Below, one piece after another: positions 1-64,000 of a stretch of DNA of 64,000 bases; position 1 is the stretch's first letter, and each line of letters starts with the position of its first letter. The stretch is taken from contig NZ_LLYW01000004.1 of the NCBI RefSeq assembly GCF_001484195.1, positions 1 through 64,000 of the forward strand, in the 5' to 3' direction. The notes under the pieces are model-generated. The model saw only the letters and a list, made by a program, of their open reading frames with translations, was not told the origin of the DNA and made no database searches. This stretch comes from Thermococcus celericrescens. Lineage in GTDB: Archaea; Methanobacteriota_B; Thermococci; Thermococcales; Thermococcaceae. The position numbers and the translations under genes are program-made.

Positions 1-1462
1 CGGCTATCTGGGGCAGGTATCTGAGCGCGCTCAGGTCAACGCCCTCAACGCCGACCTCGAACTCGACACCGTCCACGTAAATCTTGAACCTCTGAACCGC
101 CGGCGGCACCTCGGGCTTCATCCTGCCCTCCTTCCTCGCCCTGAAGAACTCCAGCGCCACCTGCGGGAAGAGGCAGTAGGTCAGAACGTCCTCCTCATTC
201 TCCAGGTAGCCCAGCTCCTCGAGCTCCTTCCTGCATTTCTCCAGCGAGGGTGCGAGCAGCTCTCCGGGTCTTACGGTTATGGGTTCCTCATCCCCCAGGA
301 CCTTTGCCCGCAGCTCGGGGTTTATCTCCCCCGGCGGCCTTCCGTAGAGTCCTTTGATGTAGTTCTTGACCTCCTCTGTTATCCTCTCGTACCTTCCAAA
401 GAGGACGTTGAGAACCGCCTGCGTTCCGACTATCTGGCTGGTCGGCGTCACCAGCGGCGGCCATCCAAGGTCTTCCCTGACGCGCGGAATCTCCTCCAGA
501 ACCTCCTGGAGCCGGTCTAAAGCTTTCATCTCCTTCAGCTGGGAGATGAGGTTGGAGTACATTCCCCCCGGAACCTGGTACTTCAGAACGTAGGGGTTCA
601 CCATGAGTGCCTCCCTGTGGAGCATTCCGGAGTACTTCTCGTCGAGGAGCCTCTTCAGGTACCTCGAAACCTCGTGGATGAGCTCCCTGTCGAGGTGGCT
701 CCCAGCGGCCTCGGGCAGGGCGTGCCAGATGGTCTGTATGCCCGGCTGGGCCGTTCCAAAGGCGAGCGGGCTTATGGCCGTGTCTATGTAGTCCGCCCCG
801 GCCTCGACGGCCTTGAGGTACGTTGCGACGGCCATTCCCGTTGTGGAGTGGGTGTGGACGTTTACGGGAACACCGTAGCGTTCCTTTATCTCGCTCACCA
901 GCTCGTAAGCCTTCCGCGGCGTCAGCAGGGCCGCCATGTCCTTGATGGTTATCACATCAACATCGAGCGCCAGGAGCTCTTCGACCTTTCCCAGGTAGTA
1001 CTCGAGCGTGAACACCTTTCCGGTCGTGTACGCTATAACCCCCTGCACCTCCGCCCCGACTTCCTTCGCCTTCCGTATCGCCACCTTCATGTTCCTGACG
1101 TCGTTTAGGGCATCGAATATTCTGAAAATGTCTATCCCGTTCCTGTGGGCCAGCTCGACGAACCTTTCAACCACGTCGTCGGGGTAGTGCCTGTAGCCGA
1201 CGACGTTCTGCCCGCGGAGGAGCATCTGAAGCTTCGTCTTCCTTATGTGCTCTCTGAGGAGCCTCAGCCTCTCCCACGGATCCTCGCGGAGGTAGCGGAT
1301 GCAGACATCGAAGGTAGCTCCTCCCCAGACCTCCATGGAGTAGAAGCCTATTTTATCCATCTTCTCTGCTATCGCGAGCATGTCATCGGTCGTGAGCCGT
1401 GTGGCTATGAGGGACTGGTGAGCGTCCCTAAACGTCGTATCTATTATCTCAACCCTGCTCAT
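1..1462 (-). CDS. Oxaloacetate decarboxylase/pyruvate carboxylase alpha-type subunit (partial)
   Basis: This is the carboxyltransferase subunit of a biotin-dependent enzyme that moves a carboxyl group between biotin and pyruvate/oxaloacetate. The reading frame starts at ATG 1462 and is still open at position 1, so the C-terminus lies outside the window; 487 codons are present. The HMGL-like TIM barrel opens with DTTFRDAHQSL near residue 8. It contains the IKDMA segment that carries the catalytic lysine in this family and the metal-binding VHTHSTTG. The later part matches the PYC_OADA domain. The biotin ligase at 2523 lies just beyond the aldolase gene, which fits a biotin-dependent partner. 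Sequence alone does not separate oxaloacetate decarboxylase alpha from pyruvate carboxylase subunit B or methylmalonyl-CoA decarboxylase; the first two are the better fits. Confidence 0.88.
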   Translation of the reverse strand, partial: MSRVEIIDTTFRDAHQSLIATRLTTDDMLAIAEKMDKIGFYSMEVWGGATFDVCIRYLREDPWERLRLLREHIRKTKLQMLLRGQNVVGYRHYPDDVVERFVELAHRNGIDIFRIFDALNDVRNMKVAIRKAKEVGAEVQGVIAYTTGKVFTLEYYLGKVEELLALDVDVITIKDMAALLTPRKAYELVSEIKERYGVPVNVHTHSTTGMAVATYLKAVEAGADYIDTAISPLAFGTAQPGIQTIWHALPEAAGSHLDRELIHEVSRYLKRLLDEKYSGMLHREALMVNPYVLKYQVPGGMYSNLISQLKEMKALDRLQEVLEEIPRVREDLGWPPLVTPTSQIVGTQAVLNVLFGRYERITEEVKNYIKGLYGRPPGEINPELRAKVLGDEEPITVRPGELLAPSLEKCRKELEELGYLENEEDVLTYCLFPQVALEFFRARKEGRMKPEVPPAVQRFKIYVDGVEFEVGVEGVDLSALRYLPQIA

Positions 1463-1582
1463 ACCCTCACCTCCATCCAGGGCTACAGTCAGCAATTTAA
1501 AAGTCTAACGACGTTCGGTGGAGAAGAATTCGACAGAAGACGAAATGATGCCGCGCCGGAAAATTTGAAAATTGGTGGGGGC

Positions 1583-2428
1583 TCAGAGGAGCCCCTCGGC
1601 TTTCGCCGCTTCCTCCGGGTCCTCGTTGCGGTGGACGACGCGGAGGAGTGCCTTTATAAATGGCTCCGGGTCTTCGCGCTGGAAGATGTTTCTTCCAACG
1701 ACCGCTCCGGCTCCGCCGGCCTCTATGACATCCCAGACGAGCTTGAGGAAGTCCACGGGGTTATCGGTCTTCGCCCCGCCGCTGAGGAGAACCGGGACTC
1801 CAGCTGCCGCATCAACGACCTTGGCGAAGGTCTCCCTCGAGCCGGTCCAGTAGGTCTTTATCATGTCCGCGCCGCTCTCAACGGCCGCTCTGGCACCGTA
1901 CATGACGACGCGGTAGTCCTCTTTCCTGCCGTACTTTTCGTTTATGTACGGTCCGCGTGGATAGGCGAACTGGACGACCGGGAAGCCGAGGTCGTGGGCG
2001 TAGCTCGCTATTTCAGCGAACTGGCGCATCATGGCGTCTTCCTGTGGGGAACCCCAGTAAACGGTCGCGGCTATGGCATCGGCGCCGAGCTTCACCGCGT
2101 CCTCAACGAAACCCAGCTGGCTCTGGAGGAGCTGGTCGTCCTTCGGGCGGAGGTTGGTCTTGCTGGTGAGCTTGATCATCAGACCGACGTTGGGTTTTAC
2201 ATCTATTCCCGCGGCCCTCGCGAGTCCCGGGAGCATCATGACGCCGTCGATTCCGGCCCTGACGACCTTTTTTATGATAATCCTCGGGTTAACGTGCTCC
2301 CAGTGCTCCTCGAAGTCCGTCGGCCCGTGCTCGAAGCCGTGATCCATGGCGAAGATGAGGGCCCTTCCGTCCCTCCTGAAGAAGCGCTTCATCCTCCTCT
2401 TTATGCCTACGTTCTGGTATGCATCCAT
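1583..2428 (-). CDS. fba: Archaeal-type class I fructose-1,6-bisphosphate aldolase
   Basis: Cleaves fructose-1,6-bisphosphate to glyceraldehyde-3-phosphate and dihydroxyacetone phosphate, or runs in reverse for gluconeogenesis. The 281-residue product has the DhnA-type TIM barrel, with [11 protein letters not shown] near residue 26 and the Schiff-base lysine in MIKTYWTG near residue 191. The start at ATG 2428 is chosen because GGTGAT precedes it and the protein then has the usual family length; the frame stays open much further upstream, but that part runs antisense through the biotin ligase gene. A glycolytic operator (2432-2448) abuts the start codon. A GGGGCTC/GAGCCCC inverted repeat at 1577-1594 overlaps the stop and may form a 3' hairpin. 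Confidence 0.95.
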
Positions 2429-2431
2429 ACT

Positions 2432-2448
2432 AATCACCGGGAGTGATA
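2432..2448 (-). promoter_or_regulatory. Thermococcales glycolytic motif (TrmBL1/Tgr-type operator) of fba
   Basis: The minus strand reads TATCAC-N5-GTGATT, one base off the palindromic TATCAC-N5-GTGATA motif known to be bound by the sugar-responsive regulator TrmBL1 (Tgr) at Thermococcales glycolytic and gluconeogenic promoters. A TATA-like CTTAAATCC lies upstream at about 2462-2475, so the motif sits downstream of the TATA box, over the expected transcription start and the ribosome-binding site. In the published model that position gives repression when sugar is absent. The direction of control here is inferred. Confidence 0.75.
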
Positions 2449-2522
2449 TATTCTTTTGAGGATTTAAGGTTTTTGGGCGAAGGTTGTTTAAGGAGTCCAT
2501 GGAAATCACTTTGGTGGTGGAA

Positions 2523-3233
2523 ATGGAACGCATCATCGGAAGAAAGCTCATAACCCTGGACGAGGTTGGCTCAACCAACGAGTACGCGAAGCGAATAGCG
2601 CAGGATGTCCCGGAGGGAACGGTTGTCGTGGCAAAGCGGCAGACCGCCGGAAGGGGCAGGAGGGGAAGGAACTGGACCTCCCCCGAGGGCGGTCTGTGGA
2701 TGAGCGTTGTCCTCAAGCCACCCAGGGTCGATCCAAGGCTCGTCTTCGTCGGGGCGCTGGCGGTCGTCGATACGCTCGCGGACTTCGGAATAGAGTCCGG
2801 GATAAAGTGGCCCAACGATGTGTGGGCGGGGGGCAGGAAGATATCTGGAATACTGACCGAAGGAAAGGCCGGGGAGTACAGCATACTGGGAATCGGCCTC
2901 AACGTGAACAACGCCATCCCCGAGGAGCTCAGGGAAAACGCTGTTTCGATGGTGCAGTTTACCGGTAGGGAGCTGCCGCTCGATGCGGTTCTTGAGAGGC
3001 TCCTGTTCCACCTGGGGGGATGGTATCGGGTTTTCCTCGAGAGGCCTGACCTGCTGATGGCGAAGGTTCGCGAGAGGGCATTCATACTGGGAAAGGCCGT
3101 CACCGTAACTGAAGATGACGAGAGAATCTCGGGCATAGCACTGGACATACTGGACGATGGCTCATTACTTATGGGCATTGACGGACAGTTAAGGAGAATC
3201 CTGTATGGAGACGTCTCGCTAAGGTTCTTCTAA
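2523..3233 (+). CDS. birA: Biotin--protein ligase
   Basis: Activates biotin to biotinyl-AMP and attaches it to the lysine of a biotin carrier domain, presumably that of the carboxylase encoded at the left edge. The 236-residue product matches the mono-domain Pyrococcus ligase: the biotinyl-AMP loop GRGRRGRNW begins near residue 43, KWPNDV lies near residue 95, and GIGLNVN follows. There is no N-terminal DNA-binding domain, so it should not act as a repressor. ATG 2523 is chosen because GGTGG precedes it and it gives the family length; in-frame ATGs at 2484 and 2502 would add 13 or 7 residues. Confidence 0.95.
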
Positions 3234-3335
3234 ATTCTTTGTCATTCTGTCAATATTTAACGGATAACATTAATATATCATCATCGACTTATTGATTCTG
3301 CTGGCAATTAGTCAGCTTAATAAGGGGGTGGAACA

Positions 3336-4628
3336 GTGGGAAAGGGACTTCTGAGGAGGTATCTGGACTACCCGGTTCTCTGGAAGATACTCTGGGGCCT
3401 CATTCTGGGCGCAGTGTTTGGCCTGGTAGCGGCTCACTTCGGCTGGCAGGACGCCGTTGAGACATACGTAAAGCCCTTCGGCGACCTCTTCGTCAGGCTT
3501 CTGAAGATGCTCGTCATGCCAATAGTCCTCGCGTCCCTTGTGGTGGGTGCATCAAGCATCAGCCCCGCCAGGTTGGGCCGTGTGGGCGTTAAGATCGTCG
3601 TTTACTACCTGTTTACCTCAGCGTTTGCGGTGTTCTTCGGCCTGCTCATGGGCAACCTCTTCCGTGTGGGGAGGGGAGTTGACCTTGGAACCGGTGCCGG
3701 CAAGGCCATGGAGGCCCAGCCGCCGTCCCTGGTTGACACTCTCCTGAACATAGTGCCGACGAACCCATTTGAGTCGCTCTCCAGCGGTGCGGTTCTTCAG
3801 ACGATATTCTTTGCGATAGTCCTTGGGATAGCCCTCACGTACCTCACCAACAGGGAGGACGAGAGGCTTAGGACCGCTGGAACGACACTTCTCAGGGCCT
3901 TTGACGGCCTTGCTGAGGCGATGTACCTCATAGTCGGAGGGGTCATGCAGTACGCACCGATAGGCGTCTTCGCACTCATAGCCTACGTCATGGCAATCCA
4001 GGGCACGAAGGTCATCGGACCGCTGACAACGGTCGTTCTGGCCGTTTACGCCGGTCTGGTTCTTCAAATACTGCTTGTATATGCCGTCCTGCTCAAAATC
4101 TTTGGTATCGACCCGGTGAAGTTCCTCAAAAGGGCAAAGGACGCCATGCTGACGGCCTTCGTCACGAGGAGCTCCAGCGGAACGCTGCCGGTTACGATGC
4201 GCGTTGCAGAGGAGGAGATGGGCATCGACAGGGGAATATTCTCCTTCACGCTGCCCCTCGGTGCGACGATAAACATGGACGGAACCGCGCTCTACCAGGG
4301 GGTTACAGTCCTATTCGTCGCATACGCCATCGGTCAGCCACTCTCCCTGAGCCAGCAGCTCGTGGTCGTTCTCACGGCGGTTCTGGCCTCGATAGGAACG
4401 GCCGGAGTTCCCGGCGCGGGGGCGATAATGCTCGCCATGGTTCTCCAGAGCGTCGGTCTCGACCTCACGGCCGGAAGTCCGGTTGCCCTCGCCTATGCCA
4501 TGATACTCGGAATCGATGCCATCCTCGACATGGGCAGGACGATGGTGAACGTCACCGGCGACCTCGCTGGAACAACGATCGTGGCCAAAACCGAGGGAGA
4601 GCTCGACACCTCGAAGTGGAAGGGCTGA
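3336..4628 (+). CDS. gltP: Sodium-coupled aspartate/glutamate symporter (GltPh/GltTk family)
   Basis: Imports aspartate, or another acidic amino acid or dicarboxylate, with sodium ions across the cytoplasmic membrane. The 430-residue length is that of the Thermococcus transporter GltTk. Hairpin 1 carries TRSSSGTLP near residues 275-283 and the NMDGT sodium/substrate motif begins near residue 313; the rest is a run of hydrophobic helices typical of the DAACS family. The start is GTG 3336, preceded by a strong GGGGGTGG. It stands alone, with about 100 noncoding bases upstream containing an A+T-rich promoter (ATTAATATATC at about 3269). Confidence 0.96.
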
Positions 4629-4753
4629 TCTCTGGTTTTCTCTTCCCCTTCCTTGCCTTTTTCCAGGTTTTTATTTCCCTGGTTCTGGAGATAAAGTTAA
4701 ATACTCCGATGCGGCGCTAGTTACCGGCAGAGATGAAATGGAGGTAGTGCCTA

Positions 4754-6226
4754 ATGAAAAGAGTCTTTGCAGTTATTTTTGCGGCGATTCTTCTGACGTC
4801 TCTCGTTGGCCCGAACTTCGGGCTTGCAGGGGATACGGCCCCCGTGGTCTACAAGCAGGACTTCACGTTCAAGATAATCGTTCTGCCCAACGGCAGCGCC
4901 AACATCACCATGACGAGCGTCTGGCTGGGACCGAAGGAGGAGATCGAGAAGCAGATAGAGAAGATTCTCAACGAGACCCAGAACGGCAACATGACAATGG
5001 AGGAGGCTATAGAGAAGTTCGAGCAGGAGCAGCTCGCCAGGTACATCCAGGGACTCGCCCAGGCCGGTGTAAAGCTGGTGAACGAGAGCATGAAGTCCTA
5101 CGGCATGGAGGAGGGCAACAACATAACCCTCGTCTTCAACGCGATAGCCCTCGACTACGCCAGGTACTACTCGTATGATCACTACTGGGAGCTCTGGATC
5201 GACCCGACCAGGGGATACGGCTCCATGATGGTCCCCGATACGGGGTTCCCCTTTGGAATCGAGGCCAACAACACGTTCATAGTTGTCCTTCCACCCAACG
5301 CGACGCTCCTGAGCTACCCCAAACCCTTCGTTAAGCAGTACAACCAGAGCAGGTTCGCGGTCGAGTCGAGTGCGGAGGGTGATACTGTCATCGTTCGCTC
5401 CCGCATATACCTTGAGCCCTGGCTGACCCCCGACGGTTTTAAGTCTCTCTTCGGGGACTACGGGGACTACTACATCCGCTACAAGACCCCCTACGAGGGA
5501 GTCGAGCACTACGAAAAGAGCGTAACCAACGAGTACGTTACCATTGACGTGTACTCCAACGGCACCGTCAGGCTGCACATGAAGGACGAATACGTGGAGC
5601 CCCTCAGGGACGTCATCGCCAGAAAGGTCGAGATAGTGTCGTACGGGGTTCAGAACGTTACGGAGTACATACTCAGAACGTACTCCCTTGCGCTCGGTTA
5701 CCAGGGTGCCATAGTGGACGGGGGCAAGGTCACCATTCTCGGACTCAACGAGACAACCGCGCCCCTCGTCATTGACGCGGAGTACATGCTGAGGAACTTC
5801 ACAAAGTACGAGAACGGATCATACGTCTACACCTTTGATCCAACGATGGGAATGGCCCAGAGCCTCCAGGACAGGAGCGAGTACGAGGTAAACAACACCC
5901 TGCACCTCACCCTCAACCTGACCGGCGGCGGGGAGTTCATCGAGGTGCCCGACAACATCAGCACCGAGGTCAAGGGCAACCGCTTTACCATGACCGTTGT
6001 CCGCAGGGGGAACACCCTGGAGATAGTCTCCAACGTTTACATCCGCTACGGCGCCCAGCCGGAGGACGTGAAGACCCTCCTCGCCAACCGCACCAGCGCA
6101 ACGGTCAGGTACACCCTGCCGGCAGAGGGGACCAACGGAGGAATGAGCGACACACAGAAGATGGCCGCGGTCATCGTTGCGGTGCTTACCGTGGCCCTGG
6201 CGGTGGCCTTCTGGAAGAAGCGCTGA
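4754..6226 (+). CDS. Secreted, C-terminally anchored protein of unknown function
   Basis: I do not recognise a family. The 490-residue product has a signal peptide (KR followed by a hydrophobic stretch to about residue 25) and a large extracytoplasmic domain with many N-glycosylation sequons. It ends in a transmembrane helix of about 18 residues followed by WKKR. This is the usual layout of Thermococcales surface glycoproteins anchored by a C-terminal helix. The start at ATG 4754 follows GGAGGTAGTG. A TATA-like AAGTTAAATAC at about 4693-4703 suggests its own promoter. A short helical acidic segment (residues about 55-95) lies in an otherwise beta-like sequence. Confidence 0.8.
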   Translation: MKRVFAVIFAAILLTSLVGPNFGLAGDTAPVVYKQDFTFKIIVLPNGSANITMTSVWLGPKEEIEKQIEKILNETQNGNMTMEEAIEKFEQEQLARYIQGLAQAGVKLVNESMKSYGMEEGNNITLVFNAIALDYARYYSYDHYWELWIDPTRGYGSMMVPDTGFPFGIEANNTFIVVLPPNATLLSYPKPFVKQYNQSRFAVESSAEGDTVIVRSRIYLEPWLTPDGFKSLFGDYGDYYIRYKTPYEGVEHYEKSVTNEYVTIDVYSNGTVRLHMKDEYVEPLRDVIARKVEIVSYGVQNVTEYILRTYSLALGYQGAIVDGGKVTILGLNETTAPLVIDAEYMLRNFTKYENGSYVYTFDPTMGMAQSLQDRSEYEVNNTLHLTLNLTGGGEFIEVPDNISTEVKGNRFTMTVVRRGNTLEIVSNVYIRYGAQPEDVKTLLANRTSATVRYTLPAEGTNGGMSDTQKMAAVIVAVLTVALAVAFWKKR

Positions 6227-6297
6227 GCTTCTTTCTTCTTTCTTCCACGTTTCGATACCCATTTAAGGGAGCGCTCCAATTTTGGTTGGTGGTCAGG

Positions 6298-6939
6298 ATG
6301 ACGCGCAAGCTCTACTACGAGGATGCCTACCTGAGGGAAGCGAATGCGAAGGTTCTTGAGGTAAAAGAGGGTGCCCTTCTTCTTGATCAGACGGTGTTTT
6401 ACCCGACCGGCGGCGGCCAGCCCCACGACAGGGGGACGATAAATGGCGTTGAGGTTCTCGATGTCTACAAGGACGATGCCGGGAAAGTCTGGCATGTGGT
6501 TGGCGAGCCCGAGAAATTCAAGCCCGGAGACGAGGTCGAGCTTAAAATCGACTGGGACTACCGCTACAAGCTCATGAGGATTCACAGCGCGATGCACCTC
6601 ATGGAGCACGTGCTGAACGAGGTTCTCCCTGGCGAGTGGGAGCTCTATGGCAGCGGCATGAGCGTCCAGAAGGGCCGCTACGACATAACCTACCCGGAGA
6701 ACGTGAACCAGTGGAAGGAGCAGATTATAGAGACCTTCAACAGGCTCGTTGACGAGGGCGGCGAGATGAAGATATGGTGGGAAGGAGAGACCCGCTACAC
6801 CCAGATAAGAGACTTCGAGGTCATCCCCTGCGGCGGAACCCACGTGAGGGACATAAAGGAGATAGGGCACCTGAAGAAGTTCAAGCGCTCCAGCCTGGGA
6901 AAAGGAAAGCAGAGACTGGAGATTTGGCTTGAGGATTGA
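6298..6939 (+). CDS. alaXM: Alanyl-tRNA editing protein AlaX-M
   Basis: Free-standing editing enzyme that hydrolyses mischarged Ser-tRNA(Ala), and possibly Gly-tRNA(Ala), acting in trans to alanyl-tRNA synthetase. The 213-residue length and the N-terminal domain with the Gly-rich TGGGQPHD motif mark the AlaX-M class rather than the shorter AlaX-S. Zinc ligands are visible as HSAMH (first His pair) and CGGTH (Cys/His near the C-terminus). ATG 6298 follows GGTGGT with a short spacer; an in-frame TTG at 6286 is less likely. Confidence 0.93.
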   Translation: MTRKLYYEDAYLREANAKVLEVKEGALLLDQTVFYPTGGGQPHDRGTINGVEVLDVYKDDAGKVWHVVGEPEKFKPGDEVELKIDWDYRYKLMRIHSAMHLMEHVLNEVLPGEWELYGSGMSVQKGRYDITYPENVNQWKEQIIETFNRLVDEGGEMKIWWEGETRYTQIRDFEVIPCGGTHVRDIKEIGHLKKFKRSSLGKGKQRLEIWLED

Positions 6940-6943
6940 ATGG

Positions 6944-7606
6944 TTATGTGTTTCTGACCCTGATTTCTATCTTTTTCCCGTATTCCGAGAGAGAAAGGGA
7001 CATTATGATTTTGAGCTCGATCCGGTCGCCATCTAACCTCACCTTGAGGACCCTGCTGGCGTGCTCCCGGAACTCCTTGAGAGTTCTCTCGCTGAAAAGC
7101 TCGGTGTTTACGAAGTAGATCGTTGCCCTACCCTCATCGCCCAGGTACGGCCTGATCATACGGCCAAAAAGGGATTCCAAGTCTCTCCTCTCCTCCTCGT
7201 GCATCGCCAGAACCTTATCAAAGCCGAGCACGATCCTGACTGTGTAGTCCGCGTTTATCTTCTTTAGAGCCTCTTCATAGTGCTTTTTCCTTATTGGGAG
7301 CTCCTTACTCAGGTCAACTTTGCCGAGGACGTTTCCGGTCTTGAGCAAACCGCCGATTTTTATGACGTTGGCCGTGTCGATGAGCTCAGTATCGATGCCT
7401 GCCAGTTTCATGTGGGTTCTGAAAACGTGGAGCTGATCCAGTTCATCCACTATGATAACGGGAAGTCCGTTCTTTCGCAGACACCTCAGAATGAGGTGCA
7501 GGAGTATATGAACCGGCTCCCTGGAGGTGTATTCGATTAGAATGTCCTCCCCAGGTTTGATGTCTTTGATGTACTCGAACAATACATCTTCTCCTGCGGT
7601 CTCCAT
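6944..7606 (-). CDS. DUF257 family protein
   Basis: A 220-residue protein resembling the DUF257 family (PF03192), which is largely confined to Thermococcales and has no established function. The predicted soluble alpha/beta protein has no signal peptide and no cysteine cluster. The family looks like a RecA/KaiC-type alpha/beta fold, but a Walker A motif is not evident here. ATG 7606 is chosen because GGGGGAGGATT stands directly upstream. It converges with alaXM, the two stops lying 4 bases apart. Confidence 0.8.
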   Translation of the reverse strand: METAGEDVLFEYIKDIKPGEDILIEYTSREPVHILLHLILRCLRKNGLPVIIVDELDQLHVFRTHMKLAGIDTELIDTANVIKIGGLLKTGNVLGKVDLSKELPIRKKHYEEALKKINADYTVRIVLGFDKVLAMHEEERRDLESLFGRMIRPYLGDEGRATIYFVNTELFSERTLKEFREHASRVLKVRLDGDRIELKIIMSLSLSEYGKKIEIRVRNT

Positions 7607-7680
7607 AATCCTCCCCCATCTTTTTAAAACGATGTTAATCGTAAAAAAGATTTTTGTTGACCAAGAACACCTTGCGGATG

Positions 7681-8676
7681 TCACTTCTCAAACACGTAGA
7701 AATACCTCTCCAGGCTCTTGTGCACGCGCTGGTAGTACTTTCCGACCATTTTGAAGCCGACCTTCTCGGCCTCCGCTTCCCCATAAAAGCTCGCTGGAAA
7801 AGCTATTGCCAGCCTTCCACCCTCTTCTAGGACGCCGTAGATGCTCTCCAGCACCTTCCTGTACAGTTCGTCCCGTTTTCTGCCCGCGAGCGTCGCCGAG
7901 GTTCCGTAGGGTGGATCGGTAGCAACGGCCTCGAACCTCTTTTCCGGGAACAGCTCCTCCAGCTTCGTGGCGTCGCCGAGTCTGAGTTCGTAATCCCTTA
8001 CCCCGTAATGCCTGAGGTTCATCTCGGCCCCCTCGACCATCTCCGGCCGTATGTCCACGCCGTAGACCCTAAGGCCGAGCAGTCCGGCCTCCATGAGGAT
8101 TCCGCCGGCGCCCATCATGGGGTCGAGGAGCTCTCTCTTAGCCTTCGTGAGGTTCACCAGCGCGCGGGAGACCCTCGGGTGGAGGGAAATCGGCCTGAAA
8201 AACGGCCTGTGGTGGGCCTTTCTACTCTCGAAGTCCTTGGGGTCGAAAAAGCGGAGCCTTATTCCAGCGTAGAGCCTCTCGCCGCAGTAAACCCGGACGA
8301 AGGTGTCCGGCTTCGAAAGGTTCACCTTGAACCCCTGCGCGTGTATGACCGCGCCGAGCTTCCTGGGCAGGTCGAGAACGTCATGCCTGCAGTTGACCAT
8401 GGTTTCTGTGTCAACCTTAAACGTGCCCTTAATCGGCCAGTCCACCTCTTCAGCCTTCTGGAGGAGCTCTTCTATGGACTCCGCCTCCAGGATGAGCTCC
8501 CCATATTCGTGGGAAAGGCCGAGCCGGCTGAGGTAGGGGAAGGTTTTCTCATCGGCGTCGAGCTTTAGGAACAGGTAGTCCTGATCGGTTATCTCCCCCC
8601 CTGCCAGCTCCAGCATGGCCTTCACTTCGTCCCTTGCCATTTCCGGGAGGTTTCCGAGGATTTCTAGGTAGAGCAT
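7681..8676 (-). CDS. trmG10: tRNA (guanine(10)-N2)-dimethyltransferase
   Basis: S-adenosylmethionine-dependent enzyme that makes N2-methyl/dimethylguanosine at position 10 of tRNA. The 331-residue product has an N-terminal THUMP-type RNA-binding region (residues about 1-150) and a C-terminal Rossmann-fold methylase. Motif I is DPMMGAGG and the catalytic motif IV DPPYG lies near residue 254. Length and motif order match the Pyrococcus abyssi enzyme (Trm-G10, Trm11 family). Its 5' end lies 100 bases from the divergent ferritin-like gene at 8777. Confidence 0.93.
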
Positions 8677-8776
8677 GGTTCCACCTTCCCGGGCGGGTTT
8701 TTAAGCCTTGCCCGCTATACAGCACTGCCCAGAAAGGTTAATATACGTTCAAGCGTAACCATTGTTGGTGAGTTCT

Positions 8777-9301
8777 GTGGAGATAACCGACAAAGAGGTT
8801 TTTGAGATTGCCATAAACGCGGAGATACGGGCCAAGGAGGCCTATGAGAAGCTCGCTTCTATAACGAAGAGCGATATCATAAGGGACGAGCTGCTCTTTC
8901 TGGCCAGGGAAGAGGACAAGCACAGGGAGATAATCGAGAAGATGGCCGAGAAGTTCGAGGGAGGAAGGACTGAGCCGAAGAAGATAGAGATAGACGTCAT
9001 GGGCGAGTTCAAGGTCATCGCCGAGAAGATGGCGGGGGCGATAAAGAAGCCGGACATCAACGTCGACGAGGTCTACGAGATAGCCATGCAGGCCGAGCTG
9101 GTGAGCGAAAAGCTCTACAAGGAGCTGGCCGGCTACGCCGCCACCGACAACACACGCCTCATCCTCGAGATGCTCGCCGACATGGAGAGGAACCACTACA
9201 GCATTCTGAGGAAGCAGTACGACTACATCATGCGCTACCCGGACATCTACAAGGAGGAGCTATACGACCAGCTCATGAAGGACATAAACTTCAACTTCTG
9301 A
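8777..9301 (+). CDS. Ferritin-like (rubrerythrin-related) di-iron protein
   Basis: A 174-residue all-helical protein of the ferritin-like superfamily with two E-x6-Y/E...E-x2-H half-sites: REEDKHREI in the first half and DMERNHYSI in the second. These are the expected carboxylate/histidine ligands of a di-iron centre. It lacks a rubredoxin domain. Likely role is peroxide scavenging or iron handling, inferred from the family and from seven related genes in this window. GTG 8777 is chosen because GGTGAG ends four bases upstream; an in-frame TTG at 8762 lacks such a site. The promoter TATA (GTTAATATAC) lies at about 8738. Confidence 0.85.
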   Translation: MEITDKEVFEIAINAEIRAKEAYEKLASITKSDIIRDELLFLAREEDKHREIIEKMAEKFEGGRTEPKKIEIDVMGEFKVIAEKMAGAIKKPDINVDEVYEIAMQAELVSEKLYKELAGYAATDNTRLILEMLADMERNHYSILRKQYDYIMRYPDIYKEELYDQLMKDINFNF

Positions 9302-9453
9302 GGGCTTTTACTCTTTTCTGTATTTTGGATTATCCAGATTCCGGGGTGTCCATCGTTGTTCTCCTAAGTTGTTCGCTGAGAACTTTAGAACACCGAAAGA
9401 CTAATAAATGGCCATAACGTAACATTAAGTGCAAAACCCCTTTGGGGGGGGCG

Positions 9454-9867
9454 ATGCCAAGAAAGGTGTTGGTCCTGTTCCTGCTGGGAGTTTTGTTCTT
9501 TGCAGGAGTGGCCGTGGCACTGGACGGCAACGAGCCGGAGGCAATAACCAGGGACCCCCTTGTCCACGACGAGAACACCTACGCGCCCACAGACGATGGA
9601 AGCCTCTACTGCTGGATAAGCGGGTATGCAAGTCAGAGTCAGCCTGGTTACCTCTACAATATATACGGCGGCGCTGGTTCGACCGGAGTCTGCGATCTGT
9701 GGGCCAAGAAGTTCAGCCCGTCCACCGCAACCCCGCCGGCCGGATACGCCTGGGACTCTGCCCAGGTAGCCGCCACCGGCTGGTGCCCCTTCTGGCCCAA
9801 GACCATCTACGCCGAGATAACCTGGGTTCCGGGAACTACCTATACAAGTACAACTGAAGAAAGTTGA
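9454..9867 (+). CDS. Small secreted Cys/Trp/Gly-rich protein, unknown
   Basis: I do not recognise this 137-residue protein. It has a clear signal peptide (MPRK, then about 18 hydrophobic residues ending near AVALD) and a mature part of about 115 residues with three cysteines, each next to aromatic residues (YCWIS, VCDLW, WCPFW). The mature part is rich in Gly, Tyr, Trp, Ser and Thr, with no C-terminal membrane anchor, so it is probably released. The start at ATG 9454 follows a run of seven G. Four genes ending in an ABC ATPase follow on the same strand, the first after only 25 bases, which suggests a functional link. Confidence 0.7.
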   Translation: MPRKVLVLFLLGVLFFAGVAVALDGNEPEAITRDPLVHDENTYAPTDDGSLYCWISGYASQSQPGYLYNIYGGAGSTGVCDLWAKKFSPSTATPPAGYAWDSAQVAATGWCPFWPKTIYAEITWVPGTTYTSTTEES

Positions 9868-9892
9868 GTGAATCGGAATCGGGGGGAATCAC

Positions 9893-10942
9893 ATGGAGAG
9901 GGTTTCTAGGTTCTTCGTTCTCCTCTTTTTTGTTCTTTTGGTTCTAAGCCCGCTCGTCTCGGCAACGCCCTACTGGTTCAAGGAAGGAATATACGCCAAG
10001 TACGTCGCCAGGGGCTGGCTGTCAATCGACCTGAACACCTCCACGGGGAACGTGACCTATTACTGTCCCAGGGTGGAGTTCACGTGGCGCGTCCTCAACG
10101 TTTCCGGCGATAGAGCCCGGGTATCGCTCCTTCTCCTCGGGTTCAACTGCACCCGGGAGGCTTACTCCACCCTCAGCCTGGAGGAGGCGACGGCCCTTCT
10201 CCGGAAGTACCAGGAGCGCTACAACTTCACGGGCGGGGGTTGCCTTGAGGTGCCCGTAGCGGGGGGCAACGTTACCGTGTGCGAGGAGAGTTACTCTGAA
10301 CGGACGGCACAGCGCTCCTTTGGCCTGATGATCACGGAGGGGGCGGGCAGGCTGTTCAACAAGTCCTACGTACCGGGGAACTTCAGCAGGGCCGGGGTTG
10401 TTGAAATCGACCTGACCACGGGAGAAATCCACGTGAACGGAACCCCCGTTGGGGGAAACTTCCTCTGGGCCGAGAATCCGGCCAACGTGACCGGACTTGA
10501 GATACTGCCCGGGCTAAAAATCGAGACGGTCAAGATGATAAACTCGACCGCGATGACATACTACGGTGACTTCAACGCCCCGGTTTATATGGCCCACACG
10601 AACATGATGGATCTAAAATTGGTTGTTGGAAAGGACGTTATCCTCTACGACGGTTCGAGCGGCCTGGCGATAGCTCTTTACACTCCCTTCAGTCCGCTGT
10701 GGAAGGCCCTCGGCGTGAGTAGTGCCATGATTCAGGACACCGAGTTTGCCGAGGAGCACGAGGATGAGATCAAGAACGGGGGCAAGATGCCTCCCTTCGG
10801 TCTCGTCCTGGCAGAGACAAACATAGACTTCACGAAGCCCGCTGAGCTTCCCAACGAGGGGCCGTCAAAGACCGCCATAGCGGCGGCGGTTGGGGTTGCA
10901 GCAATCCTCGTGGCTCTCTTCCTCTGGAGGTGGGGGCGTTGA
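9893..10942 (+). CDS. Anchored surface protein of an ABC transporter cluster
   Basis: A 349-residue protein with an N-terminal signal peptide (residues about 1-25), an extracytoplasmic region with many N-glycosylation sequons and several cysteines, and a C-terminal transmembrane helix followed by WRWGR. No known solute-binding family is recognisable. It lies first in a tightly packed run: its stop codon overlaps the start of the permease gene. The last three genes of the run also overlap each other by 4 bases. It may therefore act on the extracellular side of the ABC system. ATG 9893 follows GGGGGGAATC. Confidence 0.75.
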   Translation: MERVSRFFVLLFFVLLVLSPLVSATPYWFKEGIYAKYVARGWLSIDLNTSTGNVTYYCPRVEFTWRVLNVSGDRARVSLLLLGFNCTREAYSTLSLEEATALLRKYQERYNFTGGGCLEVPVAGGNVTVCEESYSERTAQRSFGLMITEGAGRLFNKSYVPGNFSRAGVVEIDLTTGEIHVNGTPVGGNFLWAENPANVTGLEILPGLKIETVKMINSTAMTYYGDFNAPVYMAHTNMMDLKLVVGKDVILYDGSSGLAIALYTPFSPLWKALGVSSAMIQDTEFAEEHEDEIKNGGKMPPFGLVLAETNIDFTKPAELPNEGPSKTAIAAAVGVAAILVALFLWRWGR

Positions 10943-11683
10943 AGGAAATCCGTCCGCTGGGAGCTTCGCTCCCCCCTGAACCTTGCGATGGCCTCAGGCG
11001 GTGCGGTCCTGGTGGGGCTGGTCATGAAGAGGTACTACATGACCTGGAGCGCCAGCTCCTACGGCGGGCCGTATGGGGTTGAGATGCTCGGCTCTGTTTT
11101 CAGGAACTCCTTCACCGGCGACGTCTACCTCCTCCTGGCCCTCCTCGTGCCCTTCCTCGTCACGCTGGCGGTGAGGCTCGAAAGGGACGAGGGGGTCGCG
11201 CTCTCCGTCTACTCCCTCCCGGTTTCGAGGGTTAGAATCCTCCTCGCCAAGTTGCTGGCGGCGTTCCTCCTTCTCCTCATCTTCGTCTTTTCCGTCCACC
11301 TTCTCGTGTTCACCCTCCACTTCGCGGCGACTCCGGAGGCAGTCGCCGAAGTCCTGAAGGTTCAGACAGTACCAATGGCTTTCTTCTACCTCTCTGCCCT
11401 CCTCTTCATGGTCTCCGTCGCGGCGGTGGTTGCCATAGCCTCACCCAACACTTACATCTCCATATTCGGGGGCTTCGTGCTCCTCTACCTCCCCGAGTTC
11501 GTGGGGGCGGACTGGTTCTGGCTCTTGAAGTGGAGGAATGCACTGACCAACTACAAGTGGGCCACGATATCCCTGAGCATGGATCCCGTCTTTGGCCGGG
11601 AGTTCCTCAGGGTGACCCTCCTTCCGGCGCTGGTTCTTGTGGCCATCTACCTCATCATCGGCAACTGGAGGGACGTGAGATGA
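10939..11683 (+). CDS. ABC-2 type permease, apparent single-base frameshift near the start
   Basis: Membrane subunit with six predicted hydrophobic segments, forming an ABC transporter with the ATPase at 12114. The best initiation site is TTG 10939: GGAGGTG ends seven bases upstream and the TTG overlaps the previous stop (TTGA). That frame reads LKEIR and must change by one base before residue 17 to enter the long frame, which has no upstream start and no ribosome-binding site before ATG 10988. The six-C run at 10971-10976 and the CGTCCGC at 10951-10957 are the likely places. The 745-base length fits one extra base. If the frameshift is real, translation could still begin at ATG 10988 with a product of 231 residues. 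Confidence 0.75.
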
Positions 11684-12117
11684 GGCTCCTCCGGGTTCTC
11701 CTCCTCACCCTCATGCTCGTCTCGCTCCTGAGCTTCGGCCTGCAGTCGGGCCTCGAGCCGAGCGACGTCCACTACCACAGCGCATTCGTGGCCGATAGGG
11801 GGACAACGGCGATCTACGTTTCCTCCGCATCATCCGCAAAGCTCTACGCCGTTGGCATCGGGGATTTCAGGGTGAAGGACCTCCAGACGGGCGAGGTAAT
11901 ATTCTCCGGGAGGGTTAACGGCAACGGGGCCTTTTCCCTCATCTTCCCCCACCCCGGCTACTACGAGTTCAGCGGGAACTCCAGCCAGGGAATAACGATA
12001 ACCGTTACGCCCGTTGACGTCGGATTCCCAGGGGAGCAGAAGACGGCCCACCTGTGGGCGACGGCGCTCTTTGGTGTCTTCCTGGCAGTAACTCTCATCG
12101 GGGGTGGCAGGAGATGA
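11680..12117 (+). CDS. Small membrane/extracytoplasmic protein of the ABC cluster
   Basis: The 145-residue product begins with a signal-anchor (RLLR followed by hydrophobic residues), continues as a beta-rich extracytoplasmic segment of about 90 residues, and ends in a hydrophobic helix with GGRR. Its ATG overlaps the permease stop (ATGA) and its own stop overlaps the ATPase start. It is therefore translationally coupled to both and probably an accessory subunit of the transporter. I do not recognise the family. Confidence 0.75.
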   Translation: MRLLRVLLLTLMLVSLLSFGLQSGLEPSDVHYHSAFVADRGTTAIYVSSASSAKLYAVGIGDFRVKDLQTGEVIFSGRVNGNGAFSLIFPHPGYYEFSGNSSQGITITVTPVDVGFPGEQKTAHLWATALFGVFLAVTLIGGGRR

Positions 12118-12806
12118 TAATCAAGGCGGAGAACCTTCACAAGTACTTCGGGCCGATAAAGGCCCTGCAGGGAGTTACGGTTGAGGTTCCCGAAGGCTTA
12201 ACCCTCGTCCTCGGCCCCAACGGCGGCGGAAAGAGCACCTTCATGAAGGTTGCCCTCGGCCTCTACAAACCCACCAAAGGAAGCGTGAGGCTCCTCGGAA
12301 AAGACCCCTGGAAAAGTCCCGAGGCGAGGAAGAGCGTTGGCGTCGCCTTTGACCCCGGCAGGTTTCCAAAGCTGACCACGGGGAGGGAGTGGCTGGAGTT
12401 CATAGCGAGGGGAAGGGGAGCCGGGGACGAAGACGTTGAGAAGGCCGCCGGGCTGTTCGGCATCGAGGACGCCCTCGACAGGAGAATAGAGGGCTACTCC
12501 TCCGGAATGCTGAAGAGGCTTTCCCTCGCACAGGCATTCGTGGGTGAGCCTGAGGTGATCTTCCTCGATGAACCGCTGGCCAACGTGGACTTCGAGAGCG
12601 TCGCAGAAATAGTGGAAATAATCAAGAAGTGGAAGGCCGGGGGCAGGAGCTTCATCATCATAAGCCACATATGGGAGCCTTTCGAGAACATCGCCGACTT
12701 CGGGGTCGTCATAAGCGGCGGGAAGGTCTACCTGGCGGGGCCTTTTGCGGAGATTAAGGGGGAAGTTGAAGCCATGTTCCGCCCCCCAGCATTGGATAAC
12801 GAATGA
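12114..12806 (+). CDS. ABC transporter ATP-binding subunit
   Basis: A 230-residue ATPase with Walker A GPNGGGKST, ABC signature YSSGMLKR, Walker B VIFLDEP and the switch histidine in IISH. The sequence resembles ATPases of ABC-2 exporters (CcmA/NatA type). ATG 12114 overlaps the stop of the upstream gene, completing a coupled set with 9893, 10939 and 11680. The substrate is not evident; export of, or immunity to, the small secreted protein encoded at 9454 is one possibility. A T-rich stretch after the stop (12813-12822) may end the transcript. Confidence 0.92.
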   Translation: MIIKAENLHKYFGPIKALQGVTVEVPEGLTLVLGPNGGGKSTFMKVALGLYKPTKGSVRLLGKDPWKSPEARKSVGVAFDPGRFPKLTTGREWLEFIARGRGAGDEDVEKAAGLFGIEDALDRRIEGYSSGMLKRLSLAQAFVGEPEVIFLDEPLANVDFESVAEIVEIIKKWKAGGRSFIIISHIWEPFENIADFGVVISGGKVYLAGPFAEIKGEVEAMFRPPALDNE

Positions 12807-12821
12807 GTGGGTTTGGCTTTT

Positions 12822-13169
12822 TTATCCTCCAAACTCCCCGTTCACCGCTATCCAGCCAACGTAGATTAGAAAGGCAATCACGCCGTACTCGATCAATGCC
12901 GCTGCCCCTCTCCGGTCCCCGGCCCTGAGCTTCTCCGTCAGAACCTCCGTCCCGGCGTAGGTGTGGAGGAGCAGGAGGAAGACGAAGCCAAGTTTAACAA
13001 ATCTGCTCAGGTGTATCGCCTGGGAGCGGGAAAATGTGAGAAGGCCAAGGGATGCAGTTCTTGCCGCCTCGCTCGTCAGCCCGTAGCCGCTTATGGCCAT
13101 CAGGCCAGCAAGAAGGAGGAGCGGAAGGGAGGTCCACTCCACTATCGCCAGGGCAGTCTTCGGCCTCAC
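12822..13169 (-). CDS. Small membrane protein, likely partner of the molybdopterin-domain oxidoreductase
   Basis: A 115-residue protein with about four hydrophobic helices. Histidines occur at two membrane-proximal places (AIHLS and LLHTY), a pattern compatible with haem b binding in a small cytochrome b-like subunit. It starts at GTG 13169 after a strong GGAGGTGAG and lies 4 bases downstream of the molybdopterin-domain gene. This organisation recalls bacterial MsrP/MsrQ, where a membrane haem protein feeds electrons to a periplasmic molybdoenzyme. The haem role is inferred, and the protein is much shorter than MsrQ. Confidence 0.7.
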   Translation of the reverse strand: MRPKTALAIVEWTSLPLLLLAGLMAISGYGLTSEAARTASLGLLTFSRSQAIHLSRFVKLGFVFLLLLHTYAGTEVLTEKLRAGDRRGAAALIEYGVIAFLIYVGWIAVNGEFGG

Positions 13170-13173
13170 CGGC

Positions 13174-13746
13174 TCACCTCCCCGGGGTGGATTCGTCAGG
13201 GATTATGGCGTCGTCCGGGTAGCCGGCGCTCTCCCAGGTGCCCTTGAAGTCGTAGCCGACGGGTTCTATGGCGGTTATGTACTTTATCCACTTGTAGCCC
13301 CACCTGCCCGGGACGACGAGCCTCGGCGTTATCGGCTCCCCGTTGAGGGCGTAGGCCACTATGATATCCTCGTCTTTCATCACCGTCGCGAGGTACAGGT
13401 CGGTTGTGTAGCCGTCACTCGCGTAGAGGGCCACCTTGTAGGCGTCCCCCCTGATCCCTGCCCTCTCTAGGAGAACCCTCAGCGGAACGCCTGTCCACGT
13501 GCCGTTCTTCCTCGGCCTGTTCGGGCTGTCCACGCAGTAGAGAACCACCGTGACGTTCCTCGACGGAAGGCTCGCGAGGCCGTCATACGTGATGCTGTAG
13601 GGCCTCTCAACCAGTCCCCTGACCTGGATTACTCCCCGCTCCGTGGAGAACTCCCGGCTCGCGGTGCTCCCCCCGTCCCTTCTGATGAAGTGCGTGCCGC
13701 CCACGAGGAGAATGATTACAATGAGTGCGAAAATGCCCTTTCTCAT
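13174..13746 (-). CDS. Oxidoreductase molybdopterin-binding domain protein (sulfite oxidase/MsrP-like)
   Basis: A 190-residue protein with an N-terminal signal/anchor helix followed by a compact SUOX-type molybdopterin-binding domain. The expected molybdenum-ligating cysteine is visible in LYCVDSPN, followed by WTGVPL and later GYTTDL and WGYKW, all typical of this fold. It should act outside the cytoplasmic membrane. The substrate is unknown; sulfite or an S- or N-oxide such as methionine sulfoxide are candidates. It is much shorter than full sulfite oxidases because it lacks the dimerisation domain. ATG 13746 follows GTGATG. Confidence 0.85.
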   Translation of the reverse strand: MRKGIFALIVIILLVGGTHFIRRDGGSTASREFSTERGVIQVRGLVERPYSITYDGLASLPSRNVTVVLYCVDSPNRPRKNGTWTGVPLRVLLERAGIRGDAYKVALYASDGYTTDLYLATVMKDEDIIVAYALNGEPITPRLVVPGRWGYKWIKYITAIEPVGYDFKGTWESAGYPDDAIIPDESTPGR

Positions 13747-13830
13747 GACATCACAACCAAAACTCTTTCCTGGAGACCCCTCTAGGGGAGAATATAAAAG
13801 GGTTCGTGGGCAGATGTGGGTAAAAAGAAA

Positions 13831-14358
13831 TCAGGCCTTCTTCAGCACCACGAATTCCCTGTAATCCATGACCTTGACGAAGCCCTTTCTCATATAATAT
13901 GAATAAGCCTCAAGCTCCGGGAAGGTTATCACGTACGCTTCCCTGCCGAGCTCCTTGAGGCGTTGGATCGCAAACTCCAGCAGCTGGGAGCCGTAGCCCC
14001 TGCCCTTGTACGCCGGATCGACCATGAAGAACTCGATGAGCCCGGTTTTCTCCCCCTTTATCTCCTCCGGCACCCACCAGACGTCCTTGCCTTCGAGGTT
14101 GTAGACGAGGGCAACCGTTCCGGCTATTTTTCCTTCATCGTCCCTTAGAACGTAGAGCTCATCGAACTCCTTTCCGAGGCGGAACTCAAGGAACGGTTCG
14201 TAAACCCTTCTGAAGCCCTCAAAATCGTCAGTTGAGGGCTTGTTCTCCACCCACTCCAGCGCCGGGTATGCGCCTCCAGTCCCCTGGTAAACCCTGAAGA
14301 CGAAGTGAACGAGTTCCCCTTTAAGACCCAATGGATTGTCAGCCTTCTCAATCATCAT
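13831..14358 (-). CDS. GNAT family N-acetyltransferase
   Basis: A 175-residue acetyltransferase with the acetyl-CoA binding motif A visible as VDPAYKGRGYGSQLLEFA (Q/R-x-x-G-x-G/A type) and a C-terminal Y-rich motif (YYMRKGF). The substrate is unknown. Two adjacent ATG codons at 14358 and 14355 follow GGTGGACAGG. It is divergent from the ferritin-like gene at 14414, with a shared 55-base promoter region. Confidence 0.88.
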   Translation of the reverse strand: MMIEKADNPLGLKGELVHFVFRVYQGTGGAYPALEWVENKPSTDDFEGFRRVYEPFLEFRLGKEFDELYVLRDDEGKIAGTVALVYNLEGKDVWWVPEEIKGEKTGLIEFFMVDPAYKGRGYGSQLLEFAIQRLKELGREAYVITFPELEAYSYYMRKGFVKVMDYREFVVLKKA

Positions 14359-14413
14359 ACCTGTCCACCATAAGGTTATTAGGATTGGAGACCTAAAATG
14401 TTTTGGTGATAGC

Positions 14414-14893
14414 ATGAACGAACTCGAGGCTCTGGCCTTGGCCCTTGAAGTTGAGAAGGCCGGGTTGAAGTTTTACATAAGGCTCGCAAAAAAGGACGGC
14501 GATGAGAGGGCCAGGAAGATGTTTCTGTTTCTGGCAAACGAGGAAGCGGGCCACTGGGAGCTATTCGAGGAAAAGTTCGTCGAGAAGCTCATAGAGGAGT
14601 GCGAGCTCCCCGCGGTTGACAGGGCCGCCCTTGAGAACCTCCTCGTGAGAGCAGACGAAAGAAAGCTGAGTGAAGTGGACGCCGTGAAGATAGGGATGGA
14701 GCAGGAAAAGAAGACGTGGAAGTTCTACGAGAAGGCCGCGAGGGAAGCAAAACATGAGGACGTCAAGCGCGTGTTTGAGGAGCTGGCAAAAGTTGAGAAG
14801 GGCCACTACGAGCTGCTCAAGGCCCAGTACGACTCGGTGATGAAGACCGGCATCTGGATGGACTACCAGGACTTCAGCCTTGAGGTTGATTGA
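14414..14893 (+). CDS. Ferritin-like (rubrerythrin-related) di-iron protein
   Basis: A 159-residue four-helix protein of the ferritin-like superfamily. Ligand motifs are visible as EVEKAGLKFY, NEEAGHWEL, MEQEKKTWKFY and KVEKGHYEL, which together give two E-x2-H pairs for a di-iron site. No rubredoxin or signal sequence is present. It begins at ATG 14414 after GGTGAT and is followed after 9 bases by the encapsulated-ferritin-like gene, so the two are probably co-transcribed. Likely role is peroxide reduction or iron sequestration (inferred from the family and setting). Confidence 0.85.
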   Translation: MNELEALALALEVEKAGLKFYIRLAKKDGDERARKMFLFLANEEAGHWELFEEKFVEKLIEECELPAVDRAALENLLVRADERKLSEVDAVKIGMEQEKKTWKFYEKAAREAKHEDVKRVFEELAKVEKGHYELLKAQYDSVMKTGIWMDYQDFSLEVD

Positions 14894-14902
14894 GGTGATA
14901 AC

Positions 14903-15205
14903 ATGCTTGCTGAAAAGCCATTTTTGGTGAACCGGGAGAAGCCCCTCTCAAAGAGGGAAATTGCCCAGGCGCTCCGCTGGGCCATCGAGGCCGAGCTCGA
15001 TGCCATAAGCTTCTATGAACAGCTGGCTGAGCTTATAGAGGACGAGAGGATAAAGCACATCTTCTACGACGTTGCCAACGAGGAGAAGGAGCACGTTGGG
15101 GAGTTTCTGGCGGCGCTCCTCGAAATCGACCCTGAGCTGGGGAAGTATATGAAGGAAGGCTTTGAGGAGGTCGAGGAAGAGACCGGCATAAAGGTCGAAC
15201 TGTGA
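14903..15205 (+). CDS. Encapsulated-ferritin-like protein (stand-alone EncFtn domain)
   Basis: A 100-residue protein that resembles the N-terminal ferritin-like part of the P. furiosus encapsulin fusion protein (from memory of that sequence) and the EncFtn family. Putative di-iron ligands are E31 in AELDA and E61-x2-H64 in NEEKEH. The two-helix monomer requires dimerisation to build the iron site. EncFtn proteins oxidise Fe(II) and normally work inside an encapsulin shell. No encapsulin shell gene is adjacent or elsewhere in the window, and the frame stops at residue 100 instead of continuing into a shell domain. ATG 14903 follows GAGGTGAT. Confidence 0.8.
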   Translation: MLAEKPFLVNREKPLSKREIAQALRWAIEAELDAISFYEQLAELIEDERIKHIFYDVANEEKEHVGEFLAALLEIDPELGKYMKEGFEEVEEETGIKVEL

Positions 15206-15331
15206 CCTTTTCCTTCCTCTTTTCTGTCGCTTCCCTTCGACTCTCGTGCACTAAACAGTATGTTGATGCACTGTTACGCTAAATAAAAAACGTTATTAAG
15301 GTTCGATGTTCATATAGTTCTGGTGATGTGC

Positions 15332-15775
15332 ATGAGTGAACCACTTGTTAAGAGGGCCTATGAGACCGAGAAGAAGGCCGCCGCGAGCTACACCGATGGT
15401 CTCGGCCTCATAAGGGGACAGGGTCTGAGGTACACCAAGGTTGAGGAAGTCGTTGGCAGGATAGCCGTCGACACGATAATCCACAAGCACCTGATGAAGG
15501 CCATTCTCGATGCCCAGAAGGAGCTGGAGAAGCTCGCCGGCGAGGGGCCGATATCCGAGGTCAAGGACGTCGAACTCGCGCCGGAGCAGAGGGCTCTCGT
15601 TAAGCGCTTCGCCGAGATGCATCTGGACATCGAGAAGGACATGATAGAGACCTATCAGAAGATGGCAGAGAAGATGACTCATCCTCTGTTTAAGAGCCTC
15701 GCTGAGGCCCTTGTCGAAAACGAGCGGGAGCACCACAGGATTCTGGCGGAGCTGATAATAAAATATAAGGAGTAA
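15332..15775 (+). CDS. Ferritin-like superfamily protein
   Basis: A 147-residue helical protein with ferritin-like spacing of ligands: E and H residues in HLDIEKDM and ENEREHHRI, and a histidine pair in IIHKHLM in the first half. It is more divergent than its neighbours, so iron binding is less certain. ATG 15332 is chosen because GGTGAT ends four bases upstream; GTG 15323 and ATG 15326 overlap that site. About 126 noncoding bases precede it, with an A+T-rich promoter-like stretch at 15282-15300. Confidence 0.75.
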   Translation: MSEPLVKRAYETEKKAAASYTDGLGLIRGQGLRYTKVEEVVGRIAVDTIIHKHLMKAILDAQKELEKLAGEGPISEVKDVELAPEQRALVKRFAEMHLDIEKDMIETYQKMAEKMTHPLFKSLAEALVENEREHHRILAELIIKYKE

Positions 15776-15852
15776 GCCAGAGGATCCGAGTAGTACCATG
15801 TGCTTCTTAATCTCTCTTTGTGTTGACCTGTTCAAAAAAATGAAAAACCAAA

Positions 15853-16377
15853 TTACGGCCCGACGTGCATCATCTGGCTGTACATCTCCCAGTCGAGAAG
15901 GAGCTCGTACTCGGCCTTCAGTGTGTAGTAGTGGCCCATCTCCATGTCGCCGAGGTAGCGCATCAGCCTCTTTTTGTCATCAGTATCGACAAGGTTCTCG
16001 ATTTCGGCGTAGAATTTGGCCGCTATATCCTCCGCTCTAATGGCCCAGCGAATAAGCTCCAGGATATCCTCCGCACCATGGAGCTCCCTCGCCACAGGCT
16101 GGAGCTCGGGCCCTATGTGTTCCTCCGGATAGATAACCTCCTTCCCTGGAAACATTGACTCGTACATCTTCCTGAGCAGCGCCTCGTGCTTGCCCTCCTC
16201 CCCGGCGAGCCACACTATCTTGTCCTTTAGAGCTTGGATCTCTATCCTCTCGGCGAGGCTCTCATAGAACTTTCTCGCCCCGACTTCCGCCTTGATGGCC
16301 ATTCCAAGGAGCTCCTCCAGTGGGAAGTCTCGGATCTTCTCAACGGGAAGGCCCTCTTCAAGCTCGGGAGGAACCAT
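15853..16377 (-). CDS. Ferritin-like (rubrerythrin-related) di-iron protein
   Basis: A 174-residue four-helix ferritin-like protein with visible ligand segments KAEVGARKFYE, GEEGKHEAL, RAEDIAAKFY and DMEMGHYYT. It is close in layout to the proteins at 8777 and 20183. ATG 16377 is preceded by GGAGGGATAAAA, which overlaps the end of the DUF59 gene at 16380, so it is the last gene of a three-gene minus-strand operon (17087 to 15853). The pairing with two DUF59 proteins suggests a role connected to iron-sulfur or iron supply; this is inference. Confidence 0.85.
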   Translation of the reverse strand: MVPPELEEGLPVEKIRDFPLEELLGMAIKAEVGARKFYESLAERIEIQALKDKIVWLAGEEGKHEALLRKMYESMFPGKEVIYPEEHIGPELQPVARELHGAEDILELIRWAIRAEDIAAKFYAEIENLVDTDDKKRLMRYLGDMEMGHYYTLKAEYELLLDWEMYSQMMHVGP

Positions 16378-16379
16378 TT

Positions 16380-16724
16380 TTATCCCTCCTCCATCAGCAG
16401 TCCAAGTTCATTGTAGACCTTTATCTTATTAAACCCTTCCTCCCGCAGTACCTTTATTATGTCACCTAAGATCTTTCTCTGGACGTTGATGGCTATCATC
16501 TGGCAGAAGTGGCATTTGGGCGTTGAGCGGGCCATGAGCAGAAAAACATCTGCCTCTTTCCCTTCCACGGTTATCCCGTACACCAGCCCTTCGTCCACGA
16601 TGTTGAGGCCTGCCTCTGGGCCTTTAACGCGCCTGAGAACTTCGACGACGCGCTTAACCTCGGCCGGCAGGTCTTCTCTAACTCCCTTTTTTGGCTTTCT
16701 GGAAAAAATGCCAGAGAGTCCCAA
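16380..16724 (-). CDS. DUF59/MIP18-family protein with C-x2-C motif
   Basis: A 114-residue protein of the DUF59 (MIP18/PaaD/SufT-related) family, known for roles in late iron-sulfur cluster assembly and carriage. The core reads GLNIVDEGLVYGI, the counterpart of the family's DPE-x-G-x-N-IVDLGLV motif, followed by STPKCHFCQM where cysteines replace the usual TxxGCP. A short basic N-terminus precedes the domain. It appears to start at TTG 16724, coupled to the upstream gene, whose stop lies 4 bases away. It is the middle gene of the three-gene operon with 16728 and 15853. Confidence 0.8.
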   Translation of the reverse strand: MGLSGIFSRKPKKGVREDLPAEVKRVVEVLRRVKGPEAGLNIVDEGLVYGITVEGKEADVFLLMARSTPKCHFCQMIAINVQRKILGDIIKVLREEGFNKIKVYNELGLLMEEG

Positions 16725-16727
16725 GGC

Positions 16728-17087
16728 TCAGACCCTCTCGGGGCTTATGTCCTCCGCGGTGTATCCCTTTTTGTTCTCAAACACTCCAACGGGGTTGCTC
16801 TTGAGGTCGTAGACGTAGACGTTCTGGAACTTCACGAGGGCGAAGCGCTCGATGATGTCCCCGATTATCTTCGAGTAGGCTATGGCGCTCTCACCGGTTA
16901 TGTTGTACTCCGCGTGGCTCTCGAAGTTGAGCCACACCTTCAACGCGTCGTCCGCGACTTCCAGGCCGGCAACGACGCCAGAATCCAGGATGTCTCCTCC
17001 CGTAACGGGGTCGGTTATTTTGGCGAGCTCGTCCAGAACCTCCCTGTAGTGCTCCGGCCACTCGCGGTTCGGCATGTAAACCTTCAT
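16728..17087 (-). CDS. DUF59/MIP18-like protein lacking cysteines
   Basis: A 119-residue protein similar in pattern to its downstream neighbour: ELAKITDPVTGGDILDSGVV aligns with the DUF59 core (D-P-x-x-G-x-x-I-x-x-x-G-x-V). It contains no cysteine, so it would not bind a cluster by thiolates itself. A subunit or scaffold role next to the cysteine-containing paralogue is plausible but inferred. ATG 17087 is chosen because GGTGAG ends four bases upstream; GTG 17096 overlaps that site. First gene of the operon that ends with the ferritin-like gene at 15853. Confidence 0.72.
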   Translation of the reverse strand: MKVYMPNREWPEHYREVLDELAKITDPVTGGDILDSGVVAGLEVADDALKVWLNFESHAEYNITGESAIAYSKIIGDIIERFALVKFQNVYVYDLKSNPVGVFENKKGYTAEDISPERV

Positions 17088-17120
17088 TTTTCTCACCAGT
17101 GGTGGGTTTGAAGTGTCCGG

Positions 17121-17768
17121 TTATAAGCCTTCCTGGGCGGTTATGTGTAATGTGGGATAGTTTGAGGATAATTTGAAGTATGTCACCGTGAGAACGCCGA
17201 CCCAGAGGAGCACCGCGGTAACGTATGGCAGCACTATCGTGGCCTTTAGTATCCCATAGGTATCGTTCAGAGCGTACCGGGTCCAGGAGAACAGGACGAT
17301 GAGCCATGAGGAGAGCACTAGTAGATGTCTTTGGATTCCTCTTTCAATCATCATGTGGGCGTTCATTAGGAGAAGGAGAGCCAGGAAGGGGCCGGCGTAG
17401 GCCACATCAACGGCAACTGTCGAGTAGTTCCCCGCCAGAAAGAGGCTCAAGAATGTCAGGACGCTTTGAATCATGAGCCTTCCGGTTATCCCCTTGACAC
17501 CAACGTTGGCGAGTGCATACCCGATCATCGCAGGTCCGATCAGAATAAGAGAGAGCACTGCAGTCGTCATCCCGCCGCTACCGAGAACCCCCCATGCAAA
17601 TCCCAGGGAAGTCAGAAGTCCCCCGAGTAGCATAACGGTGGGGTAGGGACTCCTCGCATCGCCCCGATGTTTTTCAATCTTGCGCAGGATCATCCAGGCA
17701 AGGAAAATACCGCAGAATATCAACATCCCAGTGGAGCTCATCACGATTTTATACCACATCTCGGACAT
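17121..17768 (-). CDS. Polytopic membrane protein of unknown function
   Basis: A protein of 215 residues (219 if GTG 17780 is the start) with about seven hydrophobic helices and a short polar loop RKIEKHRGDARS after the first. I do not recognise the family, and no catalytic or binding motif stands out. AGGTG precedes ATG 17768 with a rather long spacer, so the start is uncertain. It stands between the ferritin/DUF59 operon and the superoxide reductase block, on the same strand as both. Confidence 0.75.
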   Translation of the reverse strand: MSEMWYKIVMSSTGMLIFCGIFLAWMILRKIEKHRGDARSPYPTVMLLGGLLTSLGFAWGVLGSGGMTTAVLSLILIGPAMIGYALANVGVKGITGRLMIQSVLTFLSLFLAGNYSTVAVDVAYAGPFLALLLLMNAHMMIERGIQRHLLVLSSWLIVLFSWTRYALNDTYGILKATIVLPYVTAVLLWVGVLTVTYFKLSSNYPTLHITAQEGL

Positions 17769-17880
17769 CTTTCTCAGCACCTTAAACAGTTCAAACGAAA
17801 GAATTTAGTACGTCACCATAAATAAACCTTCCGGCCGGTTCGCGGTGAATCACTAAAAAAGAGGGGTTGGGGCGGGGAAA

Positions 17881-18228
17881 TCACTCCAACATGACCTCGT
17901 TCTCCCACAGGCCGTGAATGTTGCAGTAGCTGAGCGCGTAGAGCTTGCCCTTCTTCTCGGTCCTGAAGAAGAATGCCGCCCTCGGCTCGGTGAGCGGGTC
18001 GCCGTGGTTCGTGAAGGCAACCCTGCCGACAAGAATTGGGAAGTTCTCTCCTTCGGGGTGGAAGTAGAGCTCAATCCAGGCTATGTGGTGCTCCGGGGTG
18101 TTCGGGTGCGGTATCTCCTTTCCAACGCTGACCTCGACCTTAACGAGGTCGCCCTCCTTCTCGTACTCTATAACGGGGACGTGCTTCTCCCCCTTCCAGT
18201 CTCCACTCTTTATGGTTCCGCTAAGCAT
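17881..18228 (-). CDS. sorA: Superoxide reductase (neelaredoxin type)
   Basis: Reduces superoxide to hydrogen peroxide without releasing oxygen, using electrons from rubredoxin. The single-domain protein has 115 residues. The iron site is intact: E14 and H16 in GEKHVP, H41 and H47 in HPNTPEHH, and C102 and H105 in SYCNIHG. It lacks about nine residues of a loop found in the P. furiosus enzyme (124 residues), ahead of the TEP segment. ATG 18228 follows GAGGTGGTGG. It is directly downstream of rubredoxin, 10 bases apart, an arrangement conserved in Thermococcales. Confidence 0.97.
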   Translation of the reverse strand: MLSGTIKSGDWKGEKHVPVIEYEKEGDLVKVEVSVGKEIPHPNTPEHHIAWIELYFHPEGENFPILVGRVAFTNHGDPLTEPRAAFFFRTEKKGKLYALSYCNIHGLWENEVMLE

Positions 18229-18238
18229 CTCCACCACC

Positions 18239-18400
18239 TCACTCTATCTTTTCAAACATGTCCTTGGGAGCGCCGCAGAGCGGACAGACCCAGTCCTCGG
18301 GAAGGTCTTCAAACTTGGTTCCCTGGGCTATCCCACTCTCTTCGTCACCCTCATCCTCATCGTAGATGTAGCCGCAGACTATACACTTCCATTTCGCCAT
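18239..18400 (-). CDS. rub: Rubredoxin
   Basis: A 53-residue one-iron electron carrier, short enough to be missed by length-limited gene finders. It has the two knuckles CIVCGY and CPLCGA that bind iron through four cysteines, starts MAKWKC and ends near FEKIE, and is nearly co-linear with P. furiosus rubredoxin. It shuttles electrons from NAD(P)H:rubredoxin oxidoreductase (19088-20173) to superoxide reductase, rubrerythrin and the flavodiiron protein. ATG 18400 follows GGTGAAAGAG. Confidence 0.97.
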
Positions 18401-18479
18401 CTCTTTCACCATCCTGATGTTATTAGTTCGCCCTTATAAGGTTTGCGCCTCAAACTTGAGAAATGGAAAAGCGAAAGAT

Positions 18480-18995
18480 TTACTCAAAGATCACGAACTT
18501 GTCCCTGGGGGCACCGCATACCGGGCAGTACTCGGGGGCTTCATCAACTGCAGTGTAGCCGCAAACCGGGCAGATGTAGACCTTCTTTACCTCGATATCC
18601 TCCCCACTCTCGGCCTTTTCCTTGGCCTTGGCGTACAGCTCGGCGTGTATCTTCTCTGCCTCAAGGGCGTAGTGCGTCGTCCTAATGGCGTCCTTCTCCC
18701 CCTGGAACTCGGCGGCGTTCTTAAAGACCGGGTACATCTCCTCGACCTCGTAGGTCTCGCCGTCTATACCCGCCTGCAGGTTCTCGGGGGTCTTTCCAAG
18801 GTGTCCAAGCGCTATGAAGTGGTTCTTTGCGTGAATGAACTCTGCGTGGGCAATAGCCCTGAAAAGCTTGGCTATGTTGGGGTATCCCTCTTTCTCTGCC
18901 TGTTCGGCAAAAATCAGGTACTTCATGTGGGCCATGCTTTCGCCGGCGAAGGCGTCCTCCAAAAACTTCCTTGTCATTTTTCTTTTCACTACCAT
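18480..18995 (-). CDS. rbr: Rubrerythrin
   Basis: NADH peroxidase that reduces hydrogen peroxide to water with electrons from rubredoxin/NROR. The 171-residue product has an N-terminal di-iron four-helix domain (GESMAH, HAEFIHAKNH, LEAEKIHAEL) and a C-terminal rubredoxin domain with CPVCGYTAVD and CPVCGAPRD. Length and order match P. furiosus rubrerythrin. It uses ATG 18995 after GGTGAT. Its promoter region carries an unusual inverted repeat (19035-19073). Rubredoxin and superoxide reductase follow downstream on the same strand. Confidence 0.97.
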   Translation of the reverse strand: MVVKRKMTRKFLEDAFAGESMAHMKYLIFAEQAEKEGYPNIAKLFRAIAHAEFIHAKNHFIALGHLGKTPENLQAGIDGETYEVEEMYPVFKNAAEFQGEKDAIRTTHYALEAEKIHAELYAKAKEKAESGEDIEVKKVYICPVCGYTAVDEAPEYCPVCGAPRDKFVIFE

Positions 18996-19034
18996 ACGAT
19001 ATCACCAACAAACGGTGCTGCACTAGCATCTTCG

Positions 19035-19073
19035 GGTTTGGAGTATATAACGATTTTCCAAACCAAAGGTTTG
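19035..19073 (-). promoter_or_regulatory. Rubrerythrin promoter with inverted repeats around the TATA box
   Basis: Read on the plus strand, GGTTTGGA at 19035-19042 and TCCAAACC at 19057-19064 form a perfect 8-base inverted repeat whose 14-base spacer contains the minus-strand TATA element (CGTTATATAC). A third half-site GGTTTG at 19068-19073 makes CAAACC-AAA-GGTTTG with the second arm. The placement around the TATA box suggests an operator. The regulator is unknown. The NROR gene ends at 19088, just beyond it. Confidence 0.6.
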
Positions 19074-19087
19074 ACGAAATCTGCACT

Positions 19088-20173
19088 TCAGTCAATAGGC
19101 AGTCCCTCTTTAATGGCTTTTTCGAGCCTGAACGCTTTCTTTACATTACCGAGGACAACGGCCCCGACGGGGCTTTCCCCTTCGTAGAAGACCTTCGTAT
19201 CCTCCCCGAGCCAGCTCCCAGACCCTTTCGTTTTTCCGATAATCGCCACACCGAAGTCAGCGAACTTGAAGAAGGCCGACCTGAAAGAGAAGTCGTAGCG
19301 GTCGTCAGCGCCCCTCAGAAGGTTGGCGAGAACCTTTGCCTGCTCCACGGCGGCCTTTGCTGTTCCCCCAACGACGCCACCGTGCTCGGCACAGTCACCT
19401 ATCGCGTAGACATCCCGCGCGGAGGTTCTAAAGCGGTCGTCTATGAGTATCCCCCTGCCGGCGTGGATGCCGCTCTTTAGGGCGAGCTCCCTGTTCGGCA
19501 CTATGCCAAAGGCACAGACCTTCAGCCTGCCCCTGATGTAACCTTTATCGGTTTTTAGACCCTCCTCGTCAGCCCCTAGAGCGTTCGTTTCCAGATGGAA
19601 CTCAACGCCCGCTCCTTCGAGCCTCTCCATTATAATTTCGCTCAGCTCTCCATCGAGGCCGAGCAGGGTTCTTCCCCTGTGGACCACCCTCACGGTGTGG
19701 CCGGCTTTGGCAAGGTTTCCGGCGAGTTCGAGCGCTATGAAGCCCCCACCGAGAATAGTTATCTCGCCCTCCTCTTCAAGGCGCTCTTTTATCAGCTTTG
19801 CATCGTTGAGGGTTCTAAGCGTTAGGATGTGCTCCTTCCCAGGAACCTCCGGCTCTCTGGCCCTCGCTCCGGTCGCTATAACGAGGGCATCGTAGGGTAT
19901 CTCGCCCTTGTCTGTCACGAGAACCTTCCGGAGTCTATCGACCAGCTTTGCCTCCGTCCCGAGGAGCAGGTTTATTCCTCTCTCCTCGTACCACTCCCTG
20001 GAATATGGGAAGAGCTTCTCCTCGGGAATGAAGTCCGCTATGTAGTGGCTCAGCAGGGGCTTTGAATAGTGGGGCAGGTTTTCCTTTTCCACCACTGTTA
20101 CGTCGAACTCCCCGGCCAAGCGCTTGGCCAGCTCAATCCCGCCCGGCCCGTTGCCGACTATAACTACCCTCAC
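19088..20173 (-). CDS. nror: NAD(P)H:rubredoxin oxidoreductase
   Basis: FAD enzyme that passes electrons from NAD(P)H to rubredoxin, feeding superoxide reductase, rubrerythrin and the flavodiiron protein. The 361-residue product has an N-terminal FAD motif VGNGPGGIE, a second nucleotide-binding motif [13 protein letters not shown] near residue 140 and the FAD-binding YAIGDCAE near residue 270. Length matches the P. furiosus enzyme (about 359). The start is GTG 20173 after GAGGTGGC. The ferritin-like gene at 20183 lies 9 bases upstream, so the two are co-transcribed. Confidence 0.93.
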
Positions 20174-20182
20174 GCTGCCACC

Positions 20183-20722
20183 TCACCGTCTGGTGTGGGG
20201 ACCGAGGTAAAGCTCGAGCTGCGCCCCAAAGAACTCTATGGGGGCGTTTATGTACTCCGGCTGCCCCTGAGTCACGTCTTCCAGGTACTCAACGTGGCTC
20301 CTTATCGATGCGTAGTGCGCCCGCTCCTGCGCGGCCAGGAAGCCGAATATTCCCCTGTGTTCGGGTAATATTTCGCTTAGATGGCTGTATATCCTCTCAG
20401 CAGTTTTCTCATTGACGAGGGCAACACGCATTGCTTCGATGAGGTTTACAACGGTGTCCACTTTCACGGAGGTCTCGGCGAAGGGTATTCCCTCCGGGAC
20501 AGCATAGCTGGTGTCCCCGAAGAGGTCTTCGTGGAGCTTCAGCAGTATCTTCTTGTGGCTGGCTTCCGCCTTGGCAAGGTCCCTGAAGAAGTCTCCAAGA
20601 ACTTCGCCGCTTTTTGCTGCCAGGGCCTCGTAGAATCGTTTTGCGTCCTCCTCCGAGGCAATGGCGTAGCCCAGTATCTCCCTGGGGGAGAGCTGGGCAA
20701 GTTGGTCAAGAACATCTTCCAT
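20183..20722 (-). CDS. Ferritin-like (rubrerythrin-related) di-iron protein
   Basis: A 179-residue ferritin-like protein with ligand segments SEEDAKRFYEAL, KAEASHKKI, NEKTAERIY and QERAHYASI. It resembles the proteins at 8777 and 15853. ATG 20722 is chosen because GGTGAT ends four bases upstream; two ATGs further upstream would add six residues but precede that site. It is co-transcribed with NROR, which suggests that it is a reductase substrate in the same pathway, perhaps through rubredoxin (inference). A TATA-like TTTAAATAC lies about 30 bases upstream. Confidence 0.85.
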   Translation of the reverse strand: MEDVLDQLAQLSPREILGYAIASEEDAKRFYEALAAKSGEVLGDFFRDLAKAEASHKKILLKLHEDLFGDTSYAVPEGIPFAETSVKVDTVVNLIEAMRVALVNEKTAERIYSHLSEILPEHRGIFGFLAAQERAHYASIRSHVEYLEDVTQGQPEYINAPIEFFGAQLELYLGPHTRR

Positions 20723-20791
20723 CTGCATCACCATTTTCATGTTTTACATTGAAGTATTTAAACTTGTATGGGTTGGAAAAAGAAAAGCCCA

Positions 20792-22021
20792 TTACGAGAT
20801 CCACGTCACAAGTTTTCTTACGCCCGCCCTGAGCCGCTCCTCGTCCTCCGGCCTGGGCATACCGCGGCTCTCGACGGTGTCGACGTGGTCGAACTTGCTG
20901 CGAGTTATCAGGGTCTCCATCTTCTTGCCGGCAACCCCGGCCCATCCAAAGGCTCCAACGAGGAGAACCGGCTTCTCGTAGTTGGCCTTGTCCACTATCT
21001 CGTAGAGGGCGTACCTTATGCGCGGGTGTATCTCGGCCTCGTAGGTCGAGGCGCCGATGATTATCGCCTCGCTGTCCGGGACTTCACCCAGTATGTCGCT
21101 CACCGCAGGGGCTTCCTTGTCCGTGAACCGGTAAACGACCGGGTTCAGCCCGTTCTTCCTCAGCTCGTCGAGGACTATCTCCATCCTCCTCTCAACGAAG
21201 CCGTACATGGAGTCGTAGAGCACCAGGACCTTGCCCTTCGTGACCTTTCCCGCCCCAACGGCCTCGTAGTGTTCGAATATCCTGGCCGGGTTCTTCCTCC
21301 ATATGAGGCCGTGTCCAGGGAGTATCATCCTCGCCTCTTCGACTATGCCGAGGCCCTTGAGCTTCTTGATGTTCTGGACGATGTACTTGTGGTAGTGGCC
21401 GATGACCGTGACTATGTACTTCGTCACGTGGGGAAGGTACTTTTTAACGACCTCCTCGTCGCTGTCGTCTATGGCCGGTGGAATTGAGTAGCCGCCGCCG
21501 GCGTCGCAGCTGAACATGAGTTTGTCCTCAACCACGTAGGTTATCATCGTGTCCGGCCAGTGGAGCCAGGGGACGGTTATGAAGCGGAAGGTTCTGCTCC
21601 CTATCTTCATCTCCTCTCCATCTTTGATTGTGTAAAAGTTCTCAACGACTTTCTCGCCGTAGAATCCCTCCAGGAAACGCTTGGCGAAACTCGTGCCTAT
21701 GAGCTTGGCTTTGTAGCCGTTGGCCTCAAGGAAGGCCGGTAAGGCCCCGGTGTGGTCGGGCTCGGTGTGGTGGATTACAACGTGGGTTACCTCCTTTGGA
21801 TCGACCAGCTTTTCGAGGGCCTCCATGAAGAGGTCGGTATATTCGGCCTTGCTCAGGTCGAAGAGAACCGTCGCACCGTCAAGCTTCATCAGGTAAGCGT
21901 TGTAGGTTATCCCCTCGGGGATGTCCCATGTGGCTTCGAAGTATCTTATCCTGTCATCGTCGACCCGGATTATGTAGAGCTCCGGATCGTCAAGAATCTT
22001 CTCAACTTTCACATCCGGCAT
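20792..22021 (-). CDS. fprA: Flavodiiron protein (rubredoxin:oxygen/NO reductase)
   Basis: Reduces oxygen to water (or NO to N2O) with electrons from rubredoxin. The 409-residue product has an N-terminal beta-lactamase-like di-iron domain with the canonical ligands HHTEPDHTG, PWLHWPD, SCDAGG and LPGHG. A C-terminal flavodoxin domain follows (LVLYDSMYGFVE near residue 258, then GASTYE and GAFGWAG). No rubredoxin domain is fused. ATG 22021 is chosen because GGTGAT precedes it by four bases. It sits next to the NROR operon, completing the oxygen-detoxification set. Confidence 0.96.
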   Translation of the reverse strand: MPDVKVEKILDDPELYIIRVDDDRIRYFEATWDIPEGITYNAYLMKLDGATVLFDLSKAEYTDLFMEALEKLVDPKEVTHVVIHHTEPDHTGALPAFLEANGYKAKLIGTSFAKRFLEGFYGEKVVENFYTIKDGEEMKIGSRTFRFITVPWLHWPDTMITYVVEDKLMFSCDAGGGYSIPPAIDDSDEEVVKKYLPHVTKYIVTVIGHYHKYIVQNIKKLKGLGIVEEARMILPGHGLIWRKNPARIFEHYEAVGAGKVTKGKVLVLYDSMYGFVERRMEIVLDELRKNGLNPVVYRFTDKEAPAVSDILGEVPDSEAIIIGASTYEAEIHPRIRYALYEIVDKANYEKPVLLVGAFGWAGVAGKKMETLITRSKFDHVDTVESRGMPRPEDEERLRAGVRKLVTWIS

Positions 22022-22120
22022 TTCTATCACCGAACCTATTTGGTGCGGAAGCATAAAAAGCCTTTCTTGACCAAAAAGTTAAGGACGAAATTGGGTAGAG
22101 TTAAAATTTTGAAAAGGAAC

Positions 22121-22573
22121 TCACCCTCCCTCCAGGAGCCCGAATATCCCCTCCAGGTCGGGCACTTCCCTTATCGGATAGACCTTGAAGAACGCCACCT
22201 TCCCGTCTTCGTCTATGAGGACGTTTGCCCTCTCGGAAAAGCCATCCTTTTCACGGAACAGGCCGTAGAGCTTTGCAACCTCCCCGTGCGGCCAGAAATC
22301 GCTCAGAATCCTGAGCTTCTTGAGGCCGATATGCTCGGCCCAGGCCTTCTTGCTCGGCACGGCGTCGACGCTTATCCCGACGGGAACGACGTTCAGGCCC
22401 TCAAAGCGTTCATGGTTTTCCTCAAGGGCTTTCATCTGCTTCTCACATATCCCGGTCCAGGCTAGGGGATGGAAGGACAGCAGAACCTTCTTTCCGCTGA
22501 AATTGCTCAGTCTGAAATCCTCACCGTTCTGATCCTTCAGAACGAAATCCGGAGCCTTTTCACCAACGTTCAT
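22121..22573 (-). CDS. Peroxiredoxin (1-Cys, AhpE/BCP-like)
   Basis: A thiol peroxidase of 150 residues with a thioredoxin fold. The peroxidatic site is PLAWTGICEKQM, replacing the more common P-x3-T-x2-C with the same spacing. This is the only cysteine, so it is a 1-Cys enzyme that must be reduced by an external thiol. ATG 22573 follows GAGGTG. It lies immediately upstream of the flavodiiron gene on the same strand and fits the peroxide branch of the oxygen-defence region. Confidence 0.9.
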   Translation of the reverse strand: MNVGEKAPDFVLKDQNGEDFRLSNFSGKKVLLSFHPLAWTGICEKQMKALEENHERFEGLNVVPVGISVDAVPSKKAWAEHIGLKKLRILSDFWPHGEVAKLYGLFREKDGFSERANVLIDEDGKVAFFKVYPIREVPDLEGIFGLLEGG

Positions 22574-22619
22574 ACCAACACCTCAACTAACTCTTGCTAA
22601 AGCTGAAAAAGAAAATGTT

Positions 22620-23495
22620 TCAGAGCCTCTTGCTTTCGAAGAACTCCTCCACAAGGTCGAGCTTCGGCCCGCGCTTCCAGAGCGGGGTCTTGTCTTTCCT
22701 GTAGGCCGGGACGCTTTCCTCGAAGGTGGGCCTCTCGTTCACGTAGAAGATTCCCAGCGGGAGCGGGTCCGTCTCTATCGCGCGCCTAAAAGCGGCCTCC
22801 CTGTCAAAGGGCCCGTCGTCCATCCAGTATGTGTGCTCCCTGTACCAGGCGTAGGTGTTCACCTTGTTGAAGCTGACGCACGGGTGGAGGATGTCAACTA
22901 TGGCCAAACCCCTGTGCTGAATTGCCTTCTTGATTATCTCGACGCTCTCCCGGAAGTAGCCCATGAAGGTTCTCGCGACGAAGGAGGCGTTCATTGCTAT
23001 CGCCAGGGCGACGGGATTGAAAGGCTCCTCAAAAACTCCCCAGGGCTGGGTCGGGGTTTTCATTCCAACCATCGTCGTCGGTGACGCCTGTCCCTTCGTG
23101 AGGCCGTATATCTGGTTGTCGTGGATGAGAACCGTTATGTCCGGGTTCCTCCTTATCGCGTGGAGCAGGTGGTTGCCACCCTCGGCGTACATGTCGCCGT
23201 CTCCGCCTTCGGCTATAACCGTCAGTTCCGGGTTTGCCGCCTTAACGCCCGTCGCTATGGGTATCGCCCTTCCGTGGAGCGTGTGGTAGCCGTTGGCGTT
23301 GATGTAGTGGGGCATCTTTGCCGCCTGCCCTATCCCGCTGATTATCGCCACCTGACTCGGTCTCAGGCCGAGTTCAGCCAGGGCTGAGATGAGTATGTTC
23401 CTTATGCCGAAGTTGCCGCAGCCCGGGCACCAGGCAACGTCCTCGCTTCCCGGCCTTCTGGGTTCAAAGGCCTCCCTGCCAGTGGGCAGATTCAT
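22620..23495 (-). CDS. 2-oxoacid:ferredoxin oxidoreductase, beta subunit
   Basis: Thiamine-diphosphate-binding subunit of a 2-oxoacid:ferredoxin oxidoreductase, which decarboxylates a 2-oxoacid to its acyl-CoA and reduces ferredoxin. The 291-residue protein has the CPGCG and HPC cysteines that ligate the proximal [4Fe-4S] cluster in this family and the TPP motif GDGDMYAEGGNH...DNQIYGLTKGQ. The substrate (2-oxoglutarate, pyruvate or a branched/aromatic 2-oxoacid) cannot be told from sequence alone. Its ATG overlaps the stop of the alpha subunit by 4 bases. No delta (ferredoxin) subunit gene is present. Confidence 0.93.
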   Translation of the reverse strand: MNLPTGREAFEPRRPGSEDVAWCPGCGNFGIRNILISALAELGLRPSQVAIISGIGQAAKMPHYINANGYHTLHGRAIPIATGVKAANPELTVIAEGGDGDMYAEGGNHLLHAIRRNPDITVLIHDNQIYGLTKGQASPTTMVGMKTPTQPWGVFEEPFNPVALAIAMNASFVARTFMGYFRESVEIIKKAIQHRGLAIVDILHPCVSFNKVNTYAWYREHTYWMDDGPFDREAAFRRAIETDPLPLGIFYVNERPTFEESVPAYRKDKTPLWKRGPKLDLVEEFFESKRL

Positions 23496-25204
23496 TCTAT
23501 CACCCCCTTCAGGGCGTCAAAAACCTCTTCCACCGAAAACGGCCTCCCGTCGTACTTCAGAACCTTATGCTGAACCTCAACGCCCAGCTCCTTTCTCAGC
23601 AGGTCGGCGAACTGGCCGGTGATATTGTTCTCAATGGCGATGACCGTTTTGCCCTCGAAGAGCCTCTTTGTCTCAGGGTTGAGCGGGTAGACCCAGCTGA
23701 AGTGGAGAAGAGCCACGTCATCCCTTCCGAGTTGCTCAAGGGCCTCCTCAACGGCGTGAAGCGTTGAGCCCCACGAGACCACAAGGTACTCAGCGTTCTC
23801 GCTCCCAACGAGCCTCGGCAGGGGAGCGTTTTTCTTTATGGTCTCGAGCTTCTTTATAGCTCTCTTCTCCTGCATCCTTCTCGTAAGCTCCGCATCCTCG
23901 GTTATGTCCCCCCACTCGTCGTGTTCGTTGCCGTTGGCCACCACAACTTCCTCGCCGTAGCCGGGAACTGCCCTGGGCGATATTCCATCTTCCGTAAGCT
24001 CGTACCTCCTGTAACCGGGCTTCGCCTCAACTATGTAGCGCTCGAACTTGACCTTCTCAACGTCCGGGGCAGGGAGGTTGTAGTAGGTGTCAACGAAGTA
24101 CTGGTCCGTGAGGATTATCACCGGAACCTGGTACTTGTCCGCTAGATTGAAGGCCTCAACGGTTAGGTAGAACGCCTCCTCAAGGCTTCCTGGGGCGAGG
24201 ATTATCCTCGGGAAGTCGCCGTGTCCGGCGTAGAGAACCAGGTTCAGGTCACCCTGCATCGTCCTCGTTGGCAAACCGGTAGCCGGCCCGGGCCTCTGCG
24301 CTAAATGCACCACCATAGGGTTCTCGGCCATCCCCGCCAGGCTTATGGCTTCGCTCATGAGCGCGAAGCCGCCTCCCGAGGTGCTCACCATCGCCCTCGC
24401 CCCGGCGAACCAAGCCCCCAAGGCCATGTTTATGGCCGAAATCTCGTCCTCGACCTGCTCGACAACTATCTCGAACTCCTCCGCGTGCTGTGCCGCGAAG
24501 GTGGAAACTCCCGTTGACGGACTCATCGGATAGAAGCTGAGGAAGTTCATGCCGCCGGCGAGGGCGCCAATTCCAACCGCCTCCGTGCCGGTTAGAAGGA
24601 CCTCATCCTTAACCTTCTCGTCCTTCTGAACTTCCACGGCTATTGTTTTTTCCTCGCAGAGCTTAACGCCGAGGTCGTAACCCTTTCTTGCCGCTTCGAT
24701 GTTCTTCATTACAACGTTCTCACCTTTGCTCCCGAAGCGCTTTCTTATGTACTCCTCGACCGCATCAAAGTCCCCGTGGAAGAGGCCGACTATTAAGCCC
24801 GCCGCCGTCGTGTTCAGGTAGAGCTGGCTCCCGGTTTCGAGGGCGAGCTTTGTGAGGGGCACTTCAACGAGGTTCACCTTCTCAATAAACCCTTCCTCAA
24901 CGTTCTCCCTCTCGCCAAGGACGACGGTATTTTTGCCAATCCTGTCCGCAACCCAGCTCAGAACACCCTGCTTGAAGGGGACGAGGATATCTATACGCCT
25001 CACGAAAGCTCTAACGCGCCTTGAGGAGACCATTATCTCGGTCGCGTTTATTCCGCCCCTCACGCGGGACATGTACTCCTTGTTGGCATAGACGTGATAG
25101 CCGGAGCGCTTGAGCGCGTAGGTCAGAATCCCTTCGACGGTCTGAATTCCCTGTCCGGCCGCCCCGCCGAGAACTATAGAAACGTCTTCCTTAAACTCCG
25201 CCAT
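23492..25204 (-). CDS. 2-oxoacid:ferredoxin oxidoreductase, fused gamma-alpha subunit
   Basis: A 570-residue fusion of the gamma domain (residues about 1-190, beginning VLGGAAGQGIQT) and the alpha domain (about 200-570, with SFYPMSPST, STSGGG and RPGPATGLPT). This two-subunit arrangement occurs in archaeal 2-oxoacid oxidoreductases that lack the separate ferredoxin subunit. It acts with the beta subunit at 22620 in the cytoplasm. ATG 25204 follows GTGATG. The promoter TATA (GTTATATAAG) lies about 60 bases upstream. It converges with the arsenite exporter region only through a 108-base gap. Confidence 0.93.
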   Translation of the reverse strand: MAEFKEDVSIVLGGAAGQGIQTVEGILTYALKRSGYHVYANKEYMSRVRGGINATEIMVSSRRVRAFVRRIDILVPFKQGVLSWVADRIGKNTVVLGERENVEEGFIEKVNLVEVPLTKLALETGSQLYLNTTAAGLIVGLFHGDFDAVEEYIRKRFGSKGENVVMKNIEAARKGYDLGVKLCEEKTIAVEVQKDEKVKDEVLLTGTEAVGIGALAGGMNFLSFYPMSPSTGVSTFAAQHAEEFEIVVEQVEDEISAINMALGAWFAGARAMVSTSGGGFALMSEAISLAGMAENPMVVHLAQRPGPATGLPTRTMQGDLNLVLYAGHGDFPRIILAPGSLEEAFYLTVEAFNLADKYQVPVIILTDQYFVDTYYNLPAPDVEKVKFERYIVEAKPGYRRYELTEDGISPRAVPGYGEEVVVANGNEHDEWGDITEDAELTRRMQEKRAIKKLETIKKNAPLPRLVGSENAEYLVVSWGSTLHAVEEALEQLGRDDVALLHFSWVYPLNPETKRLFEGKTVIAIENNITGQFADLLRKELGVEVQHKVLKYDGRPFSVEEVFDALKGVIE

Positions 25205-25312
25205 GCGACATCACTTCCATATAAGTTCGACTTTCGACATCATAAGGTTTGTGAATTAGGCTTATATAACTTTCTTTTGTGAACCAAAAATATTTGGATG
25301 GTGGGGAGAGAA

Positions 25313-26407
25313 TCACTCCTCAGTGAGTGCCAGTGCGGCACTCCCCGCTTCAAACTCTGCTGTGAAAAGGCCCCTCGTCCTGTTGGCTATCCAGACGAGG
25401 CTGAGCATTATGGGCACCTCCTCCAGAACGCCGACGACCGTCGCCAGTGCCGCGCCGCTCTCAAGGCCGAAGAGGGCTATCGCCACTGCCACCGCTAGCT
25501 CGAAGAAGTTGCTGGCGCCGATGAATGACGCCGGAGCGGCAACTTTGTGCGGGAGCTTCCAGAACCACGACCATCCATAGGCTATGGCGAAGATGAAGTA
25601 GGTCTGTATGGTCAGCGGGATCGCTATGAGGACTATGTGAAGCGGGTTCTCCAGGATTATCTCCCCCTGGAAGGAGAAGAGGAGTATCAGCGTGAGGAGA
25701 AGGCCGATGATTGAGACGGTGCCCAGCTTTGGGAGGAACTCTCTCTCGAACCACTCCCGTCCTTTGGTTCTGAGGATGTGTTTCCTTGAGATGTAGCCTG
25801 CTGTGAGAGGAATCACCACGAAGAGGACAACCGAAAGTAGGAGCGTGTCGTAGGGAACTGGAACCTCGTTGAGCCCCATGAGGAAGCCGACGATGGGTGC
25901 GAAGGCGAAGAGGATTATGAGGTCGTTAGTGGCGACCTGCACGAGTGTGTAGAGCGGGTCTCCGTCGGCGAGGTAGCTCCACACGAAGACCATCGCCGTG
26001 CACGGAGCTGCACCAAGGAGTATCGCTCCCGCTATGTACTCCTTTGCCAGCGAGGGCTCGATTAGGCCGAGCCTCGCCGAGAAGAGCGCACCTATGAAAA
26101 ACGAGCTTATGAGGAACATGCTGAAGGGCTTTATCAGCCAGTTGGTGACCCACGTGACGGTTAGGCCCTTGAGCATCTGACCCTTGTGCACCCTCCTTAT
26201 CGCGGAGAAGTCCACCTTGACCATCATGGGGTATATCATCGCCCATATCAGCACCGCTATGGGCATGTTGACGTTCGCAACGGTGAGCTTTGAGAGGGCC
26301 TCCGGGAGCGCTGGAAAGAACTTCCCGACCGCTATGCCCGCGATTATGCAGAGGAGAACCCACAGCGAAAGGTACTTCTCGAAGAGACTCAGCCCTTTCT
26401 TTCCCAT
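25313..26407 (-). CDS. acr3: ACR3-family arsenite efflux permease
   Basis: Exports arsenite (or antimonite) across the membrane, powered by the ion gradient. The 364-residue product has about ten transmembrane helices and the family-defining cysteine in AAPCTAMVFVWS. Later come SNFFELAVAVAI and VVGVLEEVP, both typical of ACR3. ATG 26407 follows GGGGTGAGGG; an in-frame ATG at 26440 would add 11 residues but lies inside the probable operator. It is divergent from arsenate reductase at 26554, so the pair forms a complete arsenate-to-arsenite export route. Confidence 0.95.
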   Translation of the reverse strand: MGKKGLSLFEKYLSLWVLLCIIAGIAVGKFFPALPEALSKLTVANVNMPIAVLIWAMIYPMMVKVDFSAIRRVHKGQMLKGLTVTWVTNWLIKPFSMFLISSFFIGALFSARLGLIEPSLAKEYIAGAILLGAAPCTAMVFVWSYLADGDPLYTLVQVATNDLIILFAFAPIVGFLMGLNEVPVPYDTLLLSVVLFVVIPLTAGYISRKHILRTKGREWFEREFLPKLGTVSIIGLLLTLILLFSFQGEIILENPLHIVLIAIPLTIQTYFIFAIAYGWSWFWKLPHKVAAPASFIGASNFFELAVAVAIALFGLESGAALATVVGVLEEVPIMLSLVWIANRTRGLFTAEFEAGSAALALTEE

Positions 26408-26420
26408 TTCCCTCACCCCA

Positions 26421-26444
26421 TTATTTGAATAGATGCTCAAATAA
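26421..26444. promoter_or_regulatory. Candidate ArsR/SmtB-type operator between acr3 and arsC
   Basis: TTATTTGA (26421-26428) and TCAAATAA (26437-26444) form a perfect 8-base inverted repeat with an 8-base spacer in the divergent promoter of the arsenic genes. It shares ATTTG-N-A-N-A-N-ATGCTCAAAT with the 24-base inverted repeat in front of the CadC-like repressor gene at 55000 (54962-54985). The pattern resembles known ArsR/SmtB operators. Confidence 0.7.
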
Positions 26445-26553
26445 AAAGGTTTCCAGAACCTTAGGTTTACTACCCTTCCTGGGCTATATAGCTACATAGA
26501 CTACTGCGGCAAAGGATTTAAAGCCTGTCTCGGAGCCTTTTCCGGTGAGAAAA

Positions 26554-27006
26554 ATGGGGGAAAAGCTCGTACTCTTCGTCTGCGTCAAGAACTCAGCGAG
26601 GAGCCAGATGGCGGAGGCGTTCTTCAACCACTTCAACGACGACCCGCGCTTTAGGGCAATGAGTGCTGGCACAGAACCTGCTGAGGAGATAGACCCGCTC
26701 GCGATGAAGGTAATGGAGGAGATTGGAATCTACCTCGATGGTCAGTATCCAAAGCTCTACACCGAGGAGATGGCGGATAAAGCGTACCTCGTGATAACGA
26801 TGGGTTGCCTCGACAGGTGCCCCTACGCTCCCCCCGAAAAAACGTGGGACTGGGGGCTGGATGACCCTTACGGCAAGCCCATTGAGAAGTACCGGGAGGC
26901 CAGGGACGAGATAAGGCGCCGCGTCCTGAGGCTCATTGATGACTTAAAAACCGGGAAGAGCAGGGAGGAGATAATAGGGCGAAAGAGCCTTTTCAAGATT
27001 GAATAG
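26554..27006 (+). CDS. arsC: Arsenate reductase (low-molecular-weight phosphatase type)
   Basis: Reduces arsenate to arsenite for export by ACR3. The 150-residue protein has the catalytic P-loop C10-VKNSA-R16-S near the N-terminus and the general acid in LDDPYGKP, as in thioredoxin-coupled ArsC. Additional cysteines in MGCLDRCPYAPP lie where the resolving cysteines occur in that class. ATG 26554 is chosen because GGTGAG precedes it; GTG 26545 overlaps that site. It is divergent from acr3 with a shared operator region. Confidence 0.92.
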   Translation: MGEKLVLFVCVKNSARSQMAEAFFNHFNDDPRFRAMSAGTEPAEEIDPLAMKVMEEIGIYLDGQYPKLYTEEMADKAYLVITMGCLDRCPYAPPEKTWDWGLDDPYGKPIEKYREARDEIRRRVLRLIDDLKTGKSREEIIGRKSLFKIE

Positions 27007-27032
27007 CGGATATCCTTGATGCTCCTGATACC

Positions 27033-27467
27033 TCATCCTTTCTTTGGAGGGTCTTGATCGGGCGTTGCCGTTATCTCTTCCTCGCTCATGTTGCTCTTCT
27101 TGGTGATCTGACTCACTATCTCAAAGGCCTTCTTCGTGACGCGGCCCTTTGCCACCCACTTCTTTATGTACTCCTTTGGCGGGAACTCGATGGCGTCGCA
27201 GGGGCATATCATCGCGCAGGTGTTGCATCCGACCATGCAGTTGTAGGGCCTTGCCACTACGGGCTTTCCCTCCTCTGAGTCCCAGTCAAAAACCCTCCTC
27301 CCGCAGGTGACGAAACAGATTCCGCAGCCCGCGCAGATGTCGTAGTTGATCTTCGGGTACCATTCTATCTCCTTCCTCTCAACCCCCCACCAGGGGACAA
27401 CGCTCAGATCCTTAACGGGCCTTCCAAGGGCGTCTTTCCCTACGACGGGAGCTTCCACGTTGGGCAT
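27033..27467 (-). CDS. Dicluster ferredoxin-like 2[4Fe-4S] protein
   Basis: A 144-residue iron-sulfur protein with two cysteine sets: C45-x2-C48-x2-C51-x3-C55 and C76-x3-C80-x2-C83-x3-C87, plus C89. The N-terminal 40 residues and a C-terminal tail of about 45 residues are extra to a plain ferredoxin. It may be the electron-transfer subunit of an unidentified oxidoreductase, since no catalytic partner is adjacent. ATG 27467 follows GGGGTGAAGG; an in-frame ATG at 27518 is less likely. Confidence 0.88.
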   Translation of the reverse strand: MPNVEAPVVGKDALGRPVKDLSVVPWWGVERKEIEWYPKINYDICAGCGICFVTCGRRVFDWDSEEGKPVVARPYNCMVGCNTCAMICPCDAIEFPPKEYIKKWVAKGRVTKKAFEIVSQITKKSNMSEEEITATPDQDPPKKG

Positions 27468-27479
27468 TTCCTTCACCCC

Positions 27480-27707
27480 ATTAATCAAGAAAAAATTTTC
27501 ATATAAAATATTTTTCATATGTTTTTGTTTCCAACCATCGGTTCTGGACGGTTCTGTTCAGAGAGTCTTCAAGTGCCAGGCGGCCTCAAAGAGTGAGTTT
27601 ACGTTGATGTCGTCTCGGGAGAGGCGCTACTGCATAAACTCCACTTCGCCGAGGTTCATACCAAGGGGTGAGGCTTACAAGAGGCTGTTTAAATAAAAAA
27701 GAGAGGC
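27480..27707. other. Gene-poor stretch with a possible short relic
   Basis: About 230 bases between the ferredoxin and DUF302 genes. The only coding-like signal is on the minus strand at 27659-27558, where 34 codons from an ATG to TGA (ending AAWHLKTL) are interrupted by one in-frame TAG at codon 11. No ribosome-binding site precedes it. It may be the relic of a decayed gene. An A+T-rich element near 27690 could be a promoter for the ferredoxin gene. I see nothing else. Confidence 0.35.
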
Positions 27708-28061
27708 TCAGAGCTCCTCTATGACCCCTCTGACGACCTCAAGGGGCTCCTTGATTATGTCCAGCACGTCGTCGGCGGTGTTTATGGCGACGTAGGTTTC
27801 GCCGTTCTTCTGATAGAAGAGCACCGGGCACGGTGCAAAGGAGCCTATCTCGTAGTCCTCCTTCGTCATCTCGTAGAATATCTTGGGGTTGCAGACCCAG
27901 AGAATCCTGTACGGCTCCATATCGACGCCGACCCTGGCCTTTACGACGTCGCTCGGGGTAAACTCAAGAACAACCTTGTAGCCCTTCTCCTCAAGCTTTG
28001 CCTTAAACTTCTCCTCGGCCTCCTTGAGGCCCAAGCTAAGTTTTCTCCTGTACCTGTACAT
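27708..28061 (-). CDS. DUF302 family protein
   Basis: A 117-residue protein of the DUF302 family (small alpha/beta dimeric proteins of unknown biochemical function, often near thiol-redox and metal genes). The characteristic segments are present: DMEPYRILWVCNP and GSFAPCPVLFYQ. ATG 28061 follows GGAGGTGG. It is the last gene of a minus-strand set with the thioredoxin-CcdA fusion, DsrE and a small Cys protein (29985 to 27708). Two more DUF302 genes lie at 48508 and 59496. Confidence 0.87.
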   Translation of the reverse strand: MYRYRRKLSLGLKEAEEKFKAKLEEKGYKVVLEFTPSDVVKARVGVDMEPYRILWVCNPKIFYEMTKEDYEIGSFAPCPVLFYQKNGETYVAINTADDVLDIIKEPLEVVRGVIEEL

Positions 28062-28073
28062 CAAACCACCTCC

Positions 28074-29378
28074 TTAGAGCTGTGAGAGCGATTCAAACAG
28101 CGAGCTCCAGAGCTTTAGCGGCGTCAGCTCTGTGAGCATCAGCAGGCCGAGCAGGATCAGAACCACCCCGAGGACGATCTCCCACCTCGCCCTGCCCTTC
28201 CCGCTCAGGGAGAGCCTTCCGGAGAGGAGCTTCCCCTTCACCCACTCGGCGAGGTCCTTCGATGCCGTCAGCAGGTAGACGGTGAGGCCCATCCCCAGGC
28301 CGTAGGTTCCCATGACGATGACCCCGCTCAGCGTGTCCCCGCTCAGGGCAGCGGTTATCACCGCGAAGCCGACGTAGGGGGCGATGCAGCCGAACCACGT
28401 CGCTCCGAGCGCGGAGCCGAGGGCGAAGTCATAAGCGATGCCTTTCTTCCCGGATACCCTGTCGGCGGGGGAGAAGCTGAGGAGCCTTTCGAGCCTCGCA
28501 CTAAAGCGTTCACTCATGAAGCTCGCGCCGATTATCACAAAGCCGATCCCACCGATGAGGTAGAGCGCTCCCTGTATCTGGGAGGCGTAGCCACCGAGAC
28601 TGCCGACGAGCGCACCGAGCAGGGCGAAGGAAGCCACCATTCCAGCGATTATCGCCTCGACCTTCCTCCTCGCGAAGGTCAGGGAGAGCGTGCCAACTAT
28701 GACTGGAAGAACGCAGGGCGAGAAGACACTCACTATTCCGGCGGAGAATATCGGGAGCAGGACCGCGAGGCTGAGGTTGCTTCCTCCGTTCGCGGTTTCT
28801 GAAACATCTTGGGCACTCGGAGGCTTTTGGTCATCGGACTGGATAGCAGTTTGGGTTTCTTCCCCTTCCGTTGCCTTCTCCAGGAAGTACGCTAAGCCAT
28901 CCGGGTTCAGAGCGCCCGCGGCCACTCCCTTCAGAACCATCGTCCCGTTAACGGTCTTGAAAACAACCATGGTTGGCGTTCCCGGAACGCCGACGCTTAT
29001 CTCTTCCCCGGGGGTTTTGGGTTTGTAGTAGCCCGCGTTCTCCGGCTGGATGACTATCACCGGGTCATAGATTCTGTATCGGAGCGTCGTTATCGAGCGG
29101 CCTTTGTAGACGTCCACCGAGACGAGGAGGAATCCGCTGAGGGCTTTTTCGGCGGTGGCCGTTGGAAAGACGTTCGTCTTCATGTACTGGCAGGCGGGAC
29201 AGCTCTCGGAGTGGTAGAAGATGAAGAAATACTCCCCATCGTTCGAGAAGACCAGTTCCCGGAGTTCCTTTTCGGTCGTTACGTCATGAAACGACAGGTT
29301 CCCGTATTTGACGGTTCCCGCGCTGGCCAGTGGTATGAAGAGCGATAGAACCACGAGCATCAAAAGCGCCCTGCGCAC
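28074..29378 (-). CDS. Thioredoxin-like domain fused to CcdA/DsbD-type membrane protein
   Basis: About 434 residues: a signal peptide (to about residue 20), an extracytoplasmic thioredoxin-like domain with C60-PAC-63, a polar linker rich in Gln/Ser/Glu, and a six-helix CcdA/DsbD beta domain. The two membrane cysteines are in FSPCVLP (near residue 222) and WFGCIAPY (near residue 331). By analogy with DsbD and CcdA it carries reducing equivalents from the cytoplasm to outside thiols. The domain order is the reverse of a DsbD C-terminal thioredoxin. GTG 29378 is the likely start, with AAGGTG upstream; GTG 29387 is possible. Confidence 0.9.
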   Translation of the reverse strand: MRRALLMLVVLSLFIPLASAGTVKYGNLSFHDVTTEKELRELVFSNDGEYFFIFYHSESCPACQYMKTNVFPTATAEKALSGFLLVSVDVYKGRSITTLRYRIYDPVIVIQPENAGYYKPKTPGEEISVGVPGTPTMVVFKTVNGTMVLKGVAAGALNPDGLAYFLEKATEGEETQTAIQSDDQKPPSAQDVSETANGGSNLSLAVLLPIFSAGIVSVFSPCVLPVIVGTLSLTFARRKVEAIIAGMVASFALLGALVGSLGGYASQIQGALYLIGGIGFVIIGASFMSERFSARLERLLSFSPADRVSGKKGIAYDFALGSALGATWFGCIAPYVGFAVITAALSGDTLSGVIVMGTYGLGMGLTVYLLTASKDLAEWVKGKLLSGRLSLSGKGRARWEIVLGVVLILLGLLMLTELTPLKLWSSLFESLSQL

Positions 29379-29440
29379 TCCTTTCACCTTAAAAAAGATT
29401 AATGGAGTGGTTAAAAAGTCTTTTTTTGAAGCTTTTTTCA

Positions 29441-29767
29441 TCAAAACGTCATCGGAACGTAGCCTTCCTCAATTAGCTCGGCGATGATTGCGCCGACGTA
29501 CTCGACTCTGGCGTGCTTTCCGAGGATGTCCTCGAAGCCTTTCTCCTCGGCTATTCTCCTGCATGCCGTTGGCAGCTTTCCCAGCTCTCTAAGCCTTTCT
29601 ATCCAGGGGACGAAACGCTCATCGCCTTTTGCAACCGCATCCTCAATGGGGCCGAAGAGTACTACCTCAACGTCCTCCGCCCATCCGTTCTTTATCGCGT
29701 TGACCGCCCACATGAAGCCGGGGATTGCCCTCTCGTCCGCGCTCGATATTATCACCAGCGCCTTCAT
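29441..29767 (-). CDS. DsrE-like small protein
   Basis: A 108-residue protein of the DsrE/DsrF-like fold (ALVIISSADE at the N-terminus, VEVVLFGP in the centre), a family linked to sulfur transfer and persulfide handling. A single cysteine occurs in PTACRRI, in the usual place of the DsrE active-site Cys. It overlaps the upstream small Cys protein by 4 bases and precedes the thioredoxin-CcdA gene, so it probably belongs to a thiol/sulfur relay operon. The precise substrate is unknown. Confidence 0.82.
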   Translation of the reverse strand: MKALVIISSADERAIPGFMWAVNAIKNGWAEDVEVVLFGPIEDAVAKGDERFVPWIERLRELGKLPTACRRIAEEKGFEDILGKHARVEYVGAIIAELIEEGYVPMTF

Positions 29768-29985
29768 CGACCCACCCCCATTGCCTTGAGATGAGTTATG
29801 AGTTCTTCCATGCCTGAAGCGGAGATTTCAGCCTCTCCTGCGATGACGTTTATCCTCCCGCAGTCGTACTTAGCGCACAGTCCTATGCAACCCTCGACGC
29901 TTACCTCGTAACCGGCTTCCCGAAGGACATTGACAACCTCATCGAGCCTTTCACCGGCACAGAATTTGCACACCTTCGCCTCCAT
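29764..29985 (-). CDS. Small five-cysteine protein (DUF1450/thioredoxin-like ferredoxin-like)
   Basis: A 73-residue protein with cysteines at 6, 9, 33, 37 and 42 in the pattern C-x2-C...GC-x3-C-x4-C. The pattern resembles DUF1450 and thioredoxin-like [2Fe-2S] proteins. It may bind a cluster or carry persulfide, in keeping with the DsrE gene that it overlaps by 4 bases. ATG 29985 has only a weak GGGGTAA in front. It is the first gene of the 29985-27708 operon. Confidence 0.75.
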   Translation of the reverse strand: MEAKVCKFCAGERLDEVVNVLREAGYEVSVEGCIGLCAKYDCGRINVIAGEAEISASGMEELITHLKAMGVGR

Positions 29986-30077
29986 TTACCCCACCGAGAC
30001 TTTCTACTCCAGTCTCTTTATGGCGTTTATTTTTTGCACCTTGGAAAATTAAATGGAAATCAGTTGACAGTATGGAA

Positions 30078-30613
30078 TCACTTCCAGGGCTCACCAAAGC
30101 GGTTGAGGCTTACCTTGTCCCACTCGAAAACCTCATCGCCGTGGGGAGGCTTTTTCTCCGCGGGATAGCCAACCCCTATGATGCAGAGGACGCGGTAGTT
30201 CTCTGGGATTCCAAGGAGCTCCCTCACGTATTGCTCTGCTGTCTTTTTATCATCGTGCATTCTGTTCCTTATCTGTACCCAGAACGATGACAGGCCGAGG
30301 TCGAACGCCGCCAGCTGTATGTGTTCAGCTGCTATGCTCGCGTCTTCCACCAGACGTCGCTCCTGCTTTCGTCGGCGGTAACAACTATCGCCACTGGTGC
30401 CGTTGCCAGACCGGAGGCGCCGAGCTTGGCCATTGAGAGCGCTAGGAGCTTTTCCCTATCGTCAACTACAATGAAGTGCCACGGTCTCTTGTTGAAGGAA
30501 CTTGGAGACAGAAAAGCTGCCTCAAGGAGCTTTTCCACAAGTTTGCGGGGAACCGGCCTCTCCGGGAAGCGCCTCACGCTCCTCCTTTTTCTGAGAACCT
30601 CGGAGAACTCCAT
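30078..30613 (-). pseudogene. Nitroreductase family protein, frameshifted
   Basis: An FMN-dependent nitroreductase-like protein split by one missing base. The first part (from ATG 30613 after GGTGGTGGC) has the FMN-binding RRSVRRFPERPV and LSPSSFNKRPWHF. The second part, in another frame, continues VEDASIAAEHIQLAA, SSFWVQIRNR and the C-terminal CIIGVGYPAEKK. At about 30350 the minus strand reads GTCTGGTGGAAG where GTCTGGGTGGAAG would restore a continuous protein of about 178 residues. All expected motifs are otherwise intact, so a sequencing error or a very recent mutation is as likely as real decay. Confidence 0.8.
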
Positions 30614-30746
30614 GCCACCACCGAGGAGGATTTCCTGAAACCCGTTTAATACCCTTTCCCAGCTTTGGTATTTCCCAGAACTGTCCAGAACTTTTGGTTT
30701 TCAAAAGCCTTTTTTGAGGGCTTTAAAACTTCTCAATGGTGAGAGC

Positions 30747-31718
30747 ATGGTAGGGGTGACGATGGACTTTTCGAGGCACTTCCCGATCATAGGAATTGAA
30801 GGACAGAGAAAGCTGAGCGAGAGCACCGTTGCCGTTGTCGGAGCCGGCGCGCTGGGCAGCTGGGAGGTTTACTTCCTCCACAAGCTCGGCGTTGGAAGGA
30901 TAATCGTCATCGACAGGGACTTCGTGGACGAGAGCGACCTTCCCAGGACTATATACACCAAGGAGGACGTCGGAAAGCCGAAGGTCGAGGTTCTGAAGGA
31001 GAGGTTTGGAGTCATCGGACACTTCGAAGACCTCAACCCCGGAACGGTAGGTCTTCTCGACGAAGCTGATCTGATAATCGACGGAACGGACAACATCTAC
31101 ACCCGCCAGGTTGTGAACGACTACGCGATAAAGACGGGAAAACCATGGATTTACGTGGGTGTTCTGGCAACCTACGGCAACATAATGCCGATAATCCCCG
31201 GAAAAACCGCCTGCTTCCGCTGTCTGATGCCCAAGCTCCCGGAGAGACCCCTGCCAACCTGCGCGATAGCAGGGATACTGAGCTACGTTCCGAGTTTCGC
31301 GGCATCGCTTGCCGTTGCCCTAGCTGCAAAGATTCTGCTCGGCGAGGAGGTCGAGAGCGAGCTGTTCTTCTTCGACCTCAAGAGCATGGACTTCGAGAAG
31401 GTCAGGATACCGAGGAGGGAAGACTGTCCCGCCTGTGTGAGGAAGGAACTCACGTTTCTCGAAAAGCGGATAAAGGTCGAGCGCATGTGCGACGGCTCGA
31501 TACAGGTAACACCGCCCGTGCCTATGAGCATAAATCTCGACGAGTTCGCGGAGAGGCTTGAGAAGCTCGGCATCGAATACCTGAAGACGAGCCAGTTCAT
31601 TCAGTTCGAGGACGACTACGCCGAGATACTGGTGTTCAAGACGGGCAGAATGGTAATCCGCGGTGCCGAAGACGAGAAGGAAGCCAAGAACTTCTTTGCC
31701 CGCTATCTGGGTGGTTGA
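30747..31718 (+). CDS. ThiF/MoeB-type E1-like adenylyltransferase
   Basis: Activates the C-terminal glycine of a ubiquitin-like sulfur carrier (ThiS/MoaD/SAMP-like) by adenylation. The 323-residue protein has the ATP-binding GAGALGSW near residue 33 and the DRDFVDESDLPR segment. Two zinc-binding CxxC pairs are present (CFRCLMPK and CPACVRK). A C-terminal extension of about 75 residues follows. It lies next to ThiI, so thiamine or thiolated-tRNA synthesis is the likely pathway. ATG 30747 follows GGTGAG closely; ATG 30762 is an alternative. A TATA box (CTTTAAAACT) lies at 30720-30730. Confidence 0.9.
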   Translation: MVGVTMDFSRHFPIIGIEGQRKLSESTVAVVGAGALGSWEVYFLHKLGVGRIIVIDRDFVDESDLPRTIYTKEDVGKPKVEVLKERFGVIGHFEDLNPGTVGLLDEADLIIDGTDNIYTRQVVNDYAIKTGKPWIYVGVLATYGNIMPIIPGKTACFRCLMPKLPERPLPTCAIAGILSYVPSFAASLAVALAAKILLGEEVESELFFFDLKSMDFEKVRIPRREDCPACVRKELTFLEKRIKVERMCDGSIQVTPPVPMSINLDEFAERLEKLGIEYLKTSQFIQFEDDYAEILVFKTGRMVIRGAEDEKEAKNFFARYLGG

Positions 31719-31719
31719 A

Positions 31720-32811
31720 GTGATAATCGTGCGCTACGGCGAAGTTGGCATCAAGGGTGGCAAAAGGAGGGAATTCGAGAGGAAGCTCAGGGACAACGTA
31801 CTCGCCGCACTGAGGAGGAAGGGGATAGAGGGGAGGGCGAAGATAATCAGGGGGCGGATACTGGTCGATGCCCCCGACGAGGCGGCCCAGATAATAGCCA
31901 AGGTTCCCGGCGTCGTCTCGGTATCTCCAGCGAGGGAAATGGACTACGAGGAGATTCCGGCCTACCTGAAGGACGCTCTGAAGGGCTTTAACCCGAAGAG
32001 CTTCAAGGTGGAAACCCAGAGGCTCGATAAAACCTTCCTCAAGACCTCCATGGGGATAAACCGCGAGATCGGAGCTTTTATAGTCGAGAACTTCGGCTGG
32101 AAGGTCGACCTCAAGAACCCTGAGCTCGTCGTCGGAATAGAGATAATAGCCGGGAAGGCCTACGTATTCCTCGAAAAGCTCAGGGGCGTTGGAGGTTTGC
32201 CCGTTGGCACTCAGGGAAAGGTCGTCGTTCTGCTGAGCGGGGGCATAGATTCTCCCGTTGCCGCTTTCCTCATGCTCAAGAGGGGCGCAGGAGTCATTGC
32301 GGTGCACTTTGACCAGGGGCTGAACGCGAGAAACGTTGTCGAGAAGGTCGTTGATATACTTGAGGATTACTCCCCGGAGCCGATAGAGCTGATAGTGGAG
32401 AACCACTTTGAGATTCTGAAGCCCTACGTGAAGGCCCTCATCGAGGCGGGAAAGGGGGAGTGGACGTGCGTGGTCTGTAAAGTTGCAATGCTGAGAAGGG
32501 CTGCGGAGATAGCGAGGGAAAAGGGCGCACTCGGGATAGTGACCGGCGACAGCCTCGGACAGGTGGCCTCGCAAACCCTCTCGAACCTGTATTTCGAGAC
32601 GATGAGCGTGCGCTTCCCGGTTCACAGGCCCCTCCTCGGCATGGACAAGGAGGAGATAGTGGCGATAGCCAGGAGGATAGGTACTTATCAGGCGTTCCTT
32701 GAGTATCCCTACTGCGACTGTCCGTTCCGGCCGGACAGGGTCGTCACAAGCGGGAAGCTTGAGGAGTTTCAGCACGTGCTTGAGGTGCTGGAGCGGGAAG
32801 GGCTGGTATGA
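31720..32811 (+). CDS. thiI: tRNA 4-thiouridine synthetase / thiamine sulfurtransferase ThiI
   Basis: Makes 4-thiouridine at tRNA position 8, and may supply sulfur for thiamine. The 363-residue protein has an N-terminal ferredoxin-like/THUMP region (residues about 1-165) and a PP-loop ATPase domain with SGGIDS at 173-178. C250-x2-C253 (TCVVCK) and the C-terminal YCDCPF correspond to the cysteines used by archaeal ThiI. There is no rhodanese domain, which is normal in archaea, where another sulfur donor is used. GTG 31720 follows GGTGG and begins 1 base after the upstream stop. Confidence 0.94.
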   Translation: MIIVRYGEVGIKGGKRREFERKLRDNVLAALRRKGIEGRAKIIRGRILVDAPDEAAQIIAKVPGVVSVSPAREMDYEEIPAYLKDALKGFNPKSFKVETQRLDKTFLKTSMGINREIGAFIVENFGWKVDLKNPELVVGIEIIAGKAYVFLEKLRGVGGLPVGTQGKVVVLLSGGIDSPVAAFLMLKRGAGVIAVHFDQGLNARNVVEKVVDILEDYSPEPIELIVENHFEILKPYVKALIEAGKGEWTCVVCKVAMLRRAAEIAREKGALGIVTGDSLGQVASQTLSNLYFETMSVRFPVHRPLLGMDKEEIVAIARRIGTYQAFLEYPYCDCPFRPDRVVTSGKLEEFQHVLEVLEREGLV

Positions 32812-32860
32812 GGAAAGCTTTTAAAGTAACCGGGTGTAACTATATCTGGAGGTGGTGGAG

Positions 32861-33385
32861 ATGCTGAGCGAAAAGATGCTCGAAGCCCTCAACGAGCAGC
32901 TGAACAGGGAGCTTTATTCGGCCTACCTGTACTTCTCGATGGCTGCCTATTTTGAGGACATGAACCTTGAGGGCTTCGCCAACTGGATGAAGGCCCAGGC
33001 CGAGGAGGAGCTTGGCCATGCCCTGAGGTTCTACAACTACATCTACGACAGAAACGGCAGGGTCGAACTGAAGGCCATCCCGGAGCCACCAAAGGAGTGG
33101 GAGTCACCGCTTGCCGCATTTGAGGCTGCCTACGAGCACGAGCAGTTAATAAGCAAGTGCATAAACGAGCTTGCCGCACTGGCCGAAGAGGAGAAGGACT
33201 ACTCGACGAGGGCCTTCCTTGAGTGGTTCATAAACGAGCAGGTCGAGGAGGAGGCGAGCGTCAAAAAGATAGTCGATAAGCTCAAGTTCGCGAAGGGCAG
33301 CCCGCAGGTTCTCTTCATGCTCGATCAGGAGCTCGGCCAGAGGGCGCCAAAGCTTCCGGGGCTTCTCCTTCAGGCTGGGGGCTGA
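32861..33385 (+). CDS. ftnA: Ferritin
   Basis: Iron storage protein that assembles as a 24-mer, oxidising Fe(II) and keeping it as a mineral core. The 174 residues match the P. furiosus ferritin in length. The ferroxidase centre is visible: [10 protein letters not shown] (helix A Glu), EEELGHALR (E and H of helix B) and later EHEQLISK and [13 protein letters not shown] 32861 follows GGAGGTGGTGG. A TATA-like element (CTATATC) is 15-20 bases further upstream. It stands between ThiI and the SUF operon. Confidence 0.95.
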
Positions 33386-33446
33386 TTTTCTTCCTTTTGT
33401 CCCGTTTTGCATCCTTTGATTACCCACATTTGTGAAGAAAGGTTTT

Positions 33447-33477
33447 AAAAGTGTACTTTTCTACCCAAACGCGGGTA
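33447..33477 (+). promoter_or_regulatory. sufC promoter with two palindromes
   Basis: The TATA element (TTTTAAAA, 33443-33450) overlaps a palindrome AAAAGT-GT-ACTTTT at 33447-33460. A second inverted repeat, TACCC-N6-GGGTA, follows at 33462-33477 where transcription should start. The SUF operon begins at ATG 33497. Palindromes at both places suggest binding by a dimeric repressor that senses iron or cluster status. The regulator is not identified. Confidence 0.5.
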
Positions 33478-33496
33478 AAGAAAAACGGTGATGCTC

Positions 33497-34240
33497 ATGC
33501 TGAAAGTGGAAAATCTCCATGCTAAGGTTGCCGATAAGGAAATTCTGAAGGGAGTGGATTTTGAACTGGCCTCCGGCGAGCTTCACATCGTCATGGGGCC
33601 CAACGGAAGCGGAAAGAGCACGCTGGCTTTAACGATAGCCGGACATCCGAGGTACAGCGTTACCGAGGGGAGGATACTGTTCGGCGGGGAGGACATAACC
33701 GGGGCAAAGCCCGAGGAGAGGGCCAGGAAGGGCATCTTCCTCAGCTTCCAGCATCCGGTTGAGGTCGAGGGCGTCAAGGTCATCAACTTCCTCCAGAGGA
33801 CGCTGAAGAACCTGCAAGGGATAGACGAGGTTGAGGCCTACGACAGGATTTTCCAGGCCGTGGAGGAGCTGGGCCTCGACAGTTCAATGCTCTCCAGAGA
33901 GCTCAACGTCGGCTTCTCCGGCGGTGAGAGGAAGAAGCTGGAGATGCTTCAGGCTTACCTCGTGAAGCCCAAACTGCTCATCCTCGACGAGCCGGACAGC
34001 GGTGTGGACGTTGATTCCCTCAAGGTCATCGCCGGGGTGATAGCCAAGCTGCACAGCGAGGGAACGGCGATACTTCTCATCACCCACTACGGAAGAATAC
34101 TGGAGTACCTGAACCCCCAGAAGGTGCACGTGCTGAAGGACGGAAAGCTGGTGGTTTCCGGCGGAATGGAGCTTGTAAAGCTCATAGAGGAGAAGGGCTT
34201 CGCGGCGGTGGGTGGTAATGGCACAGCAGTCAAGGCTTGA
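33497..34240 (+). CDS. sufC: SUF system ATPase SufC
   Basis: ABC-type ATPase of the iron-sulfur cluster scaffold SufBC2D. The 247-residue protein has Walker A GPNGSGKST, signature FSGGERKK, Walker B LLILDEPDSGVD and the switch HYGRIL. It is soluble and acts with SufB and SufD downstream. ATG 33497 is chosen because GGTGAT ends four bases upstream. The gene order C-B-D and the overlapping starts are typical of archaeal SUF loci. Confidence 0.96.
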   Translation: MLKVENLHAKVADKEILKGVDFELASGELHIVMGPNGSGKSTLALTIAGHPRYSVTEGRILFGGEDITGAKPEERARKGIFLSFQHPVEVEGVKVINFLQRTLKNLQGIDEVEAYDRIFQAVEELGLDSSMLSRELNVGFSGGERKKLEMLQAYLVKPKLLILDEPDSGVDVDSLKVIAGVIAKLHSEGTAILLITHYGRILEYLNPQKVHVLKDGKLVVSGGMELVKLIEEKGFAAVGGNGTAVKA

Positions 34241-35645
34241 AGAGATACTCAAGGCGGGTTCCCTCGAGGAGATCCTTGGCACCGCAGTCCCTTACCCGAA
34301 GGAGATCGAGCTTAGGGGCGAGATCACCGAGGACGCCGTCAGGGAGATATCCCGCATAAAGAACGAGCCCGAGTGGATGCTCAGGCACCGCCTTAAGGCC
34401 CTTGAGCTGTTCCAGAAACTGCCGATGCCCAGGTGGGTGGTCGGAATCGAGGAGCTTGACCTGGAGAGCTTCTCCCTCTACTCAAAGCCAGAGGTGAGCA
34501 GCGAGGTTAAGGACTGGGACGACCTGCCAGAGAACATCAGGAAGACCTTTGAGAGGCTCAACATCCCGGAGATAGAGAAGAAATTCCTGTCCGGCCTGAC
34601 GGCGGTGTTCGACAGCGAGAGCGTCTACTCTCAGCTCAAGGAGGAGTTCGAGAAGAAGGGCATAATAATGGTGCCGATGGAGGAAGCGGTTCAGAAGTAC
34701 CCGGACATCGTCAAGCGCTACTTCGGAAAAGTCTTTCCGCCGGGGGAGCACAAGTTTTCAGCTTTACACCACGCCCTCTGGAGCGGTGGGGCCTTCGTCT
34801 ACATCCCGAAGGGGGTGAGGGTTCCCTTCCCAATTGAGGCCTTCTTCGTCATAGGCTCGGCTTTGGAGGGCCAGTTCGAGCACACCCTCCTAATAGCGGA
34901 CGAGGGGAGCTACGTCCACTTCATAGAGGGCTGTTCGGCACCGATGTACAAGGGCTTCTCCTTCCACGACGGCATGGTAGAGATTTACGCCCACAGGAAC
35001 GCCACAGTCAAGTTCACCACCATACAGAACTGGAGCCGGAACGTTATCAACTTCAACAACAAGAGGGCGATAATCGAGGAGAACGCCTACGTTGAGTGGA
35101 TAGAGGGCAGCATAGGGAGCCACATAACCTACACCTACCCGTCAAGCGTCCTGAAGGGAGAAGGGGCGAGGACAGCTCAATACGTGGTCTCGCTAAGCAA
35201 CGGACCCTACCTCAAGGACACCGGCGCCAAAACCTGGCATCTGGCTCCAAACACCAGCTCGAAGATAGTCTCAAAGAGCATAAGCGCCAACGGCGGGACG
35301 AACATCTACCGCGGGCTGGTGAGAATAATGAAAGGCGCCAAGAACTCGACGGCAACGGTGTCCTGTGACTCCCTCATCCTCGACGAGGAGAGCAAGGCCT
35401 ACACCTACCCGCACAACCAGAACGACGAGTCTTCAGCGAGCATAATCCACGAGGCAACGACCGGAAAGCTCGGCGAGGACAAGCTCTTCTACATGAACTC
35501 CCGCGGCATAAGCGAGGAAGAGGCGAAGAGCCTAATAATCCTCGGCTTCATCAGCGAAATTCTCGAAGGACTTCCCTTCGAGTACGTCGAGGTTCTCAAG
35601 AAGGTCATAGAGCTGGAGTTCAGCGAGGTTGGGGGTGTTGGGTGA
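34218..35645 (+). CDS. sufB: SUF scaffold protein SufB
   Basis: Scaffold on which [4Fe-4S] clusters are built. The 475-residue protein carries the SufB beta-helix signatures FVYIPKGVRVPFPIEAFF and YVHFIEGCSAP, the latter with a candidate cluster/persulfide cysteine. Further on come NRGL-like YRGLVRIMKGAKN, SCDSLILD and the conserved His/Glu in ASIIHEATTG. Its start at ATG 34218 lies inside the end of sufC (23-base overlap) after GGTGGG. Its stop overlaps the start of sufD. Confidence 0.96.
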   Translation: MAQQSRLEEILKAGSLEEILGTAVPYPKEIELRGEITEDAVREISRIKNEPEWMLRHRLKALELFQKLPMPRWVVGIEELDLESFSLYSKPEVSSEVKDWDDLPENIRKTFERLNIPEIEKKFLSGLTAVFDSESVYSQLKEEFEKKGIIMVPMEEAVQKYPDIVKRYFGKVFPPGEHKFSALHHALWSGGAFVYIPKGVRVPFPIEAFFVIGSALEGQFEHTLLIADEGSYVHFIEGCSAPMYKGFSFHDGMVEIYAHRNATVKFTTIQNWSRNVINFNNKRAIIEENAYVEWIEGSIGSHITYTYPSSVLKGEGARTAQYVVSLSNGPYLKDTGAKTWHLAPNTSSKIVSKSISANGGTNIYRGLVRIMKGAKNSTATVSCDSLILDEESKAYTYPHNQNDESSASIIHEATTGKLGEDKLFYMNSRGISEEEAKSLIILGFISEILEGLPFEYVEVLKKVIELEFSEVGGVG

Positions 35646-36796
35646 TGCGCTCTAACGAGCTCTCTAACGAGCGTCCTTTCGGACTCTCTAACGAGCACAT
35701 TATAACCCGTGAGGCACTTGAAAAGCTCACCTATCAGAAGTACGGCGACAGCCCGACGATAAGGAGCTACACGAAGTGGAAGCTCTTCGAGGAGAACTCC
35801 CCTTTAAAGCTCCCGACGGAGGCCAAAGCAGGGGAGGTTCTGGTTAGGGGGCACGTCACCCTTTCGGGAAGCGAGGCGAGCTTTGATCTGCCCAATGGAG
35901 TCGAGCTTACAGAGGGGACACTCGGACTATCGCAGCCCGAGGAGTCGAGGATACTGGGCTTCCACTTCTACGCCCTCAAAAAGGCCTACAGGCTCAAGAT
36001 CAGGGAAAACCTCGCCGAACCGCTCGTGATAGTCTCCCACCTCTCGGAGAGAGCTTTCATAAGCCACCACCTGAGCATAGAGGTCGAGAACGCCAGAGTG
36101 CCGATCATCATCTACGATATGGCCGAGGATGGAACTAAGTCCTTCGTGGTTGAGCTGAAGGCCAGAAACGCGGAGATAGAGCTTCTCACCATTGGGAAGC
36201 ACAAAAGCCTCTCTCATTACCTCTTGAGGGCAAGCCTGGCAGGGAAGAGCAGGGTTAAAGCCTTCACCGTGGTTCACGGCGGCAGGATGAGCCACCACCG
36301 CGAGGACTATTCTCTCGAAGGGGCTGGGAGCGAGCTGTTCCTGAGGGGAATACCCATAGGTATAGGCTCGGCCGTTGACTACCTAACCAACGTCCTCCAG
36401 CACGGAGAAAAAACGGTGAGCGAGACCAGAGTCCACGGCTTTTCCTACAGGGATGGCTGGACGGTCCACAGGGGAACCGCCAAGGTCTTCGAGAGGGCCA
36501 GAAACTCATCGAGCGTCGTGGTCTCGGAGGTGACCATAATGGACGAGGGTTCCCTCGGCGTGAGTGTGCCGATGCTCGAAGTGGACACGGGGGAGATAGA
36601 GAACGCCTCCCACTCCTCCTCGGTCAGACAGTTCGACGAGGACGCGCTGTTTTACCTCCGCTCCCGCGGGCTAGACAGGGAGGAGGCGCTGAGCCTTTTC
36701 GTGCACGGCATAGGGGAGGCCCTCAGCTCCCACCTCGAAAGGCTCCGGAGCAAGGCGAGGAGCAGTGTGATGAGCCTTACTGAGGAACTTCTGTGA
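35645..36796 (+). CDS. sufD: SUF scaffold protein SufD
   Basis: Beta-helical partner of SufB in the SufBC2D complex. The product has 383 residues (384 if GTG 35642 is used). The C-terminal part has NSSSVVVSEVTIMDEGS, and ENASHSSSVRQFDEDALFYL carries the His that lies at the SufB-SufD interface. The first 17 residues contain three SNE repeats encoded by a triplicated 11-base unit (35650-35696) and are probably an extension without structural role. The start overlaps the sufB stop and follows GGGGGTG. Confidence 0.93.
   Translation: MRSNELSNERPFGLSNEHIITREALEKLTYQKYGDSPTIRSYTKWKLFEENSPLKLPTEAKAGEVLVRGHVTLSGSEASFDLPNGVELTEGTLGLSQPEESRILGFHFYALKKAYRLKIRENLAEPLVIVSHLSERAFISHHLSIEVENARVPIIIYDMAEDGTKSFVVELKARNAEIELLTIGKHKSLSHYLLRASLAGKSRVKAFTVVHGGRMSHHREDYSLEGAGSELFLRGIPIGIGSAVDYLTNVLQHGEKTVSETRVHGFSYRDGWTVHRGTAKVFERARNSSSVVVSEVTIMDEGSLGVSVPMLEVDTGEIENASHSSSVRQFDEDALFYLRSRGLDREEALSLFVHGIGEALSSHLERLRSKARSSVMSLTEELL
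35650..35696 (+). repeat. Triplicated 11-base unit in the 5' end of sufD
   Basis: CTCTAACGAGC occurs three times, at 35650-35660, 35662-35672 and 35686-35696. The copies are in frame with each other (the starts are 12 and 24 bases apart), so each encodes a Leu/Arg-Ser-Asn-Glu segment. This gives SufD an N-terminal run of three SNE motifs just after the start codon. Confidence 0.9.
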
Positions 36797-36959
36797 GTTT
36801 TTCCCCTTTCCCGTTTCTTCCTTGGAATTTGGACTGTGATCCTAATCTGGATTAGAACTAAGTCGCGAATTAAGAATCAATAGTGGAGGTCCCAACTTGA
36901 AACTCATTATGCTCTGTGCCATACGTCCAAGATTACTTCCGAAAATTTTATAATCATGA

Positions 36960-36977
36960 CTCGAGTATACTCGAGTA
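36960..36977. promoter_or_regulatory. Perfect 18-base palindrome at the methyltransferase promoter
   Basis: ACTCGAGTATACTCGAGT is a perfect palindrome containing two CTCGAG units. It lies 23-28 bases downstream of a TATA box (TTTTATAAT, about 36947-36955), so over the expected transcription start of the methyltransferase gene. The ribosome-binding site GGTGA and ATG 36989 follow directly. It may be an operator for control of the restriction-modification genes. Confidence 0.65.
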
Positions 36978-36988
36978 GGTGAAAAGAA

Positions 36989-38690
36989 TGGCCGAAGCAC
37001 CAGCTCTTGAGAAAATAAAAAAGTTGGGCCAAGTTATTACTCCCTTTGAAATTGCAGAATTTCTCGTTAATTGGGCGATAAAAAGTCCTAAAGACTTGGT
37101 ACTCGAACCCAGCTGTGGGGATGGTGTTTTTTAAGGGCGGCAATCAGGCGGTTGATGGAACTCGGTGCTTTGCCAGAAGACGTGTCTAAACAGGTTTATG
37201 GGATAGAAATAGATTCCGAAATACTTGAAAAGACTAAAAAACTTCTTTTGGCTGAGTTTTCTTTTGTACCCACCTTGATAAATGCAGATTTTTTTGATCT
37301 GGAACCCCCAAGAGGCCAGCAGACCCTGAATAACTTGCTTACAGCCCCCAGAATTCCAAAGGTAGACGTCGTCGTTGGGAACCCTCCGTACATTAGATAT
37401 CAATCTTTTTTGGGAAAAACCAGAGAGAAGGCTCTCAGAACGGCCCTCGAAGAGGGGGTTAAGCTCCCCGAACTGACTGCCTCGTGGGTTCCATTCGTAA
37501 TTCATGCAGAGAAGTTTCTTAAAAAAGATGGCCGTCTTGCAATGGTACTTCCTTCGAAACTTCTCCACGTTGGATATGCAAAACCATTTAGAAAATGGCT
37601 TCTGAAGAAGTTTTCTAACATCACAATAATCTCGTTTGAGAGGAGGGTATTCCCAAGCATTCTCGAAGATACAGTTTTGCTCTTAGCCAGCAAATCTGGA
37701 CCCTACGGGGTTCGATTTATAGAAGTTACTGATAAACGGGAGCTCTCTGGGTTGGATTTAGAGTCTTCGAATTTCCTGCTCACACACCCGAATCCCGATG
37801 AAAAATGGACAAAATATATGCTCCCGCAAAGCCTGGGGGGTTCCCTAGCAGAAGTGCTTAACAAAGTTAGAGAGAGGGCTATTCCTCTTGGAGAGATGGG
37901 GATAGTAACAATCGGAGTCGTAACGGGAAGCAACGAGTTCTTTACTTTAACAGAGGAAGAAGCAAACTCGTGGGGAATTGAGAAAGAGTACCTAATACCC
38001 TTAATCTCTCGGGCTGAACAAATACCCGGAGTTGAAGTTACCAACTCTGACTGGGAGCTTATCAAAAAGCTCGGCCAGAAGTGCTATCTTCTGTATGTTA
38101 CAAAACCATGGGACGAACTGGGGTCTGGAGTAAGGGAATACCTCACCAAAAAAGGGGAGGAGCTTAACGTTAGATCTCGCTACAAAGTTAGAATAAGAAA
38201 AACATGGTATACCGTGCCTGGAGTTAGGTCCCCAGACCTTTTTATGAGCTATATGTCCCACGAAGTGCCCAAAATGGCTTCCAATGAGATTGTGGTAAAT
38301 GAGCGGAAAGCCACTAGCACAAACACAATTCATCAGATATTCCTTAAGAGGAAACTTGAACCAAGGTTACTCTCCACTCTGTTTTATAACTCCCTAACAT
38401 TGCTCTCCGCCGAGCTTGTGGGGAGATTTTACGGGGGAGGTGTCCTAAAGATTGAGCCAAAAGAAGCTGAGAAAATCTTAATTCCAATGCCTGAAGAACC
38501 GAAAGAAATTCTTGATATCTCTTCGAAAGTTGACCGGCTGCTAAGGGCTAAAAGAACCACTGATGCCGTTGCTATTGTCAATGAAGTCGCACTTGAGGGA
38601 GAACTTGGATTGAAGCCGAGGGATGTTGAGGTTATTGAGGAGGCTTGGAAGCGTCCCCAGGAAAGAAGGATGAAAAAGAGCCTTGGCTAG
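36989..38690 (+). pseudogene. Gamma-class N6-adenine DNA methyltransferase, two frameshifts
   Basis: Modification enzyme of a restriction-modification system, similar in layout to M.TaqI-type enzymes. From ATG 36989 (after GGTGA) the frame reads MAEAPALEKIK. It then needs one more A in the A-run at 37018-37022 to enter KLGQVITPFEIAEF (motif X), VLEPSCGDGVF (motif I). It needs one more T in the T-run 37127-37132 to join the long frame from LRAAIRRL onward, which holds motif IV NPPYIRYQ. A target-recognition region of about 250 residues follows. With both bases restored the protein would have 567 residues. The gene is A+T-richer than its surroundings, which suggests horizontal transfer. Confidence 0.85.
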
Positions 38691-39533
38691 TCCGAGTGTG
38701 CATCCAGGAACTTTATAAGATCCTTAACCGCGTCGTCTATTGAAATTCTCTCCCTTTTGATCCTCTCAGTTTCAACGGGGACATATCTCCCATTCTCTTC
38801 TCGGAACATGAAAAGACCTACCGCGTTGTTGTATTTTAGGAGATTCCTGAATTTTTCGAGAAGAAGGTCGGGGTTATCAAAATCTACTCTCCTTCCTGTT
38901 CTACTGTCAAAACGACCCGATGCAAGCCTGGATGCCCAGAATGAATAAAAACCGGGAATAGAACTATTAATCCACCGTATCCACCAACTGTTGTTGGAAA
39001 CTTCAGAAAGGGTGTTTTTGGAGTTCACAGCACTTATTATGGCCTCTTCTGGAGTGTAGCGAAGTTTTAGATCCACTGCGGTGAACTTGACTTCCTTTAA
39101 TCTTTTTATCTAAGTCGCTCTGCGTCTTTCTTTCCTTCTGAATCGTTATTCCCTTCTTATGCTTTGGACTACCTGTCATCTTGACTTCGCCGGCCACTAA
39201 AACGGTATTATCTCTCACATAAGCGAGATCAACGTCGTGAGTTCTCTCAGAATATCCGGGAATCCTCCTATCTGTTAGGCGGTAGGTTCCTTCGGATCTT
39301 ACGTAAATCAATTCGCTGATAAAATCCCTAAATGCATTTCCTTTCTGTCGGTACTCTCCCTCTGGAAGCCCGCCCTCAATACGGACCTTTTCAACGATTT
39401 GGTAGTATGCTTCAAGAAAGTCGTCCTGAATTGGCTCGAAGTATCCTCCTGAAGATCTGGCTAATTTCGTTATGGACTCACAGAACTTCTTAATAACGGG
39501 ACTTTTTAAAGTATGACAGGAGTTGGTTTCCAT
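38687..39533 (-). pseudogene. Putative restriction endonuclease (PD-(D/E)XK type), frameshifted
   Basis: Convergent with the methyltransferase, the two stops overlapping in a CTAG. From ATG 39533 (after GGGTGA) the first frame encodes about 150 residues with HDVDLAYVRD...GEVKMTG, which fits a PD-(D/E)xK nuclease core (D...E-x-K). Near 39103-39109 the frame shifts: KKIK continues as EVKFTAVDLKLRY in another frame, which runs to the C-terminus (LLEKFRNLLKYNN, HSD). One extra base, or two missing bases, in ATTAAAGGAAG accounts for it. The repaired product would be about 281 residues. Assignment rests on the motif, the neighbour and the A+T-rich island; no close family is recognised. Confidence 0.65.
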
Positions 39534-39542
39534 GCTTTTCAC

Positions 39543-39755
39543 CCCGTAGGAAACTAAAACATGGACAAATTAAAACTGTTTTGCAGAGCTTTGCTTCTGT
39601 TGTACAGAGTCGTAAGCACTTCTGCTTTCAATCTCAAGAATGTTTAACGTTATCTTTTTCTGTCCAGAAACAAGGATATATAGGTTCGCTTCCTAAACCC
39701 TACGGTGTTTCCATGTTCCCCAAAGAGGTTCTGAAAGGGGAGCCCAACGGGGTAT
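39543..39755. other. Noncoding stretch with a promoter-like element
   Basis: Between the endonuclease start and the decayed oxidoreductase gene. A strong TATA-like element GGATATATAGG lies at 39674-39684. A short ATG frame after it (39713-39781, starting MFPKEVLKGEPNG) has no ribosome-binding site and no recognisable product. It may be the promoter of the lost gene, with the 5' coding part replaced or deleted. Confidence 0.4.
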
Positions 39756-40161
39756 ATGCTGATCAACGAGGCCATAGTTAGAGCCGCCCTCGAGCCAATG
39801 GAGGCTCTTAGCCACATATACTTCCTCAAGCCCTGTGGAACGGTGATAACAATACGCGCCTTATCCACTATCCACATGAGACCGAGAACCTCGTGAAGGG
39901 CAAGATAGATATGTAGCCTACGATGAGATAGTCGAGAACATCAGGAAGGCCGGGGCGAAGCTCTACGAAATCGATGTTCTCAGGCTGGCGGAGGAGGTCG
40001 GAACGGCACTCGCTCAGAACGGCGTCCTCGTTGGTGCCCTAACTGCCCTCCTGGACTTCCCTATAAACAAGGAGATGATGCTTGAAGCGGTGAAGGTAAG
40101 TGTGCCCGAGAAGGCGGTGGAGGCCAACGTAAGGGCCTTTGGCTTGGATATGGGGCGATGA
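39756..40161 (+). pseudogene. iorB: Decayed indolepyruvate:ferredoxin oxidoreductase beta subunit
   Basis: Two fragments in different frames match the C-terminal two thirds of IorB, the gamma-like subunit of an aryl-2-oxoacid oxidoreductase. The first reads LEPMEALSHIYFLKPCGTVIT and ends at a TGA after MRPRTS. The second reads YDEIVENIRKAGAKLYEIDV, GTALAQNGVLVGALTALLDF and AVEANVRAFGLDMGR to the stop at 40161. The N-terminal GxGGxG region is missing. Loss of the 5' end plus an internal change makes this a true pseudogene rather than a single reading error. No iorA lies in the window. Confidence 0.8.
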
Positions 40162-40285
40162 AGGAGCTTCTTTGATTTTTCTCTTTTGTCCCCTATTTTC
40201 TAAGCGGAGTCTTGTTTTTGTTTCTTGGTTCTCCCAAACACAAAACATATACACCTTTTTCTCAAACACAATCCGGTGAATTAAT

Positions 40286-40738
40286 ATGCCTCTTCCACAC
40301 CTCCACCGCCAACCGTGCAACGATGCCCTCAATATTGAGAACGCAGAGAGGGCCATCGAACTGGTTAGAAAAGCCCTGCCGCTATTCAGGGCTGGGGAGC
40401 CTATTCTGAAGCCCGACGGAGTTGATGTCCCCGTTCTCTACCTGAATTTTGCCATTGATAGGCTCCATTATGATCCCGAAAGGAGAATACCACTTCCAAA
40501 GGGCCGTCCAAGAAGTTCGAGGCCATTTGAAGTTGAAGGAATTGCTGAAGAGGCTGAAAGAATACTAAAGGAGGTTCGAGTTCTCCCAGCGGCAGAATTC
40601 AGAGAGCCGGAAAACTGCTGGGTTGTCCCGGTGGCGTGGAGAAGCTTCGTAGTCCTCCACGTCCGCATCTCGGCAGATGGGAAAGAAATCGTACCCGACT
40701 ACGGACTCACAGAGGAGATAAGGCGCCATGGCCTATGA
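40286..40738 (+). CDS. Hypothetical protein coupled to an ArsB/SLC13-like transporter
   Basis: A 150-residue soluble protein that I do not recognise. It has an N-terminal HLHRQPCND segment, a central IDRLHYDPERRIPLPKGRPR and a C-terminal beta-like region (CWVVPVAWRSFVVLHV). ATG 40286 follows GGTGAATTAAT. Its last codons overlap the start of the transporter gene by 11 bases, so the two are translationally coupled and may work together. Confidence 0.75.
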   Translation: MPLPHLHRQPCNDALNIENAERAIELVRKALPLFRAGEPILKPDGVDVPVLYLNFAIDRLHYDPERRIPLPKGRPRSSRPFEVEGIAEEAERILKEVRVLPAAEFREPENCWVVPVAWRSFVVLHVRISADGKEIVPDYGLTEEIRRHGL

Positions 40739-41816
40739 AGGGGTTAGGAACTTTCTAAAGAGGGAGTGGTTCCTCTCCGCTCTAGTGATCCTCTACTTAG
40801 CCCTCCTCCTCAGGGACGGCTCTCTCCTCCGGAGAACGCCCGGTTTGGTGGACTGGGGGAGCCTTTATCTGATAGGCTCGCTCATACTCGTCTCAAGGGG
40901 GCTTGAGCTGTCGGGAATCTTCACGCGCCTCTCGTGCAGGCTACTCTCTCTATCCGGCGGCTCCGAGAGAAGGCTGGCCTTCATTCTCCTACCCACCATA
41001 GCCATCTCTTCCACCGTCATAATGAACGACACCGCCATGCTAATCTTCATCCCCCTCATATTAACCCTGTCCCGGATCTCAGGGAAGGATTTAAGCGGTC
41101 TTGTAATTCTCTCCTCTATGGCTGCCAACGTCGGCTCGGCTTTAACCCCCATCGGGAATCCCCAGAACGTCATAATCTGGAACCACTATGGGATTCCCTT
41201 CCACTCCTTCGTCCTGCGGATGCTCCCCTTCGTCTTCACCTGGCTTCTGCTCCTGTTGCTCTTCGCTTACTTCATCTTCAAAGGCGAGATTAAGCAAAGG
41301 GAGCTTCCCCCTGTGAGCGTTCACAAATCCCTCCTCTGGGCGTCTATAATCCTCCTCGCGGTGGACCTTATCCTTGCCCAGGAGGGGAAGGCGCTCTGGA
41401 CTTTCCCAATAACCCTTGGAGTGCTGTTATTGATTGGGAGGAAAGTCCCCCTCGCCGTTGACTGGACGCTCCTCCTGACGTTTGCTTTCATCTTTGCGGA
41501 CTTCGGGGAAATTGCACTCATCCTTTCCTCCTCGGGGGTTTTCTTCCCCCACCCCGGACTCGGCCTTTTTTTGACCTCTGCCTTTCTGAGCCAGCTGGTA
41601 AGCAACGTCCCGGCCACGGTTCTCCTGCTTGGAGGGAGTGAGTGGCTCCCGCTGGCCGCTGGCGTAAACGTTGGCGGAACTGGCCTGATAATCGGCTCGC
41701 TGGCCAATCTGATAGCGGTGAGGATAGCGCGGGTTGGGATTAAGGAGTTCCACCGCTATTCGGTTCCCTACTTCCTTCTGGTTACTCTTCTATCCCTCCT
41801 GATTTTGTGGCTTTAG
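40728..41816 (+). CDS. Ion transporter superfamily permease (ArsB/SLC13/NhaD-like)
   Basis: A 362-residue membrane protein with about ten helices. Two inverted-repeat halves carry the family signatures: NDTAMLIFIPL and SMAANVGSALTPIGNPQNVIIW in the first, LVSNVPATVLLLGG and GLIIGSLANLIA in the second. These define the ion-transporter superfamily that includes anion (arsenite, citrate, dicarboxylate) permeases and NhaD antiporters. The substrate cannot be told. It starts at ATG 40728 inside the end of the upstream gene. Confidence 0.9.
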   Translation: MAYEGVRNFLKREWFLSALVILYLALLLRDGSLLRRTPGLVDWGSLYLIGSLILVSRGLELSGIFTRLSCRLLSLSGGSERRLAFILLPTIAISSTVIMNDTAMLIFIPLILTLSRISGKDLSGLVILSSMAANVGSALTPIGNPQNVIIWNHYGIPFHSFVLRMLPFVFTWLLLLLLFAYFIFKGEIKQRELPPVSVHKSLLWASIILLAVDLILAQEGKALWTFPITLGVLLLIGRKVPLAVDWTLLLTFAFIFADFGEIALILSSSGVFFPHPGLGLFLTSAFLSQLVSNVPATVLLLGGSEWLPLAAGVNVGGTGLIIGSLANLIAVRIARVGIKEFHRYSVPYFLLVTLLSLLILWL

Positions 41817-41819
41817 TTA

Positions 41820-42017
41820 TCAGATGAGCTTAGGGTTGTAGGTGCCCATGTCCTCGCGCGGGTCACAGGGAACCTCGATTCCCGGGGCGCTGCTCCCCAG
41901 GATGGAGTAAAGACCAAAAAGGCTCGTCAGGAGGATGCCTACAGCGGGCGGGATACTCCCCCGGAGGAACAGGCCAAACGCAATGCCAGTTCCAAGGAGG
42001 GAAAGCTTCAAAATCAT
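41820..42017 (-). CDS. Small two-helix membrane protein
   Basis: A 65-residue protein with two hydrophobic segments (about residues 3-18 and 24-42) and a polar C-terminal tail with PCDPREDMG. ATG 42017 follows GGTGAAAAAGA, which supports a real gene despite its size. It converges with the transporter gene, the stops being 3 bases apart. No family is recognised. Confidence 0.6.
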   Translation of the reverse strand: MILKLSLLGTGIAFGLFLRGSIPPAVGILLTSLFGLYSILGSSAPGIEVPCDPREDMGTYNPKLI

Positions 42018-42134
42018 TCTTTTTCACCGGTTCTCCTTTCTCTGGAAGCGGTATAAACGTTTCTGGCCAAAAATGGCCAAAAGCACGGAAGGCATAAATA
42101 ACTGAAAAAGGCAATAGCTTTTGGGTTGGCCATC

Positions 42135-42680
42135 ATGCGTCTCATAAGATATTCCGGATTTGCTGGAGGCATCGTCTACTGGCTCTTCGTCGCCTGGAGC
42201 ATAAGCAGGAACGGGTGGTTTTCATTCTTCCACAACGCCCTCAGCGACCTCGGCTCGCCCGAAATGGCCAGGTCACCGAGCATATACAACTACGGCCTCA
42301 TCGTGACGGCGGTGTTCATGTTTGTTTTCTCCATTTACCTCGTCCTTGCATCGGAGAACAGGCTCCAGACGGTTGGTGGGGCTTACGTCAGCATCTCTTC
42401 CCTGTTCCTCGCCCTCATAGGCGTTTTCCACGCCGGCACCAGGCCGCACTCCTTCGTCTCGACGTACTTCTTCATCCAGTTCTTCCTCGGGGCACTGATC
42501 TACGGTGCTGGAAGCGAGAGAAAGGAAGTCCGATACGGGTCCGTTCTAATTTTCCTGCTCGCCCTATTTGGGACTTTTCTGGAGTGGCCATCTGTGGCGC
42601 TGATAGAGACCTACGAGATAGTCTTGATAATGGTTTTTGCCCTTCTAGTCGCGGTAAGTCATACGCGTTCCAGTCTCTAA
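42135..42680 (+). CDS. DUF998-like membrane protein
   Basis: A 181-residue protein with six predicted transmembrane helices. The first loop FFHNALSDLGSPEMARSPSIYNYGL is the hallmark of the DUF998 family (the N-x-x-S-D-L-G motif and a following N-x-G-L). Function is unknown; a rhomboid-like or PAP2-like role has not been shown. ATG 42135 or TTG 42126 may be the start, since neither has a strong ribosome-binding site. Confidence 0.8.
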   Translation: MRLIRYSGFAGGIVYWLFVAWSISRNGWFSFFHNALSDLGSPEMARSPSIYNYGLIVTAVFMFVFSIYLVLASENRLQTVGGAYVSISSLFLALIGVFHAGTRPHSFVSTYFFIQFFLGALIYGAGSERKEVRYGSVLIFLLALFGTFLEWPSVALIETYEIVLIMVFALLVAVSHTRSSL

Positions 42681-42748
42681 CTGCTCTTCCGTTCCCGGTT
42701 CTACAAGGGTACCCCAAAGTCTCATATACTTTCTCCACTTAATTTACA

Positions 42749-43738
42749 ATGGGGACGGATATGAAAAAGAGCTACCTGCGATCACTTCTTGTGGCTTCGA
42801 CGCTTCTGATAATCATTTTATTGATGATTTCTGGTGCGCTTATTAAAAAGAACCGACTTTACCCCGGGGATGTCAGGGAATCGATAGTTGTAGACGGGAT
42901 TGAAAGAACATTCATTCTGCACCTGCCGCCCAGCGGTCCGGCCAACGGGTCTCTCCCACTTGTTATTGCACTCCACGGGGGAGGGGGAGACGGCTTTGAC
43001 ATGGAGAAACTCACGGAGAGCGGACTTAACAGGCTTGCCAACGAGAACGGCTTTATCGTAGTATATCCAGATGCCATAGGGAAACACTGGAACGACGGGA
43101 GGAACCTCTCATGGTACAGATCCCACAGGGAGAATGTGGACGATGTTGGGTTTATTGAGGCCATCATAGACTACCTGATTGGGAACTACGGTGTCGATCC
43201 CAAGAACGTCTTTGTGGTGGGAATGTCAAACGGGGGGCTGATGACTTACAGGCTGGCCTGTGATATACCGGAGAGACTGGGGGCCATAGCTGTCGTCGGT
43301 GTTTCCATGTCTGAAAATCTGTACAAAGACTGTCCCTCTGGGCTTCCAGTCCCGATTTTGATAATTCTGGGCACGGACGACCCCCTAGTGCCCTGGAACG
43401 GCGGAGAGCTACACCTCGGTCCCGTCAAGCTCGGAAGGGTCGTTTCCATTAATGAAACCATTGATTACTGGGTGGAGCGGAACGGATGCACAAACACCTC
43501 AGAGGGGGAGTATCTTCCCGACAAGGGGCCCGGAGATGGGACGGAGGTCTGGAAGGAGCACTATTTCAACTGCAGGGAAGGGGCTGAGGTGGTCTTTTAC
43601 GGTATTGCTGGAGGCGGCCATACTTGGCCCGGCGGTTATCAGTACCTCCCCGAGAAGATCGTAGGGAAGACGAGCAGGGACATCGACGCCAACCGTGTGG
43701 TCTGGGAGTTTTTCAGGAGGCATCTGCATGGTGCATGA
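42749..43738 (+). CDS. LpqC/PHB-depolymerase-like esterase, membrane-anchored or secreted
   Basis: An alpha/beta hydrolase of 329 residues with an N-terminal signal-anchor helix (residues about 8-30), so it acts outside the membrane. The catalytic triad is visible: Ser160 in VGMSNGG, Asp210/211 in GTDDPLVP and His291 in GGGHTWPGG. The oxyanion-hole segment ALHGGGG also fits the LpqC/feruloyl-esterase family. The substrate could be an ester in plant or microbial polymers. A TATA box (CATATACTTT) lies about 25 bases before ATG 42749, so the transcript may be nearly leaderless; ATG 42761 is an alternative. Confidence 0.88.
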   Translation: MGTDMKKSYLRSLLVASTLLIIILLMISGALIKKNRLYPGDVRESIVVDGIERTFILHLPPSGPANGSLPLVIALHGGGGDGFDMEKLTESGLNRLANENGFIVVYPDAIGKHWNDGRNLSWYRSHRENVDDVGFIEAIIDYLIGNYGVDPKNVFVVGMSNGGLMTYRLACDIPERLGAIAVVGVSMSENLYKDCPSGLPVPILIILGTDDPLVPWNGGELHLGPVKLGRVVSINETIDYWVERNGCTNTSEGEYLPDKGPGDGTEVWKEHYFNCREGAEVVFYGIAGGGHTWPGGYQYLPEKIVGKTSRDIDANRVVWEFFRRHLHGA

Positions 43739-43915
43739 ACCTTCTTTGAACATCCACACTCACGTCTTGGGGTTGTAAAGTGCAGGCGTTTTGCTCTGAT
43801 CCTTTTCATTTTGGAAGGAATAAGGGTTAATAACACGTTCGACTAACTACCCCTATAGGTCACTCGACGAGTTCTTCTCATTTTTTCCCGTTTCGTGGCT
43901 AAAGGCGTGATAACT

Positions 43916-45754
43916 ATGAAAGTGAAAAAACTTGCAGGCTTTGCCCTGCTTTTAAGTGTTGTAATGCTAGGTGCGTTCATTTCGGGGTGTATAGACCAGG
44001 GAAACACAACCGGAACGGGCACAGCTCCGAAAGAAACAACCACGACAACGACCACCAACCCCACAACCACTACGACAACACCAAAGGAAACCGCAACAAG
44101 CACAACGCCCAAAGAGACCTCCACAAGCATCCCAACGGAGACGAACCCCCAGTCCAGCTGGGAGGCCGATGAGGAGAAGCTCAAAGGGTTGATTGAGCTC
44201 TACGACAGGGAAATAGCCGGTGCAAAGGAGAAGCTCAAAAAGCTCGGCCTCGAGCTGGAAAGCCCCGAGATCGAAAGATGGGATAAGTCCGCTGAGGTTC
44301 TCTCGGAGATGGCCGCCAACGAGAGCGACGTTGAGAAGAGGGTCTACATCCTCCAGAACCTAGCGGAGTTAAAGTACTACGAGGCCCTTAACATGAAATC
44401 CCTTGTGGGAGTCGGTGCCGTCGAGACCGCCTACTGGGAGAACGCCAGCAACGGAGAGCTGATAACGGACTTCTACAGCATGCGCGGCGAGTTCATCTAC
44501 ATTTCAAACGGCGAGATATCAAAGCTGGGCCGCGAGGAAATGGTGGAGAAGATGATGGCGGTTAGGGGCTACCGGATGGAGGGCCTTGAGATATACCACA
44601 TCGGAACCGGAAGCACACTGAGGGCGATCCGCGAGGGCGGAAGGACGATTGGAGCGGGCCAAATTTACCCGTCAATAAAGCTCTACGCCAAGAGCGGCAT
44701 GGAGATAAAGGCCCCGGCCGGGGACTTTGGAGTTTTGAAGGTAGTGGATCCCAACACGGGCGAGACAGTTATGCAGATAGCTCCAGATGAAAGCGGAGTT
44801 TACACAGTTCCGCCGATCAACACGACGCTCCTTGGAATAATAGACGGCGAGTTCTGCTACAGGCCACTGCCCCACGACAACCACTATCTTGAGCTACTGG
44901 ACGTCCAGGACGAACCCCTTGACCTTGACCGGGCGATATGCAATTTGAACGCCCAGATAGCACCATTTGTCTTTGAGCCGACCGACAGCGACACCGGGCC
45001 CTACGACCCCACCCCGATGGAGGATCTCTACATTATGCCCGGCCAGTACACGATCACGGCGATTTCAATGAAGGCGGACCTCAAACAGCTGGCTGAACAG
45101 CTCGTCAACCTGAATATGGCAGTTGGGAGCACTCACTTTGAGACAAAAGATGCGAAGAGGGCCCTCGACGCCTTCCAGAGCGCCGTAACCGGGCCTTCTC
45201 TGAAGGCCTCGATGCAGACCCCAAGTGAGCTGTGCTCGTGCACAATCAGTCCTCTCCTCGACGGGATATTCATGGACAAGTTCGGCGAGAAGCCCTTCGG
45301 CGAGCTCCCGGACGCGAGGGTCGTCAACATCACCTTCGGAAACGGGCCCTTCATCCCCCTCCCGGTGGAGAAGGCTAAAAACGTTAGTCCAGATGTCATG
45401 ATTTACGCCATAACCGACGCGAAGGGCAGGACCACCGTGATAATTGGCGATCCGGGGGTTAAGGAGGCGGAGCTTGGGGAGGTCGAGCCGAGGTTTGCAT
45501 CCATGGCCCCAAGCACTGGGAGACTTGCAGCGGACTACCTCGACAGGGTCTTCCTCGAAGTTTACGCGGGCAGGAATCCCCAGACCGGCAAAGAAATCAA
45601 GGTAATCGCCTTCAAGGTTCTCAACACCGATGGAACCGTCGGAATCAGGGCGACTGCCTTCATCGAGGACGGCCGGGTTGGCGTAGTCTCGCTTCCCCCA
45701 AGCGGAACCCGGGAAAGGAAGCTCTCAAACTCGGAGCAGACGGGCGAACGATGA
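43916..45754 (+). CDS. Thr-rich lipoprotein of unknown function
   Basis: A 612-residue extracellular lipoprotein. A signal peptide ends in the lipobox FISGC, and the mature protein begins with a 45-residue linker rich in Thr, Pro, Glu and Lys that is probably O-glycosylated. A helical region (residues about 80-160) precedes a large folded domain. No catalytic motif is recognised. ATG 43916 follows GGCGTGAT. A perfect hairpin terminator follows at 45765. It may be a solute-binding or surface-structural protein, but nothing in the sequence or its neighbours decides this. Confidence 0.8.
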   Translation: MKVKKLAGFALLLSVVMLGAFISGCIDQGNTTGTGTAPKETTTTTTTNPTTTTTTPKETATSTTPKETSTSIPTETNPQSSWEADEEKLKGLIELYDREIAGAKEKLKKLGLELESPEIERWDKSAEVLSEMAANESDVEKRVYILQNLAELKYYEALNMKSLVGVGAVETAYWENASNGELITDFYSMRGEFIYISNGEISKLGREEMVEKMMAVRGYRMEGLEIYHIGTGSTLRAIREGGRTIGAGQIYPSIKLYAKSGMEIKAPAGDFGVLKVVDPNTGETVMQIAPDESGVYTVPPINTTLLGIIDGEFCYRPLPHDNHYLELLDVQDEPLDLDRAICNLNAQIAPFVFEPTDSDTGPYDPTPMEDLYIMPGQYTITAISMKADLKQLAEQLVNLNMAVGSTHFETKDAKRALDAFQSAVTGPSLKASMQTPSELCSCTISPLLDGIFMDKFGEKPFGELPDARVVNITFGNGPFIPLPVEKAKNVSPDVMIYAITDAKGRTTVIIGDPGVKEAELGEVEPRFASMAPSTGRLAADYLDRVFLEVYAGRNPQTGKEIKVIAFKVLNTDGTVGIRATAFIEDGRVGVVSLPPSGTRERKLSNSEQTGER

Positions 45755-45764
45755 AAATGTGAAG

Positions 45765-45790
45765 GGAAATGGTCGTCCATTTCCTTTTTT
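45765..45790 (+). terminator. Hairpin with T-tract after the lipoprotein gene
   Basis: GGAAATGG (45765-45772) and CCATTTCC (45777-45784) pair perfectly around a 4-base loop and are followed by six T. This is the form of a bacterial intrinsic terminator. Archaeal termination mainly needs the T-tract; the hairpin here is unusually clean. Confidence 0.75.
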
Positions 45791-45822
45791 CATTATCTTT
45801 TCTACAGTAGCAAATGCATTTA

Positions 45823-46222
45823 TCATGACTGCAGGTGCTCCTCCTTCTCCTTCAGCTTCTCCCTCACCTCGTCCCTTATCGGTTTAGTGCCTTTGCGTAC
45901 TTCTGCAATGTCTTAAAGAGCCGCTCGACCCTTTCGGCATACTTCTCGTCCTTGAGTTCACCGTTTTCAAACAGCTCGTCCACGTTGTAGAAGAGCACCT
46001 GCCCAACGGGGAGCATGCGGTAGTTCACCGTGGCCAGCCTTAGCTCCTGGAGGAGCCTGACTCCGCCGGTTACCACGGAGACGGTCACTATTCCCACCGG
46101 AAGGGCCTCGTACTCGTCGAAGATAGTATCAAGCAGAATCTTAAGCTCGCCGGGATAGCTTCCGTTGTATTCCGGAGCCACTATGAGAAGATTGCCGTTC
46201 CGAGAACTATCTTGACCTTCAC
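45823..46222 (-). pseudogene. NADPH-dependent FMN reductase remnant with internal deletion
   Basis: The gene begins at GTG 46222 (KVKIVLGTA, the flavodoxin-like phosphate loop), then jumps directly to LLIVAPEYNGSYPGELK in a different frame. About 55-60 residues that separate these motifs in SsuE/NADPH-FMN-reductase family proteins are missing. At the 3' end KALNR-stop (45876) would become KALKPIRDEV...HLQS with one more A, ending at 45823. With one deletion and two frame changes it is a pseudogene. It is divergent from the peroxiredoxin at 46362. Confidence 0.8.
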
Positions 46223-46326
46223 ACCATCACCGGGAAAGGTTCGTCCCCCGATTATTTAAATTTGCCCTTCAAATCGAAAACAGTTAAAGTTCGAAACTTC
46301 CCATTTTGTTAGGCGAACCTTTTTAA

Positions 46327-46342
46327 ATTAGGAAGTCCTAAT
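46327..46342 (+). promoter_or_regulatory. Operator-like palindrome at the peroxiredoxin promoter
   Basis: ATTAGGA-AG-TCCTAAT is a perfect inverted repeat that begins at the end of the TATA element TTTTAAAT (46321-46328). It contains TTAG-N6-CTAA, the spacing of DtxR/IdeR-type metal-regulator boxes, also present before the FTR1 permease at 47164. Iron-dependent control is inferred. Confidence 0.6.
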
Positions 46343-46361
46343 ACTTGACGGTGATATCGAA

Positions 46362-46931
46362 ATGGTAAAGGTTGGAGAAGTTGTCCCAGATTTTGAGGCC
46401 GATGCATACTTCCCGGAGAAGGACGACATCGGAAAGCTGAAGTTTTCTGACTATAAGGGCAAGTGGGTTGTTTTAGCTTTCTACCCGGCGGACTTCACCT
46501 TCGTCTGCCCGACGGAGCTTGAGGAGCTGGCCGACTACTACGAGGAGTTCAAGAAGGAGGGCGCCGAGGTAATAAGCGTCTCAACGGACACTGCCTACGT
46601 TCACAAGGCCTGGCACGACGCTTCCCCGGGAATAAAGAAGATAAAGTACCCGATGCTCGCCGATCCCGCCGGCAAGGTCAGCAGACTCTTTGGAACCTAC
46701 ATCGAGGACGAAGGCGTCTCCTGGAGGGCAACCTTCATAATCGACCCCGACGGGAAGGTCGTCCACATGGAGATGCACGACCTCAGCATAGGCAGAAGCG
46801 CTAAAGAGATCCTCAGGAGGCTCAGGGCTTCAAAGTACGTACGCGAGCACCCTGGAATGGTCTGTCCGGCGAGCTGGGAGCCGGGTAAGGAGGCCCTCGA
46901 AGTCAGCCTTGAGCTGGTCGGGAAGATATGA
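46362..46931 (+). CDS. 2-Cys peroxiredoxin (AhpC/Prx type)
   Basis: Reduces hydrogen peroxide and organic hydroperoxides. The 189-residue protein has the peroxidatic site FTFVCPTE (Cys near residue 50) and a resolving cysteine in GMVCPASWEPG near residue 168. It is shorter than the 216-residue archaeal 1-Cys-like Prx6 group and fits the bacterial AhpC-like 2-Cys class. ATG 46362 follows GGTGAT. Promoter and operator are clear upstream (46321-46342). Confidence 0.93.
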   Translation: MVKVGEVVPDFEADAYFPEKDDIGKLKFSDYKGKWVVLAFYPADFTFVCPTELEELADYYEEFKKEGAEVISVSTDTAYVHKAWHDASPGIKKIKYPMLADPAGKVSRLFGTYIEDEGVSWRATFIIDPDGKVVHMEMHDLSIGRSAKEILRRLRASKYVREHPGMVCPASWEPGKEALEVSLELVGKI

Positions 46932-47196
46932 TGAACCTTTCCATTCTGTAAATTTTTATCCCGTCTTTTTGCCAGAATGGAGTCAAGTTTTTGTTCCTTT
47001 TCACAGATTTGAGAAGTTCGGTTGGTTTCCGCATCAAGTAGTGTTCCCTTCGAACCCTCTCGGTTTGACACGTGGCATATTCCGTTGAGGATAGGGGATG
47101 TTTTCCGTCCATTTTACGAAATTTCGATTTGGCAAAAATAAGACTCATAAGCCATCCTAGGAATTTTAGATTGACCTAAAAATTGGAGGTGAACCC
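46932..47196. other. Gene-free stretch before the iron permease
   Basis: About 265 bases without a supported gene. It holds T-rich stretches after the peroxiredoxin stop, a perfect decamer palindrome CGAAATTTCG (47117-47126), a TATA-like AAAAATAAG (about 47132-47140) and the operator described at 47164-47181. I see no RNA gene in it. Confidence 0.5.
47164..47181 (+). promoter_or_regulatory. DtxR/IdeR-like operator of the FTR1 permease
   Basis: TTTTAG-ATTGAC-CTAAAA is an inverted repeat with 6-base arms and a 6-base spacer. It sits about 25 bases downstream of the TATA-like element and 6 bases before the ribosome-binding site GGAGGTG. The TTAG-N6-CTAA core matches iron/manganese-responsive DtxR-family boxes, which would let iron repress the permease. 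The regulator itself is not in the window. Confidence 0.65.
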
Positions 47197-48054
47197 ATGA
47201 GCGTTGGCGCTTTCCTCATAACCTTCAGAGAGGCCCTTGAGGCGGCCATAATAGTGGCGATAATAATCGCATATCTGAGAAGAACCAACCGGGCGAACCA
47301 GATAAAGGACGTATGGATAGGCACCGCTCTGTCGGTTGGCGTCAGCGTCCTCCTTGGAATAGGAGTGCTGAAGTTTTACGGCGGTCTTGAGGAGACCGAG
47401 CTCTTCGAGGGCATAGCCTCGTACCTGGCCGTGATAGTCCTCACGAGCATGATATACTGGATGGCTACCAAAGGCAAGGACATCAGGGCGGAGATAGAGA
47501 GCAAGGTGAGCAGGTCGATAGGCCCCCTGGCGTTGATAGGATTTACTTTCGTCGTAATCTTCAGGGAGGGCCTTGAGACGGTTCTCTTCCTCACGCCCTT
47601 CATGACCCAGAACCTGGGCGGGACGCTTCTCGGCCTCATCGCCGGGTTGGCAGGGGCGCTCGTGCTGGCCTACCTGATATATGGTGTTGGAATGCGCATA
47701 GACCTGCGGAAGTTCTTTTACTTCAGCTCGATACTGCTCGTGTTCGTAGCGGCAGGCCTTGCAGGTTACGGAACGCACGAGCTCATCGAGTGGGCTGAAG
47801 AGGAGGGCTACTCACTGGGCTTTCTCGCTAGCACCGCCTACGACCTCGGGATTCCGAGCGAGAGCGTCTGGCACCACAAGGGAGCCATCGGCTCGGTCTT
47901 CGCGGTGCTCTTCGGATACTCCGTGAGCATGGAGTGGGGCAGAGTGCTGGTGCAGTTTGGATACCTCATAACGGCCCTCTACCTCGTGCTCAGGGCCTAC
48001 GGCAAGGGGTCGGTACTGAACCGGGAGAAAAAGGCCGCGAAGAGTGCGGTCTGA
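47197..48054 (+). CDS. FTR1/EfeU-type iron permease
   Basis: High-affinity iron permease of the FTR1/EfeU/OFeT family. The 285-residue protein has seven hydrophobic helices and two RExxE iron-binding motifs, REALE at residues 11-15 and REGLE near residues 123-127. A C-terminal domain with GYGTHELIE follows. No multicopper oxidase or EfeO-like partner is adjacent, so the iron form it takes up is unclear. ATG 47197 follows GGAGGTG. Confidence 0.92.
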   Translation: MSVGAFLITFREALEAAIIVAIIIAYLRRTNRANQIKDVWIGTALSVGVSVLLGIGVLKFYGGLEETELFEGIASYLAVIVLTSMIYWMATKGKDIRAEIESKVSRSIGPLALIGFTFVVIFREGLETVLFLTPFMTQNLGGTLLGLIAGLAGALVLAYLIYGVGMRIDLRKFFYFSSILLVFVAAGLAGYGTHELIEWAEEEGYSLGFLASTAYDLGIPSESVWHHKGAIGSVFAVLFGYSVSMEWGRVLVQFGYLITALYLVLRAYGKGSVLNREKKAAKSAV

Positions 48055-48119
48055 TTTACTCATTTTTGACCCGCAATGAATAAAAAGGGTGAAATTGATT
48101 TCACTCTTGGGTGTGAAAA

Positions 48120-48503
48120 ATGAACGTTAGGGATTTCATGAAAATAGCGCTCGTTGGCGCGAGCCCAAACCCCTCAAAGTACGGCAACATAATTCTGAGA
48201 GACCTCGTCGGTAAAGGGTACGAGGTCCTCCCAGTGAACCCGAAGCATGAGGAGATCGAAGGCCTGAGGTGCTACCGCAGTGTCCGGGAACTTCCCGGCG
48301 ATGTGGACGTCATAGTTTTTGTCGTCCCGCCTGCGGTGGGGCTGGGCATAGCAAAAGAAGCCGTTGAAGCGGGCTTCAAAAGGCTCTGGTTCCAGCCCGG
48401 TGCCGAGAGCGACGAGATAGCGAGGCTCCTCGATGAGAAAGGCGTTGAGTACGGCTTTGGGAAGTGCATAATAGCTGAGACAACGTGGACGAGCTGGGGG
48501 TGA
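48120..48503 (+). CDS. CoA-binding domain protein (YccU-like)
   Basis: A 127-residue Rossmann-fold protein of the CoA_binding family. It has VGASPNPSKYGN at the N-terminus (the nucleotide/CoA loop), VNPKHEEIEGLRCYRSV and VVPPAVGLGIAKEA, all conserved in YccU-like proteins. Function is unknown; binding of CoA or a related nucleotide is inferred. It is followed 4 bases later by a DUF302 gene in the same direction, so the two are co-transcribed. Confidence 0.87.
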   Translation: MNVRDFMKIALVGASPNPSKYGNIILRDLVGKGYEVLPVNPKHEEIEGLRCYRSVRELPGDVDVIVFVVPPAVGLGIAKEAVEAGFKRLWFQPGAESDEIARLLDEKGVEYGFGKCIIAETTWTSWG

Positions 48504-48507
48504 TTGG

Positions 48508-48885
48508 ATGGAGTTCTACTATGTCAGACGCTTTGATGAGGACCTGGACTTCCTCTGGGAACGCTTCAAAAAGAGGCTGGAGGAGGCCGGTTTCCTCCTC
48601 ATAGGGGAGCGCATTCCCGTCGCCATAACCGAAACGGAGGACGGCATAATAGCGGACTACCACCTGCTGTTCATCTGCCACAGCGAGCTTGTCGAGGAGC
48701 TGGTCAAGATAGCCCCCAACATAGGCGCCCTACTTCCATGCACCGGCTTTGGCTACCGCACCGAGAACGGTAACTACCTGGGGGTTACACTGCCCAGCGT
48801 GGCCTGGAGGATAGCCGGCGAGAGGGTCGTCGAGCTGATGAAGCCTATGGAGGAGCAAGTGAAGGGGATCATTGACTCTCTCTGA
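48508..48885 (+). CDS. DUF302 family protein
   Basis: A 125-residue DUF302-like protein with HLLFICHSELVEEL and IGALLPCTGFGYRTENG in the positions of the family's central strand and the LPC-containing loop. ATG 48508 follows GGGGGTGATTGG. It is the second of three DUF302 genes in the window and is co-transcribed with a CoA-binding protein, upstream of the mercury-type cluster. Confidence 0.8.
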   Translation: MEFYYVRRFDEDLDFLWERFKKRLEEAGFLLIGERIPVAITETEDGIIADYHLLFICHSELVEELVKIAPNIGALLPCTGFGYRTENGNYLGVTLPSVAWRIAGERVVELMKPMEEQVKGIIDSL

Positions 48886-48979
48886 TTTTCACTTTTGTTT
48901 ATGTCTCCGGTTTTTAGTTTTCATTCTGGTAAGGATAAGCCCCATAAGCTTTCCCTCTTAGCTCCTATTGGTGATGGAA

Positions 48980-49186
48980 ATGACCGAAGTCGTGTTGAAG
49001 ATACCGAATATGAGCTGCAAGCACTGCGTCATGAGGATAGAGAAGGCCATAAAGAGCGTTGGAGCTGAGGGGAGGGCCGACCTCGAGACCAAAACGGCCG
49101 TGGTCGAGTTCAACCCCGGAAAGGTCCGCCTGGAGGAGATAATCAAGGCCATTGAAAGGTACGGCTACGAAGTGGAGGTGGCCTGA
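48980..49186 (+). CDS. Heavy-metal-associated (HMA) protein, CopZ/MerP-like
   Basis: A 68-residue ferredoxin-like metallochaperone with the metal-binding MSCKHC near residues 12-17. The YGYEVEVA C-terminus is typical of HMA domains. There is no signal peptide, so it is cytoplasmic. It probably carries a soft metal ion (Cu(I), Hg(II) or similar). ATG 48980 is chosen because GGTGAT precedes it by four bases. Its stop is followed at once by the ATG of the YHS/TRASH protein, so they are coupled. Confidence 0.92.
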   Translation: MTEVVLKIPNMSCKHCVMRIEKAIKSVGAEGRADLETKTAVVEFNPGKVRLEEIIKAIERYGYEVEVA

Positions 49187-49423
49187 ATGCCGATTGACCC
49201 CGTCTGCGGAATGGAGGTTGACGAGAACACCGGGCTCAAGGTCGAGTACGGCGGGAAGGTCTGCTACTTCTGCTCCCCTGGGTGCAAGGCGGAGTTCGAG
49301 GCGAACCCGGAGAAATACATCGGAATGGAGAGTATGGGACACTCCCACCACTCCCATGGAGGACACACCCACTCCCGCCACGGGCACGGCATGAGGCACC
49401 GCCGGGGCGGCTGCCACCACTGA
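49187..49423 (+). CDS. YHS/TRASH-domain protein with His-rich tail
   Basis: A 78-residue protein. The first 45 residues form a YHS/TRASH-type metal-binding domain (DPVCGMEVDE, then VCYFCSPGCKAEFEANPEKYIG). The last 30 residues contain about ten histidines and end in GGCHH, a likely metal reservoir. In Sulfolobus the TRASH protein MerH accompanies mercuric reductase, and the same pairing occurs here with the reductase at 49465. It is translationally coupled to the HMA gene. Confidence 0.9.
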   Translation: MPIDPVCGMEVDENTGLKVEYGGKVCYFCSPGCKAEFEANPEKYIGMESMGHSHHSHGGHTHSRHGHGMRHRRGGCHH

Positions 49424-49464
49424 GGCCAGCCATTATTTTTCCTTTGTGTCTGGAGATGCTTAGC

Positions 49465-50862
49465 ATGAAAAACTACGATTTTCTCATCGTCGGCGGCGGT
49501 GCCGCCGGATTCGCCGCGGCTCTAAAAGCTAACGAGCTTGGAGTGAAGACCCTCATGGCCAACAGGGGGCCGATAGGAGGAACGTGCGTCAACGTCGGCT
49601 GCGTCCCGACGAAGTACCTCTTAACGGCCCTCGAGCTCAAGAGAAGGGCCCTCTTCAGCCCCTACCTCGGGCTTGGCTTTTCTATGGATGAGTTCGACTT
49701 CGCCAAGCTGGTGGAGGGAAAGGATAAGCTCGTGGAAACCCTGAGAAAGGAGAAGTACGAAGACGTTCTTCAAAGCCTCGAACACGTTGACTACGTGGAG
49801 GGCTCCGCCAGGTTCGTCTCGGAAAATACGGTGGAAGTAAACGGGGCCAGAATAGGGTTCAAAAAGGCCCTCATAGCTACCGGCTCGCGGGCGAGGGTTC
49901 TCCCGCTGAAGGGGCTGGAGGAGGTTAGGGACAGAGTTCTCACCCACGTCGAGGCCCTGAGCCTCAAAGATCCCCCCGATTCCGTCGTGGTCATCGGCGG
50001 AAGAACACAGGCCCTTGAGTTCGCCCAGATATTCGCGAGGGCCGGGAGCAGGGTCGTGCTCCTTCAGAGGAGCCTGAGGATAATGCCTGACGCCGAGCCG
50101 GAGCTTGCGATAGAGCTTGAGGACATTTTGAGCGAAGAGGTGGAGATACACACGGAGGCTCTCCCTGAGGGGCTGAAACGCGGAGAGAATGGGGTTCTGG
50201 TTGAGGCGACCGTTGGTGGGAGGAAGAGAACCTTCGAGGCTGAATATCTGTTCTTCGCCACGGGCAGGGTCCCGAACACGGAAAACCTTGGCCTTGAAAA
50301 CCTCGGCGTGAAGACCGACGAGAGGGGCTTCATAGTCGTGGACAGAACAATGAAAGCTGGGGAGAACGTTTACGCCGCGGGTGACGTGGTCGGGGAGCCC
50401 ATGCTTGAGACGGTGACCGCAAGGGAGGGGTTCATCGCTACCACCAACGCCCTTGAGGGGAGGGGAATCGGGATGGACTACTCGGTTGTCCCGAAGGTCG
50501 TCTTCACCGACCCCCAGCTGGCGAGCGTTGGGCTGACCGACAGGGAGGCCTCGAAGGCAAGAAGGTGCCTCTGCAACACCGTTGAGTTCTCGAGCGTCCC
50601 GAAGGCAAGGATCCTCGGGGAGGAGCGTGGATTAATGAAGATGGTGGTGGACGACGAAACCGAGAGGATCCTCGGGGTTCACATCTTGGCGCACAACGCG
50701 GCGGAGATCATCCACGAGGCGACGATGATAGTGAGGAACAACATGGCCTTGGATGAGGTGATAGAGACCCTCCACGTCTTCCCGACGATGAGCGAGGCGA
50801 TAAAGCTTGCCGCACTCTCCTTCAAGGGAGACGTATCAAAGATGCCGTGCTGTGCGATGTGA
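49465..50862 (+). CDS. merA: Mercuric reductase-like flavoprotein disulfide reductase
   Basis: FAD/NAD(P)H-dependent disulfide reductase of 465 residues. It has the FAD motif VGGGAAGF, the active-site disulfide C41-VNVG-C46, the second nucleotide site VVIGGRTQALEFAQI and AAGDV near residue 310. The C-terminal vicinal pair C462-C463 in PCCAM is the hallmark of MerA and absent from lipoamide dehydrogenases. It lacks the N-terminal HMA domain, which is supplied by the separate HMA gene at 48980. Reduction of Hg(II) to Hg(0) is inferred; another soft metal is possible. Confidence 0.85.
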   Translation: MKNYDFLIVGGGAAGFAAALKANELGVKTLMANRGPIGGTCVNVGCVPTKYLLTALELKRRALFSPYLGLGFSMDEFDFAKLVEGKDKLVETLRKEKYEDVLQSLEHVDYVEGSARFVSENTVEVNGARIGFKKALIATGSRARVLPLKGLEEVRDRVLTHVEALSLKDPPDSVVVIGGRTQALEFAQIFARAGSRVVLLQRSLRIMPDAEPELAIELEDILSEEVEIHTEALPEGLKRGENGVLVEATVGGRKRTFEAEYLFFATGRVPNTENLGLENLGVKTDERGFIVVDRTMKAGENVYAAGDVVGEPMLETVTAREGFIATTNALEGRGIGMDYSVVPKVVFTDPQLASVGLTDREASKARRCLCNTVEFSSVPKARILGEERGLMKMVVDDETERILGVHILAHNAAEIIHEATMIVRNNMALDEVIETLHVFPTMSEAIKLAALSFKGDVSKMPCCAM

Positions 50863-50876
50863 GGACAGCCTTTCTT

Positions 50877-51491
50877 TTAGGAACCTTTCAAGGGTTTAAC
50901 CATCCGGTAGAACCCGTACCTTTTCCCCTCAAGCTCCACCTCGTGCTCCCTCTCGATGGTGTAGCCGAGCTTTTTGTAAACCGCTATAGCTATCTCGTTG
51001 TCCATCTCAACGTCCAGGGTTATTCTCTCCGCCCCGCTCTCCCTCGCCAGCCCCTCGGCCCTGAGCATGAGGGCTTTCCCTATCTTCTTTCCCCTGAACT
51101 CGGGATAAACCGCTATGTTGCTGATGTAGTAGTCGTTCTCATCGAGCTTTCCGCTTCCAGATCTGGCGCTTATGAAAGCTGGAAGCCGCTTGAGGAAGTC
51201 GAAGCCGAGAACCTTCATCATGAGCCAGCCGGTTTTTCCCTCCTCGTTGTGCTTGGATTTCCAGGAATAGCTGAGGAGCATCCCGGCTACCTTTTCTCCG
51301 TACCTTGCGAAGACCACGTGCTCGTGGCTGAAGAGGTTGCCCTTTTCAATAAATGCGATCTCGAAGAACTCCTTGAACTTCTCTCCCAGAAGGCTCGGGA
51401 AGTACTCCGGAGCTGAGAGACGCATGAGTTCGGCAAAATGTTCCGCTTCTTCCTCGGTTCCCCCTGCGAGGTTGATAGTGACTCCCGGCAT
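50877..51491 (-). CDS. GNAT family N-acetyltransferase
   Basis: A 204-residue acetyltransferase with the acetyl-CoA motif visible as VYPEFRGKKIGKALM and a C-terminal NEIAIAVYKKLGY segment that defines the GNAT fold. Substrate unknown; the form resembles ribosomal-protein or amine acetylases. ATG 51491 is supported by a TATA-like TTAATATA about 25 bases upstream and the lack of a ribosome-binding site, which suggests a leaderless transcript. It converges with merA. Confidence 0.87.
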   Translation of the reverse strand: MPGVTINLAGGTEEEAEHFAELMRLSAPEYFPSLLGEKFKEFFEIAFIEKGNLFSHEHVVFARYGEKVAGMLLSYSWKSKHNEEGKTGWLMMKVLGFDFLKRLPAFISARSGSGKLDENDYYISNIAVYPEFRGKKIGKALMLRAEGLARESGAERITLDVEMDNEIAIAVYKKLGYTIEREHEVELEGKRYGFYRMVKPLKGS

Positions 51492-51589
51492 GGTATGTAG
51501 TGGAGCGAAGAGGTATATTAAGATTGAGGGGCCATAACCGGACACACCAATAAAAAATAAGAAATGTCCCAGCTCCTACAAGGGTGGAG

Positions 51590-52522
51590 TCAAAACACAA
51601 GCTCCACCCAGTTCTCGCGCCTCTTCTTGTAGACCCTTACGAGTCCCCTCTCTTCGAGACGCTTGAACATCCTCCAGGCGGTCGTCTTGGGGATGTTCAG
51701 CATCTTCTTCACCTCTGCCTGGGTCGTCCTGCCTCCCCTGTCGTAGATGTAGAGGAGCACCCTTATCTCGTCGCTGTTGAGGTCACTCTCCTCCAGCTTT
51801 TTCGGGTACTCCTCTCTCGTCAGAGGAAGGGCGATATCTCCTTCCCCAGACCTGCGTCTCCTCTTTGCCATGACCGAATATCCCACTCCAGCGGACGCGA
51901 TCCCGAGGGCGGGTAGCAGATAGAGAGGCCAGCTGTTTCCGCTCCCACCGGATGCCGATGTGCCGGATGACCCTGCGTTTCCACTCGCAGCGCCAGCACC
52001 GGGGAGATCTCCAGTGTAAGGCGGGTCTGCGCCGGCTGGCTTTTCCATAACATACGATATGCTCACGTTCCCCGCGGGCATCACTATGTGGTTTTTCTCA
52101 ACCCTCAGGGGGACGGTGTTCAGTTTTACAACTACCGCATTATCGGGAAGGTGAAACCTCACGGGGGTCTCGGAGGTGAATTTAATCCTCCATACCGAGC
52201 CCTCCTTGGAGGTGAGGGCCGGGGTGTAGTACGTGATTTTAATCAGGCTCGCGTTCTCGAAGTAAGCCGTTAGGGTTGAGTTTGCTATCTCGTAGGGGAT
52301 GAGAGAGCCGGTCTCGTCCACCACCATAACGCCCTGGGGGGACTCGTCCAGCGGGGGAATGGTAACCGCGACTGTGTATTCGGCAGGCCTTACAACCTCC
52401 ACCACCTTGACGTACCCATCGGGGTAAACGACCAGTTCAGTGGATTCCACCGTGTACTGCGCCGCGGAGAGCGGAAGGAACAATGAAAGGAAAAGGAAAG
52501 CGGCGAAGATTTTTCTGCTCAC
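51590..52522 (-). CDS. Membrane-anchored winged-helix regulator-like protein
   Basis: A 310-residue protein with unusual order: signal peptide (1-21), extracytoplasmic beta-rich domain (about 22-160), a Gly/Ser/Ala linker, one transmembrane helix (about 195-215), a basic stop-transfer RRRR and a cytoplasmic winged-helix domain (about 240-310) with TTQAEVKKMLNIPKTTAWR as recognition region. This fits a one-component sensor in which an outside signal alters DNA binding or gene expression. GTG 52522 follows GGAGGTGAG. It lies directly downstream of the Met/Trp-rich exported protein, with 18 bases between, so they may be co-transcribed. Confidence 0.82.
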   Translation of the reverse strand: MSRKIFAAFLFLSLFLPLSAAQYTVESTELVVYPDGYVKVVEVVRPAEYTVAVTIPPLDESPQGVMVVDETGSLIPYEIANSTLTAYFENASLIKITYYTPALTSKEGSVWRIKFTSETPVRFHLPDNAVVVKLNTVPLRVEKNHIVMPAGNVSISYVMEKPAGADPPYTGDLPGAGAASGNAGSSGTSASGGSGNSWPLYLLPALGIASAGVGYSVMAKRRRRSGEGDIALPLTREEYPKKLEESDLNSDEIRVLLYIYDRGGRTTQAEVKKMLNIPKTTAWRMFKRLEERGLVRVYKKRRENWVELVF

Positions 52523-52540
52523 TTGGACTCACCTCCGTGT

Positions 52541-54217
52541 TTAACCGCCCCACCAGTTGCCCCAGTTGCCGCCACCACTGCAGTTTCCGCACCCGCTTGA
52601 GTTATCGTTTGAATCGTTGTTACCCTGGTCGTTGCTCCAGTTGTCGTTTGAGTCGTCGTTGGAGTCCTCCATGTGATTGTCCTGGTCATTGTCGGAGTTG
52701 TTGTTCATACCGCTTCCCATGTTGCCTTCCTGGTCGTTCTCCATGTGGTTGTCATCCTCGTCCTCCATGATGTTCCCGCCGGTAGTGCCGTTAATCTGGT
52801 TCATTGTCCAGTTGTTGGTTCCCATCCAGCTCTCGCTCCAGTCGTCGTGGGCACCGTTCCACCCATAGTTGTCCTCCGGGTTCATCCAGCTTCCTCCCAT
52901 GCTTCCGTTGCCAGAGGTTCCCTGGTTCATTCTCTCCTCGTCGCTCCACCATGGACCGTTCCATCCTCCCATGCTGCCCATTCCCATGCTGTTCCAGCTT
53001 CCGTTCTGGCTCATGCCCATTCTTGCGCCCATGTGGCTCTCCTCCTCGTTCCACCAGCCGGTTCCCATCATATCGTCCATTTCTCTCTCCCACTGTCCCC
53101 ACCAGCTCTGGTTGCAGTACTTCTGGTAGTCCGGGTTCATGGGCTGGGCTGTTGTGTTGGCGTACTGGCCGCAGTAGTCCATCATGTAGCCGTTGCGGAA
53201 CTCCATTGCCGTTTGCCCTATCTCCATTATCGTCTCCTCCAGCTCGAGGTTTATCTCCTTCACCATGCGCAGGGCCATTTCGTACCTGCCAGAGTCAATG
53301 AGCCTCTGAACCATCCCGAGCATGTTCTGGAGGTCCGTTCTTCTCATCTCGAGCATTCTTAGCATCATAGGCGCCTTGGTGTCACTGGTGTTCCCTATCA
53401 CACTCTCCATGAGGGCCATCAGCTCTGAGGTTCTGTTAAGCTCGGCCTCAAGCTTCTTCGTGAAGGTCTCGGCTATGTCGCCGGCGCTGGCGGTTAGTAT
53501 TTCCCTGACGAGCCCCTCAACGGCCATCTCGAGCTGCATCCTGAGGCTCTCGGCCCTTCTCATGTCGTCCCCGAGGCTTGAAACGTCGCCGTTTTCGATG
53601 TCGGCTTCTACCCTGTTGTACGCCTCGACGGTCTGGCTGTAGAGCGCCGATATCTCTGAGGTGTCAATGCCGAGCTTTGAGGCCTCGTCTATTATCCTTG
53701 AGACGTAGGCGAGGTACTCCCTGGCCCTCTGAAGCTCGATCTTCGCCCAGTAGAGCGCCTCCTGCCCATTCATCATGCCTCCCATGCCAGGACCCATCCC
53801 GGGTCTGCCTGCACTGCCTGCGGGTACTATCCTCTCAACAACGAGCTCGTATACCTCCATGGCGTTCATGGCTATGGTCATGGCCGCGCTGTAGTTGCCC
53901 ATGTCATAGGCCGCCCAGGAACTCTGCCTGAGGTTCTCGGCCTCGGCGTAGAGGTTCATCGTCTTATTGTCAATGGCGTTCAGGTTGTCCATTAGTTCAG
54001 TGGTGTAGTTGGCCACCCCCTCAAGGAGGGTCAGCATGTAGTAAGCCCTGTCCTGGAGGGTGGCGTTGAAGGTCGCGTTCCCCGCCATCGCTGTACCGCT
54101 GGTGGTAGTGCTGCCTGCTCCGGCAACGTTGCTGGCGAGGGCCTGCCCCCCTGCCAGGAGCAGGGCGAGCAAAATCCCTGCAATCAACTTCTTGGTTTTT
54201 CTTACTACATCCCACAT
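52541..54217 (-). CDS. Exported helical protein with Met/Trp/Asn/Asp-rich C-terminal region
   Basis: A 558-residue protein that I cannot assign. It has a signal peptide (1-28), a helical region (about 50-345) with regular EIxxLY/AEAENLRQ-type segments, and a 200-residue low-complexity C-terminus. That tail is rich in Met, Trp, Gly, Asn, Asp, Glu and Ser, with many M-x-M/M-x2-M patterns (GMGSMGG, MGARMGM), and ends CGNCSGGGNWGNWWGG. Such Met-rich sequences bind soft metals such as Cu(I) or Ag(I) in other proteins. ATG 54217 follows GGTGAT. A promoter element shared with the paralogue lies at 54251-54265. Confidence 0.8.
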   Translation of the reverse strand: MWDVVRKTKKLIAGILLALLLAGGQALASNVAGAGSTTTSGTAMAGNATFNATLQDRAYYMLTLLEGVANYTTELMDNLNAIDNKTMNLYAEAENLRQSSWAAYDMGNYSAAMTIAMNAMEVYELVVERIVPAGSAGRPGMGPGMGGMMNGQEALYWAKIELQRAREYLAYVSRIIDEASKLGIDTSEISALYSQTVEAYNRVEADIENGDVSSLGDDMRRAESLRMQLEMAVEGLVREILTASAGDIAETFTKKLEAELNRTSELMALMESVIGNTSDTKAPMMLRMLEMRRTDLQNMLGMVQRLIDSGRYEMALRMVKEINLELEETIMEIGQTAMEFRNGYMMDYCGQYANTTAQPMNPDYQKYCNQSWWGQWEREMDDMMGTGWWNEEESHMGARMGMSQNGSWNSMGMGSMGGWNGPWWSDEERMNQGTSGNGSMGGSWMNPEDNYGWNGAHDDWSESWMGTNNWTMNQINGTTGGNIMEDEDDNHMENDQEGNMGSGMNNNSDNDQDNHMEDSNDDSNDNWSNDQGNNDSNDNSSGCGNCSGGGNWGNWWGG

Positions 54218-54249
54218 GTCGCATCACCAACCTGACCCTGAGTCGTGGC

Positions 54250-54756
54250 TTATTTTAGGGAACCGGCGAACCCCATAGGTTCCAAAAGGTTCCACTCGGT
54301 TTCTGTGAAATATTCGCTGGTGGATTTTACCGGGTTGGCAGCATACGCCGCTCTCTGGGGTTTATCCTTGATTGAAAGGGGATCCTCCCCTCGCAGGATT
54401 CTCCATATCTCATCATAGAGGGACAGTGCACTCACCGCCATGTTCACAGCCGCCTCGTAGTGGCTTATCTCACAGGCTGCCCGAATACTTCTCAGGAGGT
54501 TCTCTGAATCAAGGAGCATGTCTTGGACGTTTGGAGTAATGTCTCTCATGCTGACCCTGTACCTGATCCATTCTGCAAGGCCTTCAAGGAAGTTCAGCAT
54601 CTCACACGCCTTCATCTCCGATGAGACGCTCCCGGGGGTGCCCCCCTGCCGCGGCCTCTGTGAACTTGCCACGCTGGTGCCACTTCTGCTGCCATAGCTG
54701 TCTCCGTCCAATATATCCGCCCTAAACTTAATCCCTTTACTCGGCTTCTTCTGCAT
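54250..54756 (-). CDS. Paralogue of the helical region of the Met/Trp-rich protein
   Basis: A 168-residue protein without signal peptide or C-terminal tail. Residues about 50-125 align with residues about 55-130 of the protein at 52541 (for example SHYEAAVNMAVSALSLYDE against GNYSAAMTIAMNAMEVYEL). The N-terminal 45 residues are basic and Ser/Gly-rich. ATG 54756 follows GGTGAT. It precedes the larger gene on the same strand and carries the same promoter element. It might be a cytoplasmic form or regulator of the exported protein; this is a guess. Confidence 0.75.
   Translation of the reverse strand: MQKKPSKGIKFRADILDGDSYGSRSGTSVASSQRPRQGGTPGSVSSEMKACEMLNFLEGLAEWIRYRVSMRDITPNVQDMLLDSENLLRSIRAACEISHYEAAVNMAVSALSLYDEIWRILRGEDPLSIKDKPQRAAYAANPVKSTSEYFTETEWNLLEPMGFAGSLK
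54251..54265 (-). promoter_or_regulatory. BRE/TATA element of the Met/Trp-rich protein gene, duplicated at 54791
   Basis: The minus strand reads CGGTTCCCTAAAATA, which contains a TATA-like CTAAAATA and GC-rich flank. It lies 34 bases before ATG 54217. The identical 15 bases occur at 54791-54805, 35 bases before ATG 54756 of the paralogue. The copy at 54251 also forms the last codons and stop of the upstream gene. Confidence 0.7.
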
Positions 54757-54790
54757 GCTAACATCACCAACTAAGGTACATCCTGCCCAC

Positions 54791-54805
54791 TATTTTAGGG
54801 AACCG
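54791..54805 (-). promoter_or_regulatory. BRE/TATA element of the paralogue gene (identical to 54251)
   Basis: CGGTTCCCTAAAATA on the minus strand, 35 bases before ATG 54756. Identity over 15 bases with the element at 54251-54265 and nearly equal spacing indicate co-regulated promoters or a tandem duplication that included the promoter. Confidence 0.7.
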
Positions 54806-54950
54806 CCGGGAGGTATGGGTTTCGCAGGGTTTCCCCGCGTCCCATTTACTTTGAAACCCCGCGTCATCCCTCCGGGGATGGAAACAGTGGGTGTGCATCC
54901 TTTTCATGAAGGCCGTGCCTTTGACGTGCTCGCTATTTTCTCCGGGGCGT
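54806..54950. other. Gene-free stretch between divergent promoters
   Basis: About 145 bases between the paralogue promoter and the CadC-type repressor promoter. It has several G- and C-rich runs and a small imperfect inverted repeat (CATCCCTCCGGGGATG at 54865-54880), but no start codon with a ribosome-binding site and no recognisable RNA gene. Confidence 0.4.
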
Positions 54951-54985
54951 AATGTTTATAAACATTTGCACAAATGCTCAAATGT
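54951..54985 (+). promoter_or_regulatory. Promoter/operator of the CadC-like repressor
   Basis: A perfect 16-base palindrome AATGTTTATAAACATT (54951-54966) contains the TATA box TTTATAAA. It overlaps a 24-base repeat (54962-54985) with arms ACATTTG and CAAATGT, which shares ATTTG...ATGCTCAAAT with the operator between acr3 and arsC (26421-26444). The ribosome-binding site GGTGAT and ATG 55000 follow. Autorepression relieved by metal is the expected mode. Confidence 0.72.
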
Positions 54986-54999
54986 GAAGGTGATGAAAG

Positions 55000-55356
55000 A
55001 TGACAGAGGTCTGTAGGATTTACGAGGAGCACCTCGATAAGGTGCTCGAAGCCCAATCAAAAATTCCGGAGGAGGAGACCGTATTGGAGGCAGCGGATTT
55101 TTTTGACGCCCTCGGCAACCCGACGAGGCTCAAAATCCTGCTGGCACTCATGGAGGCAGGGGAGCTCTGCACCTGCGACCTCTCGGCGATAACCAAACTC
55201 TCGGTCTCGGCAATCTCCCACCAGCTCCGCATCCTCAAGGACAGGAAGATAGTCGCCTACCGCAAGGACGGCAAGAACGTCTTCTACCGCCTCGATGATG
55301 AGCACATCAGGGATATCCTGAGGACGGCCATGGAGCACCTCTCGGAGGTGAAGTGA
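55000..55356 (+). CDS. ArsR/SmtB-family metal-sensing repressor (CadC-like)
   Basis: A 118-residue winged-helix repressor. The alpha3/alpha5 metal site is visible as ELCTCDL (Cys57 and Cys59), the CadC/ArsR ELCxCDL motif, with an extra N-terminal Cys5 as in CadC. The recognition helix is in SVSAISHQLRILKD. Binding of Cd(II), Pb(II), Zn(II) or As(III) should release DNA. ATG 55000 follows GGTGAT. Its stop is immediately followed by the P-type ATPase gene, which it presumably controls. Confidence 0.94.
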   Translation: MTEVCRIYEEHLDKVLEAQSKIPEEETVLEAADFFDALGNPTRLKILLALMEAGELCTCDLSAITKLSVSAISHQLRILKDRKIVAYRKDGKNVFYRLDDEHIRDILRTAMEHLSEVK

Positions 55357-57444
55357 ATGCCAAAGAAGCTCAAGCTTGAAGGCCTCGACTGCGCGAGCTG
55401 TGCCTACGAGATAGAGGAGGCCCTGAAGAAGGAGGGTTTCGAGTTCGCGGTAGTCAACTTCGCCACCAAGGAAGCTGTGATCGAAGGTGATGTTGAGAAG
55501 GCTAAAGAGGTAATCAAAAAGGTCGAGCCCGACGTTGAAGTTATAGAAGCGGATGAACATGGGCATAGACATGGACACGAGCATGAGCACGGAGAGGAAG
55601 AGGAGTACGGGAAGACAGTGTACATGATAGGGACTTCCCTAATCCTCTTTGCCGTTGGCATTGTAATGCGCTACTACTACGACATGGACAACGCCCTCGT
55701 GTTCGGGATTTTCCTGGCGAGCTACGTCATCTCCGGCTGGAAAGTGCTGAGGAGTGCTGTAGTCAACTCCATCCGCGGCAACGTCTTCGACGAGAACTTC
55801 CTCATAGCCGTGGCGACCGTAGGTGCTTTCATAATCAGGGAATATCCGGAAGGAGTAGCGGTCATGCTGTTCTACGTCGTTGGCGAGTTCTTCCAGGATC
55901 TTGCAGTTGGAAAGTCAAGACGCTCAATTAAGGCTCTACTCGCACTCAAAGCGGAGTACGCCAACCTGCTCAGGAACGGCGAGGTCGTCCAGGTCAAGCC
56001 GGAGGAGCTTAAGGTGGGGGACGTAATCCTCGTCAAGCCGGGCGAGAAGGTTCCCGTCGACGGCGTCGTCATCGAGGGCACTTCAAGCGTTGACACCTCC
56101 GCCTTAACAGGTGAGAGCGTACCGAGGACTGTGAAGGAAGGCGAGGAGATCCTCTCCGGCATGGTCAACCTCAGCGGCCTCCTAAAGGTGAAAGTCACCA
56201 AGGAGCTGAGCGAATCCACAATCTCAAGAATCCTTGAGCTCGTCGAGAACGCCAGCGCCAGGAAGGCAAAGACGGAGAAGTTCATAACGCGCTTCGCCCA
56301 CTACTACACCCCCGCTGTGGTGGGAATAGCGGCCCTGATAGCCCTCGTGCCGCCGCTCGTGACGGGAGACCCGTTCACCCCATGGATATACAGGGCGCTT
56401 GTGATACTCGTCATCTCGTGCCCCTGTGCCCTCGTCCTCTCCATCCCGCTCGGCTACTTCGGAGGTATAGGCAGGGCAGCGAAGGAGGGGATACTAGTCA
56501 AGGGCTCCAACTACCTGGACGCTCTCAAAGATGCCAGTATAGTGGCCTTCGACAAGACTGGAACCCTCACCAAGGGCGTCTTCAAGGTCACGAAGGTGGA
56601 AACGCGGAACGGCTTCAGCGAGGAAGAAATCATCAAATTCGCGGCACTGGCCGAGGCCCACTCGAACCACCCGATAGCGAAGGCCATCAAGGACGCCTAC
56701 GGGAAGGAGATCAACGAGGCCGAAATCAAGGAGTACGAGGAGATAGCCGGCCACGGAGTGAGGGCGAGGATAGACGGCGTGGAGGTTATGGTAGGAAACG
56801 ACAGACTCCTCCACAGGTTCAACATTGAACACGACACCTGCCGCGTGAAGGGAACCGTAGCTCACGTCGTCATCAACGGAAAGTACGCGGGCTACATCAT
56901 AATCTCGGACGAAATAAAGGAGGACTCACCCACAGCCGTGAAGGAGCTCAAGCGCCTCGGCGTCAGAAAGGTCGTCATGGTTACCGGTGACAACAGGGAG
57001 GTTGCGGCGGAGATAGCAAAGCAGATCGGCCTCGACGGCTTCTACGCGGAACTCCTTCCAGAGGACAAGGTGAGGGTCATAGAGGAGCTTGAGAAGGAGA
57101 AGGGCAACGGCAAGGTCGTCTTCGTTGGGGATGGGATAAACGACGCCCCCGTTCTGGCCAGGGCAGACGTTGGCGTGGCCATGGGCGCCCTCGGAAGCGA
57201 TGCGGCAATAGAGACGGCGGATGTGGTCATAATGGACGACAAGCCCTCGAAGCTGCCGAGGGGCATCAGGATAGCAAGGAGGACGCAGAGGATAGTCTGG
57301 CAGAACATAATCCTTGCGCTCGCCGTTAAGCTGACCTTCGTAAGCCTTGGAATCCTTGGAGAGGCGACAATGTGGGAAGCAGTGTTCGCGGACGTTGGAG
57401 TGGCCCTCATAGCTGTCTTCAACGCGATGAGGATCCTGAGGTGA
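55357..57444 (+). CDS. cadA: P1B-type heavy-metal-exporting ATPase (CadA/ZntA-like)
   Basis: ATP-driven exporter of soft divalent metals. The 695-residue protein has an N-terminal HMA domain with DCASC at residues 10-14, a His-rich segment (HGHRHGHEHEHG), eight membrane helices and the ion-binding CPC at 355-357. It also has TGES, the phosphorylation site DKTGT at 399 and GDGINDAP near the end. The NxxK-like helix 7 and the D in helix 8 of Zn/Cd/Pb pumps fit LAVKLTF and FADVGVAL. It follows the repressor without a gap. Cd(II)/Zn(II)/Pb(II) is the likely substrate. Confidence 0.94.
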   Translation: MPKKLKLEGLDCASCAYEIEEALKKEGFEFAVVNFATKEAVIEGDVEKAKEVIKKVEPDVEVIEADEHGHRHGHEHEHGEEEEYGKTVYMIGTSLILFAVGIVMRYYYDMDNALVFGIFLASYVISGWKVLRSAVVNSIRGNVFDENFLIAVATVGAFIIREYPEGVAVMLFYVVGEFFQDLAVGKSRRSIKALLALKAEYANLLRNGEVVQVKPEELKVGDVILVKPGEKVPVDGVVIEGTSSVDTSALTGESVPRTVKEGEEILSGMVNLSGLLKVKVTKELSESTISRILELVENASARKAKTEKFITRFAHYYTPAVVGIAALIALVPPLVTGDPFTPWIYRALVILVISCPCALVLSIPLGYFGGIGRAAKEGILVKGSNYLDALKDASIVAFDKTGTLTKGVFKVTKVETRNGFSEEEIIKFAALAEAHSNHPIAKAIKDAYGKEINEAEIKEYEEIAGHGVRARIDGVEVMVGNDRLLHRFNIEHDTCRVKGTVAHVVINGKYAGYIIISDEIKEDSPTAVKELKRLGVRKVVMVTGDNREVAAEIAKQIGLDGFYAELLPEDKVRVIEELEKEKGNGKVVFVGDGINDAPVLARADVGVAMGALGSDAAIETADVVIMDDKPSKLPRGIRIARRTQRIVWQNIILALAVKLTFVSLGILGEATMWEAVFADVGVALIAVFNAMRILR

Positions 57445-57580
57445 GTTTATCTTAATTCTGTTTAAGATTGAGTAAGTCTCTTTTACCTTATTATTTCAAC
57501 TGGTCATCATTGAGCTTATAACCATCTTTCCGTTCAAAAGATTTTTATATTTTGATAGATAACATGTGTTGGTGATCTCC

Positions 57581-58471
57581 ATGGCGAACTTTGGACTATG
57601 GTGGATCAGATGGAATGGCTCGAACTACGAATCGAGAATGAATGGAAGCCTAAGGGAGTTTAAAGGACTAGGTTTTGACTATGCTGTGATACTCGGACAG
57701 CCGGCTCACATCCAATATACTGGAGATGCGGAGACTGACGCATATAACCTTTCTGAATATTTGAGTGACTACATGAACATGCCATACTACGTCACAATAC
57801 CATTCTTTACACCTGCAAAAACTCCTCGTGGCAACATAACCGGAAGTTTTGAGGGGTCCTACTGGGAAAGATGGATTAATGTATTCGCCGGATCATCGGA
57901 TCCCAATTTAAGGGGGTTTTATTGGAGCCTTGAGAATGCTTGGATGTTCAAACAGGATCAGATTGAGAAGGGAGTGGGGATTTCTTATGAATTAATCAAA
58001 GCAATGTCACAAAAGATACACAGCGCGGGATTTGAATTTATCTGGATTCCAAGTGTGCCAACAATGAATATTGAAGGAACAAATATCTTTCCTTGGTACT
58101 ACTCTCCGAATTATCCTGGAGCCTGTGAATATTTTGACTATGTTTTTGCACAGCCAAATTATTATATGGGCCGGATAAATAACATAAATGGATGGACACT
58201 TAATCTTGAAGGGCTAAAGCTTAAATACAACTGCTGGAATGTATTTATGGAAATGGAAGCTGATGAATGTGTTATAGGTGGAGGGGGGAACTGTAAAACT
58301 TGCAGTGACTCAATTAACTGTACAAAGTTAGCAAGTGATTATGTACAAGCTCAGATTAACAATATCGGAAGGAAATATCCACAAAGGGCGTACTACTTTG
58401 GGGTGACCTTTGACGTTGTTAGACAAGTTGATTCATATTGTATCAGCAATTTGGGGGTCCCGTATGTATAA
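57581..58471 (+). CDS. DUF4855-like protein
   Basis: A 296-residue protein with the look of DUF4855 (a TIM-barrel, glycosidase-like family): WWIRWNGSN at the start, GFDYAVILGQ, FYWSLENAW, FIWIPS and YFDYVFAQPNYY, with conserved Glu and Asp residues at strand ends. Many cysteines (CEYFDY, NCWN, NCKTCSDSINC) suggest an extracellular protein, yet no signal peptide is seen after ATG 57581, which follows a perfect GGTGAT. Base composition and codons are clearly A+T-richer than in the neighbours, which suggests recent transfer. The next gene overlaps by 8 bases. Confidence 0.68.
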   Translation: MANFGLWWIRWNGSNYESRMNGSLREFKGLGFDYAVILGQPAHIQYTGDAETDAYNLSEYLSDYMNMPYYVTIPFFTPAKTPRGNITGSFEGSYWERWINVFAGSSDPNLRGFYWSLENAWMFKQDQIEKGVGISYELIKAMSQKIHSAGFEFIWIPSVPTMNIEGTNIFPWYYSPNYPGACEYFDYVFAQPNYYMGRINNINGWTLNLEGLKLKYNCWNVFMEMEADECVIGGGGNCKTCSDSINCTKLASDYVQAQINNIGRKYPQRAYYFGVTFDVVRQVDSYCISNLGVPYV

Positions 58472-59291
58472 ATTTAGTATGTGGAAGTTAGGGCTTTTTC
58501 TTTTTCTATTGTCACTTTCGTTTCTACCTGCTATCTCGGCTACCGGATCACTCTGCGGTCCACATCCTGTTCTCGGCCCCACCGAATACTGCAGTTTCGC
58601 TCCATTTATTAAAGTCGGAAAAGACGACGCGATAATAACCCTCTCTTGGGACGCGCTGGGCCAGGGAATGCAGGGGGTACCCACCCCGAGCATGATTGGG
58701 GAGTACTACTTCTACTTCAGGGATGGGCGGCTTTACTATCTCGGCAACACCACCGGGGCGGAGGAGCTCTTCTATACATTCTACAGGGGGTTTTGGTATT
58801 TGAGCGACGGAAGGGCCATAGACCCGCGGGGACCTTGCCTTATAGGCGACGTTATGATTCCGGAGGACATCCGAAATGAGCTGTGTCCCTGCGGCAACGT
58901 TTCCATAACCTCGCCCTCGTACCCGGTTGAGTTCAACGGGTCAACACTCCACGTCTCGAACGGCAGAGTGTCCTACATAATTAAAGTCCCAGACAGCGTG
59001 GCTCTCCATCTTCCGAGCAACACAACCCTGCGCGCAGTCTTCCTGGGAGAAGAGGCCCTCATCTACATCCGGCCCCAAAATCCCTTCGTCCCCCTTGACT
59101 GGGGAAACGTTACTGTGCTCTACTACGATGGGGGCTCCCTTCGGAGGTTGAACTTTACAGAGGGTCTGAGAAATGAACTGCCCCCCTGCCGAAAGGCCAC
59201 CGGCCAGAACTCCAAAAACAGCGCGAAACTCCTAGCTCTCGCGGGAGTCGCTCTGATACTAGTACTTGATTACTGGAAGGTAAAGAAGTGA
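58464..59291 (+). CDS. Anchored extracellular protein of unknown function
   Basis: A 275-residue protein with signal peptide (1-28), an extracytoplasmic region with several cysteines (LCGPH, EYCSF, LCPCGN, PPCRKA) and N-glycosylation sequons, and a C-terminal transmembrane helix followed by WKVKK. I do not recognise the family. ATG 58464 lies inside the end of the DUF4855 gene, after GGGGGTCC, so the two are coupled. The composition returns to normal GC after the first 100 bases, so the boundary of the A+T-rich insert lies here. Confidence 0.75.
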   Translation: MYKFSMWKLGLFLFLLSLSFLPAISATGSLCGPHPVLGPTEYCSFAPFIKVGKDDAIITLSWDALGQGMQGVPTPSMIGEYYFYFRDGRLYYLGNTTGAEELFYTFYRGFWYLSDGRAIDPRGPCLIGDVMIPEDIRNELCPCGNVSITSPSYPVEFNGSTLHVSNGRVSYIIKVPDSVALHLPSNTTLRAVFLGEEALIYIRPQNPFVPLDWGNVTVLYYDGGSLRRLNFTEGLRNELPPCRKATGQNSKNSAKLLALAGVALILVLDYWKVKK

Positions 59292-59495
59292 ACACCTTTC
59301 TCCGCACCGCCCTAAAGACCTGCTCCTGTCACGGCAGTAGTTGCCCTTTTCGTAAATAGCAGGTCTGCCACGAGTGTGATGGTTACCTCTTCAATGGGTA
59401 TTGCCCCTTTTATGAAGGGGGCTTATACAGGACTCAAGGAATCGCCTTAATTGTGAAAATTTTTGATCCATAATTTTTCACTTTGTGAAGGACAG
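59292..59495. other. Intergenic stretch with two hairpins
   Basis: About 200 bases without a gene. AGACCTGCT (59316-59324) pairs perfectly with AGCAGGTCT (59358-59366) across a 33-base loop that contains TTGCCCTTTTCG. A second hairpin, GCCCCTTT...AAGGGGGC (59403-59422), contains a similar TTGCCCCTTTT. The two related segments and stems suggest a structured RNA or a decayed repeat element. No tRNA, C/D-box or H/ACA signature was recognised. Confidence 0.4.
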
Positions 59496-59960
59496 ATGAA
59501 AGGAAACTGCAAAGGTCACGGCAAGGGCATGAAAGGCCACGGAATGCACGGGATGGAAGAAGCGGAGGAGTCCAAGAGGGAGTACGCCTACGTCCGGGAG
59601 GTCGAGACCGGCTTTGACGAGACCGTTGAGAAGGTCAAGGAAGAGCTGAAGAAGGAAGGCTTCGGAGTGCTCAGCGAGATAAGAGTTGATAGGCTCTTTA
59701 AGGAGAAGCTTGACCTCGACATGGAGCCCTACGTAATCCTCGGGGCGTGCAATCCGAACTACTCAAGCGAGCTGATAGGCATAGATCTCAACAGCGGCGC
59801 CTTCCTACCGTGCAACCTGATGGTCTATGTCAAGGAGGGAAAGACCTACGTGAGTTTACTGCCCCCGACGGTGGCCATGGGCGTTACAGGGAACGGCGAG
59901 CTCCTTGAAGTTGCCGGGAAGGTTGAGGAGATACTGAAGGGTGTAGTTGATAGGGTTTGA
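59496..59960 (+). CDS. DUF302 family protein with His/Met/Lys-rich N-terminus
   Basis: A 154-residue protein. The first 25 residues are Gly/His/Lys/Met-rich (GHGKGMKGHGMHGM), a possible metal-binding extension. The rest is a DUF302 domain: DMEPYVILGACNPNY and GAFLPCNLMVY correspond to the two core segments. ATG 59496 has AAGGA close in front. It is the longest of the three DUF302 proteins in the window. It stands alone, with a possible promoter near 59450-59475. Confidence 0.82.
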   Translation: MKGNCKGHGKGMKGHGMHGMEEAEESKREYAYVREVETGFDETVEKVKEELKKEGFGVLSEIRVDRLFKEKLDLDMEPYVILGACNPNYSSELIGIDLNSGAFLPCNLMVYVKEGKTYVSLLPPTVAMGVTGNGELLEVAGKVEEILKGVVDRV

Positions 59961-60102
59961 TTTTCTTCGTGGGTTTTCTCCTATTCTTTCACACTTTACA
60001 AAATGGAAAATTGACCATATCATGTTTTTCTCCAAAATGCCGAAAACTTTATATGCTCCCAATGACCAATACTATTCAAAGGGAAGTGCAGAGGTGAATA
60101 CC

Positions 60103-60621
60103 GTGACGCATCTGTTCGTGGTGGTTTATGACAGCGATGCAGAGCGAAAGCGCGTTGAATACCTAATTGACAAGTGGTCGAACCGCGCCAGGGTATCCAA
60201 GCTCAAGGGCATCTCCTTTATGGTTGAGGCCCCCGATGTGTCCAAGCTCATGGAGGAACTCCTCTCGAAGCTCGACCCGCCGACGGAGGGCAAAGTTAGG
60301 GTGTACAGAGTCGAACCGGAGGACATCGGCTCAAAGGTGAGTCCCAAAGTAGTTGAAATACGCCACACGAGCAGCGAAGAGCCGGCAATCGTGGCCAAGC
60401 TCCTCAGGTACGTCCTCTCCAAGTTCGGCGCATATTACGTTTCCGGCGAGGGTAGCGTATCAAGATACAGGGCCTACACGAAGAAAGGCAGGCTGGAGAT
60501 GACGGTGTCCGTTGAAGAGGAAGATAACGGAACAGCCGTTAACATTTCCATCGAAGGATATGGCAGCGCGGTGGAGGATATGGCGAAAAAACTCAGAAGG
60601 GAGCTTTCCCTGCTCCTGTGA
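60103..60621 (+). CDS. Two-domain protein with Cas2/VapD-like N-terminal half, unknown function
   Basis: A 172-residue protein. Residues about 1-80 read like a ferredoxin-fold Cas2/VapD domain: HLFVVVYDSDAERKRVEYL, then ARVSKLKGISFMVEA, then a helix and GKVRVYRVEPED. The hydrophobic strand ending VYD with a charged helix after it is the Cas2 hallmark, but the remaining ligand residues cannot be judged by eye. Residues about 85-172 form a separate alpha/beta domain. GTG 60103 follows GAGGTGAAT, and a TATA box (CTTTATATGC) lies at 60048-60057. It heads the operon 60103-63666, and there is no CRISPR array or cas gene in the window. Confidence 0.6.
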   Translation: MTHLFVVVYDSDAERKRVEYLIDKWSNRARVSKLKGISFMVEAPDVSKLMEELLSKLDPPTEGKVRVYRVEPEDIGSKVSPKVVEIRHTSSEEPAIVAKLLRYVLSKFGAYYVSGEGSVSRYRAYTKKGRLEMTVSVEEEDNGTAVNISIEGYGSAVEDMAKKLRRELSLLL

Positions 60622-60630
60622 GGTGATACC

Positions 60631-62454
60631 ATGGTGGTCTTCAACGAAGGAAATCCCGACTGCGTGAGAAAGCTCCTAAGGCCTGCGGAGAGAGTCATCA
60701 GGCAGGGGCGAGATATCCGGGTGGAGAGCTTTGATACGAGAAAGGAGCTCTGGGAGCGGGTTCTTGACTCGTATTCACGCTATCTGGAGGGAGAATGCGG
60801 CGATTTCCTGGACGACGTTGATACAGCCTTCCGGGCGAAATTCGAGGCGGCCCTGGCGGTTCTCGCGTGGAGCTTCTGGAGGAAGGGGGAGGAGTTCTCC
60901 CCAGCGAGCGAGCGCTTTTCGGAGCACGAAATAGGGCTGATAGACGAGATACTGAAGTACAATGTTTTCGAAATAACAACGAAGGAGGACATCCTCGGAA
61001 AGCTCTACCGCAGGGATGAGGAGGTTCTCCAGCTGCTCAAAACCTACTACCTCGGCATGGACAGGTGGATAGAGGAGCAGCTCGAAGACCCGGAGATAAA
61101 GCTCTCCCTCAGGTACCACCTCAAGAGAACCTGGAGAAGATACCGCGAGAAGATTGATGCGGCAATAAACGAGGCGGGCAAATACGGCTGGTTCCGAACG
61201 CTCATGGAGGAGTGGGAGAGGGAAAAGGCCGAGGAAGTCGAGGCCGTGAGGGAGACCTACGAGACCCGGGTTAGAGAGCTGAAGAAGAGAATGGCCGAGA
61301 TGGTCGAGTTCTTCGAAGAGGAGCGCAGAAAGCTTGAGGAGGAGCTCTCCACATCGAACCTGGCCGAGATAGAGAGGCTCCGCAGGGAGAAGGAGGAGCT
61401 GATCAGAAAGTTTGAGCGTGAGAAGGAGGAGCTGACTAAAAGGTTGCTCGAACTCAAGGACGAGGAGCTGAGGAAAAAACTGGAGGAAGAGCTTTCGAGG
61501 GCAAGGGAAGAGGCTCTGCGCGAGGCGAAGCTTCTCGAAGAAAGGATACGGAGAAAGGAGCTTGAGCTCAGGCAGAAGGAGATGGAACTCAGGAGGAGGG
61601 AAATCGAGGTCTCACAGAGGGACGAGGAACTTAGGAGGAAGATAGAGGAAGTGCTCGCCATCTCGGGCAAGGTGGAGAAGGGCAGCAGGCTCGTTGTGAG
61701 GGAAGAAGCGAGGATTCAGGAGCTCAACTTCATCGGCAGGGTGAAGAGCAAGTTTAGTGGGGAGATAGCCCTCCTTGGAAAGAGGTACTCCGTCGAGAGT
61801 GCTGAGGAGAAGAAGGGGAGCGATGTTTTGAGCTTCAGGGGAAAGCTCGACGAGACGGCCCTCTGGAACCTGCCGGAGAACAGATACATGGAGATTCGCC
61901 TGAAGGAGAAGAAGCTCCTCGGAAGAAAGGAGAGGCTCCTCATAAAGGCGATGTACCTCACCCGTGTGGAGAGGCTCGCGGAGCTGGGCATGGATACGGA
62001 CCCGCTGACCCTGGCGGAGCTGAACGTGCATCTCGTTGGAGCGAGAGAATCTCCCAGCGAGGAAAGGATTGTGCTCGTGGTGGCCTCACCCCTCGGCTTT
62101 GAGGAGCGCATCAGGAGGTACGTCTCCTCCGAGGACTTCCACAGGAACTTCTACTCTGAGAACGTCTCGCTCATACTCCTCGACACCGAGACGGGAGAGG
62201 TGGTCCACAACCCGAACGACGCCTACGCCAGGGCGCTCGCTCCACTGGTGAGCCTTGAGCTGGACGAGGAGGTCTACGCCAAGGTGAGGGATTGTGTGAG
62301 GAGAAAGCTTGAGGGCAGGGACTACCTCCCCCTCAGCGAGTGCCTCGAATGCGGGGACGAGGAGCACGTTAGGAGGGCCTTCTATGAAATCGGCCGGGAA
62401 GGCCATGTGGTGAAATACATAGACGGGTTTGGGCTCGTGCTGATAAGGAAGTGA
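60631..62454 (+). CDS. Large coiled-coil protein of an ESCRT-III-like gene cluster
   Basis: A 607-residue protein in three parts: an N-terminal helical domain (about 1-190), a very long charged coiled coil (about 190-345, heptad-like runs of Glu, Arg, Lys and Leu) and a C-terminal alpha/beta domain (about 350-607) with ASPLGFEERIRRYVSS and SLILLDTETGEVVHNP. No Walker, nuclease or membrane motif is visible, and I do not recognise a family. ATG 60631 follows AGGTGAT and begins 9 bases after the upstream gene. It is followed by two ESCRT-III/PspA-like proteins, so it may be their partner or regulator. Confidence 0.7.
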   Translation: MVVFNEGNPDCVRKLLRPAERVIRQGRDIRVESFDTRKELWERVLDSYSRYLEGECGDFLDDVDTAFRAKFEAALAVLAWSFWRKGEEFSPASERFSEHEIGLIDEILKYNVFEITTKEDILGKLYRRDEEVLQLLKTYYLGMDRWIEEQLEDPEIKLSLRYHLKRTWRRYREKIDAAINEAGKYGWFRTLMEEWEREKAEEVEAVRETYETRVRELKKRMAEMVEFFEEERRKLEEELSTSNLAEIERLRREKEELIRKFEREKEELTKRLLELKDEELRKKLEEELSRAREEALREAKLLEERIRRKELELRQKEMELRRREIEVSQRDEELRRKIEEVLAISGKVEKGSRLVVREEARIQELNFIGRVKSKFSGEIALLGKRYSVESAEEKKGSDVLSFRGKLDETALWNLPENRYMEIRLKEKKLLGRKERLLIKAMYLTRVERLAELGMDTDPLTLAELNVHLVGARESPSEERIVLVVASPLGFEERIRRYVSSEDFHRNFYSENVSLILLDTETGEVVHNPNDAYARALAPLVSLELDEEVYAKVRDCVRRKLEGRDYLPLSECLECGDEEHVRRAFYEIGREGHVVKYIDGFGLVLIRK

Positions 62455-62464
62455 GGTGATTGTG

Positions 62465-63061
62465 ATGGGGATACTCGACAGGTTTAGGAAGAACCCGATT
62501 GAAAAGCTCTCCCTCAGGGAGCTTCAGGAGGAGGAAATACGTCTGAGGAACAGGCTTGAGAGGGCGAAGAAGGAAATCGAGCGCATCGAGAAGAAAAAGA
62601 AGGGGCTCTTCCAGGAGGGCATCGGGGCGGACGTCCTCAAGAAGAAGATGCTGGCTCAAGAGATCAAGAGCCTCGACATGGAGCAGAAGCTCAAGCTGAG
62701 GGACTTCACCACCGCCCAGAAGCAGTACACCTTCGTCAAGAACCTGATAGTGGTCAAAAAGTACGAGAAGGAGCTGAGGAAGATAGGCCTCTGGGACAAG
62801 CTCTCCAAGGTCGAGCCGGAGCAGCTTGAGAGCGTGCTCGTCAAGGTGAGCCTCGACGGCAAGGAGTTCGATGAGATGGTTGAGGGTCTCAACAGGGTCT
62901 TTGAGATGGACGTGGCAGAGTTTGAGGCGACGGAAGATCAGACCGAGAGGGAACTCATGGAGGCCTGGGCCAAGGTCGAGACAGGGGAGGCAGACGTTGA
63001 GGAGGTATCCTCCGAGATAGCCTCGCCCAAGATTGAGAAGGATGCGGAGGAGGAGCTGTGA
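62465..63061 (+). CDS. ESCRT-III/PspA-like helical protein, first copy
   Basis: A 198-residue, almost wholly helical protein. A short amphipathic N-terminus MGILDRFRKNP is followed by a basic helix pair (ELQEEEIRLRNRL, ERIEKKKKGLF), a long middle helix and an acidic C-terminal tail. Order, charge pattern and length match Snf7/CHMP and PspA/Vipp1 proteins. The 201-residue protein encoded next is its paralogue. ATG 62465 is chosen because AGGTGAT ends four bases upstream. Membrane remodelling by polymerisation is inferred from the family resemblance only. Confidence 0.62.
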   Translation: MGILDRFRKNPIEKLSLRELQEEEIRLRNRLERAKKEIERIEKKKKGLFQEGIGADVLKKKMLAQEIKSLDMEQKLKLRDFTTAQKQYTFVKNLIVVKKYEKELRKIGLWDKLSKVEPEQLESVLVKVSLDGKEFDEMVEGLNRVFEMDVAEFEATEDQTERELMEAWAKVETGEADVEEVSSEIASPKIEKDAEEEL

Positions 63062-63666
63062 TGGGCCTCCTTTCAAGGTTTTTTGGGAAGAAGAACCCGC
63101 TCGACATACCGATTGACAAGCTCAGGGAGAACCAGGTTAAGCTCGACATGCAGATAGGGAAGATTGAGAACGAGATAGCTGAGATAGACAGGGAAATAGC
63201 CCTCTTCTTCGAGAGGGCCAAGAACGCCAGAAGCAAGAGCGAGGAACTCACGATAGCGACGAAGATAAAAACCCTCAACCAGCGCAAGAAGAGCCTCCAG
63301 AACACCCACGCCCAGCTCAACAAACAGCTCATGCTCGTCAGCAACCTGCTGATAATCAAGGAGAACGAGGCCATCCTCAGGGGCACGCCCACGTGGGAGC
63401 TCCTGAGAAAGATGTCCCCCGAGGAGCTGGAGAAGAACCTCGTGAGCATGAGGCTTGATGCCCAGAACCTCAACGAGAACCTGAACACAATGCTCCAGTA
63501 CACCGACCAGGCTTTAGGTACGGGCGTTGAGTTCGAAGAGGACGAGGAGCTCGCTGAGATAATGAAGACGATAGAGGCAGTGAAGGAGGGCGAGCTGGAG
63601 CCGGAGAAGGCCGCCGAGAAAGTGGCGGGGGAGAAGGAGGAGACAGAGGAAGTTGTCACTGAGTGA
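63061..63666 (+). CDS. ESCRT-III/PspA-like helical protein, second copy
   Basis: A 201-residue helical protein with MGLLSRFFGKKNP at the N-terminus, comparable to the amphipathic start of CHMP4/Snf7. It continues with a basic helix pair (KIENEIAEIDREIALFFERA, then a turn and KIKTLNQRKKSLQNTH), a hydrophilic middle and an acidic tail with EDEELAEIMKTIEAVKEGE, reminiscent of the C-terminal part of ESCRT-III. Its ATG overlaps the stop of the first copy (TGATG) after AGGAG. Thermococcales divide with FtsZ and are not known for ESCRT-based division, so the role is open. Confidence 0.65.
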   Translation: MGLLSRFFGKKNPLDIPIDKLRENQVKLDMQIGKIENEIAEIDREIALFFERAKNARSKSEELTIATKIKTLNQRKKSLQNTHAQLNKQLMLVSNLLIIKENEAILRGTPTWELLRKMSPEELEKNLVSMRLDAQNLNENLNTMLQYTDQALGTGVEFEEDEELAEIMKTIEAVKEGELEPEKAAEKVAGEKEETEEVVTE

Positions 63667-63801
63667 CTTCCACTTTGTCGCGAACCTTCCTTAAATCTTT
63701 GTCCTAAATGAAAGATAACCCCCCGCAGATTTTCAAAACGACACCAAAAAGGGTTAAATGTTTGCCAGGAATGGTGGCCATGGGAGAACGGAGGGATTGA
63801 C
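63667..63801. other. Intergenic promoter region
   Basis: A T-rich stretch after the last ESCRT-like gene, then a BRE/TATA-like GGGTTAAATGTTT at about 63752-63764, then GGAGGG before the next start codon. No gene of its own is visible. Confidence 0.5.
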
Positions 63802-64000
63802 GTGCACATGGGCCATATGTTCGATGACGACATCCTGGAAGGGATAGTCAAGCTCTTCATAGTTATAGTGCTAATCTCCGTCATCTTCGGGAGGGCCGCG
63901 GGGTTTATAATTTTCATCGTGGTAGCCATGTGGATTGGACACCTGATAAAGCACCTGCTCAAAGACGTTTCGAAGTCCAGTAAAAGGTACAAGTACCGCT
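63802..64000 (+). CDS. Small membrane protein (partial, runs off the right edge)
   Basis: From GTG 63802 (GGAGGG six bases upstream) the frame is open to the window end, 66 codons. It encodes a short polar start (HMGHMFDDDI) and two adjacent hydrophobic helices (VKLFIVIVLISVIFG and GFIIFIVVAMWIG), followed by a basic segment (HLLKDVSKSSKRYKYR). No family is recognised. It might belong functionally to the operon at 60103-63666, but it has its own promoter-like sequence. Confidence 0.65.
   Translation, partial: MHMGHMFDDDILEGIVKLFIVIVLISVIFGRAAGFIIFIVVAMWIGHLIKHLLKDVSKSSKRYKYR

Follow-up and report, generated by a model that had tools for sequence, protein, structure and literature searches.

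An eight-gene ESCRT-III/Vps4-type cluster in a heavy-metal-resistance island of Thermococcus celericrescens resembles the euryarchaeal Main-clade ESCRT system

Cells use the ESCRT machinery to constrict and sever membranes, and in crenarchaea they are divided by ESCRT-III proteins together with Vps4. Makarova et al. (2024, PMC10936438) described a euryarchaeal 'Main' ESCRT system composed of Vps4, ESCRT-III, arCOG09748, arCOG08177, a kinase and a phosphatase. According to the available portion of that survey, arCOG09748 consists of a helical region, a coiled coil, a globular domain and a C-terminal winged helix, arCOG08177 combines an inactivated Cas2-like domain with a TBP/helix-grip domain, an N-terminal MIT domain on Vps4 is a trait of the Main-clade system, and a membrane Ser/Thr kinase and a PP2C phosphatase lie in the locus of many of its members. 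A 2021 review still states that Thermococcales are devoid of ESCRT-III, in agreement with the preliminary description of the DNA studied here, which held that these organisms are not credited with an ESCRT system; the available text of the 2024 survey makes this view outdated. We analysed a stretch of 64,000 nucleotides from T. celericrescens (referred to as the window), at the end of which begins what is very probably a compact and complete member of this known Main-clade type, as far as the available survey text defines it.

The window ends inside the cluster: genes A, B, C and D, read at 60103-63666 on the + strand with tight spacing and all four confirmed as real, are the first half of eight genes (A to H) covering ~8 kb (Table 1). 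The intergenic gaps are 9 nt (A-B) and 10 nt (B-C), and the last nucleotide of C is also the first of D (1-nt overlap); these coordinates, together with the BRE/TATA and Shine-Dalgarno elements read upstream of A, bear out the earlier view of four closely packed genes behind one TATA box. The "small two-helix membrane protein" formerly placed at 63802 turned out to be the N-terminus of the kinase encoded by E, cut by the window edge. The complete E matched Pkinase (E=6.6e-48) and carries N-terminal hydrophobic segments, F matched AAA (1.5e-38) and Vps4_C (1.1e-8, 35.3 bits compared to a cut-off of 21.3), and G matched PP2C_2 (1.1e-15). The first 80 residues of F are conserved and look rich in helix; the Pfam MIT profile matched 1 of 19 members in this region (E=0.088), and a PDB profile search found no MIT domain there and gave nothing usable.

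Table 1. Features of the cluster and its left flank, numbered from the first nucleotide of the window.
Feature	Position	Strand	Basis or remark
Promoter, BRE CGAAAAC and TATA box TTTATAT	60041-60054	+	Sequence reading; upstream of A, A-B-C-D unit
Shine-Dalgarno GAGGTGA of gene A	60091-60097	+	Sequence reading
Gene A, GTG start, 172 aa	60103-60621	+	ORF; fits arCOG08177 description
Gene B, 607 aa	60631-62454	+	ORF; fits arCOG09748 description
Gene C, ESCRT-III-like paralogue 1, 198 aa	62465-63061	+	Profile match to D; kept next to or near D
Gene D, ESCRT-III-like paralogue 2, 201 aa	63061-63666	+	AF2, Foldseek, sub-threshold Snf7
Gene E, membrane-anchored Ser/Thr kinase, 571 aa	63802-65517 (63802-64000 inside the window)	+	ORF and Pkinase
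Gene F, Vps4-type ATPase	65514-66701 (beyond the window, same contig)		ORF, AAA and Vps4_C
Gene G, PP2C phosphatase	66677-67435 (beyond the window, same contig)		ORF and PP2C_2
Gene H, third ESCRT-III-like protein	67440-68006 (beyond the window, same contig)		ORF and Snf7
DUF302 family protein	59487-59960	+	Metal-resistance island, left flank, outside the ESCRT system

Scans of A to D against Pfam, NCBIfam and PADLOC returned chance-level matches only. The AF2 model of A (mean pLDDT 92.1) has the order beta-alpha-beta-beta-alpha-beta, followed by beta-alpha-beta4-alpha. Its N-terminal domain is, from the predicted secondary structure, ferredoxin-like and Cas2-like, and its C-terminal half is of the helix-grip/TBP type and resembles KA1 domains (e.g. 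5wi2_B, TMt 0.73, rmsd 2.3). A sequence search of the PDB with A gave nothing usable, and comparison with a viral fold library nothing meaningful. The Cas2/VapD-like fold proposed earlier for the start of A thus agrees with the modelled domain order and with the Cas2-like domain named in the available text of PMC10936438, and the predicted two-domain architecture fits arCOG08177, to which A is linked via that published description. Unlike Cas2 and VapD, however, A is fused to the helix-grip domain, and while Tyr9 is invariant in the alignment, the next residue varies (D/E/G), which means that the Asp typical of Cas2 has not been retained. A function in CRISPR adaptation was rejected despite the fitting fold order, as none of the neighbouring genes in the locus looked Cas1-like and PADLOC Cas2d matched residues 5-71 weakly (E=0.04), and a VapD toxin-antitoxin module was rejected because there is no partner gene.

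The product of B appears to comprise an N-terminal helical domain, a charged coiled coil, a central globular domain and a putative C-terminal winged-helix-like domain. The last of these was read from the alignment as an H1-S1-H2-H3-S2-S3 pattern; profile searches gave weak HTH matches only, and a PDB profile search with the C-terminus yielded nothing usable and no confirmation of a winged helix. Judged from sequence, the size, the coiled coil and the putative winged-helix pattern of B fit the description of arCOG09748 in the available survey text.

C and D are paralogues, as revealed by profile-profile comparison (probability 98.6%, E=7e-16, 184 columns), and in Thermococcus, Methanothermococcus and Archaeoglobales-labelled MAGs the two genes stay adjacent or close together. 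In the AF2 model of D, a short helix (3-8) precedes a long hairpin (18-54/59-101) and C-terminal helices, with block-mean pLDDT of 82-95 across residues 11-120; the long alpha1-alpha2 hairpin and short N-terminal helix are features of ESCRT-III, and the plain coiled coil lacking a hairpin that would have spoken against this kinship is not what was modelled. When the model was compared with the PDB using Foldseek, the six best matches were CdvB2 filaments, followed by CdvB, CHMP2A-CHMP3, CHMP3 and Asgard ESCRT-IIIB, although the values are weak (E 0.06, low TM-scores of about 0.4). Snf7 matched D over its full length (9.8 bits) and H with E=2.9e-4 (21.0 bits), both below the Pfam cut-off of 27.3, which C did not reach either; this cut-off is an unfair test for archaea, as the control Sulfolobus acidocaldarius, with true CdvB proteins, also falls below it. 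Snf7 matches were found in 16 of 18 H orthologues (best 4.5e-6). Profile comparison linked D to H with a probability of 31.6% only, and PDB sequence searches with D, C/D and H gave nothing usable. The proposal of two ESCRT-III-like paralogues is upheld by the C/D match, the hairpin and the CdvB2 matches, and that of a membrane-remodelling machine by the fold of D, the Vps4-type ATPase in the cluster and the same gene set among the ESCRT systems of PMC10936438. Like the Main-clade loci in the available survey text, a single locus here holds a Vps4 ATPase, at least one ESCRT-III protein (H, D, C), a putative arCOG09748-like protein (B), an arCOG08177-type A, a membrane Ser/Thr kinase and a PP2C phosphatase.

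Of the 61 genomes from the same genus, about 30 contain each of A, B and D, arranged as A-B-C-D; this order, predicted earlier to be conserved in related genomes, thus holds for about half of the genus and recurs in Methanothermococcus and in Archaeoglobales-labelled MAGs. One of these MAGs has A-B-C-D-Vps4, as does Methanothermococcus with one extra gene. D and Vps4 were both present in 28 of the 61 genomes and both absent from 29, with 2 and 2 discordant (Fisher p=9e-13, a value that treats related genomes as independent, which they are not). A heavy-metal-resistance island harbours the compact cassette, which is flanked there by the DUF302 gene on one side and a gene for a heavy-metal P-type ATPase on the other; this contig carries all three P-type ATPases detected genome-wide. 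At cassette-free sites the DUF302 gene directly adjoins the heavy-metal P-type ATPase gene, as in genomes G001, G014 and G034, and in a deletion relic (G031) a TATA segment similar to the promoter of A survives. These empty sites and the relic show that the cassette is gained or lost as a unit. In T. peptonophilus, the cassette is plasmid-borne, among arsB, ArsR and three metal ATPases. Expanded loci, of which those examined are not in a metal-island setting, encode kinases with 81-90% identical C-terminal halves and unrelated ectodomains beside an ESCRT core that is 92-99% identical, in a comparison where C and D are hidden in part of the table by antisense ORFs picked over them. The available survey text does not describe plasmid-borne copies, a metal-resistance context, relics of deletion or exchanged kinase ectodomains; relative to that text, the metal-island and plasmid setting, the gain or loss of the whole cassette, and the ectodomain swaps are three leads.

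Since the nearest solved folds of D are CdvB2 and CdvB and F is a Vps4/CdvC-type ATPase, the cluster could be thought to constrict the septum, as ESCRT-III proteins do in Sulfolobus. In contrast to CdvABC, however, a kinase, a phosphatase, A and B are added, and the putative winged-helix-like domain belongs to B, not to CdvB. No match to CdvA (PF18822) was found in the genome whereas the control Sulfolobus was detected, two FtsZ genes exceed the cut-off with a third, weaker relative, and about half of the same-genus genomes lack the cassette. With no CdvA, no PspA and two strong FtsZ genes, a role in division is very improbable, and Makarova et al. also argue against it in the available text (PMC10936438). 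We give equally little credence to PspA/Vipp1-type envelope stress proteins or plain coiled coils resembling ESCRT-III in layout only. Such proteins share the helical hairpin layout and a wider superfamily with D, and would account for the charged helices, the amphipathic N-termini and the weak Snf7 matches, but no PspA/Vipp1 structure was among the 50 best matches of D, which include CdvB2, CdvB, CHMP and Asgard ESCRT-III, no PspA_IM30 match in the genome exceeded the cut-off (only a partial sub-threshold match elsewhere), and the constant partner is a Vps4-type ATPase, not PspF. The PspA/Vipp1 kinship put forward in the preliminary description is therefore not the closer one.

Sensor kinases that detect envelope attack and trigger ESCRT-driven shedding or sealing would make the cassette a defence or surface-recognition system, a reading in keeping with the patchy distribution, gain and loss as a unit, the plasmid copy and the exchange of ectodomains beside a nearly identical core. 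It is nonetheless doubtful, as none of the tests run supports it: there was no credible PADLOC family match, B had no relative in the phage collection searched, the flanking genes are for metal resistance and not defence, and the window's compact version lacks a large kinase ectodomain. These same flanking genes, the gathering of the P-type ATPases on one contig and the T. peptonophilus plasmid would instead suit an accessory to heavy-metal resistance that removes or repairs metal-damaged membrane. Yet the island exists without the cassette, the expanded loci examined lie outside such a setting, and hitch-hiking in the island explains the linkage equally well, leaving this role unlikely too.

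Our best guess is phosphorylation-gated vesicle budding or membrane repair. From the observed gene set, order, co-occurrence and folds or family matches, we infer how polymerisation, scission, phosphorylation and physiological output may be connected. A, probably a dimeric adaptor whose second domain may contact the membrane, and B, whose coiled coil and winged-helix-like C-terminus recall the recruitment modules of ESCRT-II and CdvB, would place C, D and H on the inner membrane face, where these would polymerise to form membrane-bending and membrane-cutting filaments. F would use ATP to remodel and recycle the filaments, E may phosphorylate ESCRT parts or cargo and so switch assembly on or off, and G would reverse this phosphorylation. 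The output would probably be budding vesicles or repaired membrane rather than cell division. Basic vesicle formation is unlikely to depend on the cassette, given that roughly half of the genus does without it. The 2021 review cites an unpublished result that disrupting any of three T. kodakarensis Vps4 homologues, a counterpart of F possibly among them, left vesicle production unchanged, and we found no report in the literature that tests the role of the system in these organisms.

More tentatively, scission could be gated by receptor kinases, a possibility that we consider fairly unlikely. Kinases and receptor-like phosphatases would be coupled to a constant ESCRT-III/Vps4 core and, like interchangeable recognition modules, would replace their entire N-terminal region (probably extracellular) at a fixed pre-kinase junction. 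Varied signals at the surface, possibly from viruses, competitors or toxic metals, would in this way cause vesicles to be shed or membranes to be sealed. The compact form in metal islands, at times carried on a plasmid, would then be a reduced variant whose single sensor is fixed. Thermococcales are known to produce vesicles, and genetic tools exist for them; at 8 kb, the complete ESCRT-III/Vps4 cassette, which brings along a kinase and a phosphatase, is small enough to be deleted or moved. It makes two questions testable, namely what euryarchaeal ESCRT does in cells that also have FtsZ and whether archaea, too, place ESCRT under the control of kinases, and natural presence/absence pairs and the T. 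peptonophilus plasmid copy add to its tractability.

The locus is the start of an eight-gene cassette (A-H), for which assignment to the euryarchaeal ESCRT systems has good support; the type has already been published, and this locus is a further member. ORFs A-D lie where the preliminary description had placed them, behind one BRE/TATA element, with 9 nt between A and B, 10 nt between B and C and a one-base overlap of C and D. Because the window is contig C4 (NZ_LLYW01000004.1):1-64000, coordinates run on past its end, where E, F, G and H follow D in that order on the same contig. The small two-helix membrane protein formerly placed after D turned out to be the first 66 residues of the 571-aa protein E, truncated by the window end.

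Features of the compact cassette on contig NZ_LLYW01000004.1
Feature	Coordinates	Length	Match
BRE/TATA, single promoter upstream of A-B-C-D	60041-60054		
Shine-Dalgarno upstream of A	60091-60097		
A	60103-60621	172 aa	
B	60631-62454	607 aa	
C	62465-63061	198 aa	
D	63061-63666	201 aa	
E, Ser/Thr kinase, N-terminal hydrophobic helices	63802-65517	571 aa	Pkinase 6.6e-48
F, Vps4-type ATPase	65514-66701		AAA 1.5e-38; Vps4_C 35.3 bits (cut-off 21.3)
G, PP2C phosphatase	66677-67435		1.1e-15
H	67440-68006	188 aa	Snf7 2.9e-4

C and D had been described as paralogues of ESCRT-III or PspA type, and profile comparison bears out the paralogy (98.6% probability, E = 7e-16, 184 columns). An AlphaFold2 model of D built from 25 sequences (mean pLDDT 76.6; block means 82-95 across residues 11-120) predicts a short helix at residues 3-8, then a long hairpin (18-54/59-101) and more helices toward the acidic tail. 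When D was searched with Foldseek against 350,542 PDB chains, the six best matches were CdvB2 filaments, and the top 50 also held CdvB, human CHMP2A-CHMP3, CHMP3 and Asgard ESCRT-IIIB; no single match is strong (best E-value 0.06), and support rests on the consistency among matches. PspA/Vipp1 is absent from these top 50 and no PspA exceeds the cut-off in the genome, both of which argue against the PspA-like option. Among 18 orthologues of H, 16 have Snf7 as their main Pfam match (best 4.5e-6).

The ferredoxin fold proposed for the start of A is recovered in its AlphaFold2 model (mean pLDDT 92.1), where a predicted beta-alpha-beta-beta-alpha-beta domain precedes a helix-grip domain resembling KA1 domains (Chk1 KA1, TMt 0.73, rmsd 2.3). 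KA1 domains of eukaryotic kinases bind acidic phospholipids, and the modelled likeness suggests that A may contact the membrane. The last 75 residues of B follow a winged-helix-like H1-S1-H2-H3-S2-S3 pattern, judged by eye, for which profile searches gave no confirmation; neither Pfam nor a PDB profile search confirmed an MIT domain on F.

In a 2024 survey (PMC10936438), the euryarchaeal 'Main' clade of ESCRT systems, Thermococcales included, corresponds to this locus part for part: Vps4 (F), ESCRT-III (C, D, H), arCOG09748 (B; helical, coiled coil, globular, C-terminal winged helix), arCOG08177 (A; an apparently inactivated Cas2-like domain plus a TBP fold), membrane kinases (E) and phosphatases (G). 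Its authors favour vesicle formation and sorting over division because FtsZ is present, and the two FtsZ genes above cut-off in our genome agree with this argument; no CdvA was found in the genome. A 2021 review stated that ESCRT-III is absent from Thermococcales and cited unpublished disruptions of Vps4 homologues in T. kodakarensis that left vesicles unaffected (PMC10117752). From the gene set, order, co-occurrence and folds or family matches, which are the direct observations, we infer a mechanism in which C, D and H would polymerise on a membrane, Vps4 (F) would remodel them, B and A would recruit, and E and G would gate the process through phosphorylation, the output being vesicles or repair.

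Of the 61 genomes from the same genus, 30 have D; A and B are in largely the same ones, and a strong Vps4 (E<=1e-105) is likewise in 30 of 61. D and Vps4 co-occur (both in 28, neither in 29, discordant in 2 and 2; Fisher p = 9e-13, with the caution that related genomes do not give independent observations). Of the four discordant genomes, three are drafts; one of the four is G036, in which the only trace of the system found is a relic, a D-like protein fused to a B-like N-terminal domain (L057:9397-11322) beside ABC transporters. Across the phylum, B occurs in 40 of 115 genomes. Gene order is conserved too: the core A-B-C-D-Vps4 recurs in relatives including Methanothermococcus and MAGs labelled Archaeoglobales, labels that may be wrong, since one contig given as 'Archaeoglobus' is a very near match to Thermococcus.

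Three sets of observations provide new leads: the setting on a plasmid and in a metal island, the empty sites together with the relic, and swapped kinase N-terminal regions. The compact cassette is flanked on one side by a DUF302 gene and on the other by a heavy-metal P-type ATPase; these two adjoin, with 58-74 bp between ORFs, in three genomes (G001, G014, G034), which are empty sites without the cassette. At the same site in G031, all that is left is a remnant of the promoter region and a solitary kinase with 80% identity to E (L129:6470-8206), probably a deletion relic. G021, the closest relative, matches Thermococcus peptonophilus, in which the complete eight-gene set is carried by a circular plasmid record of 49,106 bp (NZ_CP014751.1, 17914-25817) in a heavy-metal-resistance region with arsB, ArsR, DUF302 and three metal ATPases. 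Since the window between 25 and 64 kb (25338-64000) is broadly collinear with this plasmid in blocks of 73-93% identity, contig C4 may carry a plasmid-like metal-resistance island, either integrated or free. Three P-type ATPases were detected in the genome, each of them on contig C4.

The compact eight-gene form (~8 kb, one 570-589 aa kinase) occurs in nine genomes, the window's included (L031-L039). Expanded loci elsewhere, which reach about 20-40 kb, encode several kinases, receptor-like phosphatases, often a second Vps4, and a pentapeptide-repeat ion-channel-like protein; N-terminal regions of the large kinases match PEGA, beta-propeller, PQQ, LamG-type and TPR. We compared four closely related genomes, G018 (L048/L066), G034 (L058/L074), G013 (L061/L073) and G031 (L050/L067/L130/L131), in which identity is 92-99% for A, B, the main Vps4 and H (C and D not counted). 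In all pairs the last 386-452 residues of the kinase after the main Vps4 are 81-90% identical; identity then falls to chance level over one to two steps of 40 residues, at a sharp junction just before the kinase domain, and the N-terminal regions are unrelated (total length 488 to 1266 aa). The available text of the 2024 survey holds no description of such swapping (PMC10936438).

The pentapeptide-repeat protein, regularly in or beside expanded loci, carries a C-terminal two-helix ion-channel-like region with a TVGYGD motif (for example L045:13630-14754). Several expanded loci encode a stomatin/SPFH-like protein at their end or close to it (L131:12006-12974, L074:3998-4960, L076:5048-6007, L077:6886-7845), and three encode a 222-225 aa protein (MGIFSSILPSKEEK...; L066:3703-4371, L131:7584-8261, L073:2799-3476) whose N-terminus resembles, by eye, those of the ESCRT-III-like proteins.
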